DNA from: a virus
Virus record (IMG/VR): IMGVR_UViG_3300028596_000009
Location: 102,824 to 166,823 of that record
Direction: 5' to 3' (one strand)
Length of the DNA: 64,000 nt
Shown: positions 1 to 64,000 of the stretch, one piece after another
Position numbering within the stretch: position 1 is the first letter of the stretch
How the letters are laid out: each line of letters opens with the position of its first letter
The notes under the pieces: model-generated
What the model saw: the letters and a program-made list of their open reading frames with translations, nothing else
Told to the model about the DNA's origin: nothing
Databases searched by the model: none
Position numbers and translations under genes: made by a program

Positions 1-333
1 ACCGAGCGCGGCACCCGGGTCTACGGCGACATCGCCGTCAACGCGGCGGCCAACTCCAAGTTCGACCCCAAGCTCGCCCTGCGCAACCTGACCCCCGAGC
101 AGTACCGGTCGATCTGCGTCCTCAAGCCCGACGGCACCCAGGCCAAGAAGCTCCTCGGCGAGGAGAGCGCCGCCTACCAGTCCACCCTCGCCAAGGGCGA
201 CTGGCGCCTGACGGTCCGCCTCGCCACCGACGAGGATCGCGAGGCCGAGCTGATGGCCCAGAAGGCGCACGACGTCGCCACCTTCGTTCCCGGATCCACC
301 CTGAACGAGGACGGGGAGGTGCCGTTCGGATGA
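1..333 (+). CDS. Unknown protein, 5' end outside the window (last 110 residues)
   Basis: The reading frame is open from the first base and stops with TGA at 331-333, so only the C-terminal 110 residues are seen. The sequence is hydrophilic with no membrane segment and ends in an acidic run followed by VPFG. That tail faintly recalls the acidic DDIPF-type tip of single-stranded-DNA-binding proteins, but no OB-fold pattern can be confirmed from this fragment, so the resemblance is only a hint. The stop overlaps the next start by ATGA, so it is the upstream member of the same operon. Confidence 0.7.
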   Translation, partial: TERGTRVYGDIAVNAAANSKFDPKLALRNLTPEQYRSICVLKPDGTQAKKLLGEESAAYQSTLAKGDWRLTVRLATDEDREAELMAQKAHDVATFVPGSTLNEDGEVPFG

Positions 334-572
334 GCCGGATACCTCCGAAGACCGGCGGCCACGCCCGGAACCACTGGAGGGCGGCTGAGAAGACCCGGGA
401 CGGCGAGGGCGAGTGGGTGCGGGTGTTCGACTGCCCCACCCTGAACGCCGCCCGGACGATGGCCCGGAACATCCGGTACGGCACGTTCGCCGCCTGGCAG
501 CCGGAAGGCGAGTTCGACGCGAAGTTCCAACTGGGTGAACTGGACTATGAGGTCCACGCCCGCAAGATCTGA
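330..572 (+). CDS. Small unknown protein (80 aa)
   Basis: ATG overlaps the preceding stop by four bases, which suggests translational coupling. The 80-residue product is basic at its N-terminus and rich in Trp, Arg and Glu, with no Cys pairs, signal or membrane segment. The pattern of short beta-like stretches (WVRVFDC, YEVHARKI) suggests a small globular beta protein. I do not recognise the family. It is the last gene before a hairpin-containing gap. Confidence 0.7.
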   Translation: MSRIPPKTGGHARNHWRAAEKTRDGEGEWVRVFDCPTLNAARTMARNIRYGTFAAWQPEGEFDAKFQLGELDYEVHARKI

Positions 573-582
573 AGGGCCCACG

Positions 583-627
583 CCGGGTGGAAGCAGCGCC
601 CTGTTCAGGGAAAAGCTCACCACCCGG
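583..627 (+). other. Nested stem-loop in the intergenic leader
   Basis: CCGGGTGG at 583-590 is exactly complementary to CCACCCGG at 620-627, and the intervening bases contain a second small stem (CCTG/CAGG around 600-608). It sits between the stop at 572 and the strong Shine-Dalgarno sequence (GGAAAGGGGAGAGG) of the gene at 650. It may be a weak terminator or an RNA stability element; there is no U-tract. Confidence 0.4.
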
Positions 628-649
628 CCTCCATGGAAAGGGGAGAGGC

Positions 650-844
650 ATGTTCGAGAAGCACCGGAAGCGCAAGGCGGAACGGGCAGTCATCGAAGCC
701 GAGACGTTCGTCGACAGCGTGACCGAGAAGTACTACAAGATCCTCGCCAGCGAGGGGATCGAGGCGGCCAATGCGTACTTTGCCGACATGGATCCCATGG
801 TGAAGGCCGTCATCGAGCGGGCCCGCCGTAAGAGTTCCGGCTGA
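650..844 (+). CDS. Small charged helical protein (64 aa)
   Basis: This start is chosen because ATG 650 follows a long purine-rich Shine-Dalgarno sequence; an in-frame upstream start at 587 lies inside the stem-loop and lacks one. The product is very rich in Lys, Arg, Glu and Ala and is probably all-helical, with a basic N-terminus and C-terminus. No known motif. TGATG overlap couples it to the next gene. Confidence 0.7.
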   Translation: MFEKHRKRKAERAVIEAETFVDSVTEKYYKILASEGIEAANAYFADMDPMVKAVIERARRKSSG

Positions 845-1128
845 TGACCTCCCCGTACAAGGCGGACGACATCTGCTTCTACTGTTCGCACACCTTCGCG
901 GAACACACCCTGATCGTCCAAACCTGCGCCGCCTGTGCCGAACTCCAGGACGGAATGCCCCGGCTCCCCGGTCACGAAGAGCGGTGCATCCGATTCCGCA
1001 AGACTGACTTCTGCGGTGAATGCAGCGCTCGGATCGCCTGGGACTCCTGGCTGAATGAGTACCACCATGCCGAACCGGCGCTGGACGACGACCACATGCC
1101 GTACCGGAGGAGGAAGTCCCGTGTGTAG
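844..1128 (+). CDS. Cys-rich zinc-knuckle protein (94 aa)
   Basis: Start codon overlaps the upstream stop (TGATG). Three CxxC pairs are visible (CFYC near residue 11, CAAC near 28, CGEC near 58) plus single His and Cys residues, typical of a small zinc-binding protein. Such Cys-rich small proteins are common in early operons of Streptomyces phages and may contact nucleic acid or host proteins; the function is not known. The C-terminus is basic (RRRKSRV). Confidence 0.75.
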   Translation: MTSPYKADDICFYCSHTFAEHTLIVQTCAACAELQDGMPRLPGHEERCIRFRKTDFCGECSARIAWDSWLNEYHHAEPALDDDHMPYRRRKSRV

Positions 1129-1396
1129 TGCGTGCGAGCCGGACGGACTGCGGGGTCAGCGGGCGACCGACGAGGCCAGGGAGATACACGATCTGGCGTT
1201 CTTCTGGGTGAGCGAGGGGTGGTTCGAGTACGACGTCGAGTGGGATCCGCAGCTCGGAATCCACGAGATCACCGTTCAGCTCCCCGACGACCCGAACGAG
1301 CTGCTCATGACTCCGTGCCAGTTCGACACCTTCATCTTCGGAATGAAGGTCGCGCTCGACAAGCTGCGGACCGACGACGGCGGCGCCAGTGTGTGA
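1121..1396 (+). CDS. Unknown protein (91 aa)
   Basis: GTG 1121 starts within the end of the upstream gene (8-base overlap) behind a GGAGGAGGAAG Shine-Dalgarno sequence. An N-terminal CSAC pair is followed by an acidic segment with aromatic residues (FFWVSEGWFEYDVEW) that looks like a beta hairpin. No recognised family. It is coupled to the next gene by a short overlap. Confidence 0.7.
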   Translation: MCSACEPDGLRGQRATDEAREIHDLAFFWVSEGWFEYDVEWDPQLGIHEITVQLPDDPNELLMTPCQFDTFIFGMKVALDKLRTDDGGASV

Positions 1397-1622
1397 CTCC
1401 TGCCGCGAGTTCTACAACGGAGCCCCGGGACTGATGGGCAGTACGGAGGTCGCCGAGACCCTGAAGGTCTCCAGGTCGCGGGTCACCGAACTGGTCCGGT
1501 CCAACCGCGATTTCCCCAGGCCACTGGTGGTTCTGAGGGCGGGTCCCGTCTTCTGTGGCGTCGAGATCCACGAGTTCCTGCGCACCTGGACTCGCAAGTC
1601 TGGCCCGAAACCCAAGAAATGA
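1389..1622 (+). CDS. Excisionase/AlpA-type helix-turn-helix protein (77 aa)
   Basis: After a short Cys-containing N-terminus (CDSC), residues about 15-70 match the HTH_17/AlpA pattern: a helix ending in STEVAETLKVSRSRVTELV (helix-turn-helix), then RDFPRPLVVLRAGPVF and a C-terminal helix EIHEFLRTW. Proteins of this type bind DNA as excision factors or small regulators. With no integrase in the window, a regulatory role seems more likely than excision. Starts at GTG within an 8-base overlap with the upstream gene. Confidence 0.75.
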   Translation: MCDSCREFYNGAPGLMGSTEVAETLKVSRSRVTELVRSNRDFPRPLVVLRAGPVFCGVEIHEFLRTWTRKSGPKPKK

Positions 1623-2512
1623 ACGAGGAGAAAAACGACATGAATGACGGCAGGGGCAGGGCGATGAGTACCACCGAAACCGAGAAGAAGATCATCATCT
1701 CGGTCGATCCGAGCCTTTCGCCCGAGGTGCAGGAAGAGCTGCGCAAGACCATCGAAAAGGGGTTCAAGGGCGCGGGCGGCTACTTCAGCGTCGAGGGGAC
1801 CATGCTGGGAATGAGCTTCGGCATCTGCTCCGGCGGCCTTCTGTCGCTCGTCACTGAGGTGCCGTCGTCCATCGGATACACGATGGTTCTCGGCATGATC
1901 GGAGGCAACCTGGTCAGGGTCGCCATCCCCGGAGTCCGCAGGAAGATCAAGGTCGGCAACGCTGCCTGGGTCGCGTACCGCGCCAACGAGTGGCGGACCT
2001 CCGACATCGGCTGGGAGGAAGGCGAGAAGCTGATCCAGCGGGCCTCCGAGTCGATCGAGTGGATCACCGGGTCCCTGGTGCACAGGGACGGCCAGATCGA
2101 CACCGTGCACAACAACGTGGTCCTCCCGCGTCAGCTCTGGGACCTGATGGGCGACCTCACCGAACTTCAGAAGCACCGTGAGAACCGTCCGGTCGAAGGC
2201 AGCCCGCTCGCCGAGACCCACGACAAGGTCATCGGACAGATCAAGGTCAACTGCGAGCGTCGTGTCCTGGCCCTGGAGACCTACGCCCGGCAGGTCATGA
2301 GCGCCGACAAGCGGTACGCCGAGCTGGTGTCCGTCGAGATGCTGGAGTCGAAGTCTTCCAGCCTCATGGACCTGCTGGCCCGGACCTCCATCGTCGACCG
2401 TGACGTGTCGGAGCTGAACGGCCTGACCGCCGAGGCCACGCACCTCGTCGAGTCGTACCGCACCGCGCTGGCCGCCGCCCGTGAGGCCGGTCTCGCGCTG
2501 ACTTCGGCCTGA
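1619..2512 (+). CDS. Unknown protein with a hydrophobic double segment (297 aa)
   Basis: ATG 1619 overlaps the upstream stop by ATGA, but ATG 1640 follows a better Shine-Dalgarno sequence (GAGGAG, 9 bases), so the true product may be 290 aa. Residues about 62-105 hold two hydrophobic stretches separated by a short polar turn (GMSFGICSGGLLSLV and GYTMVLGMIGGNLV), compatible with a membrane hairpin. The rest is helical and charged, with predicted coiled segments near the C-terminus. The largest gene of the left operon; no family recognised. A membrane-associated early protein is one reading. Confidence 0.65.
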   Translation: MNEEKNDMNDGRGRAMSTTETEKKIIISVDPSLSPEVQEELRKTIEKGFKGAGGYFSVEGTMLGMSFGICSGGLLSLVTEVPSSIGYTMVLGMIGGNLVRVAIPGVRRKIKVGNAAWVAYRANEWRTSDIGWEEGEKLIQRASESIEWITGSLVHRDGQIDTVHNNVVLPRQLWDLMGDLTELQKHRENRPVEGSPLAETHDKVIGQIKVNCERRVLALETYARQVMSADKRYAELVSVEMLESKSSSLMDLLARTSIVDRDVSELNGLTAEATHLVESYRTALAAAREAGLALTSA

Positions 2513-2522
2513 AGCACCCTTC

Positions 2523-2551
2523 GCCGGACGGTGAACCAGTAGCCGTCCGGC
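2523..2551 (+). terminator. Hairpin after the 297-aa gene
   Basis: GCCGGACGG at 2523-2531 pairs perfectly with CCGTCCGGC at 2543-2551 across an 11-base loop. It lies between the stop at 2512 and the Shine-Dalgarno sequence of the gene at 2571. No U-run follows, so it may attenuate rather than stop transcription. Confidence 0.5.
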
Positions 2552-2570
2552 CCCTCGGAAAGGAGAACTG

Positions 2571-2786
2571 ATGGGATTCGCCAACCGGTTCATCAGCACC
2601 CACACCAGGTGCCTGGCCGTCGACCGCGACGAGGAGGGCCGCATGCTGATGTGTGGCCGGTCCTACGGACACGACGACCCGAAGGCGAAGAAGACGCCGA
2701 CCGACCACTACGACCCGAGCGCCGAGGTGACCTGGGTGTCGGAGCGGGCGGAGCGGGCCCGGCGCAAGAAGGAGAAGAGCGCGTGA
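2571..2786 (+). CDS. Small unknown protein (71 aa)
   Basis: Preceded by an ideal Shine-Dalgarno sequence (GGAAAGGAG, 6 bases from ATG). The N-terminal half has a C...C pattern (TRCLAVDR ... MLMCGRSYGHDD) like half of a zinc site; the C-terminus is a highly basic helix (ERARRKKEKSA). The function is not recognised. Stop overlaps the next GTG start by four bases. Confidence 0.7.
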   Translation: MGFANRFISTHTRCLAVDRDEEGRMLMCGRSYGHDDPKAKKTPTDHYDPSAEVTWVSERAERARRKKEKSA

Positions 2787-3160
2787 AGTACTACTTGCGC
2801 CAGCTGCACGAGATGAACGGAACGCTGCACACCTACAGCGGAGAGCCCGGCTCGGTCACTGGCGACCCGCACGATCTGTTCCCGAAGCAGGTGCGGAAGA
2901 TGTGGCGTAAGTGGGACGCGCGGGACGTGGAGCTGGGATTCAAGCCGACCCCGCACACCAAGACGGGCCTCGCCTACGGCATCTGGGCTCTTCCGGACAG
3001 CACCTGGTCCGTGGCCGAGGCGGCTGCCTGGGCCGAGAAGAACCCGGGCTTGATGGAGCTGTACGTCATTCTGTACAGCAGTTGGAAGCCGACCAGGCTC
3101 GCCGTGCACCCGGACAACCCGGTCGTGTTCGACAAGCCGCTCATCCCGTTCGAGGAGTAG
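2783..3160 (+). CDS. Unknown protein (125 aa)
   Basis: GTG start within a GTGA overlap. The product is soluble, with several Trp residues and Pro-rich turns, and contains no Cys pairs, signal or membrane segment. The central part (VAEAAAWAEKNPGLMELYVILY) looks like a helix followed by a beta strand. I cannot assign a function; it sits in the middle of the left operon. Confidence 0.65.
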   Translation: MKYYLRQLHEMNGTLHTYSGEPGSVTGDPHDLFPKQVRKMWRKWDARDVELGFKPTPHTKTGLAYGIWALPDSTWSVAEAAAWAEKNPGLMELYVILYSSWKPTRLAVHPDNPVVFDKPLIPFEE

Positions 3161-3162
3161 AC

Positions 3163-3411
3163 ATGGGTCACCAGTGGCAGGACGTCGGCCGGGGCATATT
3201 GTTCCGCACCCGCAACGTCAACATCACCGAGCCGTACCGGGAAGCGCTCGGCGTCAAGGAAAAGCTGAACGGCATGGCTGCGTACTGCGACGGGGACGGG
3301 TGCGAGATCGCCCCCTGCGGTACGTACATGATCCACAAGACCGGCTGCGCCGCCATGTACAACCCGCGCACCGACGGCGGGACCGGCATGCAGGACGAGG
3401 AGTGCGGATGA
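3163..3411 (+). CDS. Small unknown protein with Cys residues (82 aa)
   Basis: ATG two bases after the upstream stop. The segment CDGDGCEIAPCGTYMIHKTGC-like region (residues about 43-65) spaces four Cys residues, with a further Cys near the C-terminus, suggesting a zinc site or redox site. Overlaps the next gene by ATGA. No family recognised. Confidence 0.65.
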   Translation: MGHQWQDVGRGILFRTRNVNITEPYREALGVKEKLNGMAAYCDGDGCEIAPCGTYMIHKTGCAAMYNPRTDGGTGMQDEECG

Positions 3412-3641
3412 GCAAGGTCTGCGCCTTCCTGCACTTCAGGTCCAGCAAGATCGTCGCCAACGTGACGCTCTACCAGGTGCCGCGTATCGGTGAGCGGATG
3501 AGTTACTTCGAGTACCCCGGCGAGAAAGATGCGGTCAGGGGAACTGTCACTGACGTCGAGTGGATCAGCAGCCCGCTTGGGGCCCTGAGCCAGACCGTCC
3601 GCGTCTACATCAGCGACACTATCGAGGAGGTACCGGCGTGA
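3408..3641 (+). CDS. Tandem paralogue 1, small beta-rich protein (77 aa)
   Basis: First of three consecutive genes that appear related to each other. Shared pattern: an N-terminal strand with LHFRS-like residues, then a [LV]P-[RE]-[IV]-G-[EQ] motif (VPRIGE here), then a late strand ending V-x-x-V-x-W (VTDVEW). This looks like a duplicated small beta barrel or SH3-like fold. Function unknown; ATGA overlap upstream, GTGA overlap downstream. Confidence 0.65.
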   Translation: MSKVCAFLHFRSSKIVANVTLYQVPRIGERMSYFEYPGEKDAVRGTVTDVEWISSPLGALSQTVRVYISDTIEEVPA

Positions 3642-3937
3642 TCCGGGCCATGGTCGACATTCACTATGTGGAGTCGCTCAAGCCGTCCTCGGTGATCCTC
3701 TGCTTCGAAGCCCTGCCCCGGGTCGGCGAATGCCTGGAGGTGGACCTGGAGACGCTCGGCATCACCGACTTCGCCGAGATCGACAAGCTGGGTATCGGGT
3801 GGAGTCTGAACGGCAGGCGCGGCCTGTCCCTGACGGTCCGGAGCATCTACTGGCAGCCGGACAATTCGGGCGAGAACGGGCCGGTGATGCTTCCCGTCCT
3901 CAACGTCGAGTCCTGGCAGTCGAAGGAGCGCACGTGA
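3638..3937 (+). CDS. Tandem paralogue 2 (99 aa)
   Basis: Second copy of the family that starts at 3408, recognised by LPRVGE and the strand pattern before and after it, but longer because of an inserted segment after the motif and a Pro-rich C-terminus. GTG start overlapping the upstream stop. No catalytic residues are apparent; the function is unknown. Confidence 0.65.
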   Translation: MIRAMVDIHYVESLKPSSVILCFEALPRVGECLEVDLETLGITDFAEIDKLGIGWSLNGRRGLSLTVRSIYWQPDNSGENGPVMLPVLNVESWQSKERT

Positions 3938-4191
3938 TCACCGCCGAGCTGAAGCTTCACCGCCGGTTCATCAAGGGTGTCGAGCTGAACTTCCCCGGCG
4001 TGCCGGAGGTCGGTCAGTTCGTCACCCTCCACGACGGCCTGGTCAACGAGAAGACCCGGGACCTCGTCATGAACGGCGCCCCCATCGACTCCCAGACCAT
4101 CTTCCAGATCACCCGCGTCGAGTGGACCGCCGAACGGCTTCACGCCCCGGCCCGCATGGTCGTACACATGGACCACAAGGGCGGCGTGTAG
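3934..4191 (+). CDS. Tandem paralogue 3 (85 aa)
   Basis: Third copy, with VPEVGQ in the shared motif position and ITRVEW as the late strand. GTG start in a GTGA overlap; its stop shares a base with the next start. The three copies have diverged strongly, so they probably have different partners. Function unknown. Confidence 0.65.
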   Translation: MITAELKLHRRFIKGVELNFPGVPEVGQFVTLHDGLVNEKTRDLVMNGAPIDSQTIFQITRVEWTAERLHAPARMVVHMDHKGGV

Positions 4192-4442
4192 TGGAGCTGT
4201 GGAGCTGGACCCTGATGGGCATCGGCATCACCGGCCTCTACCTGGCCGGACGCAAGAGCGCCTGGGGGTGGGCCATCGGATTCGGCGTCCAGCCCCTGTG
4301 GGTCGCCTACGCGATGGCCACCGAGCAGTACGGCTTCATTGTCGGAGCCATCGCCTACGGTGCGGTCAACGCCCGCAACTTCCTCCGCTGGAAGAGGGAG
4401 GAGAAGCAGGAGAAGAGCAGGGCGGTCGAGAAGGCCGCCTGA
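4191..4442 (+). CDS. Small membrane protein with two transmembrane segments (83 aa)
   Basis: Residues about 4-20 (WSWTLMGIGITGLYLAG) and about 25-60 form two to three hydrophobic helices, followed by a strongly charged cytoplasmic tail (KREEKQEKSRAVEK). This pattern recalls small phage membrane proteins of the nicotinamide-riboside-transporter-like or holin-like type, but the position in an early operon and the absence of a neighbouring lysin argue against holin. Membrane location is well supported; the role is not. Confidence 0.65.
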   Translation: MELWSWTLMGIGITGLYLAGRKSAWGWAIGFGVQPLWVAYAMATEQYGFIVGAIAYGAVNARNFLRWKREEKQEKSRAVEKAA

Positions 4443-4462
4443 ACCACTGGAAAGGAGAAGAC

Positions 4463-4678
4463 GTGAAGCATGGACAGGAGAGGCGCAAGCAGCCTCTCAC
4501 CCTGCCTCACCAGGAGGACTTGTCCTCCGACTCCGAAAGGTCCGCTGCGCAGTCCTTCAAGGACAGGATCACGGAGTACAACGCCATCCTCGCCACCGGC
4601 GACACCGAGGCCGCCGAGGTCTACGCCTGGGAGACCCGGTGGGTGTCCCGTAACGAGTATCGCGGGGCGAGGGGATGA
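4463..4678 (+). CDS. Small unknown protein (71 aa)
   Basis: GTG start after a GGAAAGGAG Shine-Dalgarno sequence; an ATG in another frame nearby is ignored. The N-terminus is basic and polar, the C-terminal half is a helix-rich segment with Trp and Arg. No known motif. Overlaps the next gene by ATGA. Confidence 0.65.
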   Translation: MKHGQERRKQPLTLPHQEDLSSDSERSAAQSFKDRITEYNAILATGDTEAAEVYAWETRWVSRNEYRGARG

Positions 4679-5187
4679 CCATCATGCGAGACGAGATCGA
4701 GCACATAGCCGAAGTCGATCAGTGTGTCGGCTCCTGCTTCACCTGCTGCCCGGGTACTGAGAGGTTCTGGTACCAGTACATCGACGAGGCGCTCGGCTGC
4801 ATCGACGAGCAGGAATCGGTCGCCGAGATCCGCAACAAGGCTGTCGACGACGGTGCGCCGTTCACCATAATCGGCATGCTCGACGGCCTGCTGCGAACCC
4901 TCCGGGTCTGTGACTGCCGCACCGAGATCTGCTGGTGCGACGTCAGCCCCCAGGACCCGTGGTCGAAGGTCCATCTGTACAGCCAGGCGGACATCGACTT
5001 CACCAACGCCTACCTGAAGACGATGGCCGAGCACATGGCCGCCCAGCTCGACGTCGCCATGCCGGACTACGAGGTGTCCTTCACCGAACGCCCCGGCACC
5101 GGCAACATCTGCTGGTGCGGCCAGACCGTCAGCGCCGCCGACATCGAAGCCCTCGACGCCCACTCCTACTGTTCGCCGGAGCAGTGA
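4675..5187 (+). CDS. Cys-rich unknown protein (170 aa)
   Basis: ATG in an ATGA overlap. Cys clusters occur near residues 17-25 (CVGSCFTCC), 79-87 (CDCRTEICWC) and 145-147 (CWC), plus a C-terminal Cys. The spread of Cys residues suggests more than one metal site. A middle amphipathic helix (YLKTMAEHMAAQLDVA) separates the clusters. Not recognised; TGATG overlap to the next gene. Confidence 0.65.
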   Translation: MTIMRDEIEHIAEVDQCVGSCFTCCPGTERFWYQYIDEALGCIDEQESVAEIRNKAVDDGAPFTIIGMLDGLLRTLRVCDCRTEICWCDVSPQDPWSKVHLYSQADIDFTNAYLKTMAEHMAAQLDVAMPDYEVSFTERPGTGNICWCGQTVSAADIEALDAHSYCSPEQ

Positions 5188-5336
5188 TGACCAAGAACCC
5201 CCAGGAACTGTGCGACCGGTGCAGCCACCCGGTCGGCATGCACACCGGAGTCGCGGGCCCGTTCACCCGGGCCTGCCTGAAGGAGATCGGACGCGGCATC
5301 TGCTGCGCCTGCAAGGGTCCCCGCAGCAAGTCCTGA
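5187..5336 (+). CDS. Zinc-ribbon-like microprotein (49 aa)
   Basis: ATG 5187 overlaps the upstream stop (TGATG). Two CxxC pairs (CDRC near residue 9, CCAC near 40) spaced by about 30 residues and several His residues form a likely single zinc site. The basic C-terminus (KGPRSKS) would fit nucleic-acid contact. Last gene of the first operon. Confidence 0.65.
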   Translation: MTKNPQELCDRCSHPVGMHTGVAGPFTRACLKEIGRGICCACKGPRSKS

Positions 5337-5361
5337 CGAGACCCTGACCCCGAGAACCATC

Positions 5362-5390
5362 GGACCGCCCGGCACACAGTCGGGCGGTCC
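5362..5390 (+). terminator. Perfect 10-bp hairpin terminator
   Basis: GGACCGCCCG at 5362-5371 and CGGGCGGTCC at 5381-5390 are perfectly complementary with a 9-base loop. It closes the first left-hand operon and isolates the metalloprotease gene downstream. Confidence 0.7.
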
Positions 5391-5414
5391 ACCCATAAGG
5401 AAACGGAGAAGGAC

Positions 5415-6140
5415 ATGAAGAAGAGCACGGCGAAGAAGTCCACGGTCGTCATATCCATGCTGGGCGCCCTGCTGATGACGGCGGCCCCGGCCCAGGCTCT
5501 GACGCCCGGACAGGTGAGCAGCGGTACCGGCTGGACGCTCGGCTACTCCGACCAGGTCACCTCGATCGCCCCGGTGACCTACACGATCACCTTCGACTCG
5601 GTCGCCGCCCGCACCCGCCTCAAGCCGTACATGCAGGCCATCGCCACCCACACGCAGACCCTGACGCCGGGCACGACGTTCGTCGTCTCGGACACCATCG
5701 CCCCGCAGACGTACCCCGGCTGCCAGACCACGCGGACCATCTCGCTGTCCCTGTCGTACCGGCCGACCGGCCAGGCGGGCATGGCGTGGGGCGGCGCCTG
5801 CTACATGCTCAGCGACCACAGCCTGCACTCCGGCCTCATGCGCATCAACACCGAGTGGTGGTACCCGAACTGGTTCTCGTCCAACGCCACCACGAACGAG
5901 CAGTGGATCAAGAACGCGGTCATCCACGAGTTCGGCCACGCCATCGGCCTCGGCCACCCGAACAAGGATCTCGACAAGGACGGTGTCGTCGAGGCCCACG
6001 AGTGCGTGAAGAACACCGACGGCTGGCTCCCCGTCCTGTGCTCCCCGAACGGCGGCAGCCGCAACGCGAACGCGGGCAAGTGGACGTTCCTGGAGCAGGC
6101 GGGCGTGAAGATGCTGACCACCAACTACCAGTACCGCTGA
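5415..6140 (+). CDS. Secreted zinc metalloprotease, metzincin/matrixin-like (241 aa)
   Basis: An N-terminal KKSTAKKST stretch, a hydrophobic core (VVISMLGALLMTAA) and an APAQALT cleavage region form a clear Sec signal peptide of about 29 residues. Near residues 174-184 stands HEFGHAIGLGH, the HExxHxxGxxH zinc motif of metzincins (matrixin, astacin and related clans). It is followed directly by DLDKDGVVEAHE, which fits a 12-residue EF-hand-type calcium loop. Four Cys residues may form disulphides. No obvious Met-turn methionine follows the zinc site, so subfamily is uncertain. Own Shine-Dalgarno sequence (AAGGAAACGGAG), flanking hairpins on both sides and isolation from the operon suggest a self-contained accessory gene. 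The product should act outside the host cell; its substrate is unknown. Confidence 0.85.
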   Translation: MKKSTAKKSTVVISMLGALLMTAAPAQALTPGQVSSGTGWTLGYSDQVTSIAPVTYTITFDSVAARTRLKPYMQAIATHTQTLTPGTTFVVSDTIAPQTYPGCQTTRTISLSLSYRPTGQAGMAWGGACYMLSDHSLHSGLMRINTEWWYPNWFSSNATTNEQWIKNAVIHEFGHAIGLGHPNKDLDKDGVVEAHECVKNTDGWLPVLCSPNGGSRNANAGKWTFLEQAGVKMLTTNYQYR

Positions 6141-6149
6141 CCGCATCGG

Positions 6150-6170
6150 CCTCACGGACGCTCCGTGAGG
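6150..6170 (+). other. Nine-bp stem with a 3-base loop
   Basis: CCTCACGGA (6150-6158) and TCCGTGAGG (6162-6170) pair perfectly around CGC. It begins 10 bases after the protease stop and is the first of two hairpins in this gap. It could be an RNA processing or termination element. Confidence 0.45.
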
Positions 6171-6209
6171 TACGGTCGGATCCAGATCTGCACCCCCAGA
6201 TCTCCTCGT

Positions 6210-6244
6210 CGAACGGCCCGGCCCCCGACCTGCCGGGCCGTTCG
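6210..6244 (+). terminator. Strong 13-bp hairpin terminator
   Basis: CGAACGGCCCGGC at 6210-6222 and GCCGGGCCGTTCG at 6232-6244 form a perfect 13-bp stem with a 9-base loop. No long U-tract follows, as is usual in high-GC actinobacteria. It separates the protease gene from the glycosyltransferase gene. Confidence 0.65.
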
Positions 6245-6268
6245 CATGTCCAGGGATAGGAGCCGAGG

Positions 6269-7000
6269 ATGTCCGTCGTCGTTCTTGTGCCGTGGTCCGG
6301 CCGGTGTCCGCATCGTGAGGCTGCCTGGGAGTGGGTGGCCCGGTGGTACACGGAATCCCACCCTGCCTGGAAGGTGGTCCGTGGCGAGATCTCCGGTCCG
6401 TGGAGCAAGGCGACCGCCGTGGCCGAGGCGCTGAAGCAGACCGATGCCGACATCCTGGTCATCGCTGACGGGGACTGCGTGGCGCCGGACGTCGGCAAGG
6501 CCGTGTTCCATGTGGAGACGGGAACGAAGCGCTGGGCGATCCCGCATCTTCGGGTCCACAGGCTGTCCCAGGAGGCCACGGACAGGGTTCTGGCGGGTGA
6601 ACTCCCGCAGGACGTGGTGCAGACCCTGGACGACTACGACCAGCCTCCCTACCGGGGCATGGCGGGCGGCGGCATCACGGTGCTGCGGCGCGAGACCTAC
6701 CTCGAAGCCCCCATGGACCACCGGTTCGTCGGCTGGGGGCAGGAGGACCAGGCGTGGGCAATCGCCCTGAAGTGCCTCTTCGGCAACCCCTGGAGGTCCC
6801 AGGAGGGCCCACTGTGGCACATGTGGCATCCGCCGCAGGAGCGCATGTCCCGGGAGAAGGGATCGCTTCCTTCGTGGGATCTCTACAGCTCGTACCGCCG
6901 GGTCGCGGCGAACCGGACGAAGATGGCCGAGCTGCTCGATGAGCCCCGCAGGGTGGCCGGACAGGGCCCCGTGAACCCCGCCCGGCCAGTCACACCCTAG
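6269..7000 (+). CDS. GT-A fold glycosyltransferase (243 aa)
   Basis: Residues 1-12 (SVVVLVPWSGR) look like the first strand and sugar-nucleotide loop of a GT-A fold. A DGDC motif near residue 68 fits the metal-binding DxD, and GMAGGGITVLRRETY followed by FVGWGQEDQAW (about 131-160) fits the acceptor-side GGxxxxxR and W-x-x-ED motif of GalNAc-T/GT7/GT27-like enzymes. It should transfer a sugar from a nucleotide donor to a protein, teichoic-acid or DNA acceptor; the acceptor cannot be read from the sequence. No membrane segment or signal. It is convergent with the PKD-like gene, sharing the CTAG stop, which makes that protein one possible substrate (inference). Confidence 0.8.
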   Translation: MSVVVLVPWSGRCPHREAAWEWVARWYTESHPAWKVVRGEISGPWSKATAVAEALKQTDADILVIADGDCVAPDVGKAVFHVETGTKRWAIPHLRVHRLSQEATDRVLAGELPQDVVQTLDDYDQPPYRGMAGGGITVLRRETYLEAPMDHRFVGWGQEDQAWAIALKCLFGNPWRSQEGPLWHMWHPPQERMSREKGSLPSWDLYSSYRRVAANRTKMAELLDEPRRVAGQGPVNPARPVTP

Positions 7001-7560
7001 GACCCGGCAGGGAAGGGCACGACCACCTGGTAGCTGAAGTTACGTGCCGCGTTGTCGGCGTCCTGGACCAGCATGTCGAAGATGCCGCCCTCGCCGTACT
7101 CGTAGAAGGACTGGGTGACGCCGTCGCCCGGGTTGGTGCCGTTGGGGGAGCCGTCGCCGAAGGTGATGTTCACCGGCCCGTTGCCCTTGTTGTCGACGGT
7201 GATGAACGCCCGGCGGGATCCCGGCACATCGGTGGTGACCTCGACCTCCATGGGCGAGGTCGGGTCGACGGCCAGATCCGCCGCCTCGACAGTGATGTGG
7301 GTGTCGGTGAACTTCACCTTGGACACCTTGCCGTAGAAGACCTCGCGGCCCGAGCGGTCCATGAGGGAGAGGAACTCCCGGCCGGGCCAGGAGCGGGAGA
7401 CCAGGACGTAGGACTCGGCGTCCTCGCCCAGGGTGCGGCGGCACCACGAGACGCAGGCCGTCCAGGTGTTGTCGCCGAGGCCGACGGCGAGCGACGAGGG
7501 CTTCGCCTCGATCTTGGCAGGTATGCCACCTTCTGCGGTGATGTGCACCGTGTACGGCAT
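6997..7560 (-). CDS. Small PKD/Ig-like domain protein, possible virion decoration (187 aa)
   Basis: The start is placed at ATG 7560 because it follows AAGGAG at 7 bases; the in-frame extension upstream is not protein-like. The N-terminal part is a beta-rich domain of about 110 residues. The C-terminal part (about 113-187) has the PKD signature VNITFGDGSP ... FYEYGEGGIF, an Ig-like beta sandwich common on phage capsids and tails. It is a lone minus-strand gene within plus-strand genes. No signal peptide, so a virion-surface role is more likely than secretion. It could be a host-binding or decoration protein, and could be a substrate of the adjacent glycosyltransferase. Confidence 0.65.
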   Translation of the reverse strand: MPYTVHITAEGGIPAKIEAKPSSLAVGLGDNTWTACVSWCRRTLGEDAESYVLVSRSWPGREFLSLMDRSGREVFYGKVSKVKFTDTHITVEAADLAVDPTSPMEVEVTTDVPGSRRAFITVDNKGNGPVNITFGDGSPNGTNPGDGVTQSFYEYGEGGIFDMLVQDADNAARNFSYQVVVPFPAGS

Positions 7561-7736
7561 ACGGAACTCCTTCGTTTGACTGTGTGTCACCTTCCAGGGT
7601 GCCTCACAGGATCCGATAAGCAACGGGCTCGTTTGTGCGGTTCTGACGAAGCGTCGGGCGGTTGCCACGAAGGTCCAGACTGTCGGACGAAACGGTTATC
7701 CGGGTGCTGTCAGTGCTCGCATGTACGGTTCCTGAC

Positions 7737-8435
7737 GTGACCGACGACGACACTCAGGTCCGGGCGCGCGCGTTCATCCGGGACCTCATTCGCTTGACGA
7801 TGACCAACCCTTCCGACAGGGACAAGCAACGCCTTCCTGGGCCCAGTGATCTCGCGGATCCCTGTGACGTTTGCCTGGCGCGAAAGATAGCCCTGGCGTG
7901 TGGTATATCCACGCCCGAAGACCACAAGCGGAACTTCTCCCTCAAGGCATGGACGGGTACCGCGACCCACCAGAAGATCGAACATGATCTTCCTCGTGTG
8001 TACCCCCACGCCGAGCAGGAGATCACGGTCGAGATCGAGGACGTCGAGGGCCTCGGCATGGTCAAGGGACACGTCGACCTCTACGTCCCCCAGCACCGCA
8101 CCATGTGCGACTGGAAGACCACTGACCTGCGGAAACTGAAGACGTATCAGATGAACGGCGTCCCAGCTTCCCACTTCGGGCAGACGATGCTCTACATGCT
8201 CGGGCTGCGCCGTTCCGGCCGCGAAGTCGACACCGCGACCCTGTGCTACATCCCCCGCGACTCGAACAAGGAGTCAGATATATGGGTCGCTTCATGCTCC
8301 TTCCGAGAGGACGTTGCGGTAGGGTTGCTGGAACGAGCCAGGCGGCTTACGGCCACGGTTCGCGCAGGGGAGTTGGGCACTCTTGTGCCTGAAGAAGGGT
8401 GCTTCCCCTGCACGGTGCAGCCGAATCTGCGGTAA
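7737..8435 (+). CDS. Cas4/RecB-like PD-(D/E)XK exonuclease (232 aa)
   Basis: An N-terminal CDVC pair (about residue 44), THQKIEH, then GHVDLY and CDWKTTDLRK give the H...D...(D/E)xK nuclease core; a C-terminal CFPC completes the four-Cys set that holds a 4Fe-4S cluster in Cas4 and AddB-type nucleases. It would resect DNA 5' ends to make single strands for the RecT-like protein encoded next. Start is uncertain: GTG 7737 has no Shine-Dalgarno sequence, and ATG 7800 also precedes the conserved region. There is no CRISPR array or cas1 nearby, so it belongs to phage recombination rather than adaptation. Confidence 0.8.
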   Translation: MTDDDTQVRARAFIRDLIRLTMTNPSDRDKQRLPGPSDLADPCDVCLARKIALACGISTPEDHKRNFSLKAWTGTATHQKIEHDLPRVYPHAEQEITVEIEDVEGLGMVKGHVDLYVPQHRTMCDWKTTDLRKLKTYQMNGVPASHFGQTMLYMLGLRRSGREVDTATLCYIPRDSNKESDIWVASCSFREDVAVGLLERARRLTATVRAGELGTLVPEEGCFPCTVQPNLR

Positions 8436-8486
8436 CAAAAAGCGCTAGAAAACCACTGGGAATTCTGCATCTTCTGAGGAGAACGC

Positions 8487-9569
8487 GTGACGCTTCCCGC
8501 TGCACAGCCACCCCCGTCCGGGGCCCTGGTGGTCGCCCCCGCCAAGATCCTCACCTCGAACGAGCGGCACGACCTCGTCAAGTCCCTCTCGGGGTCCACG
8601 TTCCTGCCGACGCACTTCAGGAACAACGAGGCGAACATCTTCTACGCGGTCGAACTCGGCCAGTCCTTCGGGCTGGAGCCGGTCTCGATCATGAAGAACA
8701 TCCACGTCTTCGACGACGGACAGGGCCGTATCCAGGCCGCCCTCTCGGCGGACCTCATGGTCTCCCTCGCGCGGCGCGCGGGGCACGTCGTCCACGTGAA
8801 GGCCACCAAGTCCAAGGCCATCGCGACCCTCGTGCGCGGCGAACTGCTGACCATGGAGGTCGACCGGCTCAAGGCGCTGGCCGAACTCGGCCTGCCGCTC
8901 AAGGACTACTTCACCTTCGAGGAAGTGTGGTCCGAGGAAGACGCCATGACGGCGGGTCTGCTCGGCAAGGGCAACTGGAAGAAGTACCCGCGCGCCATGC
9001 TCCAGGCCCGAGCGAAGGCCGCCATCGTGCGCGCCGCCGCCTCCGAGGTGCTCATCCAGATGTCCGACGCCTCCGCACAGCACGGCGGTCTCATCGTCCA
9101 CGGCGAGCGCATCATGCCGGTCACCACGCACACGGCCGACGAACTCGGCGACGACTCCTCCTTCGAAGTGGACGGCGAGATCCGGATCGAGCGCGCCGAC
9201 CGTGCCTCCAGGAGCAGGACCGCGCCGGTACGGATGAACGCTGACGTCCAGGCCCCGGCGAAGCCCGTCCAGGCGCCTGCCGCCATCCCGGCCCAGCCCT
9301 CCGGCATCCCGAAGCAGACCAACCAGGAAGTCGTCGACTACGTCAAGGCGAACACCGCCACCTCCGTGGCGAAGACCGCGAACGACATAGCCGAGAACGC
9401 CGGGTTCACGGCGGACGACAAGACGAAGCGCCTGATCGCTCTGCACGCCGCGCTGAAGTACCTCGGTCGCCTCACCGAGAAGATCGAAGCCCCCGAAGGC
9501 GTCATGCCCATCGGAGATTTCATCGTCTCGCTGACCACCCAGGTCAAGTCCGCCGCCCCGGCGAAGTAA
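8487..9569 (+). CDS. recT: RecT-like single-strand annealing protein (360 aa)
   Basis: Residues about 50-190 follow the RecT pattern: NIFYAVELGQSFGLEPVSIM, then a region with repeated AxLSADLMVSLARRAGH, and a conserved W-KKYPRAMLQARAKAAIVR block. The C-terminal third is Ala/Pro-rich and then helical. It would coat single strands and anneal homologous sequences during replication and recombination, working with the nuclease encoded immediately upstream. GTG start 5 bases after GAGGAG. Confidence 0.8.
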   Translation: MTLPAAQPPPSGALVVAPAKILTSNERHDLVKSLSGSTFLPTHFRNNEANIFYAVELGQSFGLEPVSIMKNIHVFDDGQGRIQAALSADLMVSLARRAGHVVHVKATKSKAIATLVRGELLTMEVDRLKALAELGLPLKDYFTFEEVWSEEDAMTAGLLGKGNWKKYPRAMLQARAKAAIVRAAASEVLIQMSDASAQHGGLIVHGERIMPVTTHTADELGDDSSFEVDGEIRIERADRASRSRTAPVRMNADVQAPAKPVQAPAAIPAQPSGIPKQTNQEVVDYVKANTATSVAKTANDIAENAGFTADDKTKRLIALHAALKYLGRLTEKIEAPEGVMPIGDFIVSLTTQVKSAAPAK

Positions 9570-9588
9570 CCCCAGAAGGAGAAGCATC

Positions 9589-10641
9589 ATGACCGACGAC
9601 CCGTTCGCGAACCTCGGCGCCACCGGCGCGAAGGACGAGCCGCAGGACGCCCCCGCCGCCGTCGCCGTCGCGGAGCCCAGCTCCGACAGCACGGACCTCG
9701 ACGACTACTTCGCCACCGAGATGACCATCGGCGAGGAGGAGTTCAAGCAGCCGCAGGAGCGCATCCAGTACAAGATGCCCGAGGACAAGACGTGGGTCCC
9801 CGTCGTCATCCTCGACGCCAAGATCGGCCAGCGCGACATGAACGTGATGGTCGCCAAGGACGGCGAGAAGACCGCCGAGCTGCGGTCCATCGACCGGTTC
9901 GAGCTGGAGTGCCAGCACGCCACCGACGTCTACGGCGAACGTTCCTGGCCGTACCTGCTCTCCGCCCCGGTCTTCGACCTGGAGATGCCGACCAAGTCGG
10001 GCCGCACCTGGACCAAGTCGTCCGGCCGCAAGCTCCTCGCCGCGACCCGCGTCACCAAGCCGGGCCAGCGCATCACCAAGGACACGCTCGACGAGCTGGC
10101 CGAAGCGATGAAGGGCAAGGTCGTCATGGCCCAGATCCGCATCGTCGAGAAGAAGAACAAGGAGCGCGTCCCGCTCAAGGACTCCTCCGGCACCATCCTG
10201 CGCGCCCGCGTGGACGACGAGGACGAGTACGTGCGCATCGTGAAGAACGACGCGGGCGAGCTGGTCATGGAGGCCACCGGCCAGATCTGCCCCGTCGGCG
10301 CCGAGTCGCTCCTCAAGGTCGAGGACTACTACCTCATCCCCGATGAGACCGGCCGCATCGTCCACACGATGGAGGAGACGATCCGCTACTTCGACAACCT
10401 CCAGGACGACGTGGCGCCGGTCCCGAACCGCGACGTGGCGTACACCAGGCTCGACGGCAAGCAGGGCAAGGCTGAGGTCACCATGGAGACCGTCGGCGCC
10501 ATGACCACCCGCCCGCTGAAGGTCGGCACCGAGGTCTCCGCCGTCGTCGGCAAGGCCGGTGAGGTCATCCGCCTGTCGTGGATCGGTTCGGCCTGGAACG
10601 AGGTCGAACTCGCCGGGGGAACCGACGTCTTCAAGGGCTGA
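9589..10641 (+). CDS. Unknown protein in the recombination operon (350 aa)
   Basis: Follows recT by 19 bases with its own Shine-Dalgarno sequence (AGAAGGAG). The N-terminus (about 45 residues) is acidic, Ala-rich and probably disordered. The middle (about 60-245) is highly charged with alternating beta-like stretches (VPVVILDAKIGQRDMNVMVAKD, VVMAQIRIVEKKNKERV), and a C-terminal domain of about 60 residues has the rhythm of a small beta barrel. The context suggests a DNA-binding partner of RecT or a single-strand-binding function, but no diagnostic motif is visible. Confidence 0.65.
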   Translation: MTDDPFANLGATGAKDEPQDAPAAVAVAEPSSDSTDLDDYFATEMTIGEEEFKQPQERIQYKMPEDKTWVPVVILDAKIGQRDMNVMVAKDGEKTAELRSIDRFELECQHATDVYGERSWPYLLSAPVFDLEMPTKSGRTWTKSSGRKLLAATRVTKPGQRITKDTLDELAEAMKGKVVMAQIRIVEKKNKERVPLKDSSGTILRARVDDEDEYVRIVKNDAGELVMEATGQICPVGAESLLKVEDYYLIPDETGRIVHTMEETIRYFDNLQDDVAPVPNRDVAYTRLDGKQGKAEVTMETVGAMTTRPLKVGTEVSAVVGKAGEVIRLSWIGSAWNEVELAGGTDVFKG

Positions 10642-10735
10642 AACCGGTCAGGCCCCGAACGGGCCGCCGCCGGAAGCCAGGTGGTTGAATCGGGTCATAG
10701 CCCACACCACTGAGCGAACGGCCTGAAAGAAGGTG

Positions 10736-10763
10736 AGGGCGGGAGACTTGGATCTCCCGCCCT
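10736..10763 (+). terminator. Perfect 11-bp hairpin terminator
   Basis: AGGGCGGGAGA (10736-10746) pairs with TCTCCCGCCCT (10753-10763) across a 6-base loop and is followed by TACTGG. It ends the nuclease-recT transcript before the primase-helicase gene. A smaller GGCCC/GGGCC stem lies at about 10651-10665. Confidence 0.65.
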
Positions 10764-10819
10764 TACTGGTGGCCGGTGTCAGGACCGACCGCCAACCGTC
10801 GAACGAAGAAGGATCCGCG

Positions 10820-13099
10820 ATGAGCTTTACGTTCTTCGACACCCTGTTCCCGGGACAGAGCAGCGACGGCCAGGATCTAGGGTACGTGGTTCTGGCCCTG
10901 TTTCCCGGAGGAACTTTCGACCCTTCCAAGGGCCCCGTACAGAACCATTTCTTCGCATGGCCGTCCCAGCGTGACGAGGTCGTGGCGTTCTGCCTGCACA
11001 ACAGCGAGAGCGACGTCTACACGGTTCCGGCGCTTTTCAAGACGCGTTCCAGCCGCAAGGCCGACAACATCGGGCACATGTGGTGCGTGTACGCCGACGC
11101 CGACACCCTGCCGCTGGAGAACCTGAAGGCCGAGCCGACCCTCATAGTCGAGACGTCTCCCGACCGGCACCACGCCTACTGGACCACGTCCTCCGACAAC
11201 CCCGAGGCGCTGACCGCCGTCTCCCGGGCCATCGCGCACACGCACGCCGACCAGGGCTGTGACCCGAGCGGCTGGGACGCCGGTCAGCTCCTTCGTGTGC
11301 CGGGCACCACGAACAACAAGTACGCGCAGATCGGCCTGGACCCCTTCGAGGTCCGCATCAAGAAGTCCGGCAACCCGTGGTCACTGGAGAAGCTGGCCGA
11401 CCTGTACCCGCCGCCGCCGAACGTGGCACGCGATCCCTCGGTGCAGGACATGCCGCCCCGGTCGAAGTGGTACCTGACTCCGCAGACCATCGAAGAGTCG
11501 TCGGAGATCTTCCACTACAACCCGGACATCTACCAGATGGCCAAATTGGAGCCCCGTCTCGAACAGGACTGGTCCGCCACCATGTGGCGCCTGCTGTGCG
11601 AACTGTCGCGGGTGGGGTGCTCGCGTGAGACCGCGCTGTTCATCGCCAGCGACGCCGAGTGTAACAAGTACAAGCGCGACGGCAGGCCCACGGAGGAGCT
11701 GTGGGTCGAGCTGACCAAGGCGTTCGACGACCCGGCCAACGCTCCGGTCACCACCTCCCTGGAGGCCGCCGAGCGAACCCGCCTGGACGCCTCGGCGAAC
11801 AACCCCGAGAACAAGATGAAGGCGTTCCTGGAGTCCGTGGAGATCCTCCACGCCGGTGAGCGCGAGATGGTCCCCGACGACACCTTCGTGGACCGGTATG
11901 TGGCCTGGGCGTCCACCCGGACCGACGCGCCCGAGATCTACCACCGGTCCGGCGCCGTCACCATGCTGACCGCGATATTCGGGGAGTTCGGCTCCTGCCC
12001 CACCAAGTTCGACTCGAACCTGACCCTGTGGTTCCTGCTGCTCGGCCCCACCACCCGGGCCCGCAAGACGACCGCCATGATGCTCTGGGTCGACCTCCTC
12101 GGCGACCTCGAAGACCACCGGTACAACTACCTACTGGGCTCCGACGTCACCTCTGAGGCGCTGTCCGCGATCCTTCCCAAGCGCAACGGCCGCACCTCCC
12201 TGTTCTACCGCGACGAGGCACACGGTCTGCTGTACGAGCAGGACAAGAAGCGCTACCTGGCCGGTCTGCGTGAGCACATGACCGAGCTGTTCGGTGGTCG
12301 CGTTCGCAAAGCGATGCGTGCCTCGACGGCAACCTCCGACGAGGAAGACGCCCACACCGGCAACGTCACCACCAACTTCGTGATGTTCCTGTGCGGCACC
12401 CTGGACCAGGTGACCCAGGCCCTGACGATCGACGACTACCAGTCCGGCCACCTCGCCCGGTTCCTCGTCTCGGAGGCCGACCCGCCGCCGCTGACCCGTG
12501 AGTCGATGTACATCGAGCAGTACGACGGCATCGACCGCTCCGAGGACCCCTGGCGCCAGCGGCTGATCGACGAGCTGTCCGACGCGCGCGAGTACTGGCA
12601 GAACATCACCGTGCCCGGCAAGCTCAAGATGGTGCCGTTCGACAAGGAAGCCTGGAAGCGTCTCCAGGACGCCCGGTTCGAGATCTACGTGGCGGCACAG
12701 AACGACCCTCAGGCCGAGGCCCTGCTGCCGACCATCGACCGCATGGGCAACTCGATGATGAAGTGCGCCGTGCTGCTGGCCATGTCGGACAAGACGCCCA
12801 CGGTGCGGATGCGTCACGTCCTGAAGGCGATGAGCCTCTCGGAGGAGTGGTACGCCTCGACGGCGAAGATCGCCGGAAAGATCATGCACTCCGCCTGGTC
12901 CTCCCGCCAGGAAGAGATCCTGAAGGCCATCGGCTCGAACGTGGACGGCATCACGGAGTCCGAGCTGTACAAGCGCTTCCGCACCAAGATGCAGGAGAAG
13001 GAGATCGAGTCCGACCTGTCGATGCTGATCAAGTCGAAAATGATCAACAAGATCATCGAGAAGAAGAGGATCCGATACATCCGAGTCAGCAGGATCTGA
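10820..13099 (+). CDS. Primase-helicase (759 aa)
   Basis: ATG 10820 follows AAGGAT; the in-frame upstream start at 10733 lies in the terminator. The N-terminal about 200 residues match RepB-type archaeo-eukaryotic primase: a DxD pair in VYADADT, LIVETSPDRHHAYW, and DAGQLLRVPGTTNNKY. A linker follows. Then residues about 400-560 form a P-loop ATPase of the D5/DUF3987 kind, with a divergent Walker A (GPTTRARKTT in place of GxxGxGK[ST]) and a Walker B-like SLFYRDEAHGLL. A C-terminal winged-helix-like segment follows. It would unwind DNA and lay primers at the phage fork. The degenerate Walker A is notable. Confidence 0.8.
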   Translation: MSFTFFDTLFPGQSSDGQDLGYVVLALFPGGTFDPSKGPVQNHFFAWPSQRDEVVAFCLHNSESDVYTVPALFKTRSSRKADNIGHMWCVYADADTLPLENLKAEPTLIVETSPDRHHAYWTTSSDNPEALTAVSRAIAHTHADQGCDPSGWDAGQLLRVPGTTNNKYAQIGLDPFEVRIKKSGNPWSLEKLADLYPPPPNVARDPSVQDMPPRSKWYLTPQTIEESSEIFHYNPDIYQMAKLEPRLEQDWSATMWRLLCELSRVGCSRETALFIASDAECNKYKRDGRPTEELWVELTKAFDDPANAPVTTSLEAAERTRLDASANNPENKMKAFLESVEILHAGEREMVPDDTFVDRYVAWASTRTDAPEIYHRSGAVTMLTAIFGEFGSCPTKFDSNLTLWFLLLGPTTRARKTTAMMLWVDLLGDLEDHRYNYLLGSDVTSEALSAILPKRNGRTSLFYRDEAHGLLYEQDKKRYLAGLREHMTELFGGRVRKAMRASTATSDEEDAHTGNVTTNFVMFLCGTLDQVTQALTIDDYQSGHLARFLVSEADPPPLTRESMYIEQYDGIDRSEDPWRQRLIDELSDAREYWQNITVPGKLKMVPFDKEAWKRLQDARFEIYVAAQNDPQAEALLPTIDRMGNSMMKCAVLLAMSDKTPTVRMRHVLKAMSLSEEWYASTAKIAGKIMHSAWSSRQEEILKAIGSNVDGITESELYKRFRTKMQEKEIESDLSMLIKSKMINKIIEKKRIRYIRVSRI

Positions 13100-13123
13100 C
13101 GCACAGGAAAGAAAAGAGCTGCC

Positions 13124-14059
13124 GTGCCCCGCCGCCCCACCGGACGCGCACCGGGGCGGCCCAGGGGACCCGTCACAGCGGAAGGAAAGATCGAACGGGC
13201 CCGCACCATTCTCCCGGATGTGCGGGCCTTCCCGTTTCTGTGCAACGCCGTCGACCGCTCCCTGGCCGCACCCGACACGGTGCTGCGTCGTGAGCAGACC
13301 TCGGACTCCCGCAACGTGATTCTCGTTCACCACTACACCCCCGCAGAACGCGGTCAGATCCTGGCCTTCGCCTGGTGGGTGCACACGAACAGAAGCCGCT
13401 GGGACCGGGAAGAACTCCGAGCCGCCGTCATGATCCTGTCTCCGCTGATGATGTTCTCCTCCTCGTTCTTCGAGGAGATGTCAGGGATTCCCGGGTCGAC
13501 AGTCAAGAAAATCATGGTCAAGCCGCCCCAGGTTACGGCCGCCCGTGTCACCGGCACCTGCGACATGGTCGTCATCCACCGACTCCTGGAATCCGCAGCT
13601 CAGGGCATGGCAGAATACCGGGAGACCGTCCGGGAGTTGTCGATCGCCAAAGGGATTCCCGGCGCGATGCTGGCTCGAATCTCCGGCATTCCCAGGGAAG
13701 TTCTGATCCGTCCCGAGCGAGGAGTCAACTTCTTCGCCGAGAAGCCCGACCTCCTCATGGAGCGCGTCTGCACCGCGAACCAGCGCATCACGTACATCAG
13801 CAGGAACCCTCAGGAAAGGAGAGGATATGACCCACAGCCTGGTAATCAGCGGGCCGTCCGTGATGCCCTCGCAGGTACGTATCTGGGTGAATTCTGTGCT
13901 ACCCATGCTCCCGTACCCGACGACGGCGCGCTTCCGTACCACTTCGCAATCCCTGGGTTCCCCGTTCGGCGTCAGGGGGATCCCGTCGGAATCGACGACC
14001 TGCGAAGGATGCAGGAGTGGCAGATGCTCTACCACCTTCCGATTTCCGCCGCTCTATGA
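13124..14059 (+). CDS. Unknown protein overlapping the polymerase gene (311 aa)
   Basis: GTG start behind AGGAAAGAAAAG. The product is basic at its N-terminus (a Pro/Arg-rich stretch), then helical. Residues 110-220 contain two small helix-turn-helix-like units (MSGIPGSTVKKIM and ISGIPREVLI). No enzyme motif is seen. Its last 233 bases lie in another frame over the start of the polymerase frame. Protein-like sequence continues to the TGA at 14057-14059, exactly where protein-like sequence begins in the polymerase frame. Either the two genes overlap extensively or they are joined by a +1 frameshift. Function unknown; position suggests a replication accessory factor. Confidence 0.6.
   Translation: MPRRPTGRAPGRPRGPVTAEGKIERARTILPDVRAFPFLCNAVDRSLAAPDTVLRREQTSDSRNVILVHHYTPAERGQILAFAWWVHTNRSRWDREELRAAVMILSPLMMFSSSFFEEMSGIPGSTVKKIMVKPPQVTAARVTGTCDMVVIHRLLESAAQGMAEYRETVRELSIAKGIPGAMLARISGIPREVLIRPERGVNFFAEKPDLLMERVCTANQRITYISRNPQERRGYDPQPGNQRAVRDALAGTYLGEFCATHAPVPDDGALPYHFAIPGFPVRRQGDPVGIDDLRRMQEWQMLYHLPISAAL
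13812..13824 (+). promoter_or_regulatory. Ribosome binding site used to set the polymerase start
   Basis: AGGAAAGGAGAGG with its GGAG core 5 bases before ATG 13827 is one of the best Shine-Dalgarno sequences in the window. It supports initiation there, even though the following about 75 codons look weakly protein-like. Confidence 0.55.
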
Positions 14060-17000
14060 CCTGCGCGCCCGCGCCAACACCCGCGAGGTCATCCTCGCCA
14101 ACCTGCTCCGCGCAGTCCGCCACATCGCTGGGGAAGACATACCCAAGCCCGACGGCGTGTACCGGCTGCTCACCTCCCGCGAGGAAGCCGAATCCTGGAT
14201 CAAGGTCCGGCAGAAGACCCACGTCCTCGCCATCGACATCGAGGGCGACGGCAACCCCGACACCGTCCACCCCTCCCGCCACGAGATCCTGTGCCTCGGG
14301 ATCCACGACGGGGCCGAGACGGTCGTCCTGCCCGAGGAGCTGTTCCTTCCCGGACTGTGGCCCGAACTGGCCGACCTGCTCGAAGGTGCCGTCACCGTGG
14401 CACACAACGGCAAGTTCGACGCCGCCGTCCTCGGCTGGGTCCTGCGGGGAACGAACAACCCGATCCACATCACGCACGACACGATGCTCGCCCACTACGC
14501 CCTGTGGCCCGCCGGAGGCAACGACGACGAGCATGCCGACAAGTCCTCCACGGCCTTCGCGTACCACGGCCTGAAGCTCCTCGGCGTCCTCTACAACGGC
14601 GTCGAGAACTGGGCGCTGGACCGCTCCGAGTACGAGAACATGCGCTCCGTCCCTCTGAAGCGGCTGTGGAAGTACAACGCCGAGGACGTCCAGCACACCC
14701 ACCTGCTGCTCCAGTTCTTCCGTGACCAGTTCCGCCTGCGGCCCGAGCAGCTCCATGCCTACATGACCGTCTTGATGCCCGCTTCCAACCACCTCACGTG
14801 GCAGGAGGACTCCGGCGTCTGTGTCGATGTGCCCTACGTTCAGACCGAGCTGGTACCCGGCATGACGCAGGAGGTCGAAGACCTCACCCGGGACCTCATC
14901 TACAAGGCGAACCTGATCCTGCCCGGCCACGCGTGGCCCCTGGTCGCGCCCGCGAAACGGCTGCCGGGGGAGACTTCCAAGGAGGCCCGCCGGTTCAACC
15001 CGGGCTCGGCCGACCAGGTCCGCGTCATCCTGGAGAGCCAGGGCGTCGAGCTGCCCGTCGACCGTGAGTCGAAGTCGAAGAAGGGCTCCACGTCCAAGCG
15101 GACCCTGGAGCTGCTGATGCGCGACTCCCGCAAGGGAGACCCGTTCCTCACCAGGCTGCTGGAGCGGCGCAAGGTTGAGAAGATCCTCGGTACGTACGCC
15201 AACCCCCTGGCCACCCGGTCGCACACCAACCACCCCTACCAGGGTCTGCGTGTCTTCCCCGGACTCCACCTGCACAAGACGCTCACCGGCCGTCTGGCGT
15301 CGTCGAACCCGAACATCCAGAACCAGCCCAAGCTGGCCACGATCCGGCGCGCCTACATCCCCTCAGGGCCCGGCCGGGTGGTCTTCCAGGTCGACTACAG
15401 CCAGGCCGAGCTGCGGGTCATGGCCGTCCTCGGCAAGGACCGATTTCTTACCAAGATCTTCAAGGACCCCAGCCTCGACGTCTTCGACGGCATGATGCCC
15501 GGCATTTTCGCTGACATCGACTTCGAGAAAAACCCCGAGAAATACTCGGAATTGCGTCGTCCACTTAAGGCGTGCGTCCCGCTCGACACGATGATCCTCA
15601 CCAAGCGGGGCTGGCTGAAGCACGACGAGGTCCGCATCGGCGACGAGACGCCCGGTCTGACTGCCACCGGTCGTACTGAGTGGACTCGCATCAGCGCCAT
15701 CCACCACCCCGGCAAGCAGAAGGTCTACCGCCTCGGACACTCCCGTTGGAGCTTCCTGTGCACCTCCGACCACCGGTGGGCCGTAGGGAAGCGCAACCGC
15801 AGGGCGAACCAGTACGGCGAGCCGGTCATGGTCGAGGCCAAGGACATCACCAAGGACTCGGTGATCTACGTGGCCGGTGAGCTGGCGGATGAGAACATCT
15901 CCTTCCTCACGGACGACGAGGTGCGCATCCTGGCCTGGATCCAGTCGGACGGGTACCTGAAGGTGGCACAGTCCACCGGTGGCCCCTCCCAGGGTCGTGA
16001 TGGATCCAAGCGCCAGGTGAACGCTTCGATACAGCAGGCCAAGCCGCAGTGCGTCGAGGAGATCAAGGAGCTGCTGAGGGACGTTCCGCACGGCGTGGGT
16101 GTGCGTCCTGGAGTGAACCACGAGACGGCGTACGACTTCCGCCTCTCCAGCCCCTGGACGCGTGACCTGCTCAGCCGAGCCAGACTCCTAGACGGAGGGA
16201 TCGAGGACTTCGTTCTCCGGCTCCCGGCTGCCCAGCGACACATCTGGCTGGACACCTTCTGGAAGGCTGAGGGGCACATGAACGGCAAGGCCCGCTGCAT
16301 CACCCAGAAGCGCGGCGAGAAGGCCGACGCCATCGCCCTGGCGGGATACCTGTGCGGCTACCGGGTCAGCGTCACCACCCACACCAAGGGAAGCGGTGTC
16401 GTCAAGATCCTGCTCAGCCACGTGACCGACGTGGGCACCAACACCATGACCATGACCGAGCACTCCGAGGAAGAGGTCTGGTGCGTCACCACGGAGAACG
16501 GTAACTGGACCGCCCGCCAGGGTGACGTGACGGCCAACACGGGTAACTGCGTCTACGGGCTCGCCTTCGCCAGAGGTGCGAAAGATATCGCGGAAGACCT
16601 CGGAATGGAGACCGCCTACGCGCAGGGAATCATCGACGGCTTCCTCTCCTCCGCGCTCGGCGTGACCCGGTGGCGGCAGGACGTCATCGACCACATCCAG
16701 TACGAGATCCCCCTGGTCAGCCGTCTCGGCCGGTACTTCCTCCACCAGCCCGTCAACGACAAGAACCGCGACGACATCAACCGCTCCGCCCTGTCGTTCC
16801 TGCCCCAGTCCTCCGCCTCCGACTGCTGCCTGCTGGCCGCCGTGGAGCTGGGCAAGCACATCCGCAGCAACGACCTCGACTGGGACATGAGCGCCCTCAT
16901 CCACGACGCGATCATCCTCGACGTCCCGCAGGACCAGGTCGAGGAGGCGATGAAGGTCACCGGCGACTTCATGGTGGCGTCGGCGGCCAAGTGGTTCCCC

Positions 17001-17135
17001 GAGGTCCCGTTCGCGGTCGACGGCACATGGGGCTGGTCGTGGGCCGACTTCGACGACAAGAAGCTCCAGAAGAACATGAAGACCCTGACCTCCGACGAGA
17101 TCAAGACGGTCCGCCGCGAAGATCTGGTCGGCTGA
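13827..17135 (+). CDS. polA: Family A DNA polymerase with 3'-5' exonuclease domain and an intein (1102 aa precursor)
   Basis: Exonuclease motifs: AIDIEGDG (Exo I), AHNGKFDAAVLGW (Exo II) and YNAEDVQHTHLL (Exo III). Polymerase motifs: VDYSQAELR (motif A), RRPLKA...CVYGLAFARG (motif B, interrupted by an intein) and IHDAIILDVP (motif C, HDA in place of HDE). No 5' nuclease domain. After splicing the product is about 777 residues. It replicates phage DNA. The start is set by the Shine-Dalgarno sequence at 13812-13824, but residues 1 to about 76 overlap the upstream gene and look out of frame; convincing sequence starts at PLYDLRARANTREV near 14050. GTG codons further down are alternatives. Confidence 0.85.
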   Translation: MTHSLVISGPSVMPSQVRIWVNSVLPMLPYPTTARFRTTSQSLGSPFGVRGIPSESTTCEGCRSGRCSTTFRFPPLYDLRARANTREVILANLLRAVRHIAGEDIPKPDGVYRLLTSREEAESWIKVRQKTHVLAIDIEGDGNPDTVHPSRHEILCLGIHDGAETVVLPEELFLPGLWPELADLLEGAVTVAHNGKFDAAVLGWVLRGTNNPIHITHDTMLAHYALWPAGGNDDEHADKSSTAFAYHGLKLLGVLYNGVENWALDRSEYENMRSVPLKRLWKYNAEDVQHTHLLLQFFRDQFRLRPEQLHAYMTVLMPASNHLTWQEDSGVCVDVPYVQTELVPGMTQEVEDLTRDLIYKANLILPGHAWPLVAPAKRLPGETSKEARRFNPGSADQVRVILESQGVELPVDRESKSKKGSTSKRTLELLMRDSRKGDPFLTRLLERRKVEKILGTYANPLATRSHTNHPYQGLRVFPGLHLHKTLTGRLASSNPNIQNQPKLATIRRAYIPSGPGRVVFQVDYSQAELRVMAVLGKDRFLTKIFKDPSLDVFDGMMPGIFADIDFEKNPEKYSELRRPLKACVPLDTMILTKRGWLKHDEVRIGDETPGLTATGRTEWTRISAIHHPGKQKVYRLGHSRWSFLCTSDHRWAVGKRNRRANQYGEPVMVEAKDITKDSVIYVAGELADENISFLTDDEVRILAWIQSDGYLKVAQSTGGPSQGRDGSKRQVNASIQQAKPQCVEEIKELLRDVPHGVGVRPGVNHETAYDFRLSSPWTRDLLSRARLLDGGIEDFVLRLPAAQRHIWLDTFWKAEGHMNGKARCITQKRGEKADAIALAGYLCGYRVSVTTHTKGSGVVKILLSHVTDVGTNTMTMTEHSEEEVWCVTTENGNWTARQGDVTANTGNCVYGLAFARGAKDIAEDLGMETAYAQGIIDGFLSSALGVTRWRQDVIDHIQYEIPLVSRLGRYFLHQPVNDKNRDDINRSALSFLPQSSASDCCLLAAVELGKHIRSNDLDWDMSALIHDAIILDVPQDQVEEAMKVTGDFMVASAAKWFPEVPFAVDGTWGWSWADFDDKKLQKNMKTLTSDEIKTVRREDLVG
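15573..16547 (+). other. Intein in DNA polymerase motif B with LAGLIDADG endonuclease (325 aa)
   Basis: Begins at Cys 583 of the precursor (CVPLDTMILTKRGW) and ends at Asn 907 (DVTANTGN), with Cys 908 as the +1 residue. Block B carries TSDH, so it is class 1. The penultimate residue is Gly instead of His. Two dodecapeptide motifs of a LAGLIDADG homing endonuclease are visible (ILAWIQSDGYL and WLDTFWKAEGHM). Removing it restores an uninterrupted O-helix motif RRPLKA-CVYGLAFARG. The segment is coding throughout with no stop or frameshift, so it is probably active in splicing. Confidence 0.9.
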
Positions 17136-17145
17136 GGAGAAGACG

Positions 17146-17760
17146 ATGGACTACCCGTACTACCTGACCGCCATGGACCCCGGCGGCACCACCGGCCTGA
17201 CCCTGAACAGGATCTCGGACGAAGACTTCGTCCTGGTGGACAGCGCCGCCGTCCCGTACCGGAAGGACACCACCGGGCCGGTCGGGAAGATGAAGGAGTG
17301 GGTCGAGGAGCACTCCGATCACCCGCACATCCTGGTCTACGAGGACTTCCACGTCCGCCCCGTACGCGGGCCGGTGGACACCACGGCCATCAACGTCATC
17401 AGCGAGGTGAAGAGCTGGCTCGCCGAAGGGGACCAGAACCAGGAGCTGGCCGAGATCCACGGACTTCTCCAGGGGTTGAAGCAGTTCGTCCAGATCGGCG
17501 GGCAGTCCGTCTACACGGCCATCATGGAGCGCATGGCCACCCTCTACGACTCCGAGGTCACCGGTCCGTACCGGATGGTGCTGCGGCAGACACCGACGGA
17601 AGGCAAGCGCATGGTTCCCGACGACGCGCTGAAGCGGGCGGGGATGTGGCTCTCCGGGCCGGACGCGCAGCACATGAGGGACGCACAGAGGCATGCGGCC
17701 ACTTACCTCGCCAAGAGGAAGTACATGCCCCTGTGCCGGATCGCGTGGCCCCGGGACTAA
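17146..17760 (+). CDS. RuvC-like Holliday-junction resolvase (204 aa)
   Basis: RNase H-fold signatures: MDPGGTTGLTL at residues about 10-20 (first Asp with the G-x-T-G loop), ILVYEDFHV (Glu-Asp strand, about 66) and a C-terminal DAQRHAATYLA helix providing the last acidic residue. This matches phage RuvC-like endonucleases that cut branched DNA before packaging. It starts 10 bases after the polymerase stop behind GAGGAG and is the last gene of the replication block. Its TAA overlaps the opposing gene's stop in the bases CTAA. Confidence 0.75.
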   Translation: MDYPYYLTAMDPGGTTGLTLNRISDEDFVLVDSAAVPYRKDTTGPVGKMKEWVEEHSDHPHILVYEDFHVRPVRGPVDTTAINVISEVKSWLAEGDQNQELAEIHGLLQGLKQFVQIGGQSVYTAIMERMATLYDSEVTGPYRMVLRQTPTEGKRMVPDDALKRAGMWLSGPDAQHMRDAQRHAATYLAKRKYMPLCRIAWPRD

Positions 17761-18086
17761 GAGCCTTCGATGAGCTGAGCCGGAGCCTGGAAGTATCCCT
17801 TGGTGGTCTGCGTCGTCGCACCCGGGGAGAGGAAAGGCTGAGCAAAGTTGTCGATCAGAGCGACGATCTGATCCATCAGGAGATCAAGATCCGCTCCGGT
17901 GGAGTTGGGGATGACGACCTCCCGGATCATGAAAGAGTCGGGAGGTCCGAAGGGGTGGAGGGATTCCCCTACCGGATCCTCACTCGGCTGCGTGATGCGG
18001 ACGGCGGCACGCAGCAGGGGGAACGAGTAGCCGGTCCCGTCCATCATGACCTGCGTCTCGCTCCAGTCGGCGCCTTCGGGTATCAC
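17757..18086 (-). CDS. Unknown late protein (109 aa)
   Basis: Last gene of the minus-strand late transcript; GTG 18086 shares a base with the upstream stop (TAGTG). The product is mostly polar with beta-like stretches and an acidic middle (GADLDLLMDQIVALIDNF). Position after the tail-tip genes suggests a tail-associated or lysis-accessory protein, but no family is recognised. Its stop is interlocked with that of the convergent resolvase gene. Confidence 0.65.
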   Translation of the reverse strand: MIPEGADWSETQVMMDGTGYSFPLLRAAVRITQPSEDPVGESLHPFGPPDSFMIREVVIPNSTGADLDLLMDQIVALIDNFAQPFLSPGATTQTTKGYFQAPAQLIEGS

Positions 18087-18256
18087 TATGCCTCCGTCTT
18101 CCGGTTGTTCTGCTGGGTCCGCTCAGTCTCCAGCTCTTCGATCCTCCGCCGGTAGGTGAGGGCCTGAGCCCGGAGAATCGAGTTCTCGTAGATGAGATCG
18201 CCGACCTTCTCCCTCAGGCCATCGATCACGTCACTCGACGAAACGGAGTCCGTCAC
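18086..18256 (-). CDS. Small coiled-coil protein (56 aa)
   Basis: GTG at 18256 lies in a GTGA overlap with the upstream stop; TAG at 18088-18086 touches the next start. The sequence has a leucine/isoleucine heptad pattern (VIDGLREKVGDLIYENSIL, then RRRIEELETER), so it should form a coiled coil. Its tight coupling on both sides makes it a genuine gene despite its size. Role unknown, possibly in the tail tip. Confidence 0.65.
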   Translation of the reverse strand: MTDSVSSSDVIDGLREKVGDLIYENSILRAQALTYRRRIEELETERTQQNNRKTEA

Positions 18257-18951
18257 GGCGTCTTCCCCTTCCAGCTCTTGTCGGCTTCCATGCGGCGTAC
18301 GGAGATCATCTTCCTGATCTGCCTTCCGTACTTCACTTCCATCACGTGCCTACGGGACTCTTCGACCAGGTCGGCGTTCTCTTCGAGGATGGAGGACAGG
18401 GAAAGGTACCCCTTGGCGGAACGGTCGATCGAGTGGTCCGAGGCGTCCGCCAGAAGGAGATCACGAGCAGCCTGCCGGGCCTGAGCCACGGGAGACGCGG
18501 ACAGCGCCCTGGCGGCTCGCATCCCCCCTCCGCCGATCTCGGTGGAGATGTCGAAGACCGCCTTCATCATCGTTTCCGTGTCGGCCAGCTTCATGCTCCT
18601 GGCCTCCTCCATGAGCGTGTGGCCCACCTGGTCCAACAGGTTCCTGACGGCCCGCCCACGATCCACCTGACGGTTCTGCACACTTCGCAGACCGGCCATC
18701 TTGCTCTTCATCAGACCGGCTTCCGCCGCATGATTCATCACGTGGAACTCGACGGCTTCCATGTCCGATTCGACGCCGAAAGTGAGCTGGGCGTCAGCGA
18801 TGGCATGGATCGGCATGTAGTGGAGGTGCTTGCCGTTGGGTTCCTCGTCCCACGGAGGGTCGTACTCAAGAATCAGGCAGGAAAGCTTGGGGATCCCGTC
18901 CATGGTGAGTGCGGTGTCATTCAGTTCGGCTGACTTGAAAACTATGTCCAT
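18253..18951 (-). CDS. Unknown late protein downstream of the tail-tip gene (232 aa)
   Basis: ATG 18951 is chosen because it follows AGGGAT and lies just past the upstream stop; the longer in-frame extension overlaps the tail gene and is not protein-like. N-terminal about 70 residues are beta-like (KLSCLILEYDPPW), the rest is helical with many charged residues and Ala (MRAARALSASPVAQARQAARD). Possibly a tail accessory protein. No motif recognised. Confidence 0.65.
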   Translation of the reverse strand: MDIVFKSAELNDTALTMDGIPKLSCLILEYDPPWDEEPNGKHLHYMPIHAIADAQLTFGVESDMEAVEFHVMNHAAEAGLMKSKMAGLRSVQNRQVDRGRAVRNLLDQVGHTLMEEARSMKLADTETMMKAVFDISTEIGGGGMRAARALSASPVAQARQAARDLLLADASDHSIDRSAKGYLSLSSILEENADLVEESRRHVMEVKYGRQIRKMISVRRMEADKSWKGKTP

Positions 18952-18958
18952 GGCATCC

Positions 18959-21900
18959 CTAAATGTCGTAGGAACCACGGAAGCAAAGGAACTGAACCGC
19001 CTCCGTATCCGCGTTCTGCCTCCAGGAGAACCCGGAAGAGGAAAGTGTATAGTAATTCGCATACATCGGTGTCGTCGTACTGACAGCATTCGGGCTCACC
19101 ATCGGACGGTACGACCAACCGTTATTCAGCGACCACGTCACTGTGCCGTTTCGCTGGGTGGCTACCGTAGCTACCGCGATAGCCCGGAAAACCCCGTAGT
19201 TGTCGTTCAGCTCCGAGCCGTGAGGCATGGTCCCCTCAAGCAGAAGCTCGTTGCCGGTGTCGCCCCAACTGATGCTGGCAACCACCGAACTGTCGACCCA
19301 CTCCTTGTAGATGGCCATACCGCCACCGGTCTTGAAGTTCAGGTCGACGCGGCCCGTGCTGTTCCGGGTGATCTCCGGCCCCACGATGCCGAACGAGTAC
19401 GGCGTCCACCCTCCCGTACCGGCGCCGTCGGCGGCGAAGATGTTGGTGTCCTGGTCGCCGGGGCCCGGGGTGTCGATACGGATACCGGCCTGGCCCAGGT
19501 AGTTGGCGCTCTGGCTGATGACGACTCGCGGCACACCGGAGGCCGGAACCGTGGTCTGGTAGACCGAGCCGGTGATCGTGTGCTTGACCGTCAGTGCGTC
19601 CGCCTTGATCTGAGTCGCCGTCACCGAGTCGGCAGCCAGCAGCGGCGTGTTGATCATGCCGTCGCCGATGTAGACCGACGACTCCTGCCAGATCGAGAAC
19701 TCGGACAGCCGCACCACGTTTCCGGCCGGGACGTTCGTCCACTGCGTCCAACCGTAAAGGGCGACAGCAGCCGTGTTCGCCGGAGGGCTGACGCCCGCCC
19801 CGGTGCTGGTGGTGATGATGGCGTCCTGGTTCGGGGCGGTGTAGTTCGTCGTACCGATGATGGCCAGGTTGCTGATCTGGTTTCCCGCGCGGTCGAAGAA
19901 CTTGGCGAAGAGCTGAACGGCCAGCGTCGCACCCACCGGCCATGCGGCAGCCGCCGGGATCTCCACACGCATACGGGCCTTCAGGCCGCCTACCACCTGA
20001 GATCCGTTACGGGTGAGCTGCTGAAGCTGTCCGATGTTCACACCGGTGAGGGTGTTGCCCAGCGGAAGCGACAGGATCGTGTTGTTCAGCAGAGAGAAAC
20101 GGGCGGTCTGCGTGGTGGTCAGCGGCCCCTTCGTGCCGACGGCCTTGCCGCCCGAGACCGACCACGTGATGTCCGACGAGGAAGTGCCTGAGAGCGCCGA
20201 GGTGGCCACACGGAAGGCGTTCAGGTCCGGGTCTCGGAGCTGCGGGTCGGCAACCAGGTTGTTCGTCTCACCGATCGACAGGCGGTCGACCGTCAGCGAG
20301 TACGCCTTGATCTTCTCGGCGGTGATCGTACCGGCGGCAATGTTGTTCGCCGTGATCGAGTTGGCCTCGATGTCCGGGCCGACAACGCCGACGACAACGA
20401 TGCTGGAGACGTCGGACACCGTGGTCGAGTCGTTGCCCGCCGTGTCGTAGGCGGTGAACCGGAAGTACAGGGTGTCGCCGATGCCCCAGTTGAGCTGGGC
20501 GTCCTCACCGGTGACGATAACCGCGCTGCCCGGCTCGAAGATCTCTCCGATCCTGGTGAACGGACCGGCGCCCGACAACGACATCTCGACCTGGATCGAG
20601 GCAAACCGTGCGGGCATCGGCTGACCGGCCGAGTCGTTGCCGTCCCACTCGACCTTCACCGTGGACAGGCGGCTGGACAGCACAGGGTCCGACGGCTTGG
20701 GCATGCCCGTGGTGGGCCACGCCATGACGGCCGAGACCTCGTTGCTGTACTCGCCGACACGACCGCCCAGGCCGATGGCCGCCACACCGAAGTAGTACGT
20801 CTCGCCGGAGTCGAGGTTGTTGATGTGGCCGACGATCCTGTTGCCCGGCGTCGCGTTCAGCGGGTGGCGGACCGAGTTGCTCAGCGACATGTCCTCGGGC
20901 GACGAAGCGGGCCGGGCATAGAAGCTGTACCTGGCCATGCCCATGCTGTTGCCGTCGACATCGACGAAGACCGGGTCGAACTCGACCCTCGCCCGCGCCT
21001 TCGGCTCACCGGCCGGATTGAAGTACCCCGTGGACGTGACCACGAGGTTCCCCGGGATGCTCGGCTCCTGGTTGGTCGGGTCCGGCTGGGGGATGGGGAT
21101 CGGGTTGGTGCCGCCGCCACCGCCAGCTCCAGGCCCTCCCTGTCCCGTGACACGGTTGACCCACCGCTCGTTGCGCATCTGGCGTTCGAGGAAGCGGTCG
21201 TTCAGGGTGAGGTGGATGACCATGCCGGTCGGCTCGGTGCCTGCCAGCGTGATCTGGTACACCCGAAGAGGTTCGAGCTGATTGCCGTTCTCGGTGCGCC
21301 CTCGGATCACGTCACCGGGGCGGTAGTCGTAGAAGGGCACAGGAAGGCCCTCACGCCAGGTGATCTGCTTCGTGATCATCATGCGCGGCTGGCTGCGGGA
21401 CGACAGCACATAGGCGCCCACCTGAGCCATGGTGGAAAGGTCGGAAACACCACCGGCCTGCATGAGATCCTCCCACTCGCCCCACGGCGGATCGGGAGAA
21501 AGCGGCGGCATCTCCACCACCCGGCTGATGCCCTTGTCGCCCTGCACAATGATCGTGCGGGTGTAGTCCTCCAGTGTCCGGTCCACCGGCTCTTCGAGGT
21601 GCGAGGCGGTCGGGTGCAGGATGACACCGCCGCTGTCTATCGCGAGGTTCCGGCGCAGCTCGGTGTTCGGGCGGTACAACTCCAGGGTGCGGCCCAGCAT
21701 GCGCCAGTCGGCCAGCCCCTGAGAAGTGAGGGCGTCGAGGATCGACCAGGCGTCCTGCCCGTACTCGTACTCGACGGTGTAGGTGTCGTCCCAGGGAATG
21801 CCTGCGGAGTCCTCGGTGGGGCCGAAGTTGTACGCCAGCCCGGGAATGTTGCCCCGGAGCTTCGACTCCTCGATCAGGGCGCTCAGCGCGTCACCCGGCG

Positions 21901-22294
21901 TGGTGTTGGCGAACCGGCGCCGGTTCTCCTTGTTCACCAGGGCCTTGTTGGTGAACCTGACCTTCTTCAGCATCCAGCCGTACGACGGCATCGTGTACGT
22001 GACGTGGCCCGGCCGGATCATCAGGTCGTGCTGGCGGCGCAGGTTCAGGAAACGGAATCCGGTCTGCTCGCCGTACCCTCCGGTGACCGGATTGCGCAGC
22101 CGGAAAACCACCTCGCACGGCTGCTCCAGCAGCTCGATGCTGGGCGAGTCTTTCGGGTAGACCATCGTCAGTGACGACATGTCGTTGATCGGGACGGAAA
22201 TCTCCCACGAAAGCGGGTGGGGTATGGAACCCCTCAGGTCACCGTTCGGCTCATAGACCTGGAACCTTCCGATGAGACTGTTCTGTGCCGCCAT
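18959..22294 (-). CDS. Large tail-tip protein, ReqiPepy6 Gp37-like N-terminus with FN3 domains (1111 aa)
   Basis: The first about 370 residues resemble the siphovirus ReqiPepy6 Gp37-like family: EISVPINDMSSLTMVYP near 30, then the tail-hub-like barrel with VVFRLRNPVTG and YDYRPGDVIRGR. After a Gly-rich linker, residues about 415-620 contain two fibronectin type III-like repeats (SIPGNLVVTSTGYF..., PKPSDPVLSSRLSTVKVEW). The block ANSITANNIAAGTITAEKI marks the usual switch to the receptor-side C-terminal domains, which are beta-rich. It should sit at the tail tip and contribute to adsorption. Separated from the distal tail gene by one base. Confidence 0.75.
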   Translation of the reverse strand: MAAQNSLIGRFQVYEPNGDLRGSIPHPLSWEISVPINDMSSLTMVYPKDSPSIELLEQPCEVVFRLRNPVTGGYGEQTGFRFLNLRRQHDLMIRPGHVTYTMPSYGWMLKKVRFTNKALVNKENRRRFANTTPGDALSALIEESKLRGNIPGLAYNFGPTEDSAGIPWDDTYTVEYEYGQDAWSILDALTSQGLADWRMLGRTLELYRPNTELRRNLAIDSGGVILHPTASHLEEPVDRTLEDYTRTIIVQGDKGISRVVEMPPLSPDPPWGEWEDLMQAGGVSDLSTMAQVGAYVLSSRSQPRMMITKQITWREGLPVPFYDYRPGDVIRGRTENGNQLEPLRVYQITLAGTEPTGMVIHLTLNDRFLERQMRNERWVNRVTGQGGPGAGGGGGTNPIPIPQPDPTNQEPSIPGNLVVTSTGYFNPAGEPKARARVEFDPVFVDVDGNSMGMARYSFYARPASSPEDMSLSNSVRHPLNATPGNRIVGHINNLDSGETYYFGVAAIGLGGRVGEYSNEVSAVMAWPTTGMPKPSDPVLSSRLSTVKVEWDGNDSAGQPMPARFASIQVEMSLSGAGPFTRIGEIFEPGSAVIVTGEDAQLNWGIGDTLYFRFTAYDTAGNDSTTVSDVSSIVVVGVVGPDIEANSITANNIAAGTITAEKIKAYSLTVDRLSIGETNNLVADPQLRDPDLNAFRVATSALSGTSSSDITWSVSGGKAVGTKGPLTTTQTARFSLLNNTILSLPLGNTLTGVNIGQLQQLTRNGSQVVGGLKARMRVEIPAAAAWPVGATLAVQLFAKFFDRAGNQISNLAIIGTTNYTAPNQDAIITTSTGAGVSPPANTAAVALYGWTQWTNVPAGNVVRLSEFSIWQESSVYIGDGMINTPLLAADSVTATQIKADALTVKHTITGSVYQTTVPASGVPRVVISQSANYLGQAGIRIDTPGPGDQDTNIFAADGAGTGGWTPYSFGIVGPEITRNSTGRVDLNFKTGGGMAIYKEWVDSSVVASISWGDTGNELLLEGTMPHGSELNDNYGVFRAIAVATVATQRNGTVTWSLNNGWSYRPMVSPNAVSTTTPMYANYYTLSSSGFSWRQNADTEAVQFLCFRGSYDI

Positions 22295-22295
22295 C

Positions 22296-23135
22296 TCACA
22301 CCACCGCTGCTCGGGCTCGAATCACCACAGGTCCGGCTGTTTCCGTGGAGACGATCTGAACCTGAGAAGTCACCGTCAAACTGGATCCGCCCGACCTGGA
22401 GGTAATCGTAAACGGACCGAGATCGGTGAACACCATTCGACTGGAAACGTTGGTCCCGGTGAAGGTCCACACAGGGGAAGTGACGATGTGTGCTATCAGG
22501 TTGTAGGGGTCCATCAGAAGGTACTGTCCGGACGGAACCGTCAGACTTCCCTTGGTCCAGTTGACCGCCGTGTTGGACACCACGTCCCTGACCGTGATCG
22601 ACCCGACCGGTCCCGGCACACGGATCAGGGAATCGACGATGGGGGCCGTGGTGGAAAGCCCCACGTTGGACGTCGTGGTGTTGTTGATGGCGAAGCCCTG
22701 CTCGACATAGGGGCCACGCCAGGAGCCGCCGGGAATGTTGAAGATGATCTGCACATCGGCACGGTTGGTCGAGCAGAAGAAGTCCGGCGAAGTCGTCGAC
22801 ACGAGCTGCCCGTCGGCCGTCTCGGTGTTCGTCCCACGGACCCTGGTCAGTTCGACCGGCTGATTGTTGCCCATGCCGAACGCGCCGGTCAGGCTGTTCC
22901 ACAGACCCCGCAGATCGTTCGCGTCGTCGCCCTGCACACGGACCTTCAGACCCAGCGTGATGGCCGACATCGGATCGTCCCACTTCGGGATCTGGTAATG
23001 CGTAGCAGGAATCTCCACGACCGCCCGGCGCGGAGCCAGGGCAGGGGCGTACTCCGTCTCCTTCAGGAGCCAGATGCCCCGCGTCTGCGTCGTGCCGGGG
23101 ATCGTAAAGCCGTTCAGGCCGTACTGCGTAGACAC
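22296..23135 (-). CDS. Distal tail / minor tail protein (279 aa)
   Basis: Placed between tape measure and tail-tip gene, the usual position of Dit-like proteins. The N-terminal half has the pattern of a distal tail ring domain (SAITLGLKVRVQGDDANDLRGLW), and the C-terminal part is a galectin-like beta domain. No transmembrane or signal sequence. Length fits Dit proteins. It would connect the tail tube to the tip complex. Confidence 0.7.
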   Translation of the reverse strand: MSTQYGLNGFTIPGTTQTRGIWLLKETEYAPALAPRRAVVEIPATHYQIPKWDDPMSAITLGLKVRVQGDDANDLRGLWNSLTGAFGMGNNQPVELTRVRGTNTETADGQLVSTTSPDFFCSTNRADVQIIFNIPGGSWRGPYVEQGFAINNTTTSNVGLSTTAPIVDSLIRVPGPVGSITVRDVVSNTAVNWTKGSLTVPSGQYLLMDPYNLIAHIVTSPVWTFTGTNVSSRMVFTDLGPFTITSRSGGSSLTVTSQVQIVSTETAGPVVIRARAAVV

Positions 23136-23148
23136 GGCTCTCCTTTCC

Positions 23149-26100
23149 TCAGACTCCGTTCAGCGTCGCAGCGTACGCCAGGGACCGGTTGATGGTGGTG
23201 CTGGTGGGCTCTGCCTGCGGGTACTGGTTGTTCACGGTGATACGAGTACCGGCACCACCGCCGATCATCGCGATCCGGGGCACCTGACTGTTCGCGGGCA
23301 TCCGCTGGATCATGCCGCTGCCGGACTGCATCTGCCGCAGGCTGACCTTCCGGACGTTGACACTGCCGCCCGAGGCGAACTGCGGGTAGCCGTAGCCCCT
23401 GCCGTACCTGCCGGAGTTGATCGCCTCCAGCAGCGCGCCGAACCGACTGGCCTGCTTGGCGTTGATGACGAACTCGCCGTCGGACAGCATCGCCGGGATC
23501 GAGTCGGACGTGCCCGTACCAGGACCCGCGATCCAGCCACCGGTGGCTGCTTCCATCGTCGAGGGCGGGCTGTTCTTCTGGTAGTAGTAGTAGCCGACCG
23601 AGACCGTCGCTGACCTGGTCAGGTTCGCCTGGATCGTCTCGCCCGTGCTCCAACTGTTCTGGCGCATCTGCTGAAGGTCGCTGTCGAAAGCGCTCTGGTT
23701 GACCTCCGGTGTCGGGTCCATCCAGCCGTTCAGACGGTCGCGCCACTTGCCCGTCCACTCGCGCAGCTTGTTCAGGCCCTGCTGGAACACGTCCGGGTAG
23801 ACGTTCGGAGTGCCCGTGGGCGACAGGCCGCTCTTCGTCTGCTGCGACTGTGCGATCCCCTTCAGCAGCTCCAGCACACGCAGGTACTCAGCGGGGTCAA
23901 GCTTTCCGTTGCCGTCCGCATCGAAGTCGCCCGCCTCGCCCCTCGCCTTGGCCAGGGTGTTCAGGGCGTCCATCGTGGTCTCGAACTGCTCGGTGGTGAG
24001 CTTCGCCTCGGCCTTCGGGTCGAGCGCGCCGGAGCCGACGACCAGGGTGACCAGCTCCTCCAGCTTGGTCATCTCGGTGGTGTACTGCTCAGTGGTCAGC
24101 TTGCCCTCGGCGTTCAGGTCGAGCGCGTCGCTCGCGTTGAGCAGGTTGACCTGTGCCTCCAGGCGGGCCACGGCAGCGGCGTACTCGGCATCGTCCAGGG
24201 TGGCGTCGCCGTTCAGGTCGAACGCGCCGACGGCGTTCTGTGCCTTTACCCAGTCGGCCAACTGGCTTGCCTCACCGGTGTACAGCGCGGTGACCAGCTC
24301 GGCAGCCGCCTTGATGTCCAGAGCGCCGGACTGCACCAGGCTCAGGGCGTACGTCTGAAGCTTCGTGGCGTCGCCCCGGAACTTCTCCAGGTCGAGTGCG
24401 ATCTCCTTGGTGATGACGTCCTTGGAGATCAGGTCGCCGAGGGTCTCCAGCGCCTTTGTGGCCTTCTGCACAGAGCCGCCGGGCTTCATCGCCTGGTCGA
24501 GCGCGTTGGCCGTGGCGTCGGCGAAGAGCTGGCCGGTCTCAGCGCCCTTTCCGGCAATGGCGACCTGCCCCTTGGTCACCGCAGCACCGAATGCCTCCTG
24601 ACCCTGCTTTCCGTACGCGCTCATCTGGGCGATGAAGTCTGCCTTCTCCTTGTCGCCCAGCTTCAGAGCCTGCGCCAGCATGGGGGCGGCGTCGATACCC
24701 ATGTCGCGGAACGCACTGGCCACGGCCGGGGAAAGCTCATTGACCGCGCGAACCAGGTTCTTCTCCCAGTCCCTGGTGACAGTGAGCTGGTCCTTGATCG
24801 CCTGACTGAACGCATCGAACGACTTGGTCATCGCTTCAATGTTGATCTTCCCTGCCCGGAATGCGGCAACGAAGCTGTCGGCACTCTCAAACTCGATCGC
24901 CTCGAAACCGGCCTGAAGGGCGCGCATGGGATCCAGCGAAGCGCCGATGGCACTGGCCATGGCCGTGATGTCGGTGGACAGCGACGAGGCGTTCGAGTCA
25001 GCTTCGTCCAGACTGTTGGCCAGCTCCTCGGCATCGCCCGAAGCCTTGGCGGCCGAGTCGCCGAAGAGAAGGTTGGTGGCGGCCGACTTCTGTAGGTTGC
25101 CCTCGAAGAGGTTGAGGGACTCGGCGATGAGAGCGATGGCGGCCTTCTCTTCCGCGAGCCCCCTCATCTCCTTGTCGAACTGGTCGATGTCGACGATCCC
25201 GCGACCCTTGAGATCCTGCATCTTCTGGTCGATCTCGTCCAGCTCACCCTGGAGGATCTTCGCCGCGTCCTCAGGATTCTCCAGCGCAGACGTCATGGCC
25301 TGCTGAAGTTCGAGCGAGCTGTTGTTCAGCGCCCTCATGGCGCCTTCGGTCTTGAAGATCTCGTTGGTCATCACGGACTGCCGGACCGTGTTCTCCAGCA
25401 TGGCCTGAGCATCGTCCTCAAGAACGATCTTGTGCTCACTGAGGGCATTCGTGACCTGGTCGATGGTCTTCTGCGCCTCGTCCCACTCAGCCACATAGGC
25501 GCGAGCACGCTTGGCCGCGTCGTCCGTACCCTTCGCCTGCTCCCTCAGGGCCTCGATGGTTCCGAACAGAGCGGTGATGCGCGTCTGCTCGGCCTCGGCG
25601 TTCTTGCGGCGCTGCTCGGCGGACTTCCGCTCCTCCGCACTCAGGTCGGCGGCGGCAATGGTGAGTTCCCGGATGACACCGCCACCCTCCTTGGCCGCCG
25701 CCGTGTCGGCCGCGATGGCGTCACCGAGGGCCGTCAAGCCACCCGCCGCCTCGAAGCCCGCCTGCGCGGCATCCCGGATGGCCGTGTCCGCCTTGGTGAA
25801 CTCCTGGTACAGCGTCACGATGCCCGTGATGATCGCGCCGACGGCAATCGCGGAGAACGCCGCACCGAGCAGGGTCACACCACCGGCTGCCGCACGGGCA
25901 GCGACACCGACAGCGCTGAGGCGGGCCGCCATGCCGGTCGTGGAGACGTTGCCGACTGCGGCAAGGCGCTGAGTGGCGGCAGACGCTTCATTAGTGGCTA
26001 CGATGTACCGCTGCGTCGCCGAGGTCATGCGAGCCTGCTGAGTCGCCATGCGCTGGCCATCGGATATGAGGGCCTGGCCTGCGGCGGCGCGGTCGCGAAT

Positions 26101-28497
26101 CGCTTGAATTTCCTGACGAGCTGCATTCACGCCGTTAAGAGCGGTGCGCTGCTGAACCAAGGCATTCGCCTGTGCCGCGCGAGCCTGGTCATTGAAAGCA
26201 GAAATGGATTCGCGACGTGTACGAGCTTCCTCACGAGCCGCCTGAATGTTGCCCAGATAGCTGCGCTGAAGGTTGCTGTTCGACCTGGCGGCCTGATTCG
26301 AACTGTCCCGGTAGGCCCGCATGATGTTGGTCAGCGACAAGCTCTGCACACCGAGACGCTGCTGAGTCTCACGCATGGCGACCATGCTGCGCAGCGTCTG
26401 GAAGGCAGCCATACGAAGAGCGGCCAGAGCGGCGGCGAATCCAAGGACAGCGACAGATCCGGTGGCGAAGTACTTGAAGACGGCAGGCAGCTCCTGGAAG
26501 CCCTCGATCAAGTCCGTGGTGAAGGAGGCTATGTCACCGAGGACAATGATGATTTCCTTGCCGACGCCCGCCAGGAAGGTACCGAAGGCGTCGATCATGT
26601 TGTCGATCTTGACGCGGGCGGTGTCGTACAGGATCGCCGTCTGGTCGGCCAGCTCGGAGTTCTTCGAGAACGCGATCGTGGCGATGTTCGTCTGGTCCGC
26701 AAGCGTGTCGAAGTTCGACGCCAGACGCGAGATGAACTCGATGTCACGGACCGCGCCCACGCCGAGAGAGCGCAGCACATTGGCCACCGATGCGGTCGCC
26801 TCTTCGGCCGACTTGGTGGTGTCCGTGTACTTGCCCATGCCCTGGACGAACTGGCGGAAGAACTCGCCCGGGTCGGTCGACCTGAGGTTCTTGATCTCCT
26901 CCGCCGTCAGGCCCATGACGTCGGTCAGGATGCCCAGCTCGGCGCCCGACGACTTCACCGCGTCGTCCAGCTCACGGAAGATACGGGTCGTCGTACCACG
27001 CGACCACTCGGGCGGCACACGCAGAGAGGCCAGCGCACCGGCCAGGCCGCCAATGTCCTGAGTCGTCAGGCCGAACATCGTCGAGGACGTCGAGATGGCC
27101 TGCGTGACCTTCAGGATCTCGTCCTCAGTCGCGGCCGACGCGGTACCGACCGCGAGAACCATCGACGCGAAGTTGCCCATCTGCTGCGTCGGCAGGTTCT
27201 GCATGTTGCCGATACGGCCGAACAGCACAGCCACCTGATCGGACGCGATGCCGGTGGTGACCGAGAACCGGATGACCGTACGCGAGAACTGCTGGAGCTG
27301 CTCGGTTGCCACACCGGTCTGCGCGGCGAGCTGACCAACCTTCGCCACGTCCTCGAAGCTGATCGGCTCCGTGGTCGCCAGTTCCTCGAACTGCCTCTTG
27401 AGGTTCTCCGACTCGGCCCCGGTCACCTTCGTAACGCGAGCGAGCTGAGCGAACGCCGATTCGTGGCTGATGGCGGCGCCGACCACACTCTCCACCGCGC
27501 TGGTCGCCGTCTGCGACATGCGCCGGTACGCCGTCTCCAGCTCTGACAGATCCTGACGCAGAATGTTTCCGGCCGCGCCGCCCTCCCGGAGGCGCTGATT
27601 CAACGTCTGCTGAGCCCGAGCGGAAGCCTGCTGCGCGTTGGCAAGAGCCACTAGGGCTCGCTGGACCGCCTGAGCTGCCTGAGCCGCCTGCCGCTGAGCC
27701 TGGACAGCGAAGGTCGAACCACGGGTCTGCGCCTGCTGAGCTATCTGAGCGGTCCGCGCGGCGTTCTGCTGAGCAAGCGCAAGAGCACGAGTTGCCTGAG
27801 TCAGTCGCTGATCCGTCGCCGTGAGCTGAGCACCCGTACGGTTCGCATTGGCCTGTGCCGTGGCCACCTGACTGGCGGACGAGGCAACCCGCTGATTCGA
27901 CTGAGCCTGAGAGTTCGCCGCATTCGCCTGCGCCTGTGCCGTCTTCAGCTTGGCCTGGGCAAGACGCTCCTCGGCAATGGCCTGATCGGTGATCGCCTTC
28001 TTCGCCCGGTCCCGCTCCTTGGCCTCCGCCGCCTGAGCCTGCGTACCACGCTGCGTCGCCGCCGACATCTGGTTCTGCGCAGTCGCCATCCGCTGGAGAA
28101 CGGTGGCCATCTGGGTGTAGAGCGAGAGGGTGCGCTGAAGCCGCTGGTGCTCCTTCTCACCCATACCGCGCATGGTGGCCATGACCTTCGCCAGCTTCTC
28201 GAAGGTCTTCTCCATGGCCTTGGTGCCATTGACCGAGCTGCTCTGCGCCTTACCCAGCGCCGTGACCATCGACGCGTAACTGCGGACGACGCCGATCATC
28301 TTCTGGTAGACGCCGAGAGCCCGGTTCAACTCCCCGGCCTGCGTCTTGTTGACCTGTCCGACGTGCTGGAGCGTCTTGTTCAGATTCTTGAAGATCTGCT
28401 CCATCGAGCCACCAGCCTTGGTGACCTGCTGAGCACCCTGAGAGAACGCCCTCAGGTCCAGGCTGATCCTGGCTACAGCGTCGAACTGGCTGGCCAC
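23149..28497 (-). CDS. Tape measure protein (1782 aa)
   Basis: It is the longest gene and sits directly after the chaperones. Residues 1-260 are helical and very rich in Gln and Ala (QANAANSQAQSNQ...), a coiled-coil region. Around 310-560 lies the conserved TP901-type core (SHESAFAQLARVTKVTGAESENL, GLTTQDIGGLAGALASLRV). Hydrophobic segments occur near 670-690 and 865-900. Residues about 1385-1545 carry five repeats of about 39 residues related to EF-hands, of which two keep ideal calcium loops. It sets tail length; at roughly 1.5 angstrom per residue the tail would be about 0.25 micrometre (inference). Confidence 0.9.
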   Translation of the reverse strand: MASQFDAVARISLDLRAFSQGAQQVTKAGGSMEQIFKNLNKTLQHVGQVNKTQAGELNRALGVYQKMIGVVRSYASMVTALGKAQSSSVNGTKAMEKTFEKLAKVMATMRGMGEKEHQRLQRTLSLYTQMATVLQRMATAQNQMSAATQRGTQAQAAEAKERDRAKKAITDQAIAEERLAQAKLKTAQAQANAANSQAQSNQRVASSASQVATAQANANRTGAQLTATDQRLTQATRALALAQQNAARTAQIAQQAQTRGSTFAVQAQRQAAQAAQAVQRALVALANAQQASARAQQTLNQRLREGGAAGNILRQDLSELETAYRRMSQTATSAVESVVGAAISHESAFAQLARVTKVTGAESENLKRQFEELATTEPISFEDVAKVGQLAAQTGVATEQLQQFSRTVIRFSVTTGIASDQVAVLFGRIGNMQNLPTQQMGNFASMVLAVGTASAATEDEILKVTQAISTSSTMFGLTTQDIGGLAGALASLRVPPEWSRGTTTRIFRELDDAVKSSGAELGILTDVMGLTAEEIKNLRSTDPGEFFRQFVQGMGKYTDTTKSAEEATASVANVLRSLGVGAVRDIEFISRLASNFDTLADQTNIATIAFSKNSELADQTAILYDTARVKIDNMIDAFGTFLAGVGKEIIIVLGDIASFTTDLIEGFQELPAVFKYFATGSVAVLGFAAALAALRMAAFQTLRSMVAMRETQQRLGVQSLSLTNIMRAYRDSSNQAARSNSNLQRSYLGNIQAAREEARTRRESISAFNDQARAAQANALVQQRTALNGVNAARQEIQAIRDRAAAGQALISDGQRMATQQARMTSATQRYIVATNEASAATQRLAAVGNVSTTGMAARLSAVGVAARAAAGGVTLLGAAFSAIAVGAIITGIVTLYQEFTKADTAIRDAAQAGFEAAGGLTALGDAIAADTAAAKEGGGVIRELTIAAADLSAEERKSAEQRRKNAEAEQTRITALFGTIEALREQAKGTDDAAKRARAYVAEWDEAQKTIDQVTNALSEHKIVLEDDAQAMLENTVRQSVMTNEIFKTEGAMRALNNSSLELQQAMTSALENPEDAAKILQGELDEIDQKMQDLKGRGIVDIDQFDKEMRGLAEEKAAIALIAESLNLFEGNLQKSAATNLLFGDSAAKASGDAEELANSLDEADSNASSLSTDITAMASAIGASLDPMRALQAGFEAIEFESADSFVAAFRAGKINIEAMTKSFDAFSQAIKDQLTVTRDWEKNLVRAVNELSPAVASAFRDMGIDAAPMLAQALKLGDKEKADFIAQMSAYGKQGQEAFGAAVTKGQVAIAGKGAETGQLFADATANALDQAMKPGGSVQKATKALETLGDLISKDVITKEIALDLEKFRGDATKLQTYALSLVQSGALDIKAAAELVTALYTGEASQLADWVKAQNAVGAFDLNGDATLDDAEYAAAVARLEAQVNLLNASDALDLNAEGKLTTEQYTTEMTKLEELVTLVVGSGALDPKAEAKLTTEQFETTMDALNTLAKARGEAGDFDADGNGKLDPAEYLRVLELLKGIAQSQQTKSGLSPTGTPNVYPDVFQQGLNKLREWTGKWRDRLNGWMDPTPEVNQSAFDSDLQQMRQNSWSTGETIQANLTRSATVSVGYYYYQKNSPPSTMEAATGGWIAGPGTGTSDSIPAMLSDGEFVINAKQASRFGALLEAINSGRYGRGYGYPQFASGGSVNVRKVSLRQMQSGSGMIQRMPANSQVPRIAMIGGGAGTRITVNNQYPQAEPTSTTINRSLAYAATLNGV

Positions 28498-28932
28498 CTA
28501 GTCCTCCTGACCGGTGTAGGACGAGAACCTGGAAGGAAGCGGCTTCCCCTCCCAGATGTTGTGAGCCGAGACGTACCTGGTTTCACCCGGGCGCGCCTTC
28601 CTCTTCGCCCTGCCGTCACCGGAGACACTGTCCCTGTCCTTCTCCAGCTCGGCACACGAGTAGCAGACGGACGACTTGACCGTGAACGCGATCTCATTGT
28701 TGGTGGAACGGCCCAGCCACGCAGGCGTGCCGCAGCCACCGCATGTCTCATCCTCAAGAAGAGTCAGCGCCACTGCCAGCATCTTGTTCCTCGGGTCGGA
28801 CCATCCCTTTTTGCACTTCTTCTCGTTCAGCAGGTCAAGAGGCGGAACTCCCCACGACCTCGCCGTCTTCAGCACCGGCACGGCCCACCGGTTCTGCGGC
28901 CACGTCAGCGCCTCCGCCAGGAAATCCGGCAT
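28498..28932 (-). CDS. Tail assembly chaperone, downstream frame (144 aa as a free-standing ORF)
   Basis: It overlaps the 3' end of the upstream chaperone in the +1/-2 frame and ends just before the tape measure gene, the classic position of the G-T fusion partner. The protein-like frame is open upstream of ATG 28932, so it may be made only by frameshifting. It contains a zinc-finger pattern CGGC ... CYSC. No Shine-Dalgarno sequence precedes ATG 28932. Whether translation begins there or by ribosomal slippage cannot be settled from sequence alone. Confidence 0.65.
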   Translation of the reverse strand: MPDFLAEALTWPQNRWAVPVLKTARSWGVPPLDLLNEKKCKKGWSDPRNKMLAVALTLLEDETCGGCGTPAWLGRSTNNEIAFTVKSSVCYSCAELEKDRDSVSGDGRAKRKARPGETRYVSAHNIWEGKPLPSRFSSYTGQED

Positions 28933-29662
28933 CGATCCGGCTCGCCCACTCGGCGGACGCGTCGAGCTTCTTGTTCAGGGCCGTCAGCAGGCGCATCAGC
29001 TCGGAGCTGATCAGGGCGTCGAGAAGGCTGCCGAAGCCGTCCTGCGACGGCACAGAACGCAGCGGACGGACGAACTTCTCCCCACGCTCCTCGGCCGCCT
29101 TCTCCAGCTTGTCGCTGCGCTCCTTCTCCGCCGGGGTCTCCCAGCCGATGCAATACGCAGTGAGCTGGTGCAGCAGAAGCATGCGGGTGCGGCCAGTGAT
29201 GTGCTCGACGTCCGTCTCGTCGAACTTCCCGTTGACCTTCGAGTACTCCTTGTCGGCCTTGCGCAGCACCTTGCCGAACTTGTCCGGGGTGCTCGACCTG
29301 AAGTGGAGGATCATGGCGGTGCTCCAGATCTTCTGCTTCAGAGCATCCATCTGGGGTTCGAGGTCGGCGACGTTCCGCTCGAACGTGTCGATCTCCTCGG
29401 CTATGTCGGAGAGCTGGTCGTCGCCCATCGACATGGTGCCGCTCTCCATCAGGAGGCGCTGCTTCTCCCGAAGAGAACGGATCATCTGGACGTCGGCCTC
29501 GTACTCGTCGATGAGGTCGGCCAGTTCCGAACCGGCGGCCTGGTCCAGGTAGACCCGGTGCCAGAACGAGGGGAAGGTCGACTTCCCCGCCACGTAGTCC
29601 TCGAAGCTGAAGTTGTCCGAGCCCGGCACCTGGTCGAGCCCGGACTTCTTCTCGTCGTTCAT
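28835..29662 (-). CDS. Tail assembly chaperone, upstream frame (275 aa)
   Basis: Starts after AAGGGGAAT, 98 bases downstream of the major tail gene. The product is helical and acidic, typical of gpG-like chaperones that bind the tape measure during tail assembly. The last about 35 residues (after DAGFPGGG) are low-complexity and overlap the other frame. The bases GGATTTCC at about 28920-28927 lie in the overlap and could be a slip site. A frameshift would fuse it to the 28498-28932 product. Confidence 0.7.
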   Translation of the reverse strand: MNDEKKSGLDQVPGSDNFSFEDYVAGKSTFPSFWHRVYLDQAAGSELADLIDEYEADVQMIRSLREKQRLLMESGTMSMGDDQLSDIAEEIDTFERNVADLEPQMDALKQKIWSTAMILHFRSSTPDKFGKVLRKADKEYSKVNGKFDETDVEHITGRTRMLLLHQLTAYCIGWETPAEKERSDKLEKAAEERGEKFVRPLRSVPSQDGFGSLLDALISSELMRLLTALNKKLDASAEWASRIDAGFPGGGADVAAEPVGRAGAEDGEVVGSSAS

Positions 29663-29760
29663 GCCATTCCCCTTGTAGATTTCCTGGTTCGAAAGCGGAT
29701 GCTTTCTTGTTCGCCGCCATCCACGGCGTCCTGCTTGAACCCGCCGGAAGCGGGCCGGTG

Positions 29761-30297
29761 TCAGCTACCGCAGATGCCGACCTGGACGATGCCGTCCGAC
29801 GACTCACCCTGCGCGTAGAACACGACCTCCATCTGCACCGGCGCCGTGGCGTCGTTGACGACGTTGGGGTCGCCGGACAGGAACTTGAACACGGTGATGT
29901 AGTCGCCGTCCGCCGCGTCCGGAACGTTGCGCGGGTGCTTGCCGATGCGCTGCACCAGGTAGCCGGGCTGGAGCGGCGTCTTGAACAGCTCCAGCGCCTC
30001 GTTGTACACCGACTCCGGCTTCGCGTCGCCGAGGTCCCGGTCGAGGAAGAAGTTGAGGGTGCCCTCGTAGTTCTTCTTCGTGGGGTTGGCCACGTTGGCG
30101 TCGTCGCACAGACCACCGGTGTCGTCGGTGTCGCGCTCGGTCCAGCCCAGCGTCAGGTCGGTGGTGAGGGCGCAGGAGATGTTCACACCCGCGTTGATCT
30201 CCGCCGCCGTCGGGCAGTTCACGTTCGCGATGCCCGCCGGGATGGGGACCCACCACACGGTCACATTTGGGGGCAACATTTTCACTTCGTTTGCCAT
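29761..30297 (-). CDS. Major tail protein (178 aa)
   Basis: Just upstream of the chaperone pair and downstream of the neck genes, as expected for the tail-tube subunit. The N-terminal NVTVWWVP segment is followed by INAGVNISCALTTDLTLGWTERD, a beta-rich tube-protein pattern; compact size of 178 residues fits. It has its own leader downstream of a terminator, which suggests separate high-level expression. Four Cys residues are unusual for a tube protein. The start region can fold against codons 14-18 (see the inverted repeat at 30244-30309). Confidence 0.75.
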   Translation of the reverse strand: MANEVKMLPPNVTVWWVPIPAGIANVNCPTAAEINAGVNISCALTTDLTLGWTERDTDDTGGLCDDANVANPTKKNYEGTLNFFLDRDLGDAKPESVYNEALELFKTPLQPGYLVQRIGKHPRNVPDAADGDYITVFKFLSGDPNVVNDATAPVQMEVVFYAQGESSDGIVQVGICGS

Positions 30298-30309
30298 TGG
30301 TGGGTTCCC
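30244..30309 (-). promoter_or_regulatory. Inverted repeat that could mask the major tail start codon
   Basis: In the mRNA, GGGAACCCACCA immediately before AUG is complementary at 11 of 12 positions to UGGUGGGUCCCC in codons 14-18 (30298-30309 against 30244-30255). The loop is 42 bases and contains the start codon, so the fold would place the AUG next to a long stem. A related palindrome lies at 31284-31310. Function is inferred. Confidence 0.45.
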
Positions 30310-30399
30310 TTCGTGATCTCACCAGTGGTTTCGCCACACGAGGCAGCACGGTCTTCTGGTGAAGTCTAGATCGTCAGCCAGTATTGATGTCGGTACAGC

Positions 30400-30428
30400 A
30401 AAAAGCCCCCGACCGAAGCCGGGGGCCT
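30400..30428 (-). terminator. Rho-independent terminator before the major tail gene
   Basis: On the minus strand GCCCCCG and its complement (30420-30426 and 30405-30411) form a 7-bp GC stem with an 8-base loop, followed by five U residues (30404-30400). It terminates the transcript that carries the HNH gene, 103 bases before the major tail start. Confidence 0.8.
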
Positions 30429-30443
30429 TGTGGAGGGTCAGGG

Positions 30444-31166
30444 CTACTTGCTCGCCCGCCAGTTGCGCTTCTTCTCGTTCACGCACGCACGACAGCGGCG
30501 GCGATTGCCTTCGCGAATCGTGTTCGCCTCGTCGTACGGGTGACCCTTCGGGCAGTGGGTTCTGAGGGTCTGATACCCACCCTTGCCCAGCTCGGGCTTG
30601 AGGCCGTGACGCTCCCTGTAGGTACGCGTCCGGTCAGCGCCATTGATCAGCGCCTCGACCTTCTTGCAGGCAAGACACTGCCGATGCCCGTCGGGCGTGA
30701 CATACGTGTTCGCTTCGTCGTACGAGTGACCCTTCGGGCACTTCTGCTTGCGAGCGTTCTGGGCCGTCGGGGCAACTCCCCGAAGCGTGTTCACCTTCTG
30801 GGTGACCGGCTCCAGATGGGCAGGGTTGCAGCAGGGCCGCATGCGGCACCGGTGGTCGAGTTCGAGACCTTCCGGAATGGGCCCCACCAGGAGTTCGTAG
30901 GCGTAGCGGTGGACCCTGACCATCGCTCCGGCGGCGATGCGGAAGACTCCGTAGCCACCATTGTTCAGGGCCCCGCCCCACATCCAGCACTCACCCTCTC
31001 CGGCCTTGTGGAGGTAGGCGTAGAAGCGCTTTTCATCAGAGCCGATGATCTTCGTCGACCTGGCGGGACGGTAGAGCTTGGTGTGCTTCTCGTAGTGCGG
31101 GGTGCACATACCCCACTTGTCGACCGACCCGAAGCAGTTGTCGTGCCAGCACGTACGATTGACCAT
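30444..31166 (-). CDS. HNH homing-type endonuclease (240 aa)
   Basis: The core LELDHRCRMRPCCNPAHLEPVT near residues 97-118 is an HNH motif (DH ... N ... H) with flanking Cys. Upstream MVRVHRYAYELLVGPIPEG is the usual companion strand-helix. C-terminal repeats CPKGHSYDEAN and CPKGHPYDEAN, each followed by CxxC, form two zinc-binding DNA-contact modules. Such genes are mobile intron-less homing nucleases in phages. It is inserted between a neck gene and the major tail gene and is bounded by a terminator on one side and a related repeat pair (30297-30308, 31285-31296). No intron is evident. Confidence 0.85.
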   Translation of the reverse strand: MVNRTCWHDNCFGSVDKWGMCTPHYEKHTKLYRPARSTKIIGSDEKRFYAYLHKAGEGECWMWGGALNNGGYGVFRIAAGAMVRVHRYAYELLVGPIPEGLELDHRCRMRPCCNPAHLEPVTQKVNTLRGVAPTAQNARKQKCPKGHSYDEANTYVTPDGHRQCLACKKVEALINGADRTRTYRERHGLKPELGKGGYQTLRTHCPKGHPYDEANTIREGNRRRCRACVNEKKRNWRASK

Positions 31167-31283
31167 GTTGCGTCTCCTAACGCAGCCCGGCCCCGGAGTG
31201 TGTCCGCACTCGCGGGGCCTCTTGGTGAGAACAGTACACCCAAATCGCGGGCCGAATGGCCGGTAATTTCAAGGCCGTTACTA

Positions 31284-31310
31284 TTTGGTGGGTTCCAGGC
31301 ACCCACCAAA
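31284..31310 (-). repeat. Palindrome and fragment resembling the start of the major tail gene
   Basis: TTTGGTGGGT (31284-31293) and ACCCACCAAA (31301-31310) are perfect 10-bp arms with a 7-base loop. Bases 31285-31296 are identical to 30297-30308 in the leader of the major tail gene. On the minus strand 31320-31297 would encode NVTVWWVP, the same eight residues as codons 11-18 of the major tail protein, but outside any gene. It fits a duplicated insertion target of the HNH element. Confidence 0.6.
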
Positions 31311-31328
31311 CGGTGACATTGACGGCTC

Positions 31329-31808
31329 CTAGCTGGAGTATCCGCTTCCGGTGGGTGCGGTATTGCCGACGACGCCGGAGAAGAAGATGGCCTTGTAGAA
31401 CCTGAGGCCCACGCCGATACCAGTAGGCAGCGGGTCACGGACGGCCGTCACACCGCCCTCGGCGAGTTCTCCCTGTCCGGCTGGCTGGAAGCCGGTGAGG
31501 ATGCTGCGGATCCTGTCCTCGAACTGGAGCAGCGACAGGCCGTTCGGCGCGACGACCTCCAGGGCGAAGGTGGCGGTTCGTGCGGACATGCCGGAGCCGA
31601 AGCCGCACAGGTCGCCGCTCTGGGTGCCGGTGAGGATGTCGGTGAGCTGGCCGAACCAGAGGATGGCGAAGGGCTTCACGAAACCCTGCGGATCGATGGG
31701 GATGTCGCTGGACTCCGGCACACCCTCCAGGAAGACCTTGTTGTTCGGCACGCCGCGCACGATCTCCTCGTAGATCGCGGTCTGCCAGTTGATGATCGAC
31801 TTGGTCAC
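31329..31808 (-). CDS. Neck/tail terminator-type protein (159 aa)
   Basis: GTG 31808 lies 4 bases after the upstream stop; the longer frame overlaps the HK97-gp10-like gene in a non-protein-like way. The product is soluble with helix at the N-terminus (SIINWQTAIYEEIVRG) and mixed beta structure, the shape of gpU-like tail terminators. Order portal-protease-capsid-connectors-this-tail supports that role; the sequence alone is not diagnostic. Confidence 0.6.
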   Translation of the reverse strand: MTKSIINWQTAIYEEIVRGVPNNKVFLEGVPESSDIPIDPQGFVKPFAILWFGQLTDILTGTQSGDLCGFGSGMSARTATFALEVVAPNGLSLLQFEDRIRSILTGFQPAGQGELAEGGVTAVRDPLPTGIGVGLRFYKAIFFSGVVGNTAPTGSGYSS

Positions 31809-31812
31809 GGGG

Positions 31813-32226
31813 TCACCGGCCGCCGAGCCTGGAGCGGAGCTGGGCCAGGACCATGTTGTAGGCGTCGAACACGGCATACATCGGCTCGATGCCCTTACGT
31901 GTGCCGAACTCCTGGAAGGGCGCGTAGTACGGCGCCATCTCCTCCCAGCCGAAGCTGATCTTCAGGATGTCGGTGCCGAAGTCGCCGGTGCCCGTCACCT
32001 GCCTCTTCATGGCACCGGTGTCGACCCTCGACTTGGCCCGGACGATGCCCTCTCCCCGGCGCCGCATGTTCGACATGTCGAGGATGAGCTGCCTGCGCGT
32101 CTTGTTCAGGTGGTCAATGACGAAGTCGTCCAGTGCCGCGTCCTGCGGACCGTGCGGGGAGCCGCCGCCGTAGTACCGCTGACCACCGCCGAAGCGGTAG
32201 TTGTACTTGAACTCGAAGCCCGTCAT
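31813..32226 (-). CDS. HK97 gp10-like neck protein (137 aa)
   Basis: The C-terminal motif APFQEFGTRKGIEPMYAVFDA near residues 100-122 is the hallmark of the HK97-gp10 family of tail-completion proteins, and the upstream VRAKSRVDTGAMKRQV fits the same family. It should join head connector to tail. Length is typical. Precedes the tail terminator candidate by an almost immediate start. Confidence 0.8.
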   Translation of the reverse strand: MTGFEFKYNYRFGGGQRYYGGGSPHGPQDAALDDFVIDHLNKTRRQLILDMSNMRRRGEGIVRAKSRVDTGAMKRQVTGTGDFGTDILKISFGWEEMAPYYAPFQEFGTRKGIEPMYAVFDAYNMVLAQLRSRLGGR

Positions 32227-32236
32227 GGCTGCCTCC

Positions 32237-32767
32237 CTATCCGCAGTTGCAGCCGCTCGTGATGGGCGGCGGGGCCTGCTCGAAGTTGGTTATCGGCTGC
32301 ATCTCGTACGGAGGGGGCAGCAGGTTGGGGTGTGCAACGTCCACGTCGCACAGGAGATTCCTGACCCACGGCCTCGACGACATCATCATGTTCCGGACGT
32401 GGAAGACGAAGTGAGTCAGCTCCTGGTCGGCGGGGGAGTCGATGACCCGGACGACGTCGTGCACATGGATCGGCGGGCAGGTCTTGATCTCGACCTGGAA
32501 GCGGACCGCGTGTGCCACGCCGGAGTCGCCTCGGATGGTCTTCACGCGGGCTCGCCAGTCCTTGTTGGTGGCGACGCGGGTGGGGCCCCGGTAGAGCAGC
32601 GTCATGGGCGGGGCGTCCACGCCGCCGGTGTCGGGGTTATAGGCGTAGCTGGCGGCGTCACCCACGCGCCGGAAGATTTCGCAGACGACGGACATGTGCC
32701 CGATCGGCACACTGCGCTGGTGCCAGCCCCAGCGTGGGTCGAGAGCCCTGCGGCTGTTCAGAGCCAT
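32237..32767 (-). CDS. Head-tail connector / stopper-type protein (176 aa)
   Basis: ATG 32767 follows GAGGAGA; upstream in-frame sequence is not protein-like. Beta-rich middle (PMTLLYRGPTRVATN, VQVEIKTCPPIHVHDVVRV) resembles head-closure proteins (SPP1 gp16-like). The C-terminus is Pro-rich and ends SGCNCG. Placed between a gp6-like connector and the gp10-like protein, so the stopper role is plausible. Confidence 0.6.
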   Translation of the reverse strand: MALNSRRALDPRWGWHQRSVPIGHMSVVCEIFRRVGDAASYAYNPDTGGVDAPPMTLLYRGPTRVATNKDWRARVKTIRGDSGVAHAVRFQVEIKTCPPIHVHDVVRVIDSPADQELTHFVFHVRNMMMSSRPWVRNLLCDVDVAHPNLLPPPYEMQPITNFEQAPPPITSGCNCG

Positions 32768-32777
32768 GTCCGTCTCC

Positions 32778-33305
32778 TCACACGTGTCCGCTGCCGAACC
32801 CGGCGCCCCGGTCCTTCGAGCCGGAGCAGCCACAGGATCCGGTGTACGAGGTCATGCAGCACATCTGGGGGAAGCCCCGCAGGGAGTAGGGCAGGCAGTC
32901 CGCCGGGTACGGCTGGAAGTCGACGATGGCGAACGCGTACTCGTCCTCGATCTGCTCGTCGTCCTTGTCGGCTTCGTCGAGGAGCTGCTTGGCGCGGGCG
33001 AGGAGGGCGTTGGCCACCTTGGCGCCGTCGGTCTGGAGATCCTCGGTCTTGATGACCTTGGAGATCAGTGCCTCGGAGTTGGCCACGGCGCCGATGGCGT
33101 CGGCGGCTGCGCGCTTGATCCGGCCCGACGGTGACGGCCTGAGGCTGTAGAGGGCGAGCAGCCCGTTCAGGTGCGCGTCGGAGAACATGTACACCGGCAT
33201 GCCCTCGCCGGTGAAGTCCACCTTGTCGACGTCGGGGATGAGCGCCCGGACGATCCCGAGCGGAGTGGTGAAGTCCGGCGGGTACACGGACGCGTCGTCA
33301 GCCAT
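32778..33305 (-). CDS. Head-tail connector protein, gp6-like (175 aa)
   Basis: ATG 33305 is chosen because the upstream extension lies over the winged-helix gene in another frame. N-terminal half is helical with an adaptor-like pattern (DFTTPLGIVRALIPDVD, MFSDAHLNGLLALY, RIKRAAADAIGAVANSEAL). The C-terminus holds Cys pairs. It would form the ring under the portal. No Shine-Dalgarno sequence is evident, so it may be coupled to the gene upstream. Confidence 0.65.
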   Translation of the reverse strand: MADDASVYPPDFTTPLGIVRALIPDVDKVDFTGEGMPVYMFSDAHLNGLLALYSLRPSPSGRIKRAAADAIGAVANSEALISKVIKTEDLQTDGAKVANALLARAKQLLDEADKDDEQIEDEYAFAIVDFQPYPADCLPYSLRGFPQMCCMTSYTGSCGCSGSKDRGAGFGSGHV

Positions 33306-33327
33306 GCGTTCACAGTACCCGCGCAGG

Positions 33328-34215
33328 TCACCGGCAGCCGGGACACCGCCGAACGGCTCCGGATCCGTCGGGGTTGTAAGTCCCCCAGCAGCCACGGCAG
33401 ATGGCGAAGCTCTGTACGGCCCTCTGGTGGACGATCTCCGCCTCGTCCGACTCCTGGGGCCCAGAGGTACCTTCCGGACCGTCAGGGGGTGACTGGGGGC
33501 CGTCCTCGGCCCCGTCGCACCAGATCTCTTCCTCCCCGGAAATCTCTTTCTCCTCCTCGCCCGAGGCTCCGCCCGAGGGCACGACCACGACCGGCACGTC
33601 TCCACGAGAGGGAGTAAGAGGGAGAGAAGAGTCTTCTTCGAAGACAGTCTTCTTAGAGACTGCGGGGTGAGCCGACTGTCGGGTATCCCGGCACTCGGGT
33701 TCGCCCTTTTTGTCCGACTCGTCTTCCCCGAGTGCGGGTTTTCCGGCAGTCGGGCCGACCTGCGGGTTTTCCGGATCGTCGGCGTCGGCCTTCATGAGCT
33801 TCTCCATCCGCGCCCGGGCCCGCTTCACCGCCGCCGGGGTGGGCGGGATGACCCGGACGTCCTTCACCCCGGGCTCGTCCGCGATCTCGTTCAGGAGCGC
33901 CTCGACCTCGCCGTTGTGCGGCGGGGTGTCGTAGGTGATGATCTCGGTCGACCACTGCGCCGTGGCGGAGTCCTGCACGCGGACCTTCACGACGTATCGG
34001 GCGACCTGGAGCAGGCCCATGGCATTTGCCATCGCGTCGCGGCCGTATCCGTAGCGCTTACCCACGCGTTCCAGGGTGATCTCCCAGCCATCTTTCTGAC
34101 GCAGGAGCACCGTGAGAAGCGCCAGTGCCATGAAGTCCAGTTTGAGCGCATCGTCGATGGTTGCGTTCGGGATCATGGCGTAGCCGGGCTTCCGCCCGTG
34201 CCGGGTGCGTGCCAT
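33328..34215 (-). CDS. Winged-helix DNA-binding protein with zinc ribbon (295 aa)
   Basis: Residues 1-110 look like a winged helix of the replication-organiser/HTH_36 type: basic ARTRHGRKPG, then ALKLDFMALALLTVLL, GWEITLERVGKRYGYGRDAMANAM and a wing with RVQDSATAQWSTEI. The middle is acidic and disordered. The C-terminus has CRGCW ... RRCPGCR, a zinc ribbon. Similar proteins occur as plasmid or chromosomal regulators in Streptomyces. It lies upstream of the connector gene and beside the host-like cassette at 34688-36435; it may belong to that cassette. GGAGGG Shine-Dalgarno sequence before ATG. Confidence 0.65.
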   Translation of the reverse strand: MARTRHGRKPGYAMIPNATIDDALKLDFMALALLTVLLRQKDGWEITLERVGKRYGYGRDAMANAMGLLQVARYVVKVRVQDSATAQWSTEIITYDTPPHNGEVEALLNEIADEPGVKDVRVIPPTPAAVKRARARMEKLMKADADDPENPQVGPTAGKPALGEDESDKKGEPECRDTRQSAHPAVSKKTVFEEDSSLPLTPSRGDVPVVVVPSGGASGEEEKEISGEEEIWCDGAEDGPQSPPDGPEGTSGPQESDEAEIVHQRAVQSFAICRGCWGTYNPDGSGAVRRCPGCR

Positions 34216-34304
34216 CAGTACTTACCCTCCGACCTGCGTAGATGCCCCTGAGGCAGATCGTGTTGTACGATGGCCACAGGGGTTGGTTGGTAGCCGTTCC
34301 CCAT

Positions 34305-34340
34305 AAACCCGGTCGTGCAGAAGCGGCCGGGTTTTCTCTT
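34305..34340 (+). terminator. Intrinsic terminator with U-rich tail
   Basis: AAACCCGG at 34305-34312 pairs with CCGGGTTT at 34327-34334 and is followed by TCTCTT. It points to a short plus-strand transcript started upstream of the winged-helix gene, or to read-through protection. No gene lies between 34216 and 34305 on this strand, so a small RNA is possible. Confidence 0.6.
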
Positions 34341-34502
34341 GGTCATCTTACCTTTGGGCCTGACATTGCCACCGAAAAGTGCCAGCCGGGTAGTCGCTTT
34401 TCATGGCCGGTTTCCTCTAGTGCAGGCCAGTGGCCCAGCAGTAGCCTGAGGGAAGGCGTGGCCAACGATTCATCCCTCGCGCGACGTGACCGGGAGGCAC
34501 TC

Positions 34503-34691
34503 ATGCCTGCGTTGTGCAACAAGAGCACGAACGAGAACCGCGAGCCGGAAGGTCCGGACGCGGAAATGACAGGCGAGGAGGCCGTCGCCATGTACAGGGA
34601 GTGGAGGGCCCGCGTCATCGGGGACCGCGACACTCGTGCACATGACATATTCGACCTCCTCGCCGCCACTCGCGAGGAACCGGGCTCCTAG
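34503..34691 (+). CDS. Small acidic protein beside the regulatory cassette (62 aa)
   Basis: ATG 34503 follows GGGAGG at 6 bases. An in-frame GTG at 34458 with a weaker site would add 15 residues. The product is charged and helical, with TGEEAVAMYREWRARV and a C-terminal FDLLAAT helix. Its TAG overlaps the stop of the ATPase gene in a shared CTAG. Small companions of this kind often flank XRE/DUF397 loci in Streptomyces; the function is unknown. Confidence 0.5.
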   Translation: MPALCNKSTNENREPEGPDAEMTGEEAVAMYREWRARVIGDRDTRAHDIFDLLAATREEPGS

Positions 34692-35089
34692 CCCACCACT
34701 TCGGCCCAGACCGTCTTGTCGCCAGAGTTGTTCGTCCAGCCCCACCGACTCGACAGAGCGTCGACCAGGGCGATGCCACGCCCCGACTCTTCGCTGAAGT
34801 CTGCCGGGATCAGCCGGGGTTCACGGGGGGAGCGGTCCGTCACTTCCAGGCGGACCGTTCGCTCACTGATCTTGGTGATGGTCGTACGGATTTTGCTCGA
34901 ATCCGTGTGGCCGATGGCGTTGGCCATCAACTCGGAGACGATCTGCTGGGTGTCGTCCACGAGTTCGTCCAGACCCCAGGTGTAAAGGGCCAGGCTCACG
35001 TCGTGACGGACCTGTCGTACGGAGGTCGGGCAGGACTCATAGATCTTTCCGTACTGCTGCGGTCCTACGGACGCTGCTGTCATGGTCAT
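34688..35089 (-). CDS. RsbW-like ATP-binding protein, anti-sigma-type (133 aa)
   Basis: GHKL ATPase motifs: N-box SELMANAIGHT, G1 LEVTDRSP and G2 GRGIALVDALSSRWGW. Size and order match the single-domain HATPase_c_2 family of Streptomyces, which includes anti-sigma kinases and many proteins encoded beside XRE-DUF5753 and DUF397 genes. It is divergent from the XRE gene across 278 bases, the arrangement seen in host clusters. Likely a cytoplasmic regulator that binds or phosphorylates a partner protein. A full antiterminator partner was not found. Confidence 0.85.
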   Translation of the reverse strand: MTMTAASVGPQQYGKIYESCPTSVRQVRHDVSLALYTWGLDELVDDTQQIVSELMANAIGHTDSSKIRTTITKISERTVRLEVTDRSPREPRLIPADFSEESGRGIALVDALSSRWGWTNNSGDKTVWAEVVG

Positions 35090-35367
35090 CGCGGCCTCGT
35101 TGCTCGCGTTGAGGGTGTCACGGCCTCAGGTGCCGTCTGCCGGTTTTGCCTTGGACTTTCCCCGTAGTGCACAAACGTCCCGTGCGGGGGACCCGGGTGG
35201 GCCAACCTTGCAGGGACGTAACGGTGTTGCCGGTATAGACAGAGTCTCGCGTACGTGCAGTAATGACAAGTGTCTCTGTGACATAATCTCAGAATCACGA
35301 ACATGCGTTCCAGTAGCGGAGGGCGCCGTTCGTCCAAGGAGAAGACGAAAGAAGCAGGAGAGAGCAC
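35090..35367. promoter_or_regulatory. Divergent control region of the cassette
   Basis: Gene-free stretch between the divergent ATPase and XRE genes. It holds TATAGA at 35234-35239 and CATAAT at 35282-35287 as possible -10 elements for the plus-strand XRE gene; no convincing -35 box was found. It probably carries both divergent promoters and an XRE operator. Confidence 0.4.
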
Positions 35368-36225
35368 ATGGCATACAGGGGCGTCGCCACGATGCGGAAG
35401 CGGCTCGTCGGATCCCGACTTCGCAGGCTTCGCGAAGCGGCCGGGCTGAGCATCGAGGGCGTAGCCAAGGAGCTGGGCGTCAACAAGAGCGTCATCTACC
35501 GCCAGGAGACCGGCACCACCGCCACCTCCATCGCGGACGCCCGCGCCTACATCGGCATGTACGGCATCGACAACGAGGAAGAGGCCGAGCGTCTCGTCCA
35601 CCTCGCCCGGTCGTGCCGGACGCGCGGCTGGTGGTTCGCCTACGGGGAAACGGCCGGAGAGGAGCACGTCGATCTGGCCGACATCGAAGACCTTTCCACC
35701 GAGTTCCGCGTCGCGAACCTCAACGGACTCCACGCGCTGCTGGAGACCGATGACTTCGCTCGTGCCTCCATGGAATCCTCCCGCGCTGTCCTCGAAGAGG
35801 AGCAGGTCAACATGGAGGACGTTCTGACCCTCCGCCGGAAGAGGCGCGCGATCCTGGACCGCCCGAGCCCTCCGAAGGTCTGGGCCGTGATCGGGGAAGC
35901 CAGCCTCCACCTGGAGTTTTCCGACAAGGAAGTGATGACTTCTCAGATCAGGCACCTGATCGACTTGTCGGAACGCTCCAACGTCAGCCTTCAGCTCCTC
36001 CCCCTGAACAACCCCGCCAACCTGCTGGTCGCCGGATTCATTTCCATCATGGGGTTCGACGGGACCCCCGATGGATCTGTGGTACACACGTACCGTACTT
36101 TCAGTGATCACCCGGATCAGGTGAAGGTGGACCTGTCGCGCTTTTCTCAGGTCCAGTCGCAGGCCCTGTCCCGTGGTGAGACCCGCGTCCGCCTGGAGCG
36201 AATCCTCGCGGAACGCACCAAGTAG
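35368..36225 (+). CDS. XRE-family regulator with DUF5753 domain (285 aa)
   Basis: Residues about 12-70 are a helix-turn-helix of XRE type (LVGSRLRRLREAAGLSIEGV, AKELGVNKSVIYRQETG). Residues about 110-275 match DUF5753: NLNGLHALLETDDFARA, RRKRRAILDRPSPPKVWAVIGEASL, MTSQIRHLIDLSE, and the final VQSQALSRGETRVRLERIL. In Streptomyces this architecture (WhiJ/AbaA-like) controls development and antibiotic genes and is paired with DUF397 proteins. It is followed 18 bases later by such a gene. Host-derived in style; codon usage is like that of its neighbours. Confidence 0.9.
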   Translation: MAYRGVATMRKRLVGSRLRRLREAAGLSIEGVAKELGVNKSVIYRQETGTTATSIADARAYIGMYGIDNEEEAERLVHLARSCRTRGWWFAYGETAGEEHVDLADIEDLSTEFRVANLNGLHALLETDDFARASMESSRAVLEEEQVNMEDVLTLRRKRRAILDRPSPPKVWAVIGEASLHLEFSDKEVMTSQIRHLIDLSERSNVSLQLLPLNNPANLLVAGFISIMGFDGTPDGSVVHTYRTFSDHPDQVKVDLSRFSQVQSQALSRGETRVRLERILAERTK

Positions 36226-36243
36226 CCCAAGGAGAACAACGAC

Positions 36244-36435
36244 ATGAACAACACCCAGGGCGCCACCGACTGGCACAAGTCCAGCTACAGCTCGCAGAAC
36301 GGCAACTGCGTCGAGCAGGGCATCATGGCCGACACCGGCGCCACTGCCGTCCGCGACACCAAGAACGACGGCGTCGGCGCGGTCCTGAAGTTCGACCGGA
36401 GCGCCTGGACCGCGTTCGTGTCCTCGGTGCGCTAG
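36244..36435 (+). CDS. DUF397 protein (63 aa)
   Basis: The full DUF397 signature is present: WHKSSYSSQNGNCVEQG, a central VRDTKNDG and a final AWTAFVSSVR. Follows the XRE gene with an AAGGAG Shine-Dalgarno sequence. In Streptomyces DUF397 proteins work with an adjacent XRE-DUF5753 protein; such pairs were predicted as toxin-antitoxin-like modules and include developmental regulators. In a phage it could act as a host-control factor, a superinfection factor or a counter-defence. Which partner is inhibitory cannot be read from the sequence. Confidence 0.9.
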   Translation: MNNTQGATDWHKSSYSSQNGNCVEQGIMADTGATAVRDTKNDGVGAVLKFDRSAWTAFVSSVR

Positions 36436-36474
36436 GGTTCATCTACAGGTTCCTGCACGCGCACGCAGGGGGAA

Positions 36475-36511
36475 AAGCCCGGCCGACTTCGTTCCGGCCG
36501 GGCTTCTTCTT
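36475..36511. terminator. Bidirectional 11-bp terminator between cassette and fibre gene
   Basis: AAGCCCGGCCG (36475-36485) pairs perfectly with CGGCCGGGCTT (36495-36505) across 9 bases. U-rich bases follow on the plus side (TCTTCTT) and on the minus side (TTTT from 36476-36473), so it stops both the cassette transcript and the fibre transcript. Confidence 0.8.
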
Positions 36512-36518
36512 GTCCGGG

Positions 36519-38933
36519 CTACGGACCGACACCCACCCACGGCCCGGCGAAGTCCGTGCCCACGTTCGAGGCCGGAGTGATCGTCGAGGGGATCGTCGTC
36601 CGGCTCGTACCGTTGATGGCGAACCGGAACGTGGCGGCCGTCAGACCCACGTTGGCCGCCGCCTCCACCCCCGTCCAGCCGGAGCCTCGGGTCAGCGTCG
36701 GGGCGCCGGAGGCGTTGATCAGGATCGCTACCCAGTAGAACGATCCGGCCGTCAGCGCCGTCGAGGCGATCGTGGTCGCCTTCAGCCCGGCCGAGGAGAT
36801 CGCCGCGTCCGTACCGGCCGAAGCCAGCAGGGTGCCCGCCGAGTTGTAGATGCCGACATGGTTCTGACCGGCGACCGCTCCGGAGCCCTGGTTACCGATC
36901 CACCAGTACAGCTTGGTGATGCTGGTGCTGGCGGCGATGTTCACCCTCGCCAGGTAGAGCGTGCCGTTGGTCGGCGACGTCGAGTTCACCGCGAGGGCCG
37001 GGTCGTAGCACCACGCCGAAATGCCATGTGCCGCCGGAGTGTCCTGACCGTGCGCGAAGCCGGTGGCCAGTACATTGCCGGTGATCGTTCCACCGGATGC
37101 CGGGAAGGCTCCTGTGATCCTGCCGTCGTCCCCCGCCGCGACCGTTCCGTTGGTTGTGCCGACGTTCCTGGTGGCCGAGTTGCCAAGACCCAGGTTCGTC
37201 CGTCCCAAGCTGACGTCGTCCAGGTCGGACAGGTTGGAGGACTTTTGTGCCGCTCCGGTGATACGCGAGTCGTTTCCGGCTGCGACTGTTCCTCCGGTCG
37301 TGCCGACGTTCAGTACAGAAGCCCCGCCGAGACCCAGGTTCGCCCGTGCCAAAGAGCTGTCATTCAGGTCCGACAGGTTGCTGGTCTTGTCCAGCTTCTC
37401 GGCGACGTCCCCTTCGACTGCCGTCATGCGGCCTTCGAGGGCGGTTCCGTCGGCGCCCGGGTAGCCATCGGTGAAGCTCGGGGTGCCGAACTTCGTGGCC
37501 GGGATGATGCGGGCCTGAAGAGGATCCGAGAGATCGGTAGCCGTGTGCCGGACAGCCAGGAAGGCTACGAGAACACCATTGCCCGGCAGTGCCAGGTTGT
37601 TCACGAACGTCGGCTCACCGGCGCCCATGATCGCGTCGGCCAGGGTGTCGTACACCTTCTGCCCGTACTGGGAGACGTGGATCTCCGAGATGCCGTCGTT
37701 GGTCGGGAAGAGCCAGAGTCGTTGCACAGTGGACCGGTTGATGTCTCCACCCACCGCCGTGAGGGAGCCGCCGACGTCGTAGTTCGCGGGGTCGATGTTG
37801 GCGGTCGGGGCCGAGCCGAGGACCAGGGTGTTGCGGAGGATCTTCAGCCACGCTGCGGGGTCCCCGCCGACCGTCGCCACCACGTGCGGCTCGTTGGTCG
37901 GCACACCGTCGTTGTAGTGGTTCCAGCCCCTGGAGAAGACGCGGCCGGGCGAGACGTCGAGCGTCAGGTTGGCGTTCGGCGTGACGGAGTTGCCCGAGAT
38001 GTTGAACGCGCCCATCGCGTCCATCAGGTCGTAGAGCTGGTTCACCGGCTGCTGGTTGATCACCGGGATCGACTGCTCGACGATGATCTGTCCGCCCAGC
38101 ACAGTGGTTACGCCGAGGACCAGGTGAGTGCGTCGCTGCGATCCGCTCGGGCGCAGGGCCTGCTGGGTGATCGCCTGTGTCTCGTCCATGAGCCACCAGG
38201 TGATGGCGCGCGTCTGCGCTTCCGCCTCCAGGGCGACTGTCATCGTGGTGGTGGTCTGGATCTCGGTGGTGATCGGGTTGGGCGGGTCGGTGAGGTAGTC
38301 GACGATGAAGCCGTGCAGCGGCGCGATGTCGATGGCCAGCGGGTTCGAGGCGTTGACGTTGAGGTCGCCGCCGCTGACGATGCCGGTGTTCAGTCCGGAC
38401 TCGGTGTCGTCGCCGCCTCCTTCACCGGGAGGGCCCTGGGGACCAGTGGGTCCGGCGGGTCCGGTCGCACCCGTGGCACCGGTCGCACCGGTTGCGCCTG
38501 TGGGGCCGGGAGGTCCGGAAGGGCCCTGGGGTCCGGGCGGTCCAGGAGGACCCTGAACAGGGTCGCCGGGTATGGGCGCGGACGGGACGGTGAGCAGGTC
38601 GGTGATGTCGACCGGGCCGTCTCCGGAGGGGAGGGCGAACACCCATGTGACCCACCGGCCGTCTATCAGCTCGCGCATCTCCCAGGACCGGTTGTCCGGA
38701 AGTACGCCGGGGGCGTCGGTGGTGACCAGGTCGATGGCGAAGTCGCCCGATGCCAGCACACGAGATCCTCCGCCTGTGAGGATCTGATTACCATCGGTGT
38801 CGGTCCACCTGGATGGCACCGGTGTGAACTCGACACGCCCGCGCGTGGGCCGACCGGTGGCCGGGTTCACATAAGTGCCGGTCACGGTACGGGTGGTGGG
38901 AAGGGTCACATTCGCTCCCGTCGTCCTACTCAT
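36519..38933 (-). CDS. Collagen-like fibre protein between capsid and connector genes (804 aa)
   Basis: ATG 38933 starts the protein-like sequence ([18 protein letters not shown]). Residues about 145-185 are collagen-type Gly-X-Y triplets ([21 protein letters not shown]). Residues about 525-610 hold repeated units of the fibre type [18 protein letters not shown]...[20 protein letters not shown]. The C-terminal domain is beta-rich and Ser/Thr-rich, resembling fibre heads. Such trimers bind host surfaces. Its place directly after the capsid gene, not in the tail-tip cluster, suggests either a capsid-attached fibre or a relocated tail fibre. Weak Shine-Dalgarno sequence. Confidence 0.75.
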
Positions 38934-39043
38934 GGTAGCTGCGGACCTGACGTACTTGTACGAATGTGACAAGAAGTGCGGTACCCTGGGCCCGTCCACG
39001 AAGCTGTACCGTCCATGGCTGGTCCTTGGCGACTCTTCGAGGG

Positions 39044-39077
39044 AAGCCCCGTCGACTCGATCCCGGCGGGGCTTTCT
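39044..39077 (+). terminator. Terminator hairpin 1 of the capsid-fibre gap
   Basis: AAGCCCCG (39044-39051) pairs with CGGGGCTT (39067-39074), followed by TCT. First of three hairpins in the 400-base gap between fibre and capsid genes. Confidence 0.6.
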
Positions 39078-39106
39078 GCTGCGCCAAATCTATTCGGGAA
39101 AACGAA

Positions 39107-39136
39107 GAAGCCCCCGGTTGCGCAACCGAGGGCTTC
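39107..39136. terminator. Terminator hairpin 2, bidirectional
   Basis: GAAGCCCCCGGTT (39107-39119) pairs with AACCGAGGGCTTC (39124-39136) with one mismatch around a GCGC loop. U-rich flanks occur on both sides (TCCTCT; TCTTC in the other direction). It likely ends the head transcript after the capsid gene. Confidence 0.65.
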
Positions 39137-39346
39137 CTCTGGAAAGGAGAAAGACGACAAGACACCTGAAAGGAGATCCTGTGGCCTGTCAAGACAGACA
39201 GTACAGGTCTTTGACCGGGAAAGCCAGAACCCCCCACGTCAGACGCAGGGGGTTCTGGGTGAGAGCCGGGGGGAATGGCTCTCCGGCCCTCACGGACCGG
39301 GGTCCGGACCCGGGATGGGTGAGGCCCGGATCCGGCCAGTCGTGGG
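39137..39346. other. Gene-free stretch with two unused Shine-Dalgarno-like sequences
   Basis: It contains GGAAAGGAG at about 39149 and GAAAGGAG at about 39169 on the plus strand. Only GTG 39181 follows at a useful distance, and that frame runs antisense into the capsid gene, so I do not call it. The rest shows GC-rich inverted repeats (for example around 39262-39296) but no protein-like frame. Confidence 0.4.
39224..39258. terminator. Terminator hairpin 3, 11-bp perfect stem
   Basis: CCAGAACCCCC (39224-39234) pairs with GGGGGTTCTGG (39248-39258) over a 13-base loop. It lies 89 bases downstream of the capsid stop on the minus strand and would end or attenuate capsid mRNA. Confidence 0.65.
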
Positions 39347-40735
39347 CTACTTCGCCGTGGTGGGCTTGGTCGCCGTGGTCTTCGTCTCGGTCTTCTCGGC
39401 GGCCGGGGCAGCCGGGGCGGCCGGAGCCGGAGCCGAACGGATGGTGATCGGCGCGGCGAAGGAGCCACCGCCGGTCGGGGTGCCGTCACCCAGGGAGACC
39501 GCCACCGCGCTGTTGTCGATACCGGCGGCACCGACGATCGAGCGAACGCGGTACTGGATGTCGTCGTGCGAGAAGGAGCCCTCGAACGCCGACAACTCGC
39601 CACCGCCGAGGCTGCGGCCGGTGTCGCCCATGACGCGGACCTCGGGGGACTCGTGGCCCCGGAGGAACGCGGTGACGATGGCCGGGCCGCGCTCCGTGGT
39701 GCCACCGGCCGGAACCAGGTACCACGTGGTCGCGGCGTCCGCCGACTGGTCGATGAGCGGCAGCCACTGCGACTCGACGACCGTGAAGCGGCCCGCGATC
39801 GGGGAGGCGACGTTGACGCGCAGCTCGTTGCCCGCGCCGTCCGTGGTGACGCGCATGTACGTGGTCGCCTGGGCGATCTCGTGGGCGGTCAGCGCCAGCG
39901 ACGGCGGGACGAGCAGAACGAAGTTCTGCACACGGACCATGCGGCCGTTGACCTTGCGCATGCTGATCTGCTGGATCGCCTTCTCCAGCGCGTCCAGCGA
40001 GAGCGGCGGGTTGTCCGCGACGTAGTTGCCGGGGACGACCTGGGCGCCGAAGTCCTGGCTGGTGTTGAAGAAGTCCGGGTTCGGACCGCTCGCCGTGGCG
40101 AGCACGCCGGTGGTCAGGACGTCCTCGGTGTCACGAGCCCAGCGCGCCATCTCCGACGGGAGCTGCTGGAGGACCCTCAGCTCGTCGTTGAGGAACGCCT
40201 CCCACGAGAAGGGGAACCTTGCTCCGTACTTGTTGACGAAGTAGTCGCTCCCTTCCGTGGTCAGGTTGAACGTCGGGTATTCGGTCAGCTCCGGGATCCT
40301 CGGGAGCGCGCGGACGTGACGCTCCGCACCACCGTTGTGGTCGGGGAGCTGGTCCATCTGCGAGTCCCAGCGGACCAGGCGGGCCGGACGAAAATCGGGA
40401 ACCGTGGTGCGCTGCGAGAAGGTCGGCCACTGCTGCGGCAAGTCGGCGTACTGGCCGAGCATGGACGCCTGCGACACCGCCTGGAACAGCAGCGGGAAGT
40501 CGCCGGAGGACACGGCCTCGCGGAGGCGGCCCATCGCCAGGTGCTGACCCTGCGCGGCCTCGCTGATGATGCGCATCAGCTCGACCGGCCGCTTCATGGC
40601 CATGACGTTCTTGAAGGCGGTGTTCTTGATGACCTGGCGCCGGTTGACGTGCGCCTCGGCGATCTTCGCGAACTCGCGGTTGTTCGTGGTCGAGATGCCG
40701 TCGAAAGCCGAGAGGACGTCGATTTCCTTGCTCAT
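39347..40735 (-). CDS. Major capsid protein (462 aa)
   Basis: The order decoration-capsid and the sequence support an HK97-fold shell protein: an N-terminal helical arm of about 130 residues with basic stretches, FRPARLVRWDSQMDQL..., FVNKYGARFPFSWEAFLNDEL as the E-loop/P-domain region, and a beta-rich C-terminal half (FTVVESQWLPLI). The C-terminus is a Pro/Ala/Lys/Thr-rich tail of about 35 residues, unusual for a shell protein and perhaps surface-exposed. It would form the icosahedral head. Abundant late product; followed by hairpins. Confidence 0.85.
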   Translation of the reverse strand: MSKEIDVLSAFDGISTTNNREFAKIAEAHVNRRQVIKNTAFKNVMAMKRPVELMRIISEAAQGQHLAMGRLREAVSSGDFPLLFQAVSQASMLGQYADLPQQWPTFSQRTTVPDFRPARLVRWDSQMDQLPDHNGGAERHVRALPRIPELTEYPTFNLTTEGSDYFVNKYGARFPFSWEAFLNDELRVLQQLPSEMARWARDTEDVLTTGVLATASGPNPDFFNTSQDFGAQVVPGNYVADNPPLSLDALEKAIQQISMRKVNGRMVRVQNFVLLVPPSLALTAHEIAQATTYMRVTTDGAGNELRVNVASPIAGRFTVVESQWLPLIDQSADAATTWYLVPAGGTTERGPAIVTAFLRGHESPEVRVMGDTGRSLGGGELSAFEGSFSHDDIQYRVRSIVGAAGIDNSAVAVSLGDGTPTGGGSFAAPITIRSAPAPAAPAAPAAEKTETKTTATKPTTAK

Positions 40736-40757
40736 GTTGTCTCTACCCCCTCTCTAC

Positions 40758-41273
40758 TTAGGAACCGATCGGCATGTCGGGAACAGCGTTCACGACACCC
40801 TGGAGGTTCTGGACGATGTTGACGATCGGGATCGGCCGGAGCGGGTTCCCGAGGTTGTCCTTCTGCATCATCTTGGTCCAGCCGATGATGGTGCCGAAGG
40901 GGTGGTCGCCCGCAGCGACGGTAAGGGTCGCGGCGTCCGAACCGGCGGCGGCGTTGATGTTGACCGTCGTGCCCGCGCCGTGGACGGCCGGGTCGAAGTC
41001 CTGCACCGGGATCGCCCAGGCGCCGCAGAGGGCGACGGACGCCCAGCCGGGCTCCAGCGAGTCGGCGGTGTTGCGCGACTGGGTGACGGTGAGCGAACCG
41101 ATCGAGTACTCGACCGGAACACCGCCGACTTCCTGCGCGACACCGACGAGGTCACCGATCAGGACCGGGTCGCCGTTGCGCGTGGGGTCGGCATTGACGG
41201 CAGGGTCGGAGCCCCGCAGCGGCAGCGGAAGCGAGATCCACTGGCCGTACTTGAAGACCTCATTGGTCGCCAT
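40758..41273 (-). CDS. Capsid decoration/stabilisation protein, DUF2190-like (171 aa)
   Basis: ATG 41273 (MATNEVFKYGQWISLP) is preferred over an upstream start that overlaps the protease gene. The sequence NGDPVLIGDLVGVAQE ... GVPVEYSIGSLTV fits the DUF2190 family of small beta-rich head proteins, which often sit between the protease and capsid genes. It would bind the outside or local three-fold sites of the capsid. Confidence 0.7.
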   Translation of the reverse strand: MATNEVFKYGQWISLPLPLRGSDPAVNADPTRNGDPVLIGDLVGVAQEVGGVPVEYSIGSLTVTQSRNTADSLEPGWASVALCGAWAIPVQDFDPAVHGAGTTVNINAAAGSDAATLTVAAGDHPFGTIIGWTKMMQKDNLGNPLRPIPIVNIVQNLQGVVNAVPDMPIGS

Positions 41274-41277
41274 GGAC

Positions 41278-42390
41278 TCAGAACTCCCCTCGGAGGACGG
41301 ACTCAAGGTCTCCGAGCTGCTCGGCCGTAGAGCCGGTGCCGAAGTTGGACGACGGCGTCATCGCGGACTCGACCAGGCCCAGGCCCGACGAGTCGGTGCG
41401 CGACAGCTCGCCCAGCTCCGACTCGCGGCGGATCTTCTTGAGGTACTCGCGCTCGGCCGTGATGTCGGCGTTGTGGTCCTTGCCGGGACGGTAGGACTCG
41501 ACGATCCGGACCATCGACGGCACCGGGAGGCCGGACTTGATGAGGTCGGCCAGAACCTCGTTGTTTTTCTTCGACTCGATGACCAGCGTGTCAGCCTTGA
41601 TCTGACGCTCGTTGATCGACTCGACGAACTCGCGCAGCGCCGTGTTCTCCTCGGCGATCTGCTTGAGAACCTTCAGGCTCTCGCGCAGCGCCTGGCTCAG
41701 ACGGCCCTGGTCCACGGAGAGCTGCTCGATGCGGTCCGAAATGGACTCGCGCAGCGAAACGACCTCGCTGCGCAGCGCACCGTTGCCGGTACCCGAGGGA
41801 GCGGACTCCTCGATCGGGGTGACAATCGGCGCGCCCTCAGCCGGAGGGGATCCCGGCTTGGTCGACTCAGTCATGGTGACGAGCCTTCCTCCCGCTCCAG
41901 CGCGGGTGACGACGTCAACGGACAGTCCCTCGGATATGGCCCGTACGACGCGCTGGCCGTCCGGACTCACCTCGATCTCTCCTGCGGCCCGAATGGACAG
42001 ACCGATCACGGGAGCAAGGGACTTGATGCGGTCCTTCAGTTCGTCGATGAACTGGATGCGAGCGAAAAGCCCGCGTCCGTCAGACGACTCTTCGAACCTG
42101 GCCCCGTCCACCAGGTATCCGGCGAGGTCGCGAACGCTCCGTTCGGGCCGTTCGACGTCTTCGCCGGATGTCGGGTGGTCGAGGAACACGTGGGTTCCGG
42201 CCGGGAACGCAAAGGGTCCGTCGCGGCGCAGTACTTCCGCCGGGTAGTACCCCGAGCTTCCCTGTACATCTGCTTCGATCAGGCGGGCTCGCCAAATTCC
42301 CTTCGACTCCACCCCCGTCGGGCTGAGTACCAGGGTTGCCGATTCCGCCAGAGTGGCGACAACCAAGTTTGCGTTCCTAACGACTAGCAC
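41278..42390 (-). CDS. Capsid maturation protease fused to scaffold (370 aa)
   Basis: N-terminal about 170 residues resemble phage prohead serine proteases: THVFLDHPTSGED gives the active-site His, and GLSIRAAGEIEV supplies the Ser, followed by SEGLSVDVVTRAGAGG. From about residue 172 (MTMTESTKPGSPP) the sequence is a charged, coiled-coil scaffold with heptads (RIEQLSVDQGRLSQALRESL). An internal ATG near the junction could make the scaffold alone. It would template the procapsid and then cut the scaffold and capsid arm. Confidence 0.75.
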   Translation of the reverse strand: MLVVRNANLVVATLAESATLVLSPTGVESKGIWRARLIEADVQGSSGYYPAEVLRRDGPFAFPAGTHVFLDHPTSGEDVERPERSVRDLAGYLVDGARFEESSDGRGLFARIQFIDELKDRIKSLAPVIGLSIRAAGEIEVSPDGQRVVRAISEGLSVDVVTRAGAGGRLVTMTESTKPGSPPAEGAPIVTPIEESAPSGTGNGALRSEVVSLRESISDRIEQLSVDQGRLSQALRESLKVLKQIAEENTALREFVESINERQIKADTLVIESKKNNEVLADLIKSGLPVPSMVRIVESYRPGKDHNADITAEREYLKKIRRESELGELSRTDSSGLGLVESAMTPSSNFGTGSTAEQLGDLESVLRGEF

Positions 42391-42432
42391 GTGTGTCAGG
42401 ACACAGGGTAACCCGTCAGCGCTTCGAAGGGA

Positions 42433-44103
42433 TCAATCCTCGTTATCTGCATCTTCCTGCGAACCTTCGTCTCGCAGTTCGTGGTCACCCATCGACGGAG
42501 GATCAACCTGCGGAGGACCGTTCTTCGTCGACTGTGCAGAAGCAACGGAAGCCTCCGCCTGCTGAGTCGGCTGCGGCTGGAGAATGAAGGGAAGCTTGCT
42601 CGGCGGAGGAGCCTGCCGGGGAAAATCATCCCATTTGTCGTGCCACGCGTCGAGCACCATCGCGCGCGCTTCGTCTGCGGTGAAAAGTCCGAGCCTCACA
42701 GCCATGTTGATGGCCTGGAGGCGACGGTGAATCGGCTCTTCCGAGATCTCGGGCCACCGCAGACGAACCTTCAGGCCGAGCAGACGGAAGATGATCCGGA
42801 ATGCTTCGTCCATCATCTTCTGACGCATCTGCATCACGAGAACCGTGGACGTGTCGAGAGCGGCGGCGGTAGCCCGGGTGCCCAGAGTCGGGTCTTCGGT
42901 CAGAGCGGGGAGCGGCACATCGAGCGCGGCTGCGATCATCGCGGCGAGCGGGCGCCCGGCGTCGAAGTCCACCTTCGTGTTTCCGCCGACTGCGGAGAGA
43001 TCCTGTCCGGCGCCCAGAACGGCCGACGCGCCTACCGAGAGAGGCTGACCGGTCGTCGGGTCCGTGCGGGGAGCCTGTGCGAGCTGAGCGGCCGTACGGC
43101 GCACTCCACGGGAACGCTCGCTCGTGACCTTCCACGCGAACCTGGCGTACGCCTTCGTCAGCGTCGCGCAGTTCTCCAGGTACTCCTTGTACGCCTTCGT
43201 CCACCACACGGCGGGAAGGACGTCCGGAACCCCCCATCGCCATCCGACCAGACGGTTGAACGGCACATGGACGATGACCTTGTTGTGGTCGACCGGGTCG
43301 CCGTCGATGCGATTGCGGTTGCTGCGTCGGCTGTCTGGCTGGTCCACGAGCAGGTTGGTCGGGTACCACACGGAAACGTTCCGGTACGAGGCGCTGGCGG
43401 AACCGTCCCTGTTCATGTTCGTCCAGGTCCGCGATCCGCGTCCGAAGTCGGGGTCGGTGACCGGCTTGGTGTCGATGTCGCCGCTGTCGAGTTCGAGGTC
43501 CCAGTCGTTCCAGGTGCGCCTGATGTACAGGATCCGCTCCCGGTTGCCGCGCTGGGAGACCGCTTCGGTGATTTCCTCGAACGGCACGCGCTGGACCGTT
43601 TTGGCCTTCTTGTCCACGAGGAAGAACAGGTTGCCGTCGGTGGCGGCGGTCAGCTCGATCTCCATCTGGGCCAGAGAGCCCGTCAGGACGTCTTCGACAC
43701 CCGGCGGAAGGGTCGGTTCGGTGTTCACACTGCGAGGGCGCCCAGGGCCGCCGGAGACGAATTCCTTCGCGACGACGCTGACGCCGGATCCCCAGATGTA
43801 GCCGGTGCGCACCTTCAGCCCGCGCTCCACGAGCGGATTGACGGTGGCGACTGCGCGGCACAGTTCGCTCGCGCGGTGAAGTCCTTCGAGCGTGAAGGAG
43901 TTGGAGGAGTCGGCCACGCCCGCGAGCGGGCGCCAGCCTATGTCTTCGAGTGCGAGCTGCGCGGTCGAGAACTCACCGGCCTCCTGGAGCATCTCGTCGG
44001 TGACGAGACCGGTGAGTTCTTCGTTCCTGGCTTCGAGGGTGTCGACGAGCGCCCTCACTTCCTTCAGGGACATCTCGTCGACAGACTTGCCCATGTGATC
44101 CAT
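42433..44103 (-). CDS. Portal protein (556 aa)
   Basis: Follows the terminase block with typical portal features: residues 55-120 helical with RASELCRAVATVNPLVERGLKVR; central beta-rich wing (VPFEEITEAVSQRGN, ILYIRRTWNDWDL); HVPFNRLVGWRWGVPDVLPAVWWTKAYKEYLENC; and the C-terminal crown helices (LDTSTVLVMQMRQKMMDEAFRII). It forms the dodecameric vertex through which DNA is packaged. C-terminus is acidic and disordered. Confidence 0.85.
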   Translation of the reverse strand: MDHMGKSVDEMSLKEVRALVDTLEARNEELTGLVTDEMLQEAGEFSTAQLALEDIGWRPLAGVADSSNSFTLEGLHRASELCRAVATVNPLVERGLKVRTGYIWGSGVSVVAKEFVSGGPGRPRSVNTEPTLPPGVEDVLTGSLAQMEIELTAATDGNLFFLVDKKAKTVQRVPFEEITEAVSQRGNRERILYIRRTWNDWDLELDSGDIDTKPVTDPDFGRGSRTWTNMNRDGSASASYRNVSVWYPTNLLVDQPDSRRSNRNRIDGDPVDHNKVIVHVPFNRLVGWRWGVPDVLPAVWWTKAYKEYLENCATLTKAYARFAWKVTSERSRGVRRTAAQLAQAPRTDPTTGQPLSVGASAVLGAGQDLSAVGGNTKVDFDAGRPLAAMIAAALDVPLPALTEDPTLGTRATAAALDTSTVLVMQMRQKMMDEAFRIIFRLLGLKVRLRWPEISEEPIHRRLQAINMAVRLGLFTADEARAMVLDAWHDKWDDFPRQAPPPSKLPFILQPQPTQQAEASVASAQSTKNGPPQVDPPSMGDHELRDEGSQEDADNED

Positions 44104-44162
44104 AACCTCAGAATAATCCGACGCTTACCCCGGGGTTATTGTCACTGCCAGGTTCTCTTCGG

Positions 44163-44492
44163 CTACTTCACAGGGACTTCCTGTGCCTCATCCCCGCCCT
44201 CGGCCGTGGACGGGTCCTTCTTCTCGGGCAGGCACTCGACGATGCCGGGCCCCTCGTTTCCTATCCCGAGCTTGGCGACGGACGTGACGACCGAGACGAG
44301 GACCGCGAACACGGCCACCGATCCCATGGTCGACCAGGGGAGGACGCCGAGTCCGGAGTCGGTGATGTCGGTCGCCGTGAACACGACGAGCTGGGCGAGG
44401 ATGGCCTGGGCACCGGTGAAGACGGAACGCTCCGCCGTCGCGATCCAGAACCTCTTGTCTGCGAGCATGGACGCCCTGCTGGGCTTGGTCAT
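44163..44492 (-). CDS. Holin, r1t-like family (109 aa)
   Basis: ATG 44492 begins TKPSRASMLADKRFWIATAERSVFTGAQAILAQLVVF, the pattern of actinobacterial r1t-type holins: a short basic N-terminus, first membrane helix, a central loop with TATDITDSGLGVL, and a second helix SMGSVAVFAVLVSVVTSVAKLG. The C-terminus is charged and acidic. It should open the inner membrane for the amidase. Unusually it lies between terminase and portal, not beside the lysin gene at 48380-49252. Confidence 0.8.
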   Translation of the reverse strand: MTKPSRASMLADKRFWIATAERSVFTGAQAILAQLVVFTATDITDSGLGVLPWSTMGSVAVFAVLVSVVTSVAKLGIGNEGPGIVECLPEKKDPSTAEGGDEAQEVPVK

Positions 44493-44647
44493 GGGGGACA
44501 CCTCACTTGCTTGGCTCCGCACCCCGATGTGGCGCGCGGAGTGCTCCACTCCTGAAGCACTTACACCAGGGTTCCATGATCGCCCCTCAGGACGACTTAT
44601 TCATCTGATTAGTCTGATGGCATTGACCTCAGTCACATGCGGGTGTA

Positions 44648-47600
44648 TCAGAACGGCGAGATCATCATGTCGCCATCCATGAACCCCTCCAGCTCCTCGG
44701 CCATGGTGTGCGCCGACTCCGCGTACATGTCGCCGATCTGAGGCCCACTCGCCACCGGGGCGGTCGCGTACGCCAGGGCATCGGCGAAGTCGGGGGAACG
44801 GCCATGCTTCGTACGCATCTCCTCCTTCGGCATGATGTACAGCTTCCCGTTTTTGAACAGGTAGAAGATGATCGCCAGATCGTCCTTGAGCTGCTCGTGC
44901 TCCATGATCTTCACCGAGCCGTTGCGCAGCATCTGCCGGAGCTGGTCGAACCAATACGCCCTCGCGTTGCCGTAACCGTGCACAGAACCGCCCACGTCCG
45001 TCGGAGCCGACGCGGAACCGTGCATCTCATACACCGAGTACCAGGCTTCGGGAAGCAGGGCGAGACGGGCGTTCAGGGTGTCGACGACACCGGCACCGAG
45101 ACCGACAGCGTCGACCCGGATCTCCACCCACGACGCCTTGAACTTCTCCTTCAGCTCCTCCGCCAGACGGATCACCTGGTGCGCGGAAGACGTCGTATCC
45201 GTACCCGACCAGGTCGCCTCGACCTTCGCGGTCCTGTTCATGTAGGAGACGACCACGTTCTGGTCCGCACCGAAACGGGCGACGTCGACCCCGAGCCGCA
45301 GAGTGCCGTGCGGGCCCGGCATCGGAACGTCGTCGAACGCTGAGGAGATGACCGCCGGAGGGAACAGCGAAGACTTCGAGACCTCGGGGAACTTGGCGTC
45401 GACCTTCGACATGTACCTCGGGTCGTCCTTGCCCCACGCCCGCAGGCGCTGCTCACACCACAGCTTCGAGACGAGGACGTCCTTCAGCAGCTCCGGCACC
45501 GGTTCGCCGGTGAAGTTCGGTGTTGAGGCGGCGGGTACGGACACCCTGTTCCACATGTCCGCCATCTCCGGCTTCAGGTACACCTTGCCGAACTCGGTGT
45601 TCCTGTCGTCCGGGTTTCCGATGGCGAGAATGCGGCAGCCCTCGGTGGTGGTGATGGCCTCGACACCGGTCCAGATCTCCTCCGGCACACCGCAGTTTCC
45701 GGACCAGAGGGTGTAGCCCTTCCGGCGAGTGAACAGCATGGCTTCCGGAGGTACGGAGGCGCAGTACACCATCCCCTCGTAGTCGATCTTCTTCAGGTTC
45801 TGCGGGTAGAACTTGATCTTCGAGTCTTCGCGGGGTCGGGTGATGACGTACCCGTCCACCGACGAGGTAGCGATGTGAGTCCCAAAGTCGGACTCGACAC
45901 CGGCAAGGCTCCGCTTCCGCACCACCGAAGGGCTGCCCGTCTTCAGGATCATCTCCTGAAGGTCGTCAGCCATCTGCGGTGACGAGGTGTAGATGATTCC
46001 CTGCCCCTGCTTCCAGTAGCCGTCACCCTTGAGGTAGGAGTCCAGCAGCATGCCGATCTGCCGCGCACTGGCCATGCGGGCGTACGTAGGCACTCGCTTG
46101 ACGAGGCAGCCATCTCCGAACTGAGCCAGATGGCGACCAAGCTGTGTGTCGGTGATGTGGACCTGCTTGCCCGTGTTCCGAGGTTTGAATCCCAAGCTTT
46201 CGGCCAGATCGAAGATCTCCTGCCTGACGTTATCGTCCTGCTGGGAGATGCCGATTCCGTAGACCTGACCACGATGCTTGATCAGGTGCCCTTCGCTCAG
46301 ATACCAGCCGAGGAAGGTCATCCAGTCGTCCATGTCGACGAATCTGGCCGGGAAGAACTTCCGCTCACTCGCATACTCGGGCAGCTCGAACTTCTCCTGG
46401 TCGGGGGCCGTCCAGGAGATCGTCTTCTTCATGTACTTGTCGGTCTTGCCCGCCAGCTCCTCCATCGGAGTCTTGCGCCAGGCAGTGTCCCGATTCCGGC
46501 TGCGGCCATGGAAGTACATGTCGTGATCGGGGGTGACGCAGAAGTTCGCGCCCTTCGCCTCGTACAAGTACATCGGACCGGTGTGCGGCTTCTTCACGAT
46601 CTTCTGAGGCTTTCGGTAGGTAGCCTCGTGAGTCGTCTGGTCCATGGTCAGGAGACGCTCATCGCCCGTCAGGTCGGCGAAGAGCTTCCAGCCGTCCTCG
46701 GTCATCACTTCGGTCTGGTCGTCGTGGCATGCCTCGTCGAGCACAACAAGGACATATCGTCGGTGGATTCCGTGGAAGGCGTGACGGTCACCGGTGGCGG
46801 GCTTGCGTCCGAATCCGAGTACCTGGCCCGAGTCCGACTTCCACTCGTCTCCCTGGGTCACGCGCCCGATCATCGGAAACCCGCGCTGCTGCGCCGTGGC
46901 GTGATGCTTCCGGATCTCCTCCCAGAGGATCTTGTTGACCTGGGCGTAGGTCGGGGCCGTCGAGACCACGATGGCGTCACCGGGCGGCCGGGTGTTGATC
47001 CACCAGCAGGCGAGAACCGAGGCGATCATCGAGTTGTGGGTCGGGATGCCTTCCTCGGTGCACAGGAAGAGATGGTCGAAGGCGTTGACCTGGATGCACT
47101 TCACGTCGCCGTCGGCGATGCGCTCCACCGAGACGATCTCCCACCCGCTCGGGCCCGGGTCGTACCGGTCGAGCTGGCGCTCCAGGGCCGCGTTCAGGGC
47201 AACAGCCCGGTCGTTCTCGGAGGGCAGCAGGTCGGCGGCTATTGGGGAGCAGACGGACAGTGTCCACGTCATCGACGCGTTGTGCCTGCGCTTGTGCAGC
47301 AGCGTGTGGATGCCGGATTCGGCCAGCGACTCCCTGACCCTGGTCAGTTCATCCGGCTGTGTCGTTCCGTGAGTGACCCACCGGAGCGCTGGACGGCCGG
47401 TGTCGTCGCACAGCCCCCTGCTCATCAGCAGGTCGGTCACCCAGAACTCGGCCCGCCACGGGTGGTCGGCTCGTTCCAGCCGGGGGATCCGGCCAGGGAT
47501 CACGAACTTCATGTTCCGGCTTGTCATGCTGAACAGGGCCCGGGTGTCGAAAACCTGGGTCAGGTGGTGCCATGCCCCGAAGTGGACTTTCTTCACCGAA

Positions 47601-48064
47601 GCGCGGGATGCGAAGAGTTCGGCCTTGGCTCGGCCACGGCTTACGAGGGTGGCCCACTTGTGGTCTCCGGATGCGACGACCTGGGTCTTGCGCCCGTCCG
47701 CCTCCAGTGTGATCCGGTAGCGGTCCTTGTGGTGAATCTCCGTGGTGGCCAGAACGAGGACGGGCTTTCCGTCCGATCCGTAGACCATGTCGCCGACGGA
47801 TATGTCACCCATCCGGCGGGGCCCTGAAGGTGTCGGTATGACAGTTTCGACATCAAGGGCCTTGCCGGTTCCGTGACATGAAGCGACCACGGTTCGCTTG
47901 TGGTTCACAACAGATTCGGCGATCTCGTTCTGCTTGCTCCAGAGGTGAACTCCCAGAACGTCGTGTGCCCATGCTTTCGGATCGCTCGCCCATACCGCCT
48001 GCTGTGCCTGACTGCGCAGCATCTCGGTCACGGAAGCGGCCACATCCCGGTCCGCTCTGCTCAC
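44648..48064 (-). CDS. terL: Terminase large subunit with two inteins (1138 aa precursor)
   Basis: The ATPase motifs are split by inteins: Walker A ASCHGTGK (residues 61-68) continues at Ser 345 with SMIASVLACWW, and Walker B VLVVLDEA (438-445) continues at Cys 791 with CGVPEEIWTGVEAI. After removal of 276 and 345 residues the mature product is about 517 aa, normal for terminases. The C-terminal nuclease shows RLGVDVARFGADQN, VDAVGLGAGVVD and DFADALAYA (metal-binding acidic residues). It packages DNA into heads and cuts concatemers. No Shine-Dalgarno sequence precedes ATG 48064, and no small terminase gene was recognised in the window. Confidence 0.9.
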   Translation of the reverse strand: MSRADRDVAASVTEMLRSQAQQAVWASDPKAWAHDVLGVHLWSKQNEIAESVVNHKRTVVASCHGTGKALDVETVIPTPSGPRRMGDISVGDMVYGSDGKPVLVLATTEIHHKDRYRITLEADGRKTQVVASGDHKWATLVSRGRAKAELFASRASVKKVHFGAWHHLTQVFDTRALFSMTSRNMKFVIPGRIPRLERADHPWRAEFWVTDLLMSRGLCDDTGRPALRWVTHGTTQPDELTRVRESLAESGIHTLLHKRRHNASMTWTLSVCSPIAADLLPSENDRAVALNAALERQLDRYDPGPSGWEIVSVERIADGDVKCIQVNAFDHLFLCTEEGIPTHNSMIASVLACWWINTRPPGDAIVVSTAPTYAQVNKILWEEIRKHHATAQQRGFPMIGRVTQGDEWKSDSGQVLGFGRKPATGDRHAFHGIHRRYVLVVLDEACHDDQTEVMTEDGWKLFADLTGDERLLTMDQTTHEATYRKPQKIVKKPHTGPMYLYEAKGANFCVTPDHDMYFHGRSRNRDTAWRKTPMEELAGKTDKYMKKTISWTAPDQEKFELPEYASERKFFPARFVDMDDWMTFLGWYLSEGHLIKHRGQVYGIGISQQDDNVRQEIFDLAESLGFKPRNTGKQVHITDTQLGRHLAQFGDGCLVKRVPTYARMASARQIGMLLDSYLKGDGYWKQGQGIIYTSSPQMADDLQEMILKTGSPSVVRKRSLAGVESDFGTHIATSSVDGYVITRPREDSKIKFYPQNLKKIDYEGMVYCASVPPEAMLFTRRKGYTLWSGNCGVPEEIWTGVEAITTTEGCRILAIGNPDDRNTEFGKVYLKPEMADMWNRVSVPAASTPNFTGEPVPELLKDVLVSKLWCEQRLRAWGKDDPRYMSKVDAKFPEVSKSSLFPPAVISSAFDDVPMPGPHGTLRLGVDVARFGADQNVVVSYMNRTAKVEATWSGTDTTSSAHQVIRLAEELKEKFKASWVEIRVDAVGLGAGVVDTLNARLALLPEAWYSVYEMHGSASAPTDVGGSVHGYGNARAYWFDQLRQMLRNGSVKIMEHEQLKDDLAIIFYLFKNGKLYIMPKEEMRTKHGRSPDFADALAYATAPVASGPQIGDMYAESAHTMAEELEGFMDGDMMISPF
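45695..46729 (-). other. Intein 2 in terminase Walker B, class 1 with LAGLIDADG endonuclease (345 aa)
   Basis: Starts at Cys 446 (CHDDQTEVMTEDGW) and ends at Asn 790 (GYTLWSGN) with Cys 791 as +1 nucleophile. Block B contains TPDH. Two LAGLIDADG motifs are seen (FLGWYLSEGHL and MLLDSYLKGDGYW). The flanks VLVVLDEA-CGVPEEIW become continuous after splicing, restoring Walker B. Penultimate residue is Gly. Frame intact throughout. Confidence 0.9.
47033..47860 (-). other. Intein 1 in terminase Walker A, apparent class 3 (276 aa)
   Basis: Starts at Ala 69 (ALDVETVIPTPSGPRRMGD) immediately after Lys of GxGK, ends PTHN with Ser 345 as +1. The N-terminal residue is Ala, not Cys/Ser/Thr. The three residues diagnostic of class 3 are found: Trp in block B (SGDHKW), Cys in block F (VKCIQV) and Thr in block G (PTHN). 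No clear LAGLIDADG motif; about 130 residues in the middle are of unknown type. Splicing would rejoin CHGTGK with SMIAS. Confidence 0.85.
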
Positions 48065-48379
48065 ACTCCACCACCCCTACTGTTTCCAGTACTGCTTCCT
48101 TGCTTCCATGATCTGTCACAGGAAGCACTGCCTGTCGATGGAAGCGGGTGGAAGCGGGTTGACCTGGGGGTTTCCTCGGGAAAGGAAGCAGCGCCCGGCT
48201 GGATGAGCAGAGGGTTTCCTCGCGTTGGCGATGTTGCCATGTCGCGCTGCCGGGCGCTGTGGAAGTGACGAGGAAACAGTACACCCCAGGAAGCAGCGAC
48301 GACCCTCACCGGTTCGGCGGGGCCGTCGTGTCCTGCATTCGAAGTCCGACTTTCCCCTCAAGGAATGGCCCGGAATTCG
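48065..48379. other. Repeat-rich intergenic region between endolysin and terminase
   Basis: A 315-base stretch without a protein-like frame. GGAAGC (or its complement) occurs at 48094, 48102, 48121, 48140, 48150, 48184 and 48289. TTTCCTCG occurs at 48171 and 48215 and inverted at 48269. CAGCGCCCGGC (48189-48199) and GCCGGGCGCTG (48249-48259) form a perfect 11-bp inverted repeat. The position next to the terminase gene suggests a packaging (cos/pac) site or a terminase-recognition region; an origin is another possibility. Confidence 0.55.
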
Positions 48380-49252
48380 TCAGTCCTTGCGTGCTTCGAG
48401 GGCGGCTATGCGCTGGGTCAGCTTGTCGATCTTGGTGTTCAGGTTGGTGATGAGGGTGTGCACCTGAACGAGGTAGCCGTACGCATCGGGGATGCGCTTG
48501 CCCGCCTCGATCGATTCCGCGTCGGCGTTCGCGTTGCGGTACGCCCAGAACTCGTAGGGCTCCATGTCGTTCTCCTCGGGGGTGGTCGGAGGGGTGGTCG
48601 GCTTCCCGGGGCTCCAGGAGGCCGGGTGGAGGAGACGCTCCTCGATACGGGTGCGCAGGCCCGGCATGGCCACGACGTCGCCCGGCCCCTTGGGGTCGGA
48701 CTTCCAGTCGGACCACTCCAGGTGACCGATGGTGGACTTGTGTGTCCAGCCGTGTGCCCGGCACAGAGCAGCCGACGCGCGGACCATCGCCTCGACCTGA
48801 GCGGCGGGCCACGGGTCCACGCCGTCGCCCAGGTTCTCGCACTCGAACCCGTAGAAGTGTGCGTTGCCGTCGGTCGCGCCGGACTCGCCGTCGTGCTTGT
48901 CAGGTGCGGGCGGGCGGGTGCCGTAGTCCTCGTTGATAACGGCGTTCAGTACGTCCGGATCTCCGCCACCCGCGTGGTTGGCGCGCCCATGGCCGACGAG
49001 GTGAACCGTTCCGTCACGACGGATGACGCCGTGGCAGAGCGGGCCGGGGAGGGTGCCGGTGCCGTTGAAGCACATCGACACGGCGGACATGGTCTTCGGG
49101 GTGACGGTGTGGTGGAGCATCACACCGTTCACCGGACCCCAGGCTCCCTTGTGGTTCCTGTTGTTGGTCTGCCAGCCGGGGGTCTCGATGACAGTGACGC
49201 CTTCGGCCCGGAGTGCGGAGAGCAGAACGGATGCGGTCAGCGGAGTGCTCAT
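48380..49252 (-). CDS. Endolysin, N-acetylmuramoyl-L-alanine amidase (290 aa)
   Basis: Residues about 40-205 are an Amidase_2/PGRP domain: VMLHHTVT (zinc His), HLVGHGRANHAGGGD, FYGFECENLGDG, THKSTIGHLEWSDWKSDPKGPG (His and Lys/Asp near the active zinc). It cleaves the amide bond between MurNAc and L-Ala in peptidoglycan. The C-terminal region is a Pro-rich linker and a coiled-coil (NLNTKIDKLTQRIAALEARKD) without a recognisable wall-binding module. It is separated from its holin by the terminase gene. Confidence 0.9.
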   Translation of the reverse strand: MSTPLTASVLLSALRAEGVTVIETPGWQTNNRNHKGAWGPVNGVMLHHTVTPKTMSAVSMCFNGTGTLPGPLCHGVIRRDGTVHLVGHGRANHAGGGDPDVLNAVINEDYGTRPPAPDKHDGESGATDGNAHFYGFECENLGDGVDPWPAAQVEAMVRASAALCRAHGWTHKSTIGHLEWSDWKSDPKGPGDVVAMPGLRTRIEERLLHPASWSPGKPTTPPTTPEENDMEPYEFWAYRNANADAESIEAGKRIPDAYGYLVQVHTLITNLNTKIDKLTQRIAALEARKD

Positions 49253-49338
49253 ATCAACACCCTACTGATGGTGGGCCTCTGGTCAGGGATTACCTTTACG
49301 GCCGAATAATCGTGGAATTTTGCTGGCATCATCGATCC

Positions 49339-49710
49339 ATGAGGAACCAGTACCCGGAGAGCTGCGTGGTTTGCCGCACTGAAGTCCTCCCTGGACGCGG
49401 GGAAGTGACTTGGTTGGGCGACCGGATCGTTTTCTACCACTTGGGCTCGTGCCCTCGTACTCCGCAGACCGAGGAGTGCGCCCGCCTGCGCGCGGTCTAC
49501 GTCGGCCACATGCTGGAGTCGGAGGACACCAGCAGGAAAGACCTCGTCGATTCGGTTTCCAAGCTGGCCATCATGGTGAAAAGTGGCTGGCTCGATGTCA
49601 GGAAATGCGAACTGAAAATCCTCGAATGTGCGGCCACCAAGGATCTTGACCGGCTGGACGTCGAGATGCTCATCACGGACTGTCTGATCCGTCAGTCCGT
49701 CCGTCGCTGA
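49339..49710 (+). CDS. Unknown protein (123 aa)
   Basis: ATG 49339 is taken as the start because it begins the protein-like region (RNQYPESCVVCRTEVLPGRG) and lies at the head of the right-hand plus operon; the Shine-Dalgarno sequence is poor. A CVVC pair and scattered Cys near SCPRTP suggest a zinc knuckle, followed by a helical C-terminus (VDSVSKLAIMVKSGWL). Not recognised. Overlaps the convergent gene by 38 bases. Confidence 0.6.
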   Translation: MRNQYPESCVVCRTEVLPGRGEVTWLGDRIVFYHLGSCPRTPQTEECARLRAVYVGHMLESEDTSRKDLVDSVSKLAIMVKSGWLDVRKCELKILECAATKDLDRLDVEMLITDCLIRQSVRR

Positions 49711-50014
49711 GCTGGCGTCCACGCATCGCCCGGCCCCAGTCGGATCGCTGGATGTCGTCCATGGATATCTGCCTGTCCGTCGACAGACCTGCGGCATCCA
49801 GCATCTTCAGCAGCATGGCTGCTGCGTAACGACGGTCTTCTGCTCTTGCGTTCCCGAACGAACGCTTCCTCTCCGTGTACACCTTGCGTACGACGTAGTC
49901 CGCGATGGCCACACGCGCCCGGTGGCGGCATGCCAGACACTCCCCGCACGACTGATCGCCGCAGTTTTCCTTGCGGGGGAGAGAGAAACTTCGCTGCGGA
50001 GTACTCAGGTTCAC
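49673..50014 (-). CDS. Small WhiB-like or zinc-finger regulator-type protein (113 aa)
   Basis: GTG 50014 follows AGGAAGG. Residues about 17-30 contain CGDQSCGECLACRHRARVAIADYV, a Cys cluster like a zinc or iron-sulphur DNA-binding module, then a helix-rich region ending DIQRSDWGRAMRGRQ. The convergent overlap and lone orientation suggest a regulatory gene. I cannot confirm a WhiB-type WXXC arrangement, so the family is uncertain. Confidence 0.55.
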   Translation of the reverse strand: MNLSTPQRSFSLPRKENCGDQSCGECLACRHRARVAIADYVVRKVYTERKRSFGNARAEDRRYAAAMLLKMLDAAGLSTDRQISMDDIQRSDWGRAMRGRQLSDGRTDGSDSP

Positions 50015-50102
50015 GTTGGCCTTCCTGGTTGTATGCTCGCCGGGAAGTCGTAGGACCGACCCCGGATCCATCGTGTGGTCGGCACACCGATGGAGGCTTG
50101 AC

Positions 50103-50597
50103 GTGGTCCACCTTCCCAGAGTTCTGCGGATGATCCGAGACCTTGATGTGTCCGGGGTCTCGGGCACCGGAGTCGTTGCCGAGGTCGCCGTGTTCAGTGA
50201 CGGGCACGCTGCCGTGCACTGGCTGAGCGACTACCCCACGACCACCCCACACCCCTCCATGGCTTCCGTCGAGCACATACACGGACACGGTGGATCGACC
50301 CGGCTCGTGGAGATCGACGAGAAGGACGCGGTCATCGCGAAGCTCCAGGCCGAGATCAAGGAGCTGAAGTCCCGCAACGGTGGCTGGGAGGCGATGATGG
50401 CCGACCTCGACCGATGCCGTCACGGACGGCACGAGATCGATCCGTGCGCGTTCTGCCCTCCGTCGGGCAACACCGGCAACCCCCATCTGAAGGAGGGGGA
50501 CGTCATCGGCTACACCGTGTACGCCAAGCCCATCAAGGTCCCCGCCGTGGAGGACCGTATTCACCCTGGAAAGTGGAGGCCGTCTCGCCGTGGATGA
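50103..50597 (+). CDS. Unknown protein with a VHxxHGHGGxT motif (164 aa)
   Basis: GTG 50103 follows GGAGGCTT. Residues about 20-60 read AEVAVFSDGHAAVHWLSDYP...MASVEHIHGHGGSTRLVEID, a beta-rich unit common in actinobacterial small proteins of unknown role. The rest is a coiled segment (VIAKLQAEIKELKSRN) and a CRHGRHEIDPCAFC zinc pattern. Short overlap with the next gene. Confidence 0.6.
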   Translation: MVHLPRVLRMIRDLDVSGVSGTGVVAEVAVFSDGHAAVHWLSDYPTTTPHPSMASVEHIHGHGGSTRLVEIDEKDAVIAKLQAEIKELKSRNGGWEAMMADLDRCRHGRHEIDPCAFCPPSGNTGNPHLKEGDVIGYTVYAKPIKVPAVEDRIHPGKWRPSRRG

Positions 50598-51066
50598 AGT
50601 ACTGGTACGAAAGGTCGCGGAGACGCTCTCCCTGCATGCGGGGTCGGCGGCGTTCCTCGGCGCCTCGCCGGAGAACGTGTGCGAGCAGGAGTCGTGGAAG
50701 GACCATGCCAGGGCCGCGCTGACGGCGGTGGAGCAGGTGCTGCTGTGCAACGACACCGTTCTGCGTGCGGCGTCGGATCTGAGCGAGGAGGCACTGAACC
50801 TCCTGGGCCGTGATCTCGGAACGATGCATGTCGAGCAGCTCGTCCGTAAGACCCTGCTGTCCGCGCTGGGCACCGACGAGGCGTCCGTGTACGACCGGCA
50901 TCTCAAGTCGCCGCTGTCGGCCGAGGCCATCAAGGGGATCCGGCAGGCCCTGGCCGAGGGGAGGGTTCCCCGCCGGAAGGTGCCGAGGCGTGAGGAGGAG
51001 GCGCAGGGGGCTGCGTTCCAGGAGATGGTGCAACTGGACGAGGAGCTGGGCTTGTACGACAAGTAG
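50590..51066 (+). CDS. Unknown helical protein (158 aa)
   Basis: GTG start 8 bases before the upstream stop. All-helical prediction with acidic and Leu-rich heptads (EEALNLLGRDLGTMHVEQLV), one Cys, basic patch PRRKVPRREEEAQG. No family recognised. Followed by a strong terminator. Confidence 0.6.
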   Translation: MDEVLVRKVAETLSLHAGSAAFLGASPENVCEQESWKDHARAALTAVEQVLLCNDTVLRAASDLSEEALNLLGRDLGTMHVEQLVRKTLLSALGTDEASVYDRHLKSPLSAEAIKGIRQALAEGRVPRRKVPRREEEAQGAAFQEMVQLDEELGLYDK

Positions 51067-51090
51067 CCCCTCACCTGCTGATTCTCCGTC

Positions 51091-51128
51091 AACGAGCGGC
51101 CCCATGGATCCAGTTGGGGCCGCTCGTT
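51091..51128 (+). terminator. Perfect 13-bp hairpin terminator
   Basis: AACGAGCGGCCCC (51091-51103) pairs with GGGGCCGCTCGTT (51116-51128) over a 12-base loop, followed by CGCGTT. It ends the first right-hand operon 25 bases after the stop at 51066. Confidence 0.8.
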
Positions 51129-51206
51129 CGCGTTCGGGGGTTGCGCCGTTCGGGGATCTCGTAGATGATGGCCAAGAACTGAGAATTCCTGGAAAGGGGA
51201 AAGTTC

Positions 51207-51635
51207 ATGGACTTCGTCTCGGGCGCCCTCGCGCTCTCCCTCCTCGGAGGCGGTACCGTCGTCGCGGTGACCGTCCCCAACATGGGTCCGGACTGCAACA
51301 CCCGCTTCGAGATGCGCGCCGATGGCGTCGCCCAGGTCACGCGATGTGACGGCGTGATCCAGAAGGCGACCCCCGCGCAGATCATCGCCAAGGCGGCCAA
51401 GGGCACCGGCGGCCTCGTCTTCCGTGACGAGCAGGGCAACGACCTCGGCTCCGGCATCGGCGAGAACCAGTCGTTCATCTTCGTCAACTGCGGCCCGGAG
51501 AACTCCGGCCTTATCAGCGTGTACCAGATGGACACCGCGTCCGACGACAACATCGGCGGCGGCTGGGGCGGCCTCTACACCGGCTACGTGAAGAAGAAGT
51601 TCACGGAGAACCCGTCCGACTATCCCTGCAACTGA
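51207..51635 (+). CDS. Putative secreted or membrane-tethered protein (142 aa)
   Basis: Residues 1-25 (DFVSGALALSLLGGGTVVAVTV) are hydrophobic and could be a signal anchor. The remainder is polar with four Cys residues and a Gly-rich C-terminus (DDNIGGGWGGLYTGYVKKK). Shine-Dalgarno sequence GGAAAGGGGAAAG. The likely location is the cell surface or periplasm-like space. No family recognised. Confidence 0.55.
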   Translation: MDFVSGALALSLLGGGTVVAVTVPNMGPDCNTRFEMRADGVAQVTRCDGVIQKATPAQIIAKAAKGTGGLVFRDEQGNDLGSGIGENQSFIFVNCGPENSGLISVYQMDTASDDNIGGGWGGLYTGYVKKKFTENPSDYPCN

Positions 51636-51654
51636 GCGGAAGGAAGTGGACTCG

Positions 51655-51825
51655 ATGGAGCACACGCGGAGCGCCTACCTGCGTTTCACTTCGGCCGAGC
51701 TGAAGGAGAGGCTGGCCGATTACAACAAGGCTGTTCAGATCCTGCCCAACGAGAAGACCCGCGACAGCATGCACCAGATGATGAACGTCATGATCGACAT
51801 TCTGAAGGAGCGCAACGAGCTGTGA
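51655..51825 (+). CDS. Small helical protein (56 aa)
   Basis: ATG 51655 after AAGGAAG. Sequence is charged and helical (SAELKERLADYNKAVQIL), with Met-rich C-terminus (MHQMMNVMIDILKERNEL). GTGA overlap with the next gene. First gene of a long overlapping chain. Function unknown. Confidence 0.6.
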   Translation: MEHTRSAYLRFTSAELKERLADYNKAVQILPNEKTRDSMHQMMNVMIDILKERNEL

Positions 51826-52151
51826 AGATCCACATCAGGGACTTCGACCACAGCAAGCTGGTCACCCTTCCCTCGTACGCCAAGGCGGTCGAGGCGATCA
51901 AGAACCTCATGCTCGACGTGACGGAAGCAACCACCGACTGGGGTCTGAGCGAGGACCGGAACTTCCTTGGCGAGATTGTGGCCGCAGCAAAGTACATGGA
52001 CTACTGCGCGAACTGCGCGAAGTCTGGCGACGTGGGGCGTGTGGAGAGCTGCTGCATTCCGCGTGCCGTGTGTTTGAAGGAGTCGCACGCCCACTACGAG
52101 TGTTCGGTGTGCAGCTACGCGTGGACGTGCAGTTGGAGGTTCGACAAGTGA
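51822..52151 (+). CDS. Zinc-knuckle protein (109 aa)
   Basis: GTG start in a GTGA overlap. Cys pairs near residues 62-67 (CANC), 77-83 (CCIP...C), and CSVCSYAWTC near 94-103 suggest a zinc site near the C-terminus. N-terminal half is helical. Function unknown. Confidence 0.6.
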   Translation: MKIHIRDFDHSKLVTLPSYAKAVEAIKNLMLDVTEATTDWGLSEDRNFLGEIVAAAKYMDYCANCAKSGDVGRVESCCIPRAVCLKESHAHYECSVCSYAWTCSWRFDK

Positions 52152-52426
52152 AGTTCCACCCCCGCATGGAAGACGTCCAGGTCGCCAGGAACGACAAGGG
52201 CGACCACATCGGCTGGATCGGGAAGCTCGGCGACGGCTACACCTGGGTCGTCCCGTCCCTCGACGAGCCGGACGTGGTTCCGGCCCCCTTCGGTCTGATG
52301 AGCGTCAGCTCCCACACCGGCGACGGGAACTTCGAGACCCGCGAAGCTGCCCACCGCATGCTCACCGGCATGTACGAGCGGCCCGAACTGTACGGCTTCA
52401 CCCGAGAGAACTGGGCAGCACTGTGA
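52148..52426 (+). CDS. Small unknown protein (92 aa)
   Basis: GTG 52148 overlaps the preceding stop; a longer frame upstream lies over the zinc-knuckle gene. The product has a compact beta-rich middle (IGWIGKLGDGYTWVVPSLDEPDVVPAPFG) and no Cys. Unknown function. Confidence 0.6.
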   Translation: MKFHPRMEDVQVARNDKGDHIGWIGKLGDGYTWVVPSLDEPDVVPAPFGLMSVSSHTGDGNFETREAAHRMLTGMYERPELYGFTRENWAAL

Positions 52427-52554
52427 CCCTCAGCAACGAGAAGCTCGACATCCGGCCCAAGCCCGAGAGCACCGAGAGCACCTCGCAGGACACCACCGTC
52501 TACGACGGGGACCGGGGTGGCTGGTACCCGCCCGGCGAGTCGAAGGAGAAGTGA
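52423..52554 (+). CDS. Microprotein (43 aa)
   Basis: GTG 52423 overlaps the upstream stop by GTGA, and its TGA is interlocked with the next GTG. Polar, Ser/Thr/Glu-rich with a C-terminal GGWYPPGESKEK. The double coupling is the main support that it is real. Confidence 0.5.
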   Translation: MTLSNEKLDIRPKPESTESTSQDTTVYDGDRGGWYPPGESKEK

Positions 52555-52757
52555 AGATGGGCAACGACGACGTCTCCGTCAAGGGGCGCGTGTTCAACGC
52601 CCTTGGCGCCTACTTGACCGACAACCGGGAGATGCTGGTCGAACTCCTCCTGAACCCGGACGACGATGACGTGGCCGAGGCCCAGGGAGTGATCGACGAC
52701 CTCGGCCACGAACTCATCCGGCGCTTCATGTCGATGGGCTCCGAGGAGTCGGCGTGA
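52551..52757 (+). CDS. Small acidic protein (68 aa)
   Basis: GTG 52551 in a GTGA overlap; ATG 52557 is an alternative. Acidic middle (NPDDDDVAEAQGVIDDL) between two helical segments; MSMGSEESA tail. Unknown. Confidence 0.55.
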   Translation: MKMGNDDVSVKGRVFNALGAYLTDNREMLVELLLNPDDDDVAEAQGVIDDLGHELIRRFMSMGSEESA

Positions 52758-52972
52758 TCGGCAAGGACGGGTCGGTCATCAGGTTCACCGACATCGAACT
52801 GCTTCCGTCCGACTGGCCGAGCTGCGCCGACGAGAAGCTGACGCGCATGTTCTGCGCCGAGTGCCGTGGCGTCGCGGGCCTCTTGTGTAACTGGTGCGCC
52901 GACACCGGTTACCGGACCAAGGACAGCCACTTCGTGAAGTGCGAGGACGACTGGCACAAGGGGGAGGCATGA
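52754..52972 (+). CDS. Zinc-finger microprotein (72 aa)
   Basis: GTG in a GTGA overlap. CAECRGVAGLLCNWC (about 33-47) is a CxxC...CxxC zinc ribbon with a CEDDWH tail. Such domains often bind DNA or RNA polymerase. Unknown target. Confidence 0.6.
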   Translation: MIGKDGSVIRFTDIELLPSDWPSCADEKLTRMFCAECRGVAGLLCNWCADTGYRTKDSHFVKCEDDWHKGEA

Positions 52973-53181
52973 GCAACTTCATCGACCGGAACCGCCTCAC
53001 GGAAGTAATGGCCCAGACTGCGCAGATGGCCAGCGACATTCTGCTCAACAAGACCGAGAAGATGGTGGAAGTCCTCAACCTGCGGACCGAGGCCGAGCAG
53101 GATGTCGTCCGGCAGACCATCGAGATCATCGTGAACGATCTGCGCGACCGGGCCGCTGTACTCAGAGAGGAGCGAGAATGA
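52969..53181 (+). CDS. Small helical protein (70 aa)
   Basis: ATG 52969 after GGGGGAGG. Helix-rich, with AQTAQMASDILLNKTEKM and a charged C-terminus. No Cys, no membrane part. ATGA overlap with its neighbour. Unknown function. Confidence 0.55.
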   Translation: MSNFIDRNRLTEVMAQTAQMASDILLNKTEKMVEVLNLRTEAEQDVVRQTIEIIVNDLRDRAAVLREERE

Positions 53182-53510
53182 CCGAACACCGCAAGCCGAT
53201 CGCGGTCGGCGACATGGTCCACGAGTTCGCCCAGGGGTTCTTCGGCCGCGACAGCTACAACTGCATGCAGGTCGTGGAGACCGGACCGGACTGGATTCTG
53301 GTCCAGTCGGCGGAAGGTGAGAACGAGCGGGTCGAGGGCTTCGACCGCCTCATCAAGTTCATGGAACTGCGCGACTTCCAGGCTCGCGAGGGATGCCCGT
53401 ACGACCAGCGGAACGTCAACTGGAACGAAGACGGCTGGTGCCACTTCAAGAGCGCCGTACAGCTCACCGAAGGCGGACCCCCCCTCCTTCCGCCCAAGAT
53501 CCCGTGGTGA
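53178..53510 (+). CDS. Unknown protein (110 aa)
   Basis: ATG in an ATGA overlap after GAGAGGAG. Beta-rich with several Trp and Cys (EGCPYDQRNVNWNEDGWCHF). Middle VQSAEGENERVEGFDRLI suggests a small OB- or SH3-like fold. Unknown function. Confidence 0.55.
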   Translation: MTEHRKPIAVGDMVHEFAQGFFGRDSYNCMQVVETGPDWILVQSAEGENERVEGFDRLIKFMELRDFQAREGCPYDQRNVNWNEDGWCHFKSAVQLTEGGPPLLPPKIPW

Positions 53511-53878
53511 CCCCGTACGTCCGCGAGGGCGACTCCGACATGTTCCGCCGAGCTGTGCATCTCGTCGTAGGGGCGCAGCTCGGCGCGGTCACCTTCATCC
53601 AGCGAAGGCTCCGGATCCGCTTCGTCGAGGCCAAGGCTCTGCTCGACGAGATGACGGCCCGGGGCATCACCGGACCCGAATACGGCTCATTCGCACGGAA
53701 GGTGCTCATCAAGGAGTGCCAGCAGTGCGGCCGGGTCGGCAAGACCCGCTACATGGTGGTCCCGGCCACCGAGCACGACACGTTCCGCCAGGAAGTCGGC
53801 ATGGACCCGATCTGGATGTGCTCCAGCCGGACCGCCTGCCGCAAGCGCTGGCCCAAGACGAACGAGGTGGACGAATGA
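53507..53878 (+). CDS. FtsK gamma-domain protein with zinc site (123 aa)
   Basis: Residues about 10-68 match the winged-helix FtsK_gamma domain (DMFRRAVHLVVGAQLGAVTF, IQRRLRIRFVEAKALLDEM, ARGITGPEYG), the module that reads the KOPS sequences guiding chromosome translocation. It is present without any ATPase motor. The C-terminal CQQC...CSSRTAC is a likely zinc site. Interference with host FtsK or segregation, or use of the fold as a regulator, are both possible. GTG start in a TGGTGA overlap. Confidence 0.8.
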   Translation: MTPYVREGDSDMFRRAVHLVVGAQLGAVTFIQRRLRIRFVEAKALLDEMTARGITGPEYGSFARKVLIKECQQCGRVGKTRYMVVPATEHDTFRQEVGMDPIWMCSSRTACRKRWPKTNEVDE

Positions 53879-54144
53879 CCCTCATCGACCCGAGCAAGCC
53901 GTACGGGCTCAACCACTACCTGGCGACGACCCCTGCGCCGGAAGGGGCGAAGAACTTCCCCTCGGCGATCAGTATCTACTGCGACGCCTGCGGTATCACG
54001 CAGACCGCCGACTACGTGGTCAACGACCACATGACCCGGTTCGAGCGCTTCCAGGTCGCCCGCAACTACCTGAACGCCGAAGCGGGCTGGCAGTGCAACG
54101 AGGAGGCCGACCTGTGCTCCCGCTGCGCGAGCGGTGACCAGTGA
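53875..54144 (+). CDS. Small zinc-knuckle protein (89 aa)
   Basis: ATG 53875 in an ATGA overlap. CDACGITQTAD near residue 37 and CNEE...CSRC near the C-terminus. N-terminal half polar. Unknown function. Confidence 0.55.
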   Translation: MTLIDPSKPYGLNHYLATTPAPEGAKNFPSAISIYCDACGITQTADYVVNDHMTRFERFQVARNYLNAEAGWQCNEEADLCSRCASGDQ

Positions 54145-54551
54145 GGTACTCCGACAAGTTCGTCCACTCCCACCACCCGTACGCCATCGACTACGCGTCG
54201 CTGCGATGGGAGGGGGAGTGGGGTCACATAGGGGCCCTGTGGTTCCGCAGGAAGCACGGCATCGCCACGGTGCACATCGGCGGCCTGCGGAACCTCACCC
54301 ACCTGAGGACGACCGACCCGGTCTCCTTCCTGGAGGAGTTCACCGCTGGTGAGCACAGCGGGTACTGCACCGCACGCTGGGACGGTGAGAACTACCTGGG
54401 CCCGAAGGACCCTGAGCTGATGGCCGCGAACCTGGAGATCCTGCGTCCCGCGCTGGACGGCTTCCTGTGCCGGAAGTTCGAGCAAACCCCGTGGATACCG
54501 GAGAACTACACCGGCTGGTGGATGTTCCGACAGTCGAGGAGGAAGTCGTGA
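54141..54551 (+). CDS. Unknown protein (136 aa)
   Basis: GTG in a GTGA overlap. Beta-rich start with several His and aromatic residues (DKFVHSHHPYAIDYASLRWEGEWG), then helical (MAANLEILRPALDGFL). A basic C-terminus (RQSRRKS). No motif recognised. Confidence 0.55.
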   Translation: MRYSDKFVHSHHPYAIDYASLRWEGEWGHIGALWFRRKHGIATVHIGGLRNLTHLRTTDPVSFLEEFTAGEHSGYCTARWDGENYLGPKDPELMAANLEILRPALDGFLCRKFEQTPWIPENYTGWWMFRQSRRKS

Positions 54552-54820
54552 AGGACGAACCGACCGAAGGAAAGTGCGGTCGCTGCAAGCAGACCAGGCA
54601 CCTGTTCCGGTACAAGCCGAAGCACGACTGCGTCGAGGCCATCGGCACCGTCGACCTGATCGACGCCTTCACGCACATCGCCTCGATCGGTGACAACGGT
54701 GACCACTGGTGCATGAGCAAGATCGAACGGTACCCGCAGCGGCTGATGGTGTGCACGACGTGCTTCCAGAAGGAAGTCGTCGAGGAGGAGCACCTTATCG
54801 AGAACGTGCTGGAGGGCTGA
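54548..54820 (+). CDS. Zinc-knuckle protein (90 aa)
   Basis: GTG 54548 after AGGAGG and within the previous stop. CGRC near residue 10, CVE, and CTTC near 69 are candidate ligands; VDLIDAFTHIASIGDNG helical. Unknown function. Confidence 0.55.
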   Translation: MKDEPTEGKCGRCKQTRHLFRYKPKHDCVEAIGTVDLIDAFTHIASIGDNGDHWCMSKIERYPQRLMVCTTCFQKEVVEEEHLIENVLEG

Positions 54821-55068
54821 TGAACACGGGACTGAAGGAACTGATCCGGTTCGTTGTCGAGGCGATCGAGGAGGACGTCGACTCCTCGCCTTCGGAGAGG
54901 GCCATGCGCAAGCAGTTCGTGAACCTCGCGCTCTCGCTGTCGTACGGCCTGGAGGGTGAGTGCGTGCCTCACATCATCGACACCCAGCGCAAGATGTTCA
55001 TCGTGCTGGCCAGCGTGTACGCCAACCGTCCCGGTGGCCGGGAAGTTCTGATCAATGCGGAAAGGTAA
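54820..55068 (+). CDS. Small helical protein (82 aa)
   Basis: ATG 54820 shares a base with the upstream stop (TGATG). Helical with acidic run (VEAIEEDVDSSPSERAM) and Tyr/Leu-rich centre. Unknown function. Confidence 0.55.
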   Translation: MNTGLKELIRFVVEAIEEDVDSSPSERAMRKQFVNLALSLSYGLEGECVPHIIDTQRKMFIVLASVYANRPGGREVLINAER

Positions 55069-55072
55069 CCCG

Positions 55073-55264
55073 ATGAAGACCACGACCAGGGTCCGTCTGT
55101 ACGGCGGCAGGGTCGTTCACGAGGCGGCTCCGGCGGAGGTGATAGGCGGGCACTACACGACCTGCCTGACCTACCTGTCGGAGGGTGCGATCAACAACTG
55201 GATGCCGGACGCGACGCCGATCTCCTGCGTCCGCTGCCTGCGGATCAAGAAGCGTGTGCAGTGA
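55073..55264 (+). CDS. Small protein with CVRC pair (63 aa)
   Basis: ATG 55073 follows GGAAAGG; ATG 55055 overlaps the upstream gene. Beta-rich with ISCVRCLRIKKRVQ at the C-terminus, a possible half zinc site plus basic tail. Unknown function. Confidence 0.5.
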   Translation: MKTTTRVRLYGGRVVHEAAPAEVIGGHYTTCLTYLSEGAINNWMPDATPISCVRCLRIKKRVQ

Positions 55265-55440
55265 ACCGCGACTACCTGAACAGGGTGCCGGGCGAGGAGC
55301 GGGTGCACATCGAGTTCCTGCCCGTGGACGTGGCCGAAGTGCTGGCCGACCTGAAAAACGCACCGGCCCTGACCGCGCGTACCCGGCGCCTGGTCCAGAT
55401 CCTCGAAGAGGTCGACGTCCTCTTCACCGGAAAGGAGTGA
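55261..55440 (+). CDS. Microprotein (59 aa)
   Basis: GTG 55261 in a GTGA overlap. Acidic, with helix VAEVLADLKNAPAL and RRLVQILEEVDVLF. Ends at a GGAAAGGAG that serves the next gene. Unknown function. Confidence 0.5.
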   Translation: MNRDYLNRVPGEERVHIEFLPVDVAEVLADLKNAPALTARTRRLVQILEEVDVLFTGKE

Positions 55441-55442
55441 AC

Positions 55443-55775
55443 ATGGAAGAGAAGCTGCCTCGGATGATCACCGACTTCCGCGAGCTGGCACCGTACATCG
55501 AGAAGAAGTCCGAGCACTGGCAGGCGTGGTGGGATGGCTTTGACGGCTGGGATGGCTACGTCGCCTACACGACCCTCGACTCCGCCATGCGCTGCTCGGT
55601 CGAGCACTATATGCGGGAAGAGTACTCCTGGGACCACGACGATCCGGACGAGGACGCGCCGGACACCAAGTTCCAATGGCAGTTGGAGCACGGTCGCTGG
55701 TACCTGCTCGACGGTGAGCGCGGTACCGGTGTCCAGCTCTACCGGGTCACCGTGTACGGGCCGGGGGCGTCGTGA
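55443..55775 (+). CDS. Unknown acidic protein (110 aa)
   Basis: ATG 55443 immediately after GGAAAGGAGTGAAC. Rich in Trp, Asp and Tyr (WQAWWDGFDGWDGYV, DDPDEDAPD). Probably a DNA-mimic-like acidic surface, but this is a composition observation only. GTGA overlap with the HIT gene. Confidence 0.5.
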   Translation: MEEKLPRMITDFRELAPYIEKKSEHWQAWWDGFDGWDGYVAYTTLDSAMRCSVEHYMREEYSWDHDDPDEDAPDTKFQWQLEHGRWYLLDGERGTGVQLYRVTVYGPGAS

Positions 55776-56146
55776 ACAACAAGAGCTGTGTCTTCTGCCG
55801 GATCATCGTTGGCATGGAGAAGGCCAAGTGGGTCATCGATCCGGACCACTGGGTGGACGCCGTGGCTTTCGTTCCGCTGAACCCGGTGACCGAGGGGCAT
55901 GTGCTGGTGGTGCCGAAGGAGCACACGCCCGACTTCGCCGCCGACCCGGAGATTTTCGCGAAGACCGCACGGCGTGCCGGTGAGCTGATGCGGTGGTCTC
56001 CGCGCCCGATGAACCTGATCACGTCACGGGGCCGGGAGGCGACGCAGAGCGTCTTCCACCTGCACCTTCACCTGGTGCCGCGTGCGGAGAACGATGGGCT
56101 GGCGCTTCCCTGGTACAGCGGCAAGGGGAAGAAGCGTGACCACTGA
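55772..56146 (+). CDS. HIT-family nucleotide hydrolase (124 aa)
   Basis: An N-terminal CVFCRII zinc-type pair is followed by FVPLNPVTEGHVLVVPKEH and the histidine triad FHLHLHLVPR (about 99-108), the HxHxH catalytic signature. HIT enzymes hydrolyse nucleoside phosphoramidates, adenylylated substrates or diadenosine polyphosphates. The phage copy may clean adenylylated intermediates or alter host signal nucleotides. GTG start in an overlap. Confidence 0.85.
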   Translation: MNNKSCVFCRIIVGMEKAKWVIDPDHWVDAVAFVPLNPVTEGHVLVVPKEHTPDFAADPEIFAKTARRAGELMRWSPRPMNLITSRGREATQSVFHLHLHLVPRAENDGLALPWYSGKGKKRDH

Positions 56147-56552
56147 GGACGGCTACCTGGCCCGGCGGACCAGGAACATCCTGGACGCCTACGCGAACTA
56201 CGCGACGAAGTGCCAGAGCGGGGCTGCCGCTCTGAATCCGGAGGAGATCCTGTCGTTCGCCAGGACGTCGCTGACGAAGACGGACTTCGTGCACGGCATG
56301 AGCCTGAACGTGATCCTGTCGGAGTTCAAGAACGGCGACGAGACTTCGTGGAACGAGGAGTTCGACTGGATCACCACGAACAACGAGGACAACCTGAACC
56401 GGGTGATTCAGGGCGTGAAGCTCGGCACGATGCCTCCTGTGGAGCTGTGCTTCGCGGAGATGCGCGTCATCGACGGGCATCACCGGATCCTGGCTCACTC
56501 TGCGCTGGGCCTGGAGATGATTCCGGTCTGCGACGCATGGTCGAAGGGATAG
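56136..56552 (+). CDS. ParB-fold protein (138 aa)
   Basis: GTG 56136 overlaps the HIT gene by 11 bases. Near residues 107-130, PPVELCFAEMRVIDGHHRILAHSALG matches the ParB/Srx-fold motif V-x-D-G-x-H-R-x-x-A-x-x-x-x-G. ParB-fold proteins include DNA-binding partition proteins, CTP-dependent clamps and nucleases. No helix-turn-helix DNA-binding domain follows, so this is probably a small catalytic or ligand-binding version. N-terminal 90 residues are helical. Confidence 0.65.
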   Translation: MTTEDGYLARRTRNILDAYANYATKCQSGAAALNPEEILSFARTSLTKTDFVHGMSLNVILSEFKNGDETSWNEEFDWITTNNEDNLNRVIQGVKLGTMPPVELCFAEMRVIDGHHRILAHSALGLEMIPVCDAWSKG

Positions 56553-56555
56553 AGG

Positions 56556-56867
56556 ATGAGCGAGAAGACCGAGACTCAGGACGCGGTGGCCTACCGCATC
56601 CGCGCCGAGCTGGTGTGCTGCGACATCTATGGCACGGTCCAGAAGTGGGCCACCGAGTTCGAGTCGCGCGGTGTTCCGAACGCCTTGCAGGTGGCGATGG
56701 ACAACGCCCGGGTGGCCCGCCGGTGGCACGACCTCTGCTACTGGGGTGAGGCATCGGCCCGAATCGCGGAGGGCGGCTGTCCCGGCTACGAGACGGAGCC
56801 GAACCTGTGCCGCTGTACCTGCGAGGGCTGCAAGCACAACTGTTCCGCACACAAGGAGGACGTGTGA
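56556..56867 (+). CDS. Cys-rich protein (103 aa)
   Basis: ATG 56556 after AGAGG. C-terminal CRCTCEGCKHNC (about 88-99) is a dense Cys cluster, with additional Cys at CCDI near 20. Probably binds zinc. Function unknown; GTGA overlap downstream. Confidence 0.55.
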   Translation: MSEKTETQDAVAYRIRAELVCCDIYGTVQKWATEFESRGVPNALQVAMDNARVARRWHDLCYWGEASARIAEGGCPGYETEPNLCRCTCEGCKHNCSAHKEDV

Positions 56868-57106
56868 CCGACGAGAAGATGATCGGCGAGGCGGCGAAGC
56901 TGATCCGGCATGGCGACAACCGTGTGGACATATCCCTGCGGGGTCCGCTCGCCGACCTGCTGAGTGAGCTGGAGGAGCACGCCGACTCCGAGTACGCGTG
57001 CTGCGACAACGGAGTCAGGCAGTGCTACGAGATCGGCGGCGTCACCATGAACCTGGTCGACGCAATCCTGAAGCCGTTCACCGCGACCGACGGCAGCAGC
57101 GCGTGA
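56864..57106 (+). CDS. Small unknown protein (80 aa)
   Basis: GTG 56864 after GGAGG. Helical start (EKMIGEAAKLIRHGDN), CC pair near residue 47. GTGATG overlap with the next gene. Unknown. Confidence 0.5.
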   Translation: MTDEKMIGEAAKLIRHGDNRVDISLRGPLADLLSELEEHADSEYACCDNGVRQCYEIGGVTMNLVDAILKPFTATDGSSA

Positions 57107-57426
57107 TGTACGACGAGGACACACTCGTGGTCGAGTCCCGGGCCGAGCCTGCACACTCGGACCAGATCCCACTGCCGACCGATGACTACTGGTTCCACCG
57201 GATCGGCCTCGGGGGCGGATGCTTCCTGGCATCCTTCCGGATGTTCGGCGTCACGGTCATCGGCTTCAGTCCCGCCAACGGTCTCACCCGGTCGCACCCG
57301 GCGCATTACCCGGTCGACGAGATCTACAAGTACATCCGCAGCGCCAAGCCCGACACCATCACTGCCGACACCTGCTTCGCGGCGATCAAGTTGCTGAAGG
57401 AAACCCTGGACAAGGAGACGGAATGA
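57106..57426 (+). CDS. Unknown protein (106 aa)
   Basis: ATG 57106 overlaps the upstream stop; GTG 57103 is an alternative. Beta-rich centre (YWFHRIGLGGGCFLASFRMFGVTVIGF) and helical C-terminus. Unknown function. Confidence 0.55.
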   Translation: MYDEDTLVVESRAEPAHSDQIPLPTDDYWFHRIGLGGGCFLASFRMFGVTVIGFSPANGLTRSHPAHYPVDEIYKYIRSAKPDTITADTCFAAIKLLKETLDKETE

Positions 57427-57677
57427 ATCAGCGTGAGTACAACGACCGGCGCTCCATGGCGGAGCTGCGTGAGCACGTCGCCGTTCTGGAGCAGCAGCTC
57501 CTTGGCATGTCCGAGGTTGCCAAGGAGAACGAGCAGGCCCTGCTGGGCATCGACAAGCTCCTGCGGATCATCTCCGAGACCGTCGTCGAGGCCAACGACG
57601 TCGGTGGCGTCGACCTGAACGACCTGGCCGACCGAGTGTGCGCCGAGGGCTTCGAGCTGCCCGGGGACGACGAGTGA
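57423..57677 (+). CDS. Coiled-coil protein (84 aa)
   Basis: ATG 57423 in an ATGA overlap. N-terminal 50 residues are a heptad coil (MAELREHVAVLEQQLLGMSEVAKENEQALLG). Acidic C-terminus. Unknown partner. Confidence 0.55.
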   Translation: MNQREYNDRRSMAELREHVAVLEQQLLGMSEVAKENEQALLGIDKLLRIISETVVEANDVGGVDLNDLADRVCAEGFELPGDDE

Positions 57678-58009
57678 CGGCGGGCGCCGACATGGTGCTG
57701 TGCGGCGGTCTCGGTCCGGCGGAGGAACCGGGTACCTGGCGGCCGTGTCGACTGGAGGAGGGTCACAACTCCCCCTGTATGCCTGTCCCGGATCCTGTGC
57801 GGGCCGAGCTGGTCAAGCTGCGCAGTGACTACCAGGGGCTGGCCGACTGCTACCGAAGGACCGATGATGCGCTGGACCGCCTGATGGACGAGATGGACCG
57901 GCTGCGCGACCGGTACCACGAGAAGGACACCGAGTTCGGGCGCGCTGTCCGATGGGTGGTCGACTGCCTGGATGCTGCCCTCGAAGGTCGTGACCGTCCT
58001 CACCCGTGA
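57674..58009 (+). CDS. Unknown protein with CxxC-like ends (111 aa)
   Basis: GTG 57674 in a GTGA overlap. N-terminal CGGLG...CRLEEGHNSPCMP (His/Cys) and a C-terminal helical coil (DEMDRLRDRYHEKDTEFGR). Unknown. Followed by a 73-base gap without a clear promoter. Confidence 0.5.
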   Translation: MTAGADMVLCGGLGPAEEPGTWRPCRLEEGHNSPCMPVPDPVRAELVKLRSDYQGLADCYRRTDDALDRLMDEMDRLRDRYHEKDTEFGRAVRWVVDCLDAALEGRDRPHP

Positions 58010-58082
58010 ACCGTCCAGGACTGGACTGTACGTACTGCCGCACGCTGAGAGAGTGACGGCACGCCAGAAAAGGAGAAAGACC

Positions 58083-58337
58083 ATGTACGAGATCGACTTG
58101 CGCAGGGTGAGCTTCGCCTCCCCGCAGGCCCGCGAGAATTCCACGAGGCGCCTGGGTGCCGCCTCGGTCAGCTCCATCCTCCCCGACCGCGCCTACCGAT
58201 CGCTGTGCCACTTGCACCTGTACGCGACCGAGAAGATCGCCAAGCTCCCCGACATCCCCGAGGGGGACCTGAGCACCCTCGCGTCGCTGGACTACCTCTT
58301 CCTCGACGAGGACAAGGTGGAGGTGACCCTCCGGTGA
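58083..58337 (+). CDS. Small unknown protein (84 aa)
   Basis: ATG after GAAAAGGAGAAAG. Polar N-terminus, helical RAYRSLCHLHLYATEKIAK, acidic C-terminus. Start of a new overlapping chain that leads to the HD hydrolase. Unknown function. Confidence 0.55.
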   Translation: MYEIDLRRVSFASPQARENSTRRLGAASVSSILPDRAYRSLCHLHLYATEKIAKLPDIPEGDLSTLASLDYLFLDEDKVEVTLR

Positions 58338-58855
58338 GCGTGCTCTCCACCGCGTACAAGATCGCATGTCAGGCGCACCTGGAGCAGACCGACAAGCTCG
58401 GTGTTCCGTACGTCGACCACGTCGGATGGGTGGCCACCGGCCTCGGATCCTTCGGTGACGACGAGCTGACCGCCGCAGCCTGGCTGCACGACGTTCTGGA
58501 GGACACCGACCTGACCGGCGAGGATCTCCTCCGCGCGGGAATCACCGAGCGGACGGTGCGGATCGTCGAGGCCGTCACCAACCAGCCGGGTCAGTCGTAC
58601 CTGGAGAAGATCGCCGGGATCACCGACCCGTGCGCGGTGCTCGTGAAGATCTCCGACAACGCGCACAACTCCCGGCCGGACCGGCTGGCGGGACTTGACG
58701 AAGAAACCCGCAAGCGGCTGGTCGTGAAGTACCGCAAGGCCCGGAAGATCCTGTGGCCGAGGGCTGGAAAGGGCGCCGTTCTGCGGATCGTGCGTATCGT
58801 CAACCCTGACCTGCTGGAGCAGGTGGAGGACGAGTTCCGACAGCCCTGGGAGTGA
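58334..58855 (+). CDS. HD-domain hydrolase, small ppGpp-hydrolase-like (173 aa)
   Basis: HD signature residues are in order: YVDHVG (His), AAAWLHDVLEDTDLTGEDLL (HD and ED), and KISDNAHNSRPDRL (Asp). This order and spacing resemble the RelA/SpoT HD domain and the single-domain MESH1-type ppGpp hydrolases, which use an ED pair. No synthetase or other domain is present. It may lower host alarmone during infection. C-terminal 40 residues are basic and helical. GTG start in a GTGA overlap. Confidence 0.75.
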   Translation: MSVLSTAYKIACQAHLEQTDKLGVPYVDHVGWVATGLGSFGDDELTAAAWLHDVLEDTDLTGEDLLRAGITERTVRIVEAVTNQPGQSYLEKIAGITDPCAVLVKISDNAHNSRPDRLAGLDEETRKRLVVKYRKARKILWPRAGKGAVLRIVRIVNPDLLEQVEDEFRQPWE

Positions 58856-59103
58856 CACCTGTGTCGACCGAGCCCGAGAAGGTCTACCAGCCGTTCAGTG
58901 ATGACGAGGTCGCGGTGATGCGGGCCTGGCAGAACGCCCATCCGGCGGAGGCCGTGTTCTGTGCGCAGGGTCAGCACTATGCTCCGGTGACCACCCCGCT
59001 GTACCCGAACATCGACGGCCTGTGGTGTCCGGAGGAGGGGTGCAGCGATCCGCGCCACCTCTGGGCGTACGCCTACATGCTGGAGGACAGCCCAGGTTCG
59101 TAA
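58852..59103 (+). CDS. Small unknown protein (83 aa)
   Basis: GTG 58852 in a GTGA overlap; GTG 58861 is an alternative. Helix DDEVAVMRAWQNAHPAEAV, CAQGQH and CPEEGCS suggest a zinc site. Last gene before a terminator. Confidence 0.5.
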   Translation: MTPVSTEPEKVYQPFSDDEVAVMRAWQNAHPAEAVFCAQGQHYAPVTTPLYPNIDGLWCPEEGCSDPRHLWAYAYMLEDSPGS

Positions 59104-59165
59104 GTGAACTCGCCTGTGGCACACACCGCCTGACGGGCGGTAAGCTTTCGTTTCGCGGAAGTCAT

Positions 59166-59201
59166 CAGAACCGGGTCCCACCCCACGGGGGCCCGGTTCT
59201 G
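59166..59201 (+). terminator. Perfect 10-bp hairpin terminator
   Basis: CAGAACCGGG (59166-59175) pairs with CCCGGTTCTG (59192-59201) across 16 bases, followed by CCGTTCC. It closes the HD hydrolase chain and separates it from the HicB-like operon. Confidence 0.7.
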
Positions 59202-59242
59202 CCGTTCCCGAACTTCCTCCTCCGTATCCCGGATAAGCGGAG

Positions 59243-59284
59243 GACAAGATTCGTCTTGTCTAGGCGACGGAAACCGGCTACTGT
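59243..59284 (+). promoter_or_regulatory. Promoter with overlapping dyad operator, probable leaderless start
   Basis: TTGTCT (59256-59261) and TACTGT (59279-59284) are separated by 17 bases, a good sigma-A-type pair. A 7-bp dyad GACAAGA-TTCG-TCTTGTC (59243-59260) covers the -35 box. Transcription would begin at about 59291, one base before ATG 59292, with no Shine-Dalgarno sequence, so the mRNA is likely leaderless. Confidence 0.65.
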
Positions 59285-59291
59285 CTACGAC

Positions 59292-59654
59292 ATGGAAATC
59301 ATCAAGGCGGTAGCCAGACGCAGCGCTGGCAACTGGATCGCCGAGTTCACCTACGACGGCACCGCGTACGTCGCATCCGGAACCACCTGGTCACGGCTCA
59401 ATGACTCCATGCGTGAGCTGGTCGGCGACAGGGACCGGGGCCAAGTCCACGTGGCCTGGCACTTCCAGGACCCGGAGCTGGAAGACCTCCACGCCGAGCT
59501 TCACGCGGCACGCAGTGACGCCATCGCCGCCAACCTGAGACTGGAAGAGGCACTGCGTGACGTCGCGCGCGAGTTGGTCCACATCTCCTCCACGCGCGAC
59601 GCGGGCGCCATCCTCGGCTACTCCCACCAGTACATGGCGAAGGTGGCCAAGTGA
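59292..59654 (+). CDS. HicB-like regulator with C-terminal HTH (120 aa)
   Basis: Residues 1-50 (KAVARRSAGNWIAEFTYDG, TAYVASGTTWSRLNDSM) resemble the HicB beta sheet, followed by a helical linker and RDVARELVHISSTRDAGAILGYSHQYM, a short helix-turn-helix. HicB proteins neutralise HicA toxins and bind their own promoter; no HicA was recognised next to it. With the promoter dyad it is probably autoregulatory. ATG stands directly at the expected transcript start. Confidence 0.6.
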   Translation: MEIIKAVARRSAGNWIAEFTYDGTAYVASGTTWSRLNDSMRELVGDRDRGQVHVAWHFQDPELEDLHAELHAARSDAIAANLRLEEALRDVARELVHISSTRDAGAILGYSHQYMAKVAK

Positions 59655-60004
59655 CCACCCCCTACGAGATTCGCCAGCCCGGCCTGCGGAACCGCCTGCT
59701 GACCATCATGGACATCAGCGAGGAGATCGCCGACGCCGCACTGGAGCTTCTCAAGCCGGAACTCTCGGCGTTCGCCGAGTACGAGAGCGCGATCAACTGG
59801 CACACCACCTGCACCTCCTGTGCCCGCATCCTCGACTCTGCCTACAAGGAGACCGTTCGCGCCGAGAAGGCCGAGCAGGCGCTGGAGCAGTATGAGGAGA
59901 GCGTCGTCGGCGACCTGAACGAGAAGAACATCAACCTCGCCCGGACTGTAGCCCGTCTCCAGAAGGAACTCGACGACCTGAAGGCTTCGGAGGGGGCGAA
60001 ATGA
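59651..60004 (+). CDS. Coiled-coil protein (117 aa)
   Basis: GTG 59651 in a GTGA overlap. Helical throughout, with CTSCARIL and a long C-terminal coil (LARTVARLQKELDDL). Possibly a partner of the HicB-like protein. Unknown function. Confidence 0.55.
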   Translation: MTTPYEIRQPGLRNRLLTIMDISEEIADAALELLKPELSAFAEYESAINWHTTCTSCARILDSAYKETVRAEKAEQALEQYEESVVGDLNEKNINLARTVARLQKELDDLKASEGAK

Positions 60005-60237
60005 CCGACATCAAGACCCTGGAACATCAGCTCGTCGGCAGCGTCATGGTCCGCATGCTGGTGCAGTTCCGGAAGCAGAGCGGCATGAGCGTCGAACAGG
60101 TCGCCGAGCTGATGAACACCACCATCGCCGAGGTGGAGGAGTTCGAGAACTCGCACGACCCGATGGCCACCACCGCCATGGACTACGCCCGCATCGTCGG
60201 AACCAGGATCGTCCTGAAGCTCTCGGACGACGAGTGA
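60001..60237 (+). CDS. XRE-type HTH protein (78 aa)
   Basis: ATG in an ATGA overlap. Residues about 20-65 form a helix-turn-helix (QFRKQSGMSVEQVAELMNT, TIAEVEEFEN), the XRE pattern. C-terminal TTAMDYARIVGTRIVLKL is typical of such small DNA-binding proteins. It would regulate this operon or a neighbour. Confidence 0.7.
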   Translation: MTDIKTLEHQLVGSVMVRMLVQFRKQSGMSVEQVAELMNTTIAEVEEFENSHDPMATTAMDYARIVGTRIVLKLSDDE

Positions 60238-60515
60238 GCTACCTCGCGAGCTGGCTCGAAGACCCCGACGGCGGCGGCATCTTCCCTCGCCAGAGGGACC
60301 TGATCCGGGCCCACGAACCGCAGTGCGACAGCCTCACCTACCTCTACCTGCCACGCAAGGGCGGAGTCTCCTGCATAACCGACTCCATGACCTGCAACGG
60401 CTGCGGCATCGAGTTCTTCTGGGAAGGGCTCTACGCCCCCGAGAAGGACTGCAAGTTCACCAACCACTACTTCTGCAAGTGCTGCCTGACCGAGGAATGC
60501 GACTGCACCGAATGA
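60234..60515 (+). CDS. Zinc-knuckle protein (93 aa)
   Basis: GTG in a GTGA overlap. CITD...CNGCG (about 46-56) and CKFTNHYFCKCCLTEECDC near the C-terminus provide at least six Cys residues. Probably a two-site zinc protein. Unknown role. Confidence 0.6.
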   Translation: MSYLASWLEDPDGGGIFPRQRDLIRAHEPQCDSLTYLYLPRKGGVSCITDSMTCNGCGIEFFWEGLYAPEKDCKFTNHYFCKCCLTEECDCTE

Positions 60516-60742
60516 CCGTCCGTACGCACACCCACACCATGACCCCGCTCGCCAACCCGCACATACAGTGCGCCGAGTGCGGCGAACAGGTCACCTCCTT
60601 CCACTGCGCCGAGACCTGTGGCTGTACCGGATCCTCCTGGAACTGGCCCTGCCGTCACGACGCCGACACCCACAACACCTGCCCCACCTGGAGCCCGGTC
60701 GACGGCTGCCAGTGCATCCCGAACGGAGGGGAAACAGCATGA
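60512..60742 (+). CDS. Cys/His-rich protein (76 aa)
   Basis: ATG in an ATGA overlap. CAECGEQVTSFHCAETCGC (about 20-38) and CRHD...C...CQC form a dense metal-site pattern. Unknown function. Confidence 0.6.
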   Translation: MTVRTHTHTMTPLANPHIQCAECGEQVTSFHCAETCGCTGSSWNWPCRHDADTHNTCPTWSPVDGCQCIPNGGETA

Positions 60743-61098
60743 GCGCCCACCCCAACTTCGACGGATGCAGCCTGGAATGCTCCCGGCAGAACGAGCACAC
60801 GAAGGTGTACGGCGATTGCGAGAAGGGCGTGAAGCCCGAGGCCACCGTCACTCTCAGCGTCGTCCTGCCCCATCTCGACGATGTGCCCTCCATCGGCTTC
60901 GAGACCTACACGGTCGAGGGCCTGGCCGATCTGATCGAGCCCGCCCTTCGCGGCGTTCGCATCGAGATCGGGCCGAACAGTCTCACGGCGATAGAGCACG
61001 GCAACGTGCTCACCCTGACCGGCGGCGAGATCCGGTCCATGGCCCTCGAAGCCGCCCACGCCATCATCCACCGCAACGACCCGCAGGAGCAGACATGA
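60739..61098 (+). CDS. Small unknown protein (119 aa)
   Basis: ATG in an ATGA overlap after GAGGGG. N-terminal CSLECSRQ and GDCEKG, then beta-rich VTLSVVLPHLDDVPSIGF and helical ALEAAHAIIHRN. Unknown. Confidence 0.55.
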   Translation: MSAHPNFDGCSLECSRQNEHTKVYGDCEKGVKPEATVTLSVVLPHLDDVPSIGFETYTVEGLADLIEPALRGVRIEIGPNSLTAIEHGNVLTLTGGEIRSMALEAAHAIIHRNDPQEQT

Positions 61099-61304
61099 CC
61101 GAGAAGCCAACGGTCAGCGAGGTATCGGACCGCGCCGAGGAGATAGCGCGGTGCTTCCACGAAGCCTACGAGGAGCTGGCACCGAGTCACGGCTACGAGA
61201 CCCGCGAGGCGTCCCGCAAGCCCTGGGCCGAAGTCCCCGACAACAACAAGGGCCTGATGATCGCCGTCGTGGCGCGACTGCTGGAACGAGAAGTGATCCG
61301 CTGA
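61095..61304 (+). CDS. Small unknown protein (69 aa)
   Basis: ATG in an ATGA overlap. Amphipathic start (EEIARCFHEAYEELA) and basic C-terminus. Unknown function. Confidence 0.5.
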   Translation: MTEKPTVSEVSDRAEEIARCFHEAYEELAPSHGYETREASRKPWAEVPDNNKGLMIAVVARLLEREVIR

Positions 61305-61340
61305 CGCGCCATCATCCATCAGAACGATGAAAGGCCCGCA

Positions 61341-61520
61341 GTGAACCGGAGAGCAGCCGACAAGGGTGGGGCGGAACCCGGTTTCGTCGGACGCCATAGG
61401 CACGAGAAGTCGACCGACTGCACCTGCGGCCACGACATCGGGTGGCATGGCATCGGGCGCCCGAACAGCCTTCGGCACTGCCGGGTCTGCACCTGCGAAA
61501 GCTTTGAACCCAAGAACTGA
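61341..61520 (+). CDS. Zinc-knuckle microprotein (59 aa)
   Basis: GTG 61341 after GAAAGG. CTCGHD ... HCRVCTC forms a two-part metal site with H residues. Basic N-terminus. Unknown function. Confidence 0.5.
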   Translation: MNRRAADKGGAEPGFVGRHRHEKSTDCTCGHDIGWHGIGRPNSLRHCRVCTCESFEPKN

Positions 61521-61547
61521 ACACCCTCCCCGGAAAGGAGAACGACC

Positions 61548-61952
61548 GTGGCGACCTACGTCACCCATGGCCGCAAGTACCACCTCGACCGCGAGTGCCA
61601 CCTGATGAACGGTGGCGAGAACATGTGGGAGTTCGACAGCGAGGACGGCTGGAGTCACAGCTCCGGCGCGTTCCGTCAGGAAGTCGACGGCCCGATGGCC
61701 GCCTCGTACCTGGGGAAGCTGCCCTGCCTGCACTGCGTGCCGATACCCCACCGGGTCCTCCCGCCGCTGTACGGGCAGACCTTCGGACACGAGCCGGTCG
61801 ACGAGTACGACGGCACCCCCGAGCAGAAGAGGGGTGTCACCCGCATCGTGTGCGCCCGCTGTGTGACCTGGACTCGCTGGACCGACGTCGGTCTGTCGGC
61901 CGGATCCCGCGTCTCGTGGCCCTGCACCTCCGCCAAGATCTTCGGTCTCTGA
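61548..61952 (+). CDS. Unknown Cys/His protein (134 aa)
   Basis: GTG 61548 after GGAAAGGAG. LPCLHCVPIPHRV near residue 64 and CARCVTWTRW near 105 give two CxxC pairs; N-terminus has HLDRECHLMN. Perhaps a zinc-dependent small enzyme or finger. Unknown. Confidence 0.55.
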   Translation: MATYVTHGRKYHLDRECHLMNGGENMWEFDSEDGWSHSSGAFRQEVDGPMAASYLGKLPCLHCVPIPHRVLPPLYGQTFGHEPVDEYDGTPEQKRGVTRIVCARCVTWTRWTDVGLSAGSRVSWPCTSAKIFGL

Positions 61953-61976
61953 CCGGTCATCATGAAAGGACCCGCC

Positions 61977-62300
61977 ATGACTTCGGACAACCCCTTCGAG
62001 AACGCCTGCAAGCAGTGTGGAGGCTCCGGCTTCGACCCGGACTATGCCGAACAGGGTCTGCCCGGCATCCCGTGCCACGTCTGCAACGACGACCGCATGG
62101 AGAACTTCGCCAACGCCCTGAACAAAGTCCTGGAGGACTACCGGACCAAGAGGCTGACCGCGAACGCTGTCACCTACGCCATCGCGTACGGCATGAACGA
62201 CACCCACGACCTGATCGACCCGACCATCGACGGGTTCGACGAGGACACCCTCGCCCGGATCAAGGAGCACATCAAGAACCTCCAGGAGAACAAGCTGTGA
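61977..62300 (+). CDS. DnaJ-type zinc-finger protein (107 aa)
   Basis: ATG 61977 after GAAAGGA. CKQCGGSGFDPD ... GIPCHVC matches the CxxCxGxG half of a DnaJ-type cysteine-rich domain. The rest is helical and charged with no J domain. Unknown function. Confidence 0.6.
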   Translation: MTSDNPFENACKQCGGSGFDPDYAEQGLPGIPCHVCNDDRMENFANALNKVLEDYRTKRLTANAVTYAIAYGMNDTHDLIDPTIDGFDEDTLARIKEHIKNLQENKL

Positions 62301-62341
62301 GCCCCGACCCCCTCGCCCAGCACGTCAGCGGCGGCCAGTGA
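62297..62341 (+). CDS. Possible 14-residue coupling minigene
   Basis: GTG 62297 lies in the preceding TGA, and TGA 62339-62341 overlaps the next ATG. The 14-codon frame could serve to carry ribosomes from one gene to the next. The product itself is probably without function; low confidence. Confidence 0.3.
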   Translation: MSPDPLAQHVSGGQ

Positions 62342-62562
62342 TGCAGGAAGGTCCCGAGTTCGATCAGGCGATGGCGGCCAGCAGCCGGGCCTGGGAAAGC
62401 CTCTTCCCCGAGGCGGTTGCCAGGATCCAGGCCCGAAAAGCCGAGGAGCAGGCCGCCCTTCGCCGCGAGGTCATCGACGAGGTCATCGACCGGATCGAGA
62501 ACTTCTACGGCACCCGCGACGGAATCCTCGCCCTGCTCAACCAGATGAAAGAAGAGACGTGA
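62341..62562 (+). CDS. Small helical protein (73 aa)
   Basis: ATG 62341 overlaps the stop of the 14-codon frame (TGATG). Helical and charged (EEQAALRREVIDEVIDRIENF). Unknown function. Confidence 0.5.
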   Translation: MQEGPEFDQAMAASSRAWESLFPEAVARIQARKAEEQAALRREVIDEVIDRIENFYGTRDGILALLNQMKEET

Positions 62563-62711
62563 CCGATCCGACCGAGGCCGTGGCCTCCGCCATCCGCGAC
62601 TTCCCCTTCGACAACTACGGGCTCGACGACGTGGACCCCACCGACGAGAACGCCGAATGGGTCGAAGACCTCGCCGCCGCCATCGTCAACCATCTCCTGG
62701 AGAACCCGTGA
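62559..62711 (+). CDS. Acidic microprotein (50 aa)
   Basis: GTG 62559 in a GTGA overlap. Acidic, helical C-terminus (WVEDLAAAIVNHLLENP). Short, supported mainly by tight coupling at both ends. Confidence 0.45.
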   Translation: MTDPTEAVASAIRDFPFDNYGLDDVDPTDENAEWVEDLAAAIVNHLLENP

Positions 62712-63013
62712 CTCCCGCGCAGCGTATGCGGCGAGCAGCCCTTCTTCTGTCCAGGCTCGCCGACGAAGCACAGGACGACCCGTCCACCCGGGGCGCCTGC
62801 CCGGCTTGCAACGGAACCGGCAGGCGATCCGATCCTCTGCTGATCCAGTGCAGGCACTGCGAGCGTCCGATCACCCGCAAGTCGATCTTCTACGACGGCC
62901 ACCCCAACAACCCGCCGGTCTGGCTCCACGACGCCACGGGTGAACGGATGTGCCAGATCGACTGGATCCGCCATGACCCCCACCCCGTCGCCAAGCCGAG
63001 GACCGAAGAATGA
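62708..63013 (+). CDS. Zinc-finger protein (101 aa)
   Basis: GTG 62708 in a GTGA overlap. CPACNGTGRRSD ... CRHC (about 35-53) is a DnaJ-like/zinc-ribbon pattern, followed by aromatic residues WLHDATGERMC. Unknown. Confidence 0.55.
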   Translation: MTPAQRMRRAALLLSRLADEAQDDPSTRGACPACNGTGRRSDPLLIQCRHCERPITRKSIFYDGHPNNPPVWLHDATGERMCQIDWIRHDPHPVAKPRTEE

Positions 63014-63453
63014 ACGAGCCCACCGATCTGGAGTGGACCCGCGCCGAACTCTTGAAGGCGCAGGCCGAGGCGACCGATCTGCTCGCCCGGGCCGAGAAGG
63101 CCGAAGCCGAGGTCGAGCGTCTGCGGCACACCAACCTGGACCAGCGGGCGGTCCTGCGTGACGTCACCGAGCTGAACGACATCCTGCGGCGGCACTCCGA
63201 CAAGGCCCGGTCGACCCTGCTGAACGTCCAGACCCTCGCCACCCAGTGGGCGGTCCTGCGTACATACGGATCGGCCGCCTACGAACTGAACCGCGTTCTC
63301 GCTGGAGGCCCCGTGAACCAGCCCGCCGGATCGTGCCCCTGCGGTTCTTGCGCCCGGCCCTGCACCGAGCCGGTCACGTGCCCCGACGGTTTCGGGGACT
63401 GCCATGCCGACGACCACACCAACCCGCCCACCGTGAACGGAGAGATCGTATGA
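63010..63453 (+). CDS. Coiled-coil protein with Cys-rich tail (147 aa)
   Basis: ATG in an ATGA overlap. Residues 1-75 are an alanine/glutamate coiled coil (AEATDLLARAEKAEAEVERL); the C-terminal 45 residues hold six Cys (CPCGSCARPC...) likely binding zinc. Unknown function. Confidence 0.55.
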   Translation: MNEPTDLEWTRAELLKAQAEATDLLARAEKAEAEVERLRHTNLDQRAVLRDVTELNDILRRHSDKARSTLLNVQTLATQWAVLRTYGSAAYELNRVLAGGPVNQPAGSCPCGSCARPCTEPVTCPDGFGDCHADDHTNPPTVNGEIV

Positions 63454-63980
63454 CCGACTTCAGCCACTTCATCGAGCGCCTCGAAGCCGAAGGCCAGCGC
63501 CAGCTCGTGAACTCGGAGCGCCTGCCCACCCACATCGCCACCGGCACCGAGGAGGAGTTCCTCGCCCTCGGCTTCGAGTTCTCCCGGCCCAACCCGGTCG
63601 ACCCGATCTTCCGCCACGCCATCCTGCCCGGCGGCTGGACCATTACCGCGTCGCCGGACTCCAGCTACTGGTCCACCATCAACGACCACCTCGGTCGGCC
63701 CCGCGTCTCCATCTTCTACAAGAACGCCCCCTATGACCGGCGGGCCGAGATGTACCTGGACGAGGTCAGCGCCTACGTGTCCCGCATGGTCGGCGACAAC
63801 AAGCCGGTCATCACCGACGACACCTGGGCAACCCCGCAGGCCGTCGCTCTCGCCGCCCGCTGCTGGCTGGACCGCATGTCCGCCTACCTTTCCACCGCCG
63901 AAGGCATGAAGGACTCCGTCATCCACGACGAAGCCGTCCGCTACCACCACCTCCTCGACACCCACGGGAACGCCCTGTGA
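63450..63980 (+). CDS. Unknown protein (176 aa)
   Basis: ATG 63450 in an ATGA overlap; longer frame upstream covers the previous gene. Mixed alpha-beta, TEEEFLALGFEFSRP, WTITASPDSSYWST, and a helical C-terminus. No motif recognised. Confidence 0.6.
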   Translation: MTDFSHFIERLEAEGQRQLVNSERLPTHIATGTEEEFLALGFEFSRPNPVDPIFRHAILPGGWTITASPDSSYWSTINDHLGRPRVSIFYKNAPYDRRAEMYLDEVSAYVSRMVGDNKPVITDDTWATPQAVALAARCWLDRMSAYLSTAEGMKDSVIHDEAVRYHHLLDTHGNAL

Positions 63981-64000
63981 CCACCCGCATCGCCCCCACC
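63977..64000 (+). CDS. Gene beginning at the right edge (partial)
   Basis: GTG 63977 lies in the preceding TGA and the frame stays open to the end of the window (8 codons seen). Only the coupling pattern supports it. Confidence 0.4.

What the first reader, a model, noticed from the sequence alone, without database searches (positions are those of the whole stretch)
5415..6140. Phage-encoded secreted metzincin-like protease
A signal peptide, HEFGHAIGLGH and an EF-hand-like DLDKDGVVEAHE give a complete secreted zinc protease candidate, in a self-contained gene between hairpins. Secreted metalloproteases are rare in phage genomes. It could degrade surface proteins, free phage from aerial or spore-surface layers, or act on host competitors.
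Basis: partly seen in the sequence, partly recalled or inferred. Interest (0 to 1): 0.78.

Follow-up and report, generated by a model that had tools for sequence, protein, structure and literature searches.

The report
Phage-borne secreted Streptomyces zinc protease
This gene, in a large virus that very probably infects Streptomyces bacteria, encodes an intact-looking zinc protease exported from the host cell; it belongs to an unnamed family that recurs in phage-plasmids and prophages, sometimes beside the cell-bursting genes, so it probably helps the virus act on the host surface, although its target is unknown.

Summary
ORF 5415-6140 (241 aa) has a Sec-type signal peptide (cleavage predicted after A28), HEFGHAIGLGH, an EF-hand-like loop and flanking hairpins. 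An AlphaFold model (pLDDT 84, pTM 0.81) has a metzincin fold closest to matrix metalloproteinases (Z 12.6). No curated family matches above cutoff.

The gene sits at the edge of a replication block shared with Kradal/Kela-type Streptomyces phages, which lack it; none of 50,697 phage records encodes it. Homologues are not rare: they occur in 15 of 34 Streptomyces-type phage-plasmids of one lineage, in further viral contigs, and on Streptomyces chromosomes. All 63 members compared keep HExxHxxGxxH. In one prophage-like contig the protease gene overlaps the endolysin start (ATGA) with a holin next; in two others it lies a few genes past the endolysin.

Best reading: an exported, probably Ca-stabilised metzincin-like protease carried as a mobile accessory gene, acting outside the host, most likely as an accessory lysis/surface-remodelling factor like Listeria phage Mtz. 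The enzyme assignment is strong; the role is inferred. In this phage the endolysin lies 42 kb away and no TIMP-like partner was found, so interference with competing phages or a host-benefit role stay open. Unusual: Leu replaces the near-universal Met-turn Met.

The parts
5415..6140 (+). Secreted metzincin-like protease gene, 241 aa
5415..5498 (+). Signal peptide, residues 1-28, predicted cleavage after AQA
   Evidence: hydrophobicity and AxA motif; sequence-based heuristic, no dedicated predictor was available
5925..5957 (+). HEFGHAIGLGH zinc-binding/catalytic motif (H171, E172, H175, H181)
   Evidence: HExxHxxGxxH in 63 of 63 family members
5967..6002 (+). EF-hand-like loop D185-E196 (DLDKDGVVEAHE), just after the third His
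   Evidence: PROSITE EF-hand positions 1-12 met; loop absent in about half of the family
6030..6041 (+). Met-turn equivalent P206-V-L208-C209; Leu instead of Met
   Evidence: Met in 55 of 63 relatives, Leu in 7, Glu in 1; C197 and C209 always occur together or not at all, suggesting a disulfide
5362..5390 (+). Hairpin upstream of the gene
   Evidence: z -6.1
6141..6179 (+). Hairpin just after the stop codon
   Evidence: z -4.9
6207..6248 (+). Second downstream hairpin
   Evidence: z -4.3
6269..7000 (+). Glycosyltransferase, first gene of the replication block conserved in Kradal/Kela phages (44% identity); marks the edge next to which the protease sits
48380..49252 (-). Endolysin of this phage (amidase), about 42 kb from the protease

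Best explanation
An intact metzincin-fold zinc endopeptidase is made in the infected host, exported by the Sec pathway, its signal peptide removed after A28, and folded outside the membrane with zinc on H171/H175/H181, E172 as general base, one or two disulfides and probably one calcium in the EF-like loop (enzyme identity about 0.9; supported by sequence and model, not by assay). It is a mobile accessory ('moron') gene of an unnamed Streptomyces metzincin family. It most likely cleaves proteins of the Streptomyces envelope or mycelial surface and so eases lysis and virion release, as shown for the phage-origin metzincin Mtz of Listeria (role inferred, about 0.4).
For: Fold: pLDDT 84, pTM 0.81; VIA Z 12.6 to MMP-7, top rows nearly all MMPs; Foldseek hits serralysins, karilysin, snapalysin. 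Motif invariant in 63 of 63 members; purifying selection. Signal peptide in the great majority. Mobile: absent in Kradal and Kela beside an otherwise conserved block; nearest relatives lie on phage-plasmids and a viral contig (100/100 support). Lysis context: L079 has tail genes, then protease, amidase endolysin (ATGA overlap) and holin; L034 and L078 have endolysin, small membrane protein, collagen-like protein, then protease; L077 has an endolysin 1.7 kb away. Precedent: PMC8235301.
Against: In the window phage the gene lies in the replication arm, 42 kb from the endolysin and on the other strand. In the one phage-plasmid read across its late region the copy is also far from the late genes. 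No lipoprotein/TIMP-like partner was found. Met-turn Met is Leu, which impaired PrtC but hardly MMP-2 (PMC1266349). No activity or expression data.
Confidence: 0.5

Rival explanations
1. Interference with competitors: the exported protease attacks tail proteins of other phages or their surface receptors, giving superinfection exclusion outside the cell.
For: Replication-side location in this phage and presence on phage-plasmids kept as plasmids fit a pre-lysis or lysogen role. A secreted Salinispora protease expressed in S. coelicolor lowers phage titres extracellularly, with escape mutations in a tail-associated protein (PMC13175485).
Against: That protease was not shown to be a metzincin and its effect took days; endolysin-linked copies of the present family fit lysis better.
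Confidence: 0.2
2. Host-benefit or developmental gene: the phage or phage-plasmid carries a host exoprotease that helps nutrition, mycelium turnover or sporulation-linked dispersal of the carrier.
For: Chromosomal homologues without phage-plasmid-like neighbours exist, including a host family fused to a ricin-type lectin. pSAM1, which carries a copy, is strongly expressed in a sporulation-promoting medium (PMC11302927).
Against: The window phage shows no integrase or ParA, so a long lysogenic stay is unproven; the expression data are for the plasmid, not this gene.
Confidence: 0.2
3. Catalytically weak or decoy metzincin: Leu at the Met-turn marks loss of activity.
For: Window copy and 6 relatives carry Leu, one Glu.
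Against: Zinc ligands and catalytic Glu are invariant in all 63 members; dN/dS well below 1; MMP-2 Met-to-Leu keeps activity.
Confidence: 0.1

Closest known systems
Mtz of the Listeria phage-origin mtz-tim pair (PMC8235301)
   Same: Small secreted metzincin with Sec/SPI signal, found in prophages next to holin-lysin, accessory gene
   Different: Mtz acts with a TIMP-like lipoprotein; none found here; the window copy is not in the lysis region; direct sequence comparison was not done
Matrixins (M10A, MMP-7, karilysin)
   Same: Best fold match, HExxHxxGxxH with His as third ligand
   Different: 11-16% identity; Pfam M10 17.7 bits against cutoff 24; EF-like loop after the third His; Leu in place of the Met-turn Met
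Snapalysin (M7), the Streptomyces small metzincin
   Same: Streptomyces, secreted, minimal metzincin domain; Foldseek match
   Different: About 12% identity; snapalysin uses Asp as third ligand (general knowledge)
Secreted anti-phage protease of Salinispora mooreana (PMC13175485)
   Same: Exported actinobacterial protease tested in Streptomyces
   Different: Bacterial gene; no mention of a metalloprotease in the text; anti-phage effect with escape through a tail protein

Membership tests
Metzincin clan | HExxHxxGxxH/D zinc motif | tested here: met
   HEFGHAIGLGH; 63 of 63 family members
Metzincin clan | Metzincin fold | tested here: met
   Model pLDDT 84, pTM 0.81; Z up to 12.6 over residues 39-236
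Metzincin clan | Met in the Met-turn, at family level | tested here: met
   Met in 55 of 63 members at the aligned P-x-M position
Metzincin clan | Met in the Met-turn, in this protein | tested here: not met
   Leu208 in PVLC; therefore called metzincin-like, a natural Met-to-Leu variant of a family that otherwise meets the feature
Metzincin clan | Zinc-dependent endopeptidase activity | not testable with these tools
   needs recombinant enzyme
Matrixin (Pfam PF00413) | Score above curated cutoff | tested here: not met
   17.7 bits against 24
Snapalysin (M7) | Asp as third zinc ligand | tested here: not met
   His181; Asp in M7 is from general knowledge
Listeria Mtz-Tim system | Secreted metzincin on a phage element | tested here: met
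Listeria Mtz-Tim system | Adjacent TIMP-like lipoprotein partner | tested here: not met
   No lipoprotein or second credible exported protein in the window by heuristic scan
Listeria Mtz-Tim system | Next to holin-endolysin | tested here: not met
   42 kb away in the window phage; met in relative L079, near in L034 and L078
EF-hand | PROSITE EF-hand loop pattern, 13 positions | tested here: not met
   Positions 1-12 met, position 13 Cys; some relatives meet all 13; calcium binding untested; pattern quoted from general knowledge

The most novel reading that the evidence does not exclude
A lineage of Streptomyces phages and phage-plasmids uses an exported, calcium-stabilised metzincin as an extracellular weapon against rival phages (or their receptors), a form of superinfection exclusion acting outside the cell.
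Probability: 0.15. Interest if true: 0.75.

Novelty: new variant of a known kind. Interest (0 to 1): 0.52.

Why it matters
Exported phage proteases are hardly studied. A protease family carried by 15 of 34 related Streptomyces-type phage-plasmids, labelled 'hypothetical protein' in nearly all records, and in places sitting inside lysis cassettes, offers a testable route to how phages leave or remodel multicellular mycelium. It also supplies natural Met-turn Leu variants of a residue described in the literature as absolutely conserved in metzincins.

Tried and rejected
Named-family assignment: Pfam, NCBIfam and PHROGs give only sub-cutoff or no hits. Pattern scan of IMG/VR with the single protein found nothing; the 16-row alignment was too diverse to scan with; 6- and 8-row alignments worked. 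tblastn of phage records with the window protein and with the L079 and L044 copies: no match. IMG/VR relatives of the window phage were sought by glycosyltransferase and RecT: none. Kradal gp74, the gene just before the glycosyltransferase there, is unrelated. Intrinsic terminators: none with a T-run on the + strand. L027-L029, L045, L046 share only a short stretch around HExxH and were left out. A link to the S. ambofaciens phage Samy was dropped: pSAM1, which carries the homologue, is a separate element.

Full report
Observation. The ORF at 5415-6140 is real and as described. It starts with a classic Sec signal peptide, holds HEFGHAIGLGH and a 12-position EF-hand match, and is flanked by strong hairpins that lack T-runs. 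It was the only credible exported protein found in the window by a heuristic scan. Its GC3 of 0.97 is among the two highest of 36 window genes compared (mean of the others 0.84).

Setting. The window is the end of a 166.8 kb virus record with portal, head protease, terminase, tape measure and tail fibre genes. DNA similarity over the first 25 kb is weak and only to six Streptomyces phages such as Kradal, Satis and Kela of about 185 kb. The host is therefore inferred to be Streptomyces, not shown. The block glycosyltransferase, Cas4-like exonuclease, RecT, primase, DNA polymerase, RuvC is colinear with Kradal and Kela. No ORF of the window before the glycosyltransferase has a match in the equivalent flanks of those two phages, and the gene just before the glycosyltransferase in Kradal is unrelated. 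So the protease is an accessory gene at the edge of a conserved block. No integrase or ParA was found.

Family. tblastn found no copy in 50,697 phage records, but 15 Streptomyces plasmids of 87-94 kb carry one at 27-59% identity. One was read in enough length to show terminase, capsid, tape measure and tail genes. A terminase search returned 34 Streptomyces/Kitasatospora records at 58% identity or more, and all 15 carriers are among them. Related loci came from viral contigs and genomes. In a draw of 295 genomes of one genus, 30 have a match at 1e-15; about half of these are a longer host protein with a C-terminal ricin-type lectin domain. The tree puts the window protein with two phage-plasmid copies and one viral contig at full support, and phage-plasmid copies do not form one clade, so the gene has moved between replicons. 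Chromosomal copies in L080-L086 and L088 have no other gene resembling the phage-plasmid set nearby.

Enzyme. All 63 catalytic domains keep HExxHxxGxxH. The AlphaFold model has pLDDT 84 and pTM 0.81; structural matches are metzincins, best MMPs at Z 12.6, rmsd 2.8 over 144 residues. Viral predicted structures include other phage M10-like proteins. The EF-like loop follows the third His and is missing in about half of the family. C197 and C209 occur together or not at all (read), as expected of a disulfide. At the Met-turn position 55 members have Met, 7 including the window have Leu and one Glu. Met-to-Leu leaves MMP-2 nearly unaffected but impairs PrtC (PMC1266349). dN/dS is 0.15 to 0.42 for close pairs and up to 0.66 for distant ones. 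Zinc geometry was not measured because model coordinates were not at hand.

Role. In contig L079 the order is tail genes, protease, amidase endolysin, holin, with the protease stop and endolysin start overlapping as ATGA. In L034 (GH25 endolysin) and L078 (amidase endolysin) a small membrane protein and a collagen-like protein separate the endolysin from the protease; L077 has an endolysin 1.7 kb away. In L032 and L035 the gene lies a little before the terminase small subunit. Listeria Mtz, a secreted metzincin found in prophages downstream of holin-lysin, raises sensitivity to phage lysis together with Tim (PMC8235301). This makes accessory lysis the best-supported role for the family. For the window copy it is weaker: the endolysin is 42 kb away and no Tim-like partner was found. 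A secreted Salinispora protease that lowers phage titres in S. coelicolor cultures (PMC13175485) keeps the anti-competitor reading alive, and chromosomal homologues keep a host-benefit reading alive.

Verdict. Observation confirmed; the enzyme class is well supported; the role is an inference. It is a new variant of a known kind: an unnamed metzincin family, mobile among Streptomyces phages, phage-plasmids and chromosomes.

Noticed in passing
L007, L008, L009, L011, L017, L039, L040, L042 (phage-plasmid copies): One well-supported clade of eight phage-plasmid copies has no recognisable signal peptide (maximum hydrophobicity 0.25-1.37 against 1.8-3.0 elsewhere), although its nearest chromosomal relatives have one; C197/C209 are also lost.
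   Followed up: partly
window 13827-17135: DNA polymerase ORF (1102 aa) is far longer than the relative in Kradal (about 654 aa) and its DNA_pol_A match is split in two stretches, with an intein-like insert (CVPLDTMILTKRGWL ... NTGNCVYG).
   Followed up: partly
window 44648-48064 (-): Terminase large subunit is 1138 aa, with terminase matches only at residues 36-148 and 793-1104 and a LAGLIDADG match at 671-718, suggesting a large intein or homing-endonuclease insert.
   Followed up: partly
window 6997-7668 (-): Reverse-strand ORF between glycosyltransferase and exonuclease, absent at that place in Kradal and Kela; PKD-like GDGSPNGTNPGDG stretch, no PHROG match.
   Followed up: partly
L006 3278-4324, L007 8083-9135, L002 14547-15596: Phage-plasmids carry a PhlD/type III polyketide synthase-like gene beside a helix-turn-helix regulator; the L006 copy matches chalcone/stilbene synthase.
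   Followed up: partly
L044 6001-6726: A diverged copy (about 29% identity) in a 129.9 kb metagenomic viral contig with low GC3, unlike Streptomyces.
   Followed up: no
L060-L076: Streptomyces chromosomal homologues of about 440-570 aa with a C-terminal ricin-type beta-trefoil lectin domain, apparently host metzincin-lectin proteins.
   Followed up: partly

Follow-up and report, generated by a model that had tools for sequence, protein, structure and literature searches.

The results presented here reveal that a large phage harbors a compact four-gene cassette within its late gene region, and the domains and layout of the cassette support a bacterial ancestry, of the Streptomyces abaA-whiJ-bldB type. 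The window, the 64,000-nucleotide stretch that was analysed, is the final 64 kb of a 166,823-bp IMG/VR virus record. The cassette (34458-36435) consists of an acidic ORF (+), an ATPase gene (-), an XRE-DUF5753 gene (+) and a DUF397 gene (+). Its most likely role, as we infer, is the XRE/DUF397-controlled production of an anti-sigma-type protein that represses host development. The phage is uncultivated, and its host is most likely Streptomyces.

Layout and boundaries of the cassette

The features of the cassette and its borders are as follows.
34305-34334, no strand assigned: left hairpin, terminator-like, between the cassette and the winged-helix gene
34458-34691, plus strand: acidic ORF, 77 aa, convergent with the ATPase gene and conserved in six related phages
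34688-35089, minus strand: AbaA-like ATPase of the RsbW/SpoIIAB fold (Pfam HATPase_c_2), presumed effector
35090-35367, no strand assigned: divergent ATPase/XRE promoter region, with blocks conserved in related phages
35238-35248, plus strand: candidate operator half GACAGAGTCTC, a GACANANTCTC copy of putative function
35280-35290, plus strand: candidate operator half GACATAATCTC, a second GACANANTCTC copy of putative function
35368-36225, plus strand: XRE-DUF5753 regulator (WhiJ-like), 285 aa (Pfam HTH_31 and DUF5753)
36244-36435, plus strand: DUF397 (BldB-like) protein, 63 aa (Pfam DUF397)
36475-36505, no strand assigned: right hairpin, terminator-like and bidirectional, folding on both strands

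The acidic ORF and the ATPase gene are convergent and overlap by 4 bases at their stop codons, and the ATPase and XRE genes diverge across 278 bp. As in abaA-whiJ-bldB loci, the gene for the XRE HTH and DUF5753 domains lies upstream of the DUF397 gene on the same strand, and a HATPase_c gene adjoins and diverges from the XRE gene. The preliminary description of the window had recognised these four genes and regarded them as a captured Streptomyces-type module; Pfam matches and conservation of the acidic ORF in relatives confirm their presence, and the domains and layout agree with such an origin. The winged-helix gene (33328-34215), also offered as a possible member, does not belong to the unit because it lies beyond the left hairpin and is missing between the cassette and the connector gene in two relatives, L019 and L020.

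A bidirectional terminator at 36475 had been proposed to frame the cassette. The hairpin does fold on both strands (-33.7 and -29.6 kcal/mol, z -3.1 and -2.5), and a second hairpin closes the left side. The latter folds at -21.3 kcal/mol (z -3.5) on the plus strand and more weakly on the minus strand, and a similar hairpin, CCCGG...CCGGGTTT, was seen in L015, L016 and L018. A GC-rich inverted repeat occupies the position of the right hairpin in all six cassette phages; the right hairpin is absent from the list of a simple terminator scan, probably because its loop is longer than 8. An Rfam search returned no match.

Related phages and the insertion site

A capsid-based scan yielded 36 related loci. 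By late-gene mapping, seven contigs (L014-L020) carry the cassette between the capsid and connector genes, with the L014 contig ending inside it. Since L014/L015 and L016/L017 are near-identical pairs, there are six distinct cassette phages, the window counted in. The XREs of the relatives are 84, 67, 67, 28 and 30% identical to that of the window.

The variable site extends from the major capsid gene (39347-40735) to the connector gene (32778-33305). The preliminary description correctly placed the cassette in the late region, although it gave the fibre gene as one border, and the fibre gene itself lies inside the site. In four related loci (L022, L041, L042 and L046) the capsid and connector genes are separated by a short gap that lacks the cassette, and in a third group, as well as in the isolates Kradal and Kela, the gap holds approximately 6-8 kb of small genes, most of them on the reverse strand. 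Because that group and the two isolates fill it differently, the gap is a hotspot in general. Thirteen further related records, eight of which are 150-260 kb long, yielded no DUF5753. The nearest isolates (Kradal, Satis, Quantum, EhyElimayoE, Frankenweenie, JustBecause and Kela; capsid 74-76%) infect Streptomyces, and none of the seven has an XRE of the cassette kind.

No tyrosine or serine integrase (PF00589, PF00239) was found in the 166.8-kb record, which may be incomplete, and known Streptomyces phage integrases had no significant match in it. This result bears on whether the cassette could confer superinfection immunity or regulate lysogeny, with the XRE repressing phage promoters in a quiescent state. 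Picard and Samy, which are temperate, do carry the same genes only a few genes away from the integrase. However, we are not aware of DUF5753 proteins acting as phage repressors. Moreover, the predicted immunity repressor of Samy is a different gene, SAMYPH_32 (PMC11302927). Given the lack of a detectable integrase, the lysogeny-like silencing suggested earlier is not upheld, and an immunity or lysogeny function is improbable.

Conservation and origin

In a tree with 46 actinomycete sequences, the XREs of the six cassette phages form one clade (100/99), and those of Samy and Picard are placed elsewhere, among host sequences. A tree of the ATPase, although compatible with one origin, is too short to establish it. 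A recent transfer from a host was considered and rejected: the best host XRE is only about 35% identical (hosts approximately 30-35%), and DNA similarity to plasmids is confined to the right-hand end of the query, comprising the hairpin and a fibre-tail stretch. The sequences are best read as one old capture from an actinomycete, retained since and separate from the captures in temperate phages.

The dN/dS values, 0.24-0.49 over all four genes, indicate that each is under purifying selection (XRE, 0.24-0.28; acidic ORF, 0.31-0.45). It could be argued that the cassette is a selfish passenger, a mobile and non-functional regulatory unit residing in a tolerant site, since phages of this group receive unrelated insertions at the capsid-connector hotspot. 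Yet this selection, the retention of the cassette across a divergence so deep that XRE identity falls to 28%, and the conservation of promoter blocks and the right-hand hairpin make a neutral passenger very unlikely.

The acidic ORF is a real gene. The conserved form begins at a GTG at 34458, ends at 34691 and is conserved to approximately 40% identity among cassette-bearing relatives. Its structure model consists of one confident helix, with the rest at low confidence. A search that recovered the ORF in all four cassette phage records used as a positive control found it in none of 296 Streptomyces genomes, and it was found in no viral contig outside the cassette phage group. Neither the 79 host neighbourhoods that were scanned nor Picard and Samy contained a match to its motif. 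A host origin of this gene was rejected on the basis of the Streptomyces genomes and the unmatched motif in host loci.

The cassette proteins and the divergent promoter region

The ATPase matches HATPase_c_2 at 3e-11. The best PDB matches of its predicted structure (pLDDT 85) are RsbW, SpoIIAB and UsfX (E approximately 1e-6 to 3e-5, TM approximately 0.7), and the model has a GHKL fold with the N-box and G-box residues expected to bind ATP. The N-box residues E53 and N57, together with D85 and G103-R104-G105, are invariant across the phages. The predicted fold and ATP-binding motifs are thus common to the phage ATPase and these anti-sigma factors, whereas sequence identity is only 12-20%. No sigma factor or anti-anti-sigma gene was recognised beside the ATPase gene, and a search of the phage for a WhiB gene found none.

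The XRE matches DUF5753 at 2.5e-33, as well as HTH_31 and PHROG_9908, with an NCBIfam Sco1979-type match below the cut-off. The DUF397 protein (Pfam, 1e-18; PHROG_10815) belongs to a family with CxE and RDS motifs (PMC7159879); it has the first motif, as CVE, and RDT where RDS is expected. XRE-DUF397 pairs have been predicted to be type II toxin-antitoxin systems (Makarova 2009, as relayed in PMC7159879 and PMC10364602), and the tandem order, XRE then DUF397, would suit an addiction module formed by this pair. However, none of 14 S. coelicolor pairs acted as a toxin-antitoxin system on overexpression (PMC10364602), and L020 lacks DUF397 but keeps the XRE, the ATPase and the acidic ORF, a hairpin standing shortly after its XRE gene. 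Nor is there an obvious need for addiction in a phage of this size in whose record no integrase was found. Because the host pairs did not behave in this manner and DUF397 is the one cassette gene missing from L020, the toxin-antitoxin-like behaviour anticipated in the preliminary description is disfavoured and highly improbable.

Two blocks of the divergent promoter region are conserved in related phages, ACTTTCCCCGTAGTG at 35155-35169 and TGACAAGTGTCTCTGTGACATAATCTC at 35264-35290. One conserved block, containing a GACANANTCTC copy, lies approximately 104 bp ahead of the XRE start. The copy at 35238-35248 is conserved in L015 and has one mismatch in L016 and L018; the copy at 35280-35290, 42 bp from the first, is exact in all three. 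The pair is conserved in four phages, and an equal number of hits arose in 1-12% of single-sequence shuffles. Matches of the promoter region to the WhiJ9-type repeat CGxxCTCAAC have at best one mismatch. When a PWM of the phage promoter block was applied to host loci, L124 and L127 alone stood out, at approximately 103 bp; the resemblance of this host block to the phage block, at a like distance, is suggestive only.

Proposed function

In S. venezuelae, bldB paralogs adjoin whiJ and abaA paralogs, and WhiJ9, which binds direct repeats, activates the divergent gene iosA for a sporulation inhibitor, an effect opposed by BldB; overexpression of abaA6 or iosA blocks sporulation (PMC10294661). It seems possible, at somewhat less than even chances, that the phage cassette is an abaA-whiJ-bldB-type locus, anciently captured and kept as a unit, whose ATPase restrains host development. 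The working proposed below follows the S. venezuelae precedent, and each of its regulatory and physiological steps is deduced rather than observed. The ancestor of one large-phage lineage, most likely of Streptomyces phages, would have taken the locus from an actinomycete long ago. The XRE may bind the repeats in 35090-35367, repress its own promoter and turn on the divergent ATPase gene, and the DUF397 protein may act as a restraint, possibly mixed with host BldB paralogs. The ATPase would then target a sigma pathway of host development in the manner of the RsbW/SpoIIAB anti-sigma factors, with the acidic ORF as an accessory that is specific to the phage lineage and perhaps partners the ATPase. 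Infected mycelium would be kept vegetative and would not form phage-resistant aerial hyphae or spores.

Phage infection is contained by development in Streptomyces, and expression of the developmental genes drops early in the course of an infection (PMC10117723). A phage-borne anti-sigma-type inhibitor is therefore biologically sensible. Several points count against the model. Single overexpression of four of the five S. venezuelae abaA paralogs had no obvious effect on development (PMC10294661), the operator is a conserved candidate without an exact match to the WhiJ9 consensus, and Kradal and like isolates infect Streptomyces without the cassette, which must therefore be dispensable there. 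A stronger version of the model, in which a large and apparently non-integrating lineage carries its own sporulation brake and a phage-only fourth protein and so defeats development-based immunity, is conceivable, although we regard it as rather unlikely.

The cassette might instead control host stress or metabolism beyond sporulation, such as antibiotic production or a sigma-B-like response, or act against WhiJ-type-regulated defence. XRE/DUF397 pairs control antibiotic production as pleiotropic regulators (PMC6262351, PMC10364602), secondary metabolism is altered by Streptomyces phages, some of which hasten sporulation (PMC10276819), and NTP-dependent conflict systems are a further setting of DUF397 genes (PMC7159879). 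However, PADLOC gave only weak hits of the cassette to generic HTH models, leaving core effector models unmatched, and AbaA6, the best-studied AbaA-type effector, acts on development (PMC10294661). Control of stress or metabolism is thus unlikely, though it deserves consideration. Restraint of host development through the ATPase is the preferred reading, and host control, among the roles proposed in the preliminary description, is the one that best fits the data.

The literature searched contained no phage factor that lowers expression of host developmental genes. A conserved phage-borne sporulation-inhibitor locus is a direct candidate for the developmental repression seen during infection. 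The phage copy would also provide a compact outside version of the BldB/WhiJ/AbaA network, the biochemistry of which is unsolved, and the fourth protein may show what AbaA-type proteins bind.

Comparison with known systems

A search for the ATPase-XRE-DUF397 trio in other phages found it in the five relatives, of which L020 lacks DUF397, and in Picard and Mojorita, and the XRE-DUF397 pair in Samy; several IMG/VR viruses also carry the pair. A literature search for actinobacteriophages with DUF397 found nothing. Host triplets are abundant, with a divergent ATPase in 20 of 71 host loci that have a linked XRE. Together with the Picard and Mojorita loci, the Samy pair and the IMG/VR pairs, this abundance means that the kind of locus is already known.

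The Streptomyces abaA-whiJ-bldB loci (for example, iosA-whiJ9-bldB9; PMC10294661) have the same three domain types, with the ATPase gene divergent from XRE-DUF397, and they have repeated elements in the intergenic region, to which the GACANANTCTC copies of the cassette are a candidate counterpart. The cassette differs in being phage-borne, in an XRE approximately 30-35% identical to those of hosts, in its added acidic gene, and in its closure by terminator-like hairpins within a late gene region. Scr1/Scr2 and other S. coelicolor pairs share the XRE-DUF397 tandem; unlike the cassette, they are chromosomal and regulate antibiotic production pleiotropically (PMC6262351, PMC10364602). Samy, a prophage of S. 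ambofaciens, likewise encodes XRE-DUF5753 followed by DUF397 (SAMYPH_90/91; PMC11302927), but it has no adjacent annotated ATPase, is temperate and carries the pair near its integrase. The Streptomyces phages Picard (gp24-26) and Mojorita have the same layout as the cassette, ATPase (-), XRE (+) and a small DUF397-type gene (+). They are phages of approximately 39 kb, however, and Picard has a serine integrase, no match to the acidic ORF motif and an XRE that nests with host and Samy sequences, which points to a separate capture. What is new here is the occurrence of such a locus in a lineage of large phages for which no integrase was found, its one fixed late-region site, its deep vertical retention and a fourth gene specific to the phage lineage.

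Late genes around the cassette

The gap between capsid and connector is an accessory-gene hotspot of the group to which the window phage and Kradal, a Streptomyces phage isolate that lacks the cassette, both belong. In Kradal, this gap (L142:17687-25841) holds about 20 small genes, nearly all on the reverse strand. Three genes of the window are considered here:

29761-30297, tail tube protein
30444-31166, gene for an HNH_3 endonuclease, an insertion within the tail genes
33328-34215, winged-helix protein gene, among the late genes

Identity to the related contigs L016 and L018 is 98-99% for the tail tube protein, whereas it is just 85-87% for the capsid and 50-86% for other neighbors; this excess may reflect either strong constraint or recent exchange of a single gene. 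The HNH_3 gene is probably a mobile, homing-type gene, because no homologue was matched at the corresponding place in L016 or L018. The winged-helix gene is among the fastest-changing neighbors (dN/dS about 0.45-0.49), and its product weakly matches PHROG families of DNA-binding, replication-initiation and DnaD-like helicase-loader proteins.

The cassette and related loci

The stretch 5' of the acidic ORF (window 34216-34460) contains a promoter-like TAnnnT box (TACGAT) with the terminator-like left hairpin ~40 nt downstream, an arrangement kept in the window phage, L015, L016 and L018. This stretch, for which Rfam gave no match, might be the source of a small RNA or of a short leader that is terminated.

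Another related contig, L020 (L020:7262-7690), retains the XRE, ATPase and acidic ORF genes but lacks DUF397, and a hairpin lies shortly 3' of XRE. This gene content suggests that DUF397 is dispensable or can come from the host.

A copy of the trio type found in the temperate Streptomyces phage Picard is present in Streptomyces sp. A1277 (L109:4419-6171), with identities to the Picard type of 83% for XRE, 61% for the ATPase and 76% for DUF397. The A1277 locus is possibly a related prophage.

Follow-up and report, generated by a model that had tools for sequence, protein, structure and literature searches.

A single open reading frame of a large soil-type bacteriophage (44648..48064, minus strand; 1138 amino acids, GTG start) is, from its sequence, the precursor of a terminase large subunit (TerL) interrupted by two inteins, one within each motif of the ATP site. 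It seems very probable to us that these two inteins are unrelated, that both splice themselves out of the one precursor, and that they have had different histories, intein A being old, with its endonuclease worn away, and intein B sporadic and homing-like in behaviour. The gene lies in a stretch of 64,000 nucleotides, here called the window, which forms the terminal part of a 166,823-base virus record; positions are those of the window, and all the features described are on the minus strand.

A terminase interrupted at both ATP-site motifs

Reading from the amino terminus, the precursor consists of an N-extein (residues 1-68; 47861..48064, minus strand) that ends in the Walker A sequence CHGTGK; intein A (residues 69-344; 47033..47860, minus strand); a middle extein (residues 345-445; 46730..47032, minus strand) that starts with the P-loop Ser, the +1 residue of intein A, and ends in the Walker B sequence VLVVLDEA; intein B (residues 446-790; 45695..46729, minus strand); and a C-extein (residues 791-1138; 44651..45694, minus strand), the first residue of which is the +1 Cys of intein B, and which contains the remainder of the ATPase domain and the nuclease. 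Intein A (276 amino acids) thus splits Walker A as CHGTGK/S, and intein B (345 amino acids) directly follows Walker B as VLVVLDEA/C. When the exteins are joined, they give a protein of 517 amino acids with an intact P-loop, CHGTGKS, and an intact Walker B motif, VLVVLDEAC.

The exteins were identified by PHROGs as a terminase large subunit (phrog_2, 7e-21), and in tblastn they were 65-67% identical, over 97-100% of the 517 residues, to annotated terminases of seven Streptomyces phages with genomes of 184-200 kb, the homology extending across both the ATPase and the nuclease parts. A search of the phage's own genome with the PF03354 profile gave no match, because this TerL has diverged too far for the profile to recognize it, and an NCBIfam search gave only side matches to polymerase models. 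The genes located downstream include those for a portal protein (42433..44103, minus strand; phrog_10963), a holin (44163..44549, minus strand; PHROGs) and a head protease, and an amidase-type endolysin is encoded upstream (48380..49252, minus strand; PHROGs).

A preliminary description of this DNA had placed one intein in the Walker A motif of the terminase, at residues 69-344, and another in Walker B, at 446-790, and these boundaries proved exact. It had also allowed that an alignment of homologues might assign the segments to the terminase itself. Instead, they are missing as exact in-frame blocks from homologues (both from one relative, L040, and B from 36 of the 40 listed relatives in which its site is visible), and each of the two segments, when modelled with AlphaFold, matches inteins of solved structure.

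Intein A: class 3, with the probable remnant of an endonuclease

Judged by its catalytic residues and its modelled fold, intein A is a class 3 intein, for which splicing through a branched intermediate at the block-F Cys is predicted. Its first residue is Ala, as in 24 of the 25 sequences in an alignment of intein A and its relatives (window included; the remaining one has Asp), so the usual first splicing step is closed to it. The WCT triad is made up of a Trp at intein residue 69 (block B:12; 47654..47656, minus strand), the initiating Cys at residue 255 (block F:4; 47096..47098, minus strand) and a Thr at residue 274 (block G:5; 47039..47041, minus strand) that precedes His-Asn/Ser; these three residues, and the His and Asn, are found in all 25 rows. 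Together with the lack of a nucleophile at position 1 and the presence of one at +1 (the P-loop Ser in the window), this is the residue pattern of class 3. The triad was also present in all 35 rows of a second set, in which only the Trp and the Cys are free tests, since the set was picked with a pattern containing PTHN. The AlphaFold model (pLDDT 94) has the Hint fold expected of the class, and superimposes on the class 3 DnaB intein of M. smegmatis (6bs8_A; VIA Z 19.2, rmsd 1.4 over 126 residues, 35% identity), which is also matched at the sequence level (phmmer 7e-13).

About 145 residues lie between the splicing halves of intein A. Pfam LAGLIDADG models matched none of the inteins A of the window, L006, L036, L037, L039 and L042, the window intein giving only a sub-threshold match to Hom_end_hint, and that to its splicing part. 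Such models do recognize class 3 inteins that occupy the identical site in two other phages, CMP1 of Clavibacter and Mwe-JY05 of Microcystis, and in profile alignment (hhalign) both acidic motif tips of the CMP1 intein sit opposite gaps in intein A. The endonuclease I-DmoI was a weak Foldseek match to the intein A model (E 0.06). Intein A has, then, no recognizable LAGLIDADG motifs with the acidic residues of a homing intein, and the silence of the Pfam models and the gaps opposite the CMP1 tips lead us to read its insert as the remnant of a homing endonuclease (HEN). The insert is still constrained in comparison with L006 (dN/dS 0.35) but drifts in comparison with L039 (dN/dS 0.92).

Intein B: class 1, with a LAGLIDADG endonuclease

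Intein B is a class 1 intein, and its endonuclease is apparently intact. It has Cys at position 1, TPDH in block B, Met (not Trp) at B:12, Cys at F:4, and a terminal Gly-Asn followed by the +1 Cys. Cys1, Thr66 and His69 are present in all nine intein B rows that reach them, the terminal Asn in nine of ten, and the +1 residue is Cys or Ser in all 13 listed TerLs with an intein at the Walker B site; thus Cys1, the TxxH of block B, the terminal Asn and a Cys, Ser or Thr at +1 are all as expected for class 1. The penultimate His of the class is replaced by Gly in the window and in nine of ten intein B rows, but this is a known variant among class 1 inteins of phages, one of which is reported to splice fully (PMC5050341), and so it does not exclude intein B from the class.

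The endonuclease has an acidic residue in each of its two LAGLIDADG motifs: Glu at intein residue 146 (46292..46294, minus strand; Glu in all nine rows that reach it) and Asp at residue 236 (46022..46024, minus strand; Asp in 10/10). PF14528 scored 31.9 bits against a cut-off of 22.5, and the AlphaFold model (pLDDT 89) agrees with a HEN fold, its top Foldseek matches being the HEN-bearing inteins TliVMA, PI-SceI and PI-PfuI, with a further match to I-DmoI. The intein B sequence gave only weak matches when searched against PDB (best E 0.017). Purifying selection is evident both in intein B as a whole (dN/dS 0.15) and in its HEN part (0.19).

Occupancy of the two sites among relatives

The preliminary description had suggested looking for orthologues with no intein, one or both, and all four states of the two sites were found. 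Relatives were pooled from several searches, including the best 80 of 566 and the best 80 of 257 matches, to give a non-exhaustive list of 41 different viral contigs whose exteins share at least 50% identity with those of the window (itself excluded, and duplicates of contigs merged). Among these, the A site is filled in 32, its downstream half is seen in six more, and it is empty in none and invisible in three (L033, L045 and L159), so that intein A is present in all 38 listed relatives with a visible site. The B site is filled in four (L038, L039, L045 and L058), empty in 36 and invisible in one; the states of L011, L013, L016, L017 and duplicate loci were set to empty by hand after inspection, because the search pattern missed GDEACG and DESCG.

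In a wider set, at least 13 terminases (window included) have a B-family intein at the Walker B site, and some of these belong to unrelated terminase families in which the site is identical. Both sites are filled in the window, L039, L058 and L061, and in L038 as far as can be seen (its intein A is partly cut off). Intein B accompanies an uninterrupted Walker A motif in L044, L046, L047, L051, L059, L060 and L062 (in L059 and L062 Walker A was missed by the pattern and was judged uninterrupted from the sequence); in L045 Walker A is invisible. L040 has neither intein, and nor do most of the listed terminases that are about 38-42% identical. The terminase of L061 is of another family; its Walker A motif is interrupted at the identical Lys/Ser position by an intein with Cys as its first residue and with LAGLIDADG-like motifs, which means that double occupancy has had more than one origin. 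A B-family intein is also found in TerL of Gordonia phage GMA6, but at another site.

Vertical descent of intein A and probable mobility of intein B

Across 34 taxa, the identity of intein A closely tracks that of the exteins (r 0.98 for 561 non-independent pairs) while being lower in 97% of those pairs, which argues for vertical descent with fast drift; on these comparisons, intein A has long resided in this group of phages. The identity of intein B does not track that of the exteins. Between the window and L039, intein B is 84% identical, the exteins 67% and intein A 41%, and between the window and L044, intein B is 66% identical and the exteins 35%. A clade of the window, L039 and L044 is present in the intein B tree (support 82/88) and rejected by the extein tree (AU p 8.8e-50; in this tree some surplus N-terminal sequence was left on the L062 row, its cut point being missing, and L045 was omitted as partial). 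The grouping of L044 is weak, as an intein B tree with L058 in its place beside the window was not rejected (AU p 0.199). L059, whose extein belongs to a far family, falls within the starred group of the intein B tree with the window (98/95).

A direct comparison is possible between L039, a metagenomic phage, and Streptomyces phage Kela, the exteins of which are 99.6% identical. The L039 gene differs by one in-frame insert of 1,038 bp, corresponding to intein B, between uninterrupted flanks of 96.1% and 98.5% nucleotide identity, so that the B site is filled in L039 and empty in Kela. This near-identity implies that intein B was either gained or precisely lost there very recently, the direction of the change being judged from how rare B is. 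In the pair formed by the window and L039, dS for intein B (0.81) is not below the values for the exteins (0.80 and 1.07), and four-fold sites have almost reached saturation, so the DNA lends no support to a recent transfer of B between these two lineages; nor was any significant tract of co-conversion found in the flanks of B in this pair (circular-shift fractions 0.20 and 0.22). Taken as a whole, the sequences indicate that intein B is a sporadic and probably mobile newcomer.

Splicing, and the question of regulation

How might the two inteins be removed? In intein A, the block-F Cys would attack the Lys-Ala junction, the P-loop Ser at +1 would then take over, and cyclization of the Asn would restore Lys-Ser, while intein B would follow the class 1 route through Cys1 and the +1 Cys, restoring DEA-C. 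Both would be expected to splice in vivo without helpers, in either order, and the ATP site would be formed only in the doubly spliced protein of 517 residues. The unspliced precursor may reasonably be supposed to be inactive, since 276 residues separate the Lys of its P-loop from the Ser, and a 345-residue domain comes after the DE of Walker B. The two inteins would have arrived separately, and B may spread by means of its LAGLIDADG endonuclease cutting the empty site. By analogy, splicing and homing are both supported by work on five mycobacteriophage TerL inteins, all of which spliced readily when tested and two of which cut empty alleles (Kelley et al., PMC5050341).

The same results speak against a long delay in splicing. 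The idea in the preliminary description, that the need to remove both inteins may delay packaging, is therefore not favoured, intein B being in addition mobile-like and absent from near-identical phages. An old resident joined by a sporadic and probably mobile newcomer looks less like a timer by design than like one parasite layered on another.

It is nevertheless conceivable that intein A has been domesticated: TerL may depend on it as a class 3 splicing checkpoint, the mobile class 1 intein B having landed later at Walker B to give a motor with two locks. The retention of A in all listed relatives with a visible site, despite the loss of its endonuclease, would fit such a history, which we think unlikely as a whole; a regulatory role for intein B is itself unlikely. 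Also improbable, in our judgement, is the proposal that the inteins persist because the rate at which they splice sets the timing of packaging or makes it conditional, for example through a redox-sensitive class 3 Cys. The ubiquity of intein A without a recognizable endonuclease, and the constraint on its insert relative to L006, could be cited for this, as could the inhibition by oxidation, via its catalytic Cys, of the closest solved intein structure, that of M. smegmatis DnaBi1 (PMC6195587). However, the other Cys that takes part in the disulfide of DnaBi1 (Cys48 of PMC6195587) aligns with an Arg in intein A, the insert is drifting relative to L039, the published TerL inteins splice readily, and phages almost identical to L039 do without B.

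It is very hard to credit that either segment, or both, could be a normal domain of the terminase or an insertion incapable of splicing. The Hint models of Pfam and NCBIfam are weak or silent on intein A, but homologues lacking a segment run uninterrupted through its site, the complete sets of catalytic residues of class 3 and class 1 are conserved, and comparison of the folds with those of solved inteins gives Z values of up to 19. A chimeric contig, an assembly artefact or a broken, unspliceable allele is just as remote an explanation: the window is known from a virus record with its reads unseen, but no stop interrupts the 1138 codons of the frame, every catalytic residue is in place, and the double state occurs in the separate records L039, L038 (with the truncation mentioned) and L058.

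Relation to known systems

One of the closest parallels is in DnaB of M. smegmatis, a helicase rather than a terminase, in which two inteins of different classes likewise interrupt one ATPase (PMC6195587). DnaBi1 resembles intein A in belonging to class 3, lacking a HEN and interrupting the P-loop just ahead of the Ser that coordinates Mg; the two have a common fold. DnaBi2, like intein B, is of class 1, carries a HEN and shares a domain with its partner, but it is at motif H4 and not at Walker B.

In mycobacteriophage TerLs (PMC5050341), the TerL1-a intein lies between the P-loop Lys and Thr, like intein A, and TerL1-e lies in the Walker B motif, like intein B, but TerL1-e was grouped with class 3 inteins; the two sites are given for separate phage groups, and the accessible text does not mention both in one protein. 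TerLs with two inteins have also been reported. That of cyanophage Mic1 has one with a HEN, as here, but one is in the ATPase and the other in the nuclease domain (PMC7156551); its authors propose that the inteins control packaging. That of the crAss-like Delta phage OBYQ01000140 has two of Hint-Hop type, in a phage with stop-codon reassignment, unlike the present case (PMC7886860). The comparison with published work also took in PMC3322345, PMC6687918, PMC10652959 and PMC9957025.

The closest isolated relatives are the Streptomyces phages Satis, JustBecause, Kela, Kradal, EhyElimayoE, Quantum and Frankenweenie, of which Satis, JustBecause and Frankenweenie are stated to belong to cluster BM. 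Intein A is present at the identical site in all seven TerLs. Intein B is lacking in the three that were fetched, and none is apparent in the other four, which gave two-piece tblastn matches. The word intein does not occur in the accessible text of two BM phage announcements.

The double occupancy had been described at the outset as unusual. This holds to the extent that literature searches of openly accessible papers, supplements apart, found no terminase in print with both Walker motifs filled, but it needs tempering, as each site is already known singly in TerL, TerLs with two inteins have been published, DnaB already combines a class 3 intein that lacks a HEN, in the P-loop, with a class 1 intein that has one, and the double state recurs among relatives (L039/L038, L058 and L061). 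A TerL with both Walker motifs filled is thus a new combination of known parts. Its wider interest is that, within one essential enzyme, these phages provide a natural series (neither intein, A only, B only, both) that includes a near-identical pair differing by B; as one member of that pair, Kela, is an isolated phage of a Streptomyces cultured in the laboratory, the question of whether such inteins are parasites or regulators is directly testable.

Other terminases with two, or possibly two, inteins

Both Walker motifs are also occupied in the distant terminase of locus L061 (a 1305-aa ORF), although its Walker A intein, which begins with Cys, is class 1-like, whereas that of the window TerL is class 3. 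In the long terminase-like ORFs of loci L092 and L097 (1179 aa), an HN[STC] junction-like motif occurs for a second time, at residue 410, and each of these ORFs may likewise carry two inteins.

A third intein in the window

The third intein of the window (325 aa; 15573-16547, + strand) lies within a family A DNA polymerase ORF (13827-17135) and was first picked up through a weak TIGR01445 match. Its junctions read RRPLKA/CVPLDT at the start and ANTGN/CVYGLAF at the end, the surrounding exteins match DNA_pol_A, and the insertion point is presumably in the polymerase motif B region. The closest intein in the phage collection is that in the polymerases of Pseudomonas phages KIL1-KIL5 (31.5%).

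Insertion sites of the B-family inteins

In L049 and L050, the B-family intein (homologous to the window's Walker B intein) ends in WCLRS, with no Asn junction, and is possibly broken or wrongly assembled. Among the matches listed, other B-family inteins lie at GVD-type motifs of terminase-like proteins (L048, L069, L075, L089, L092, L097, L098 and L107). We take this motif to resemble the terminase nuclease active site, and the family may therefore target both terminase active sites.
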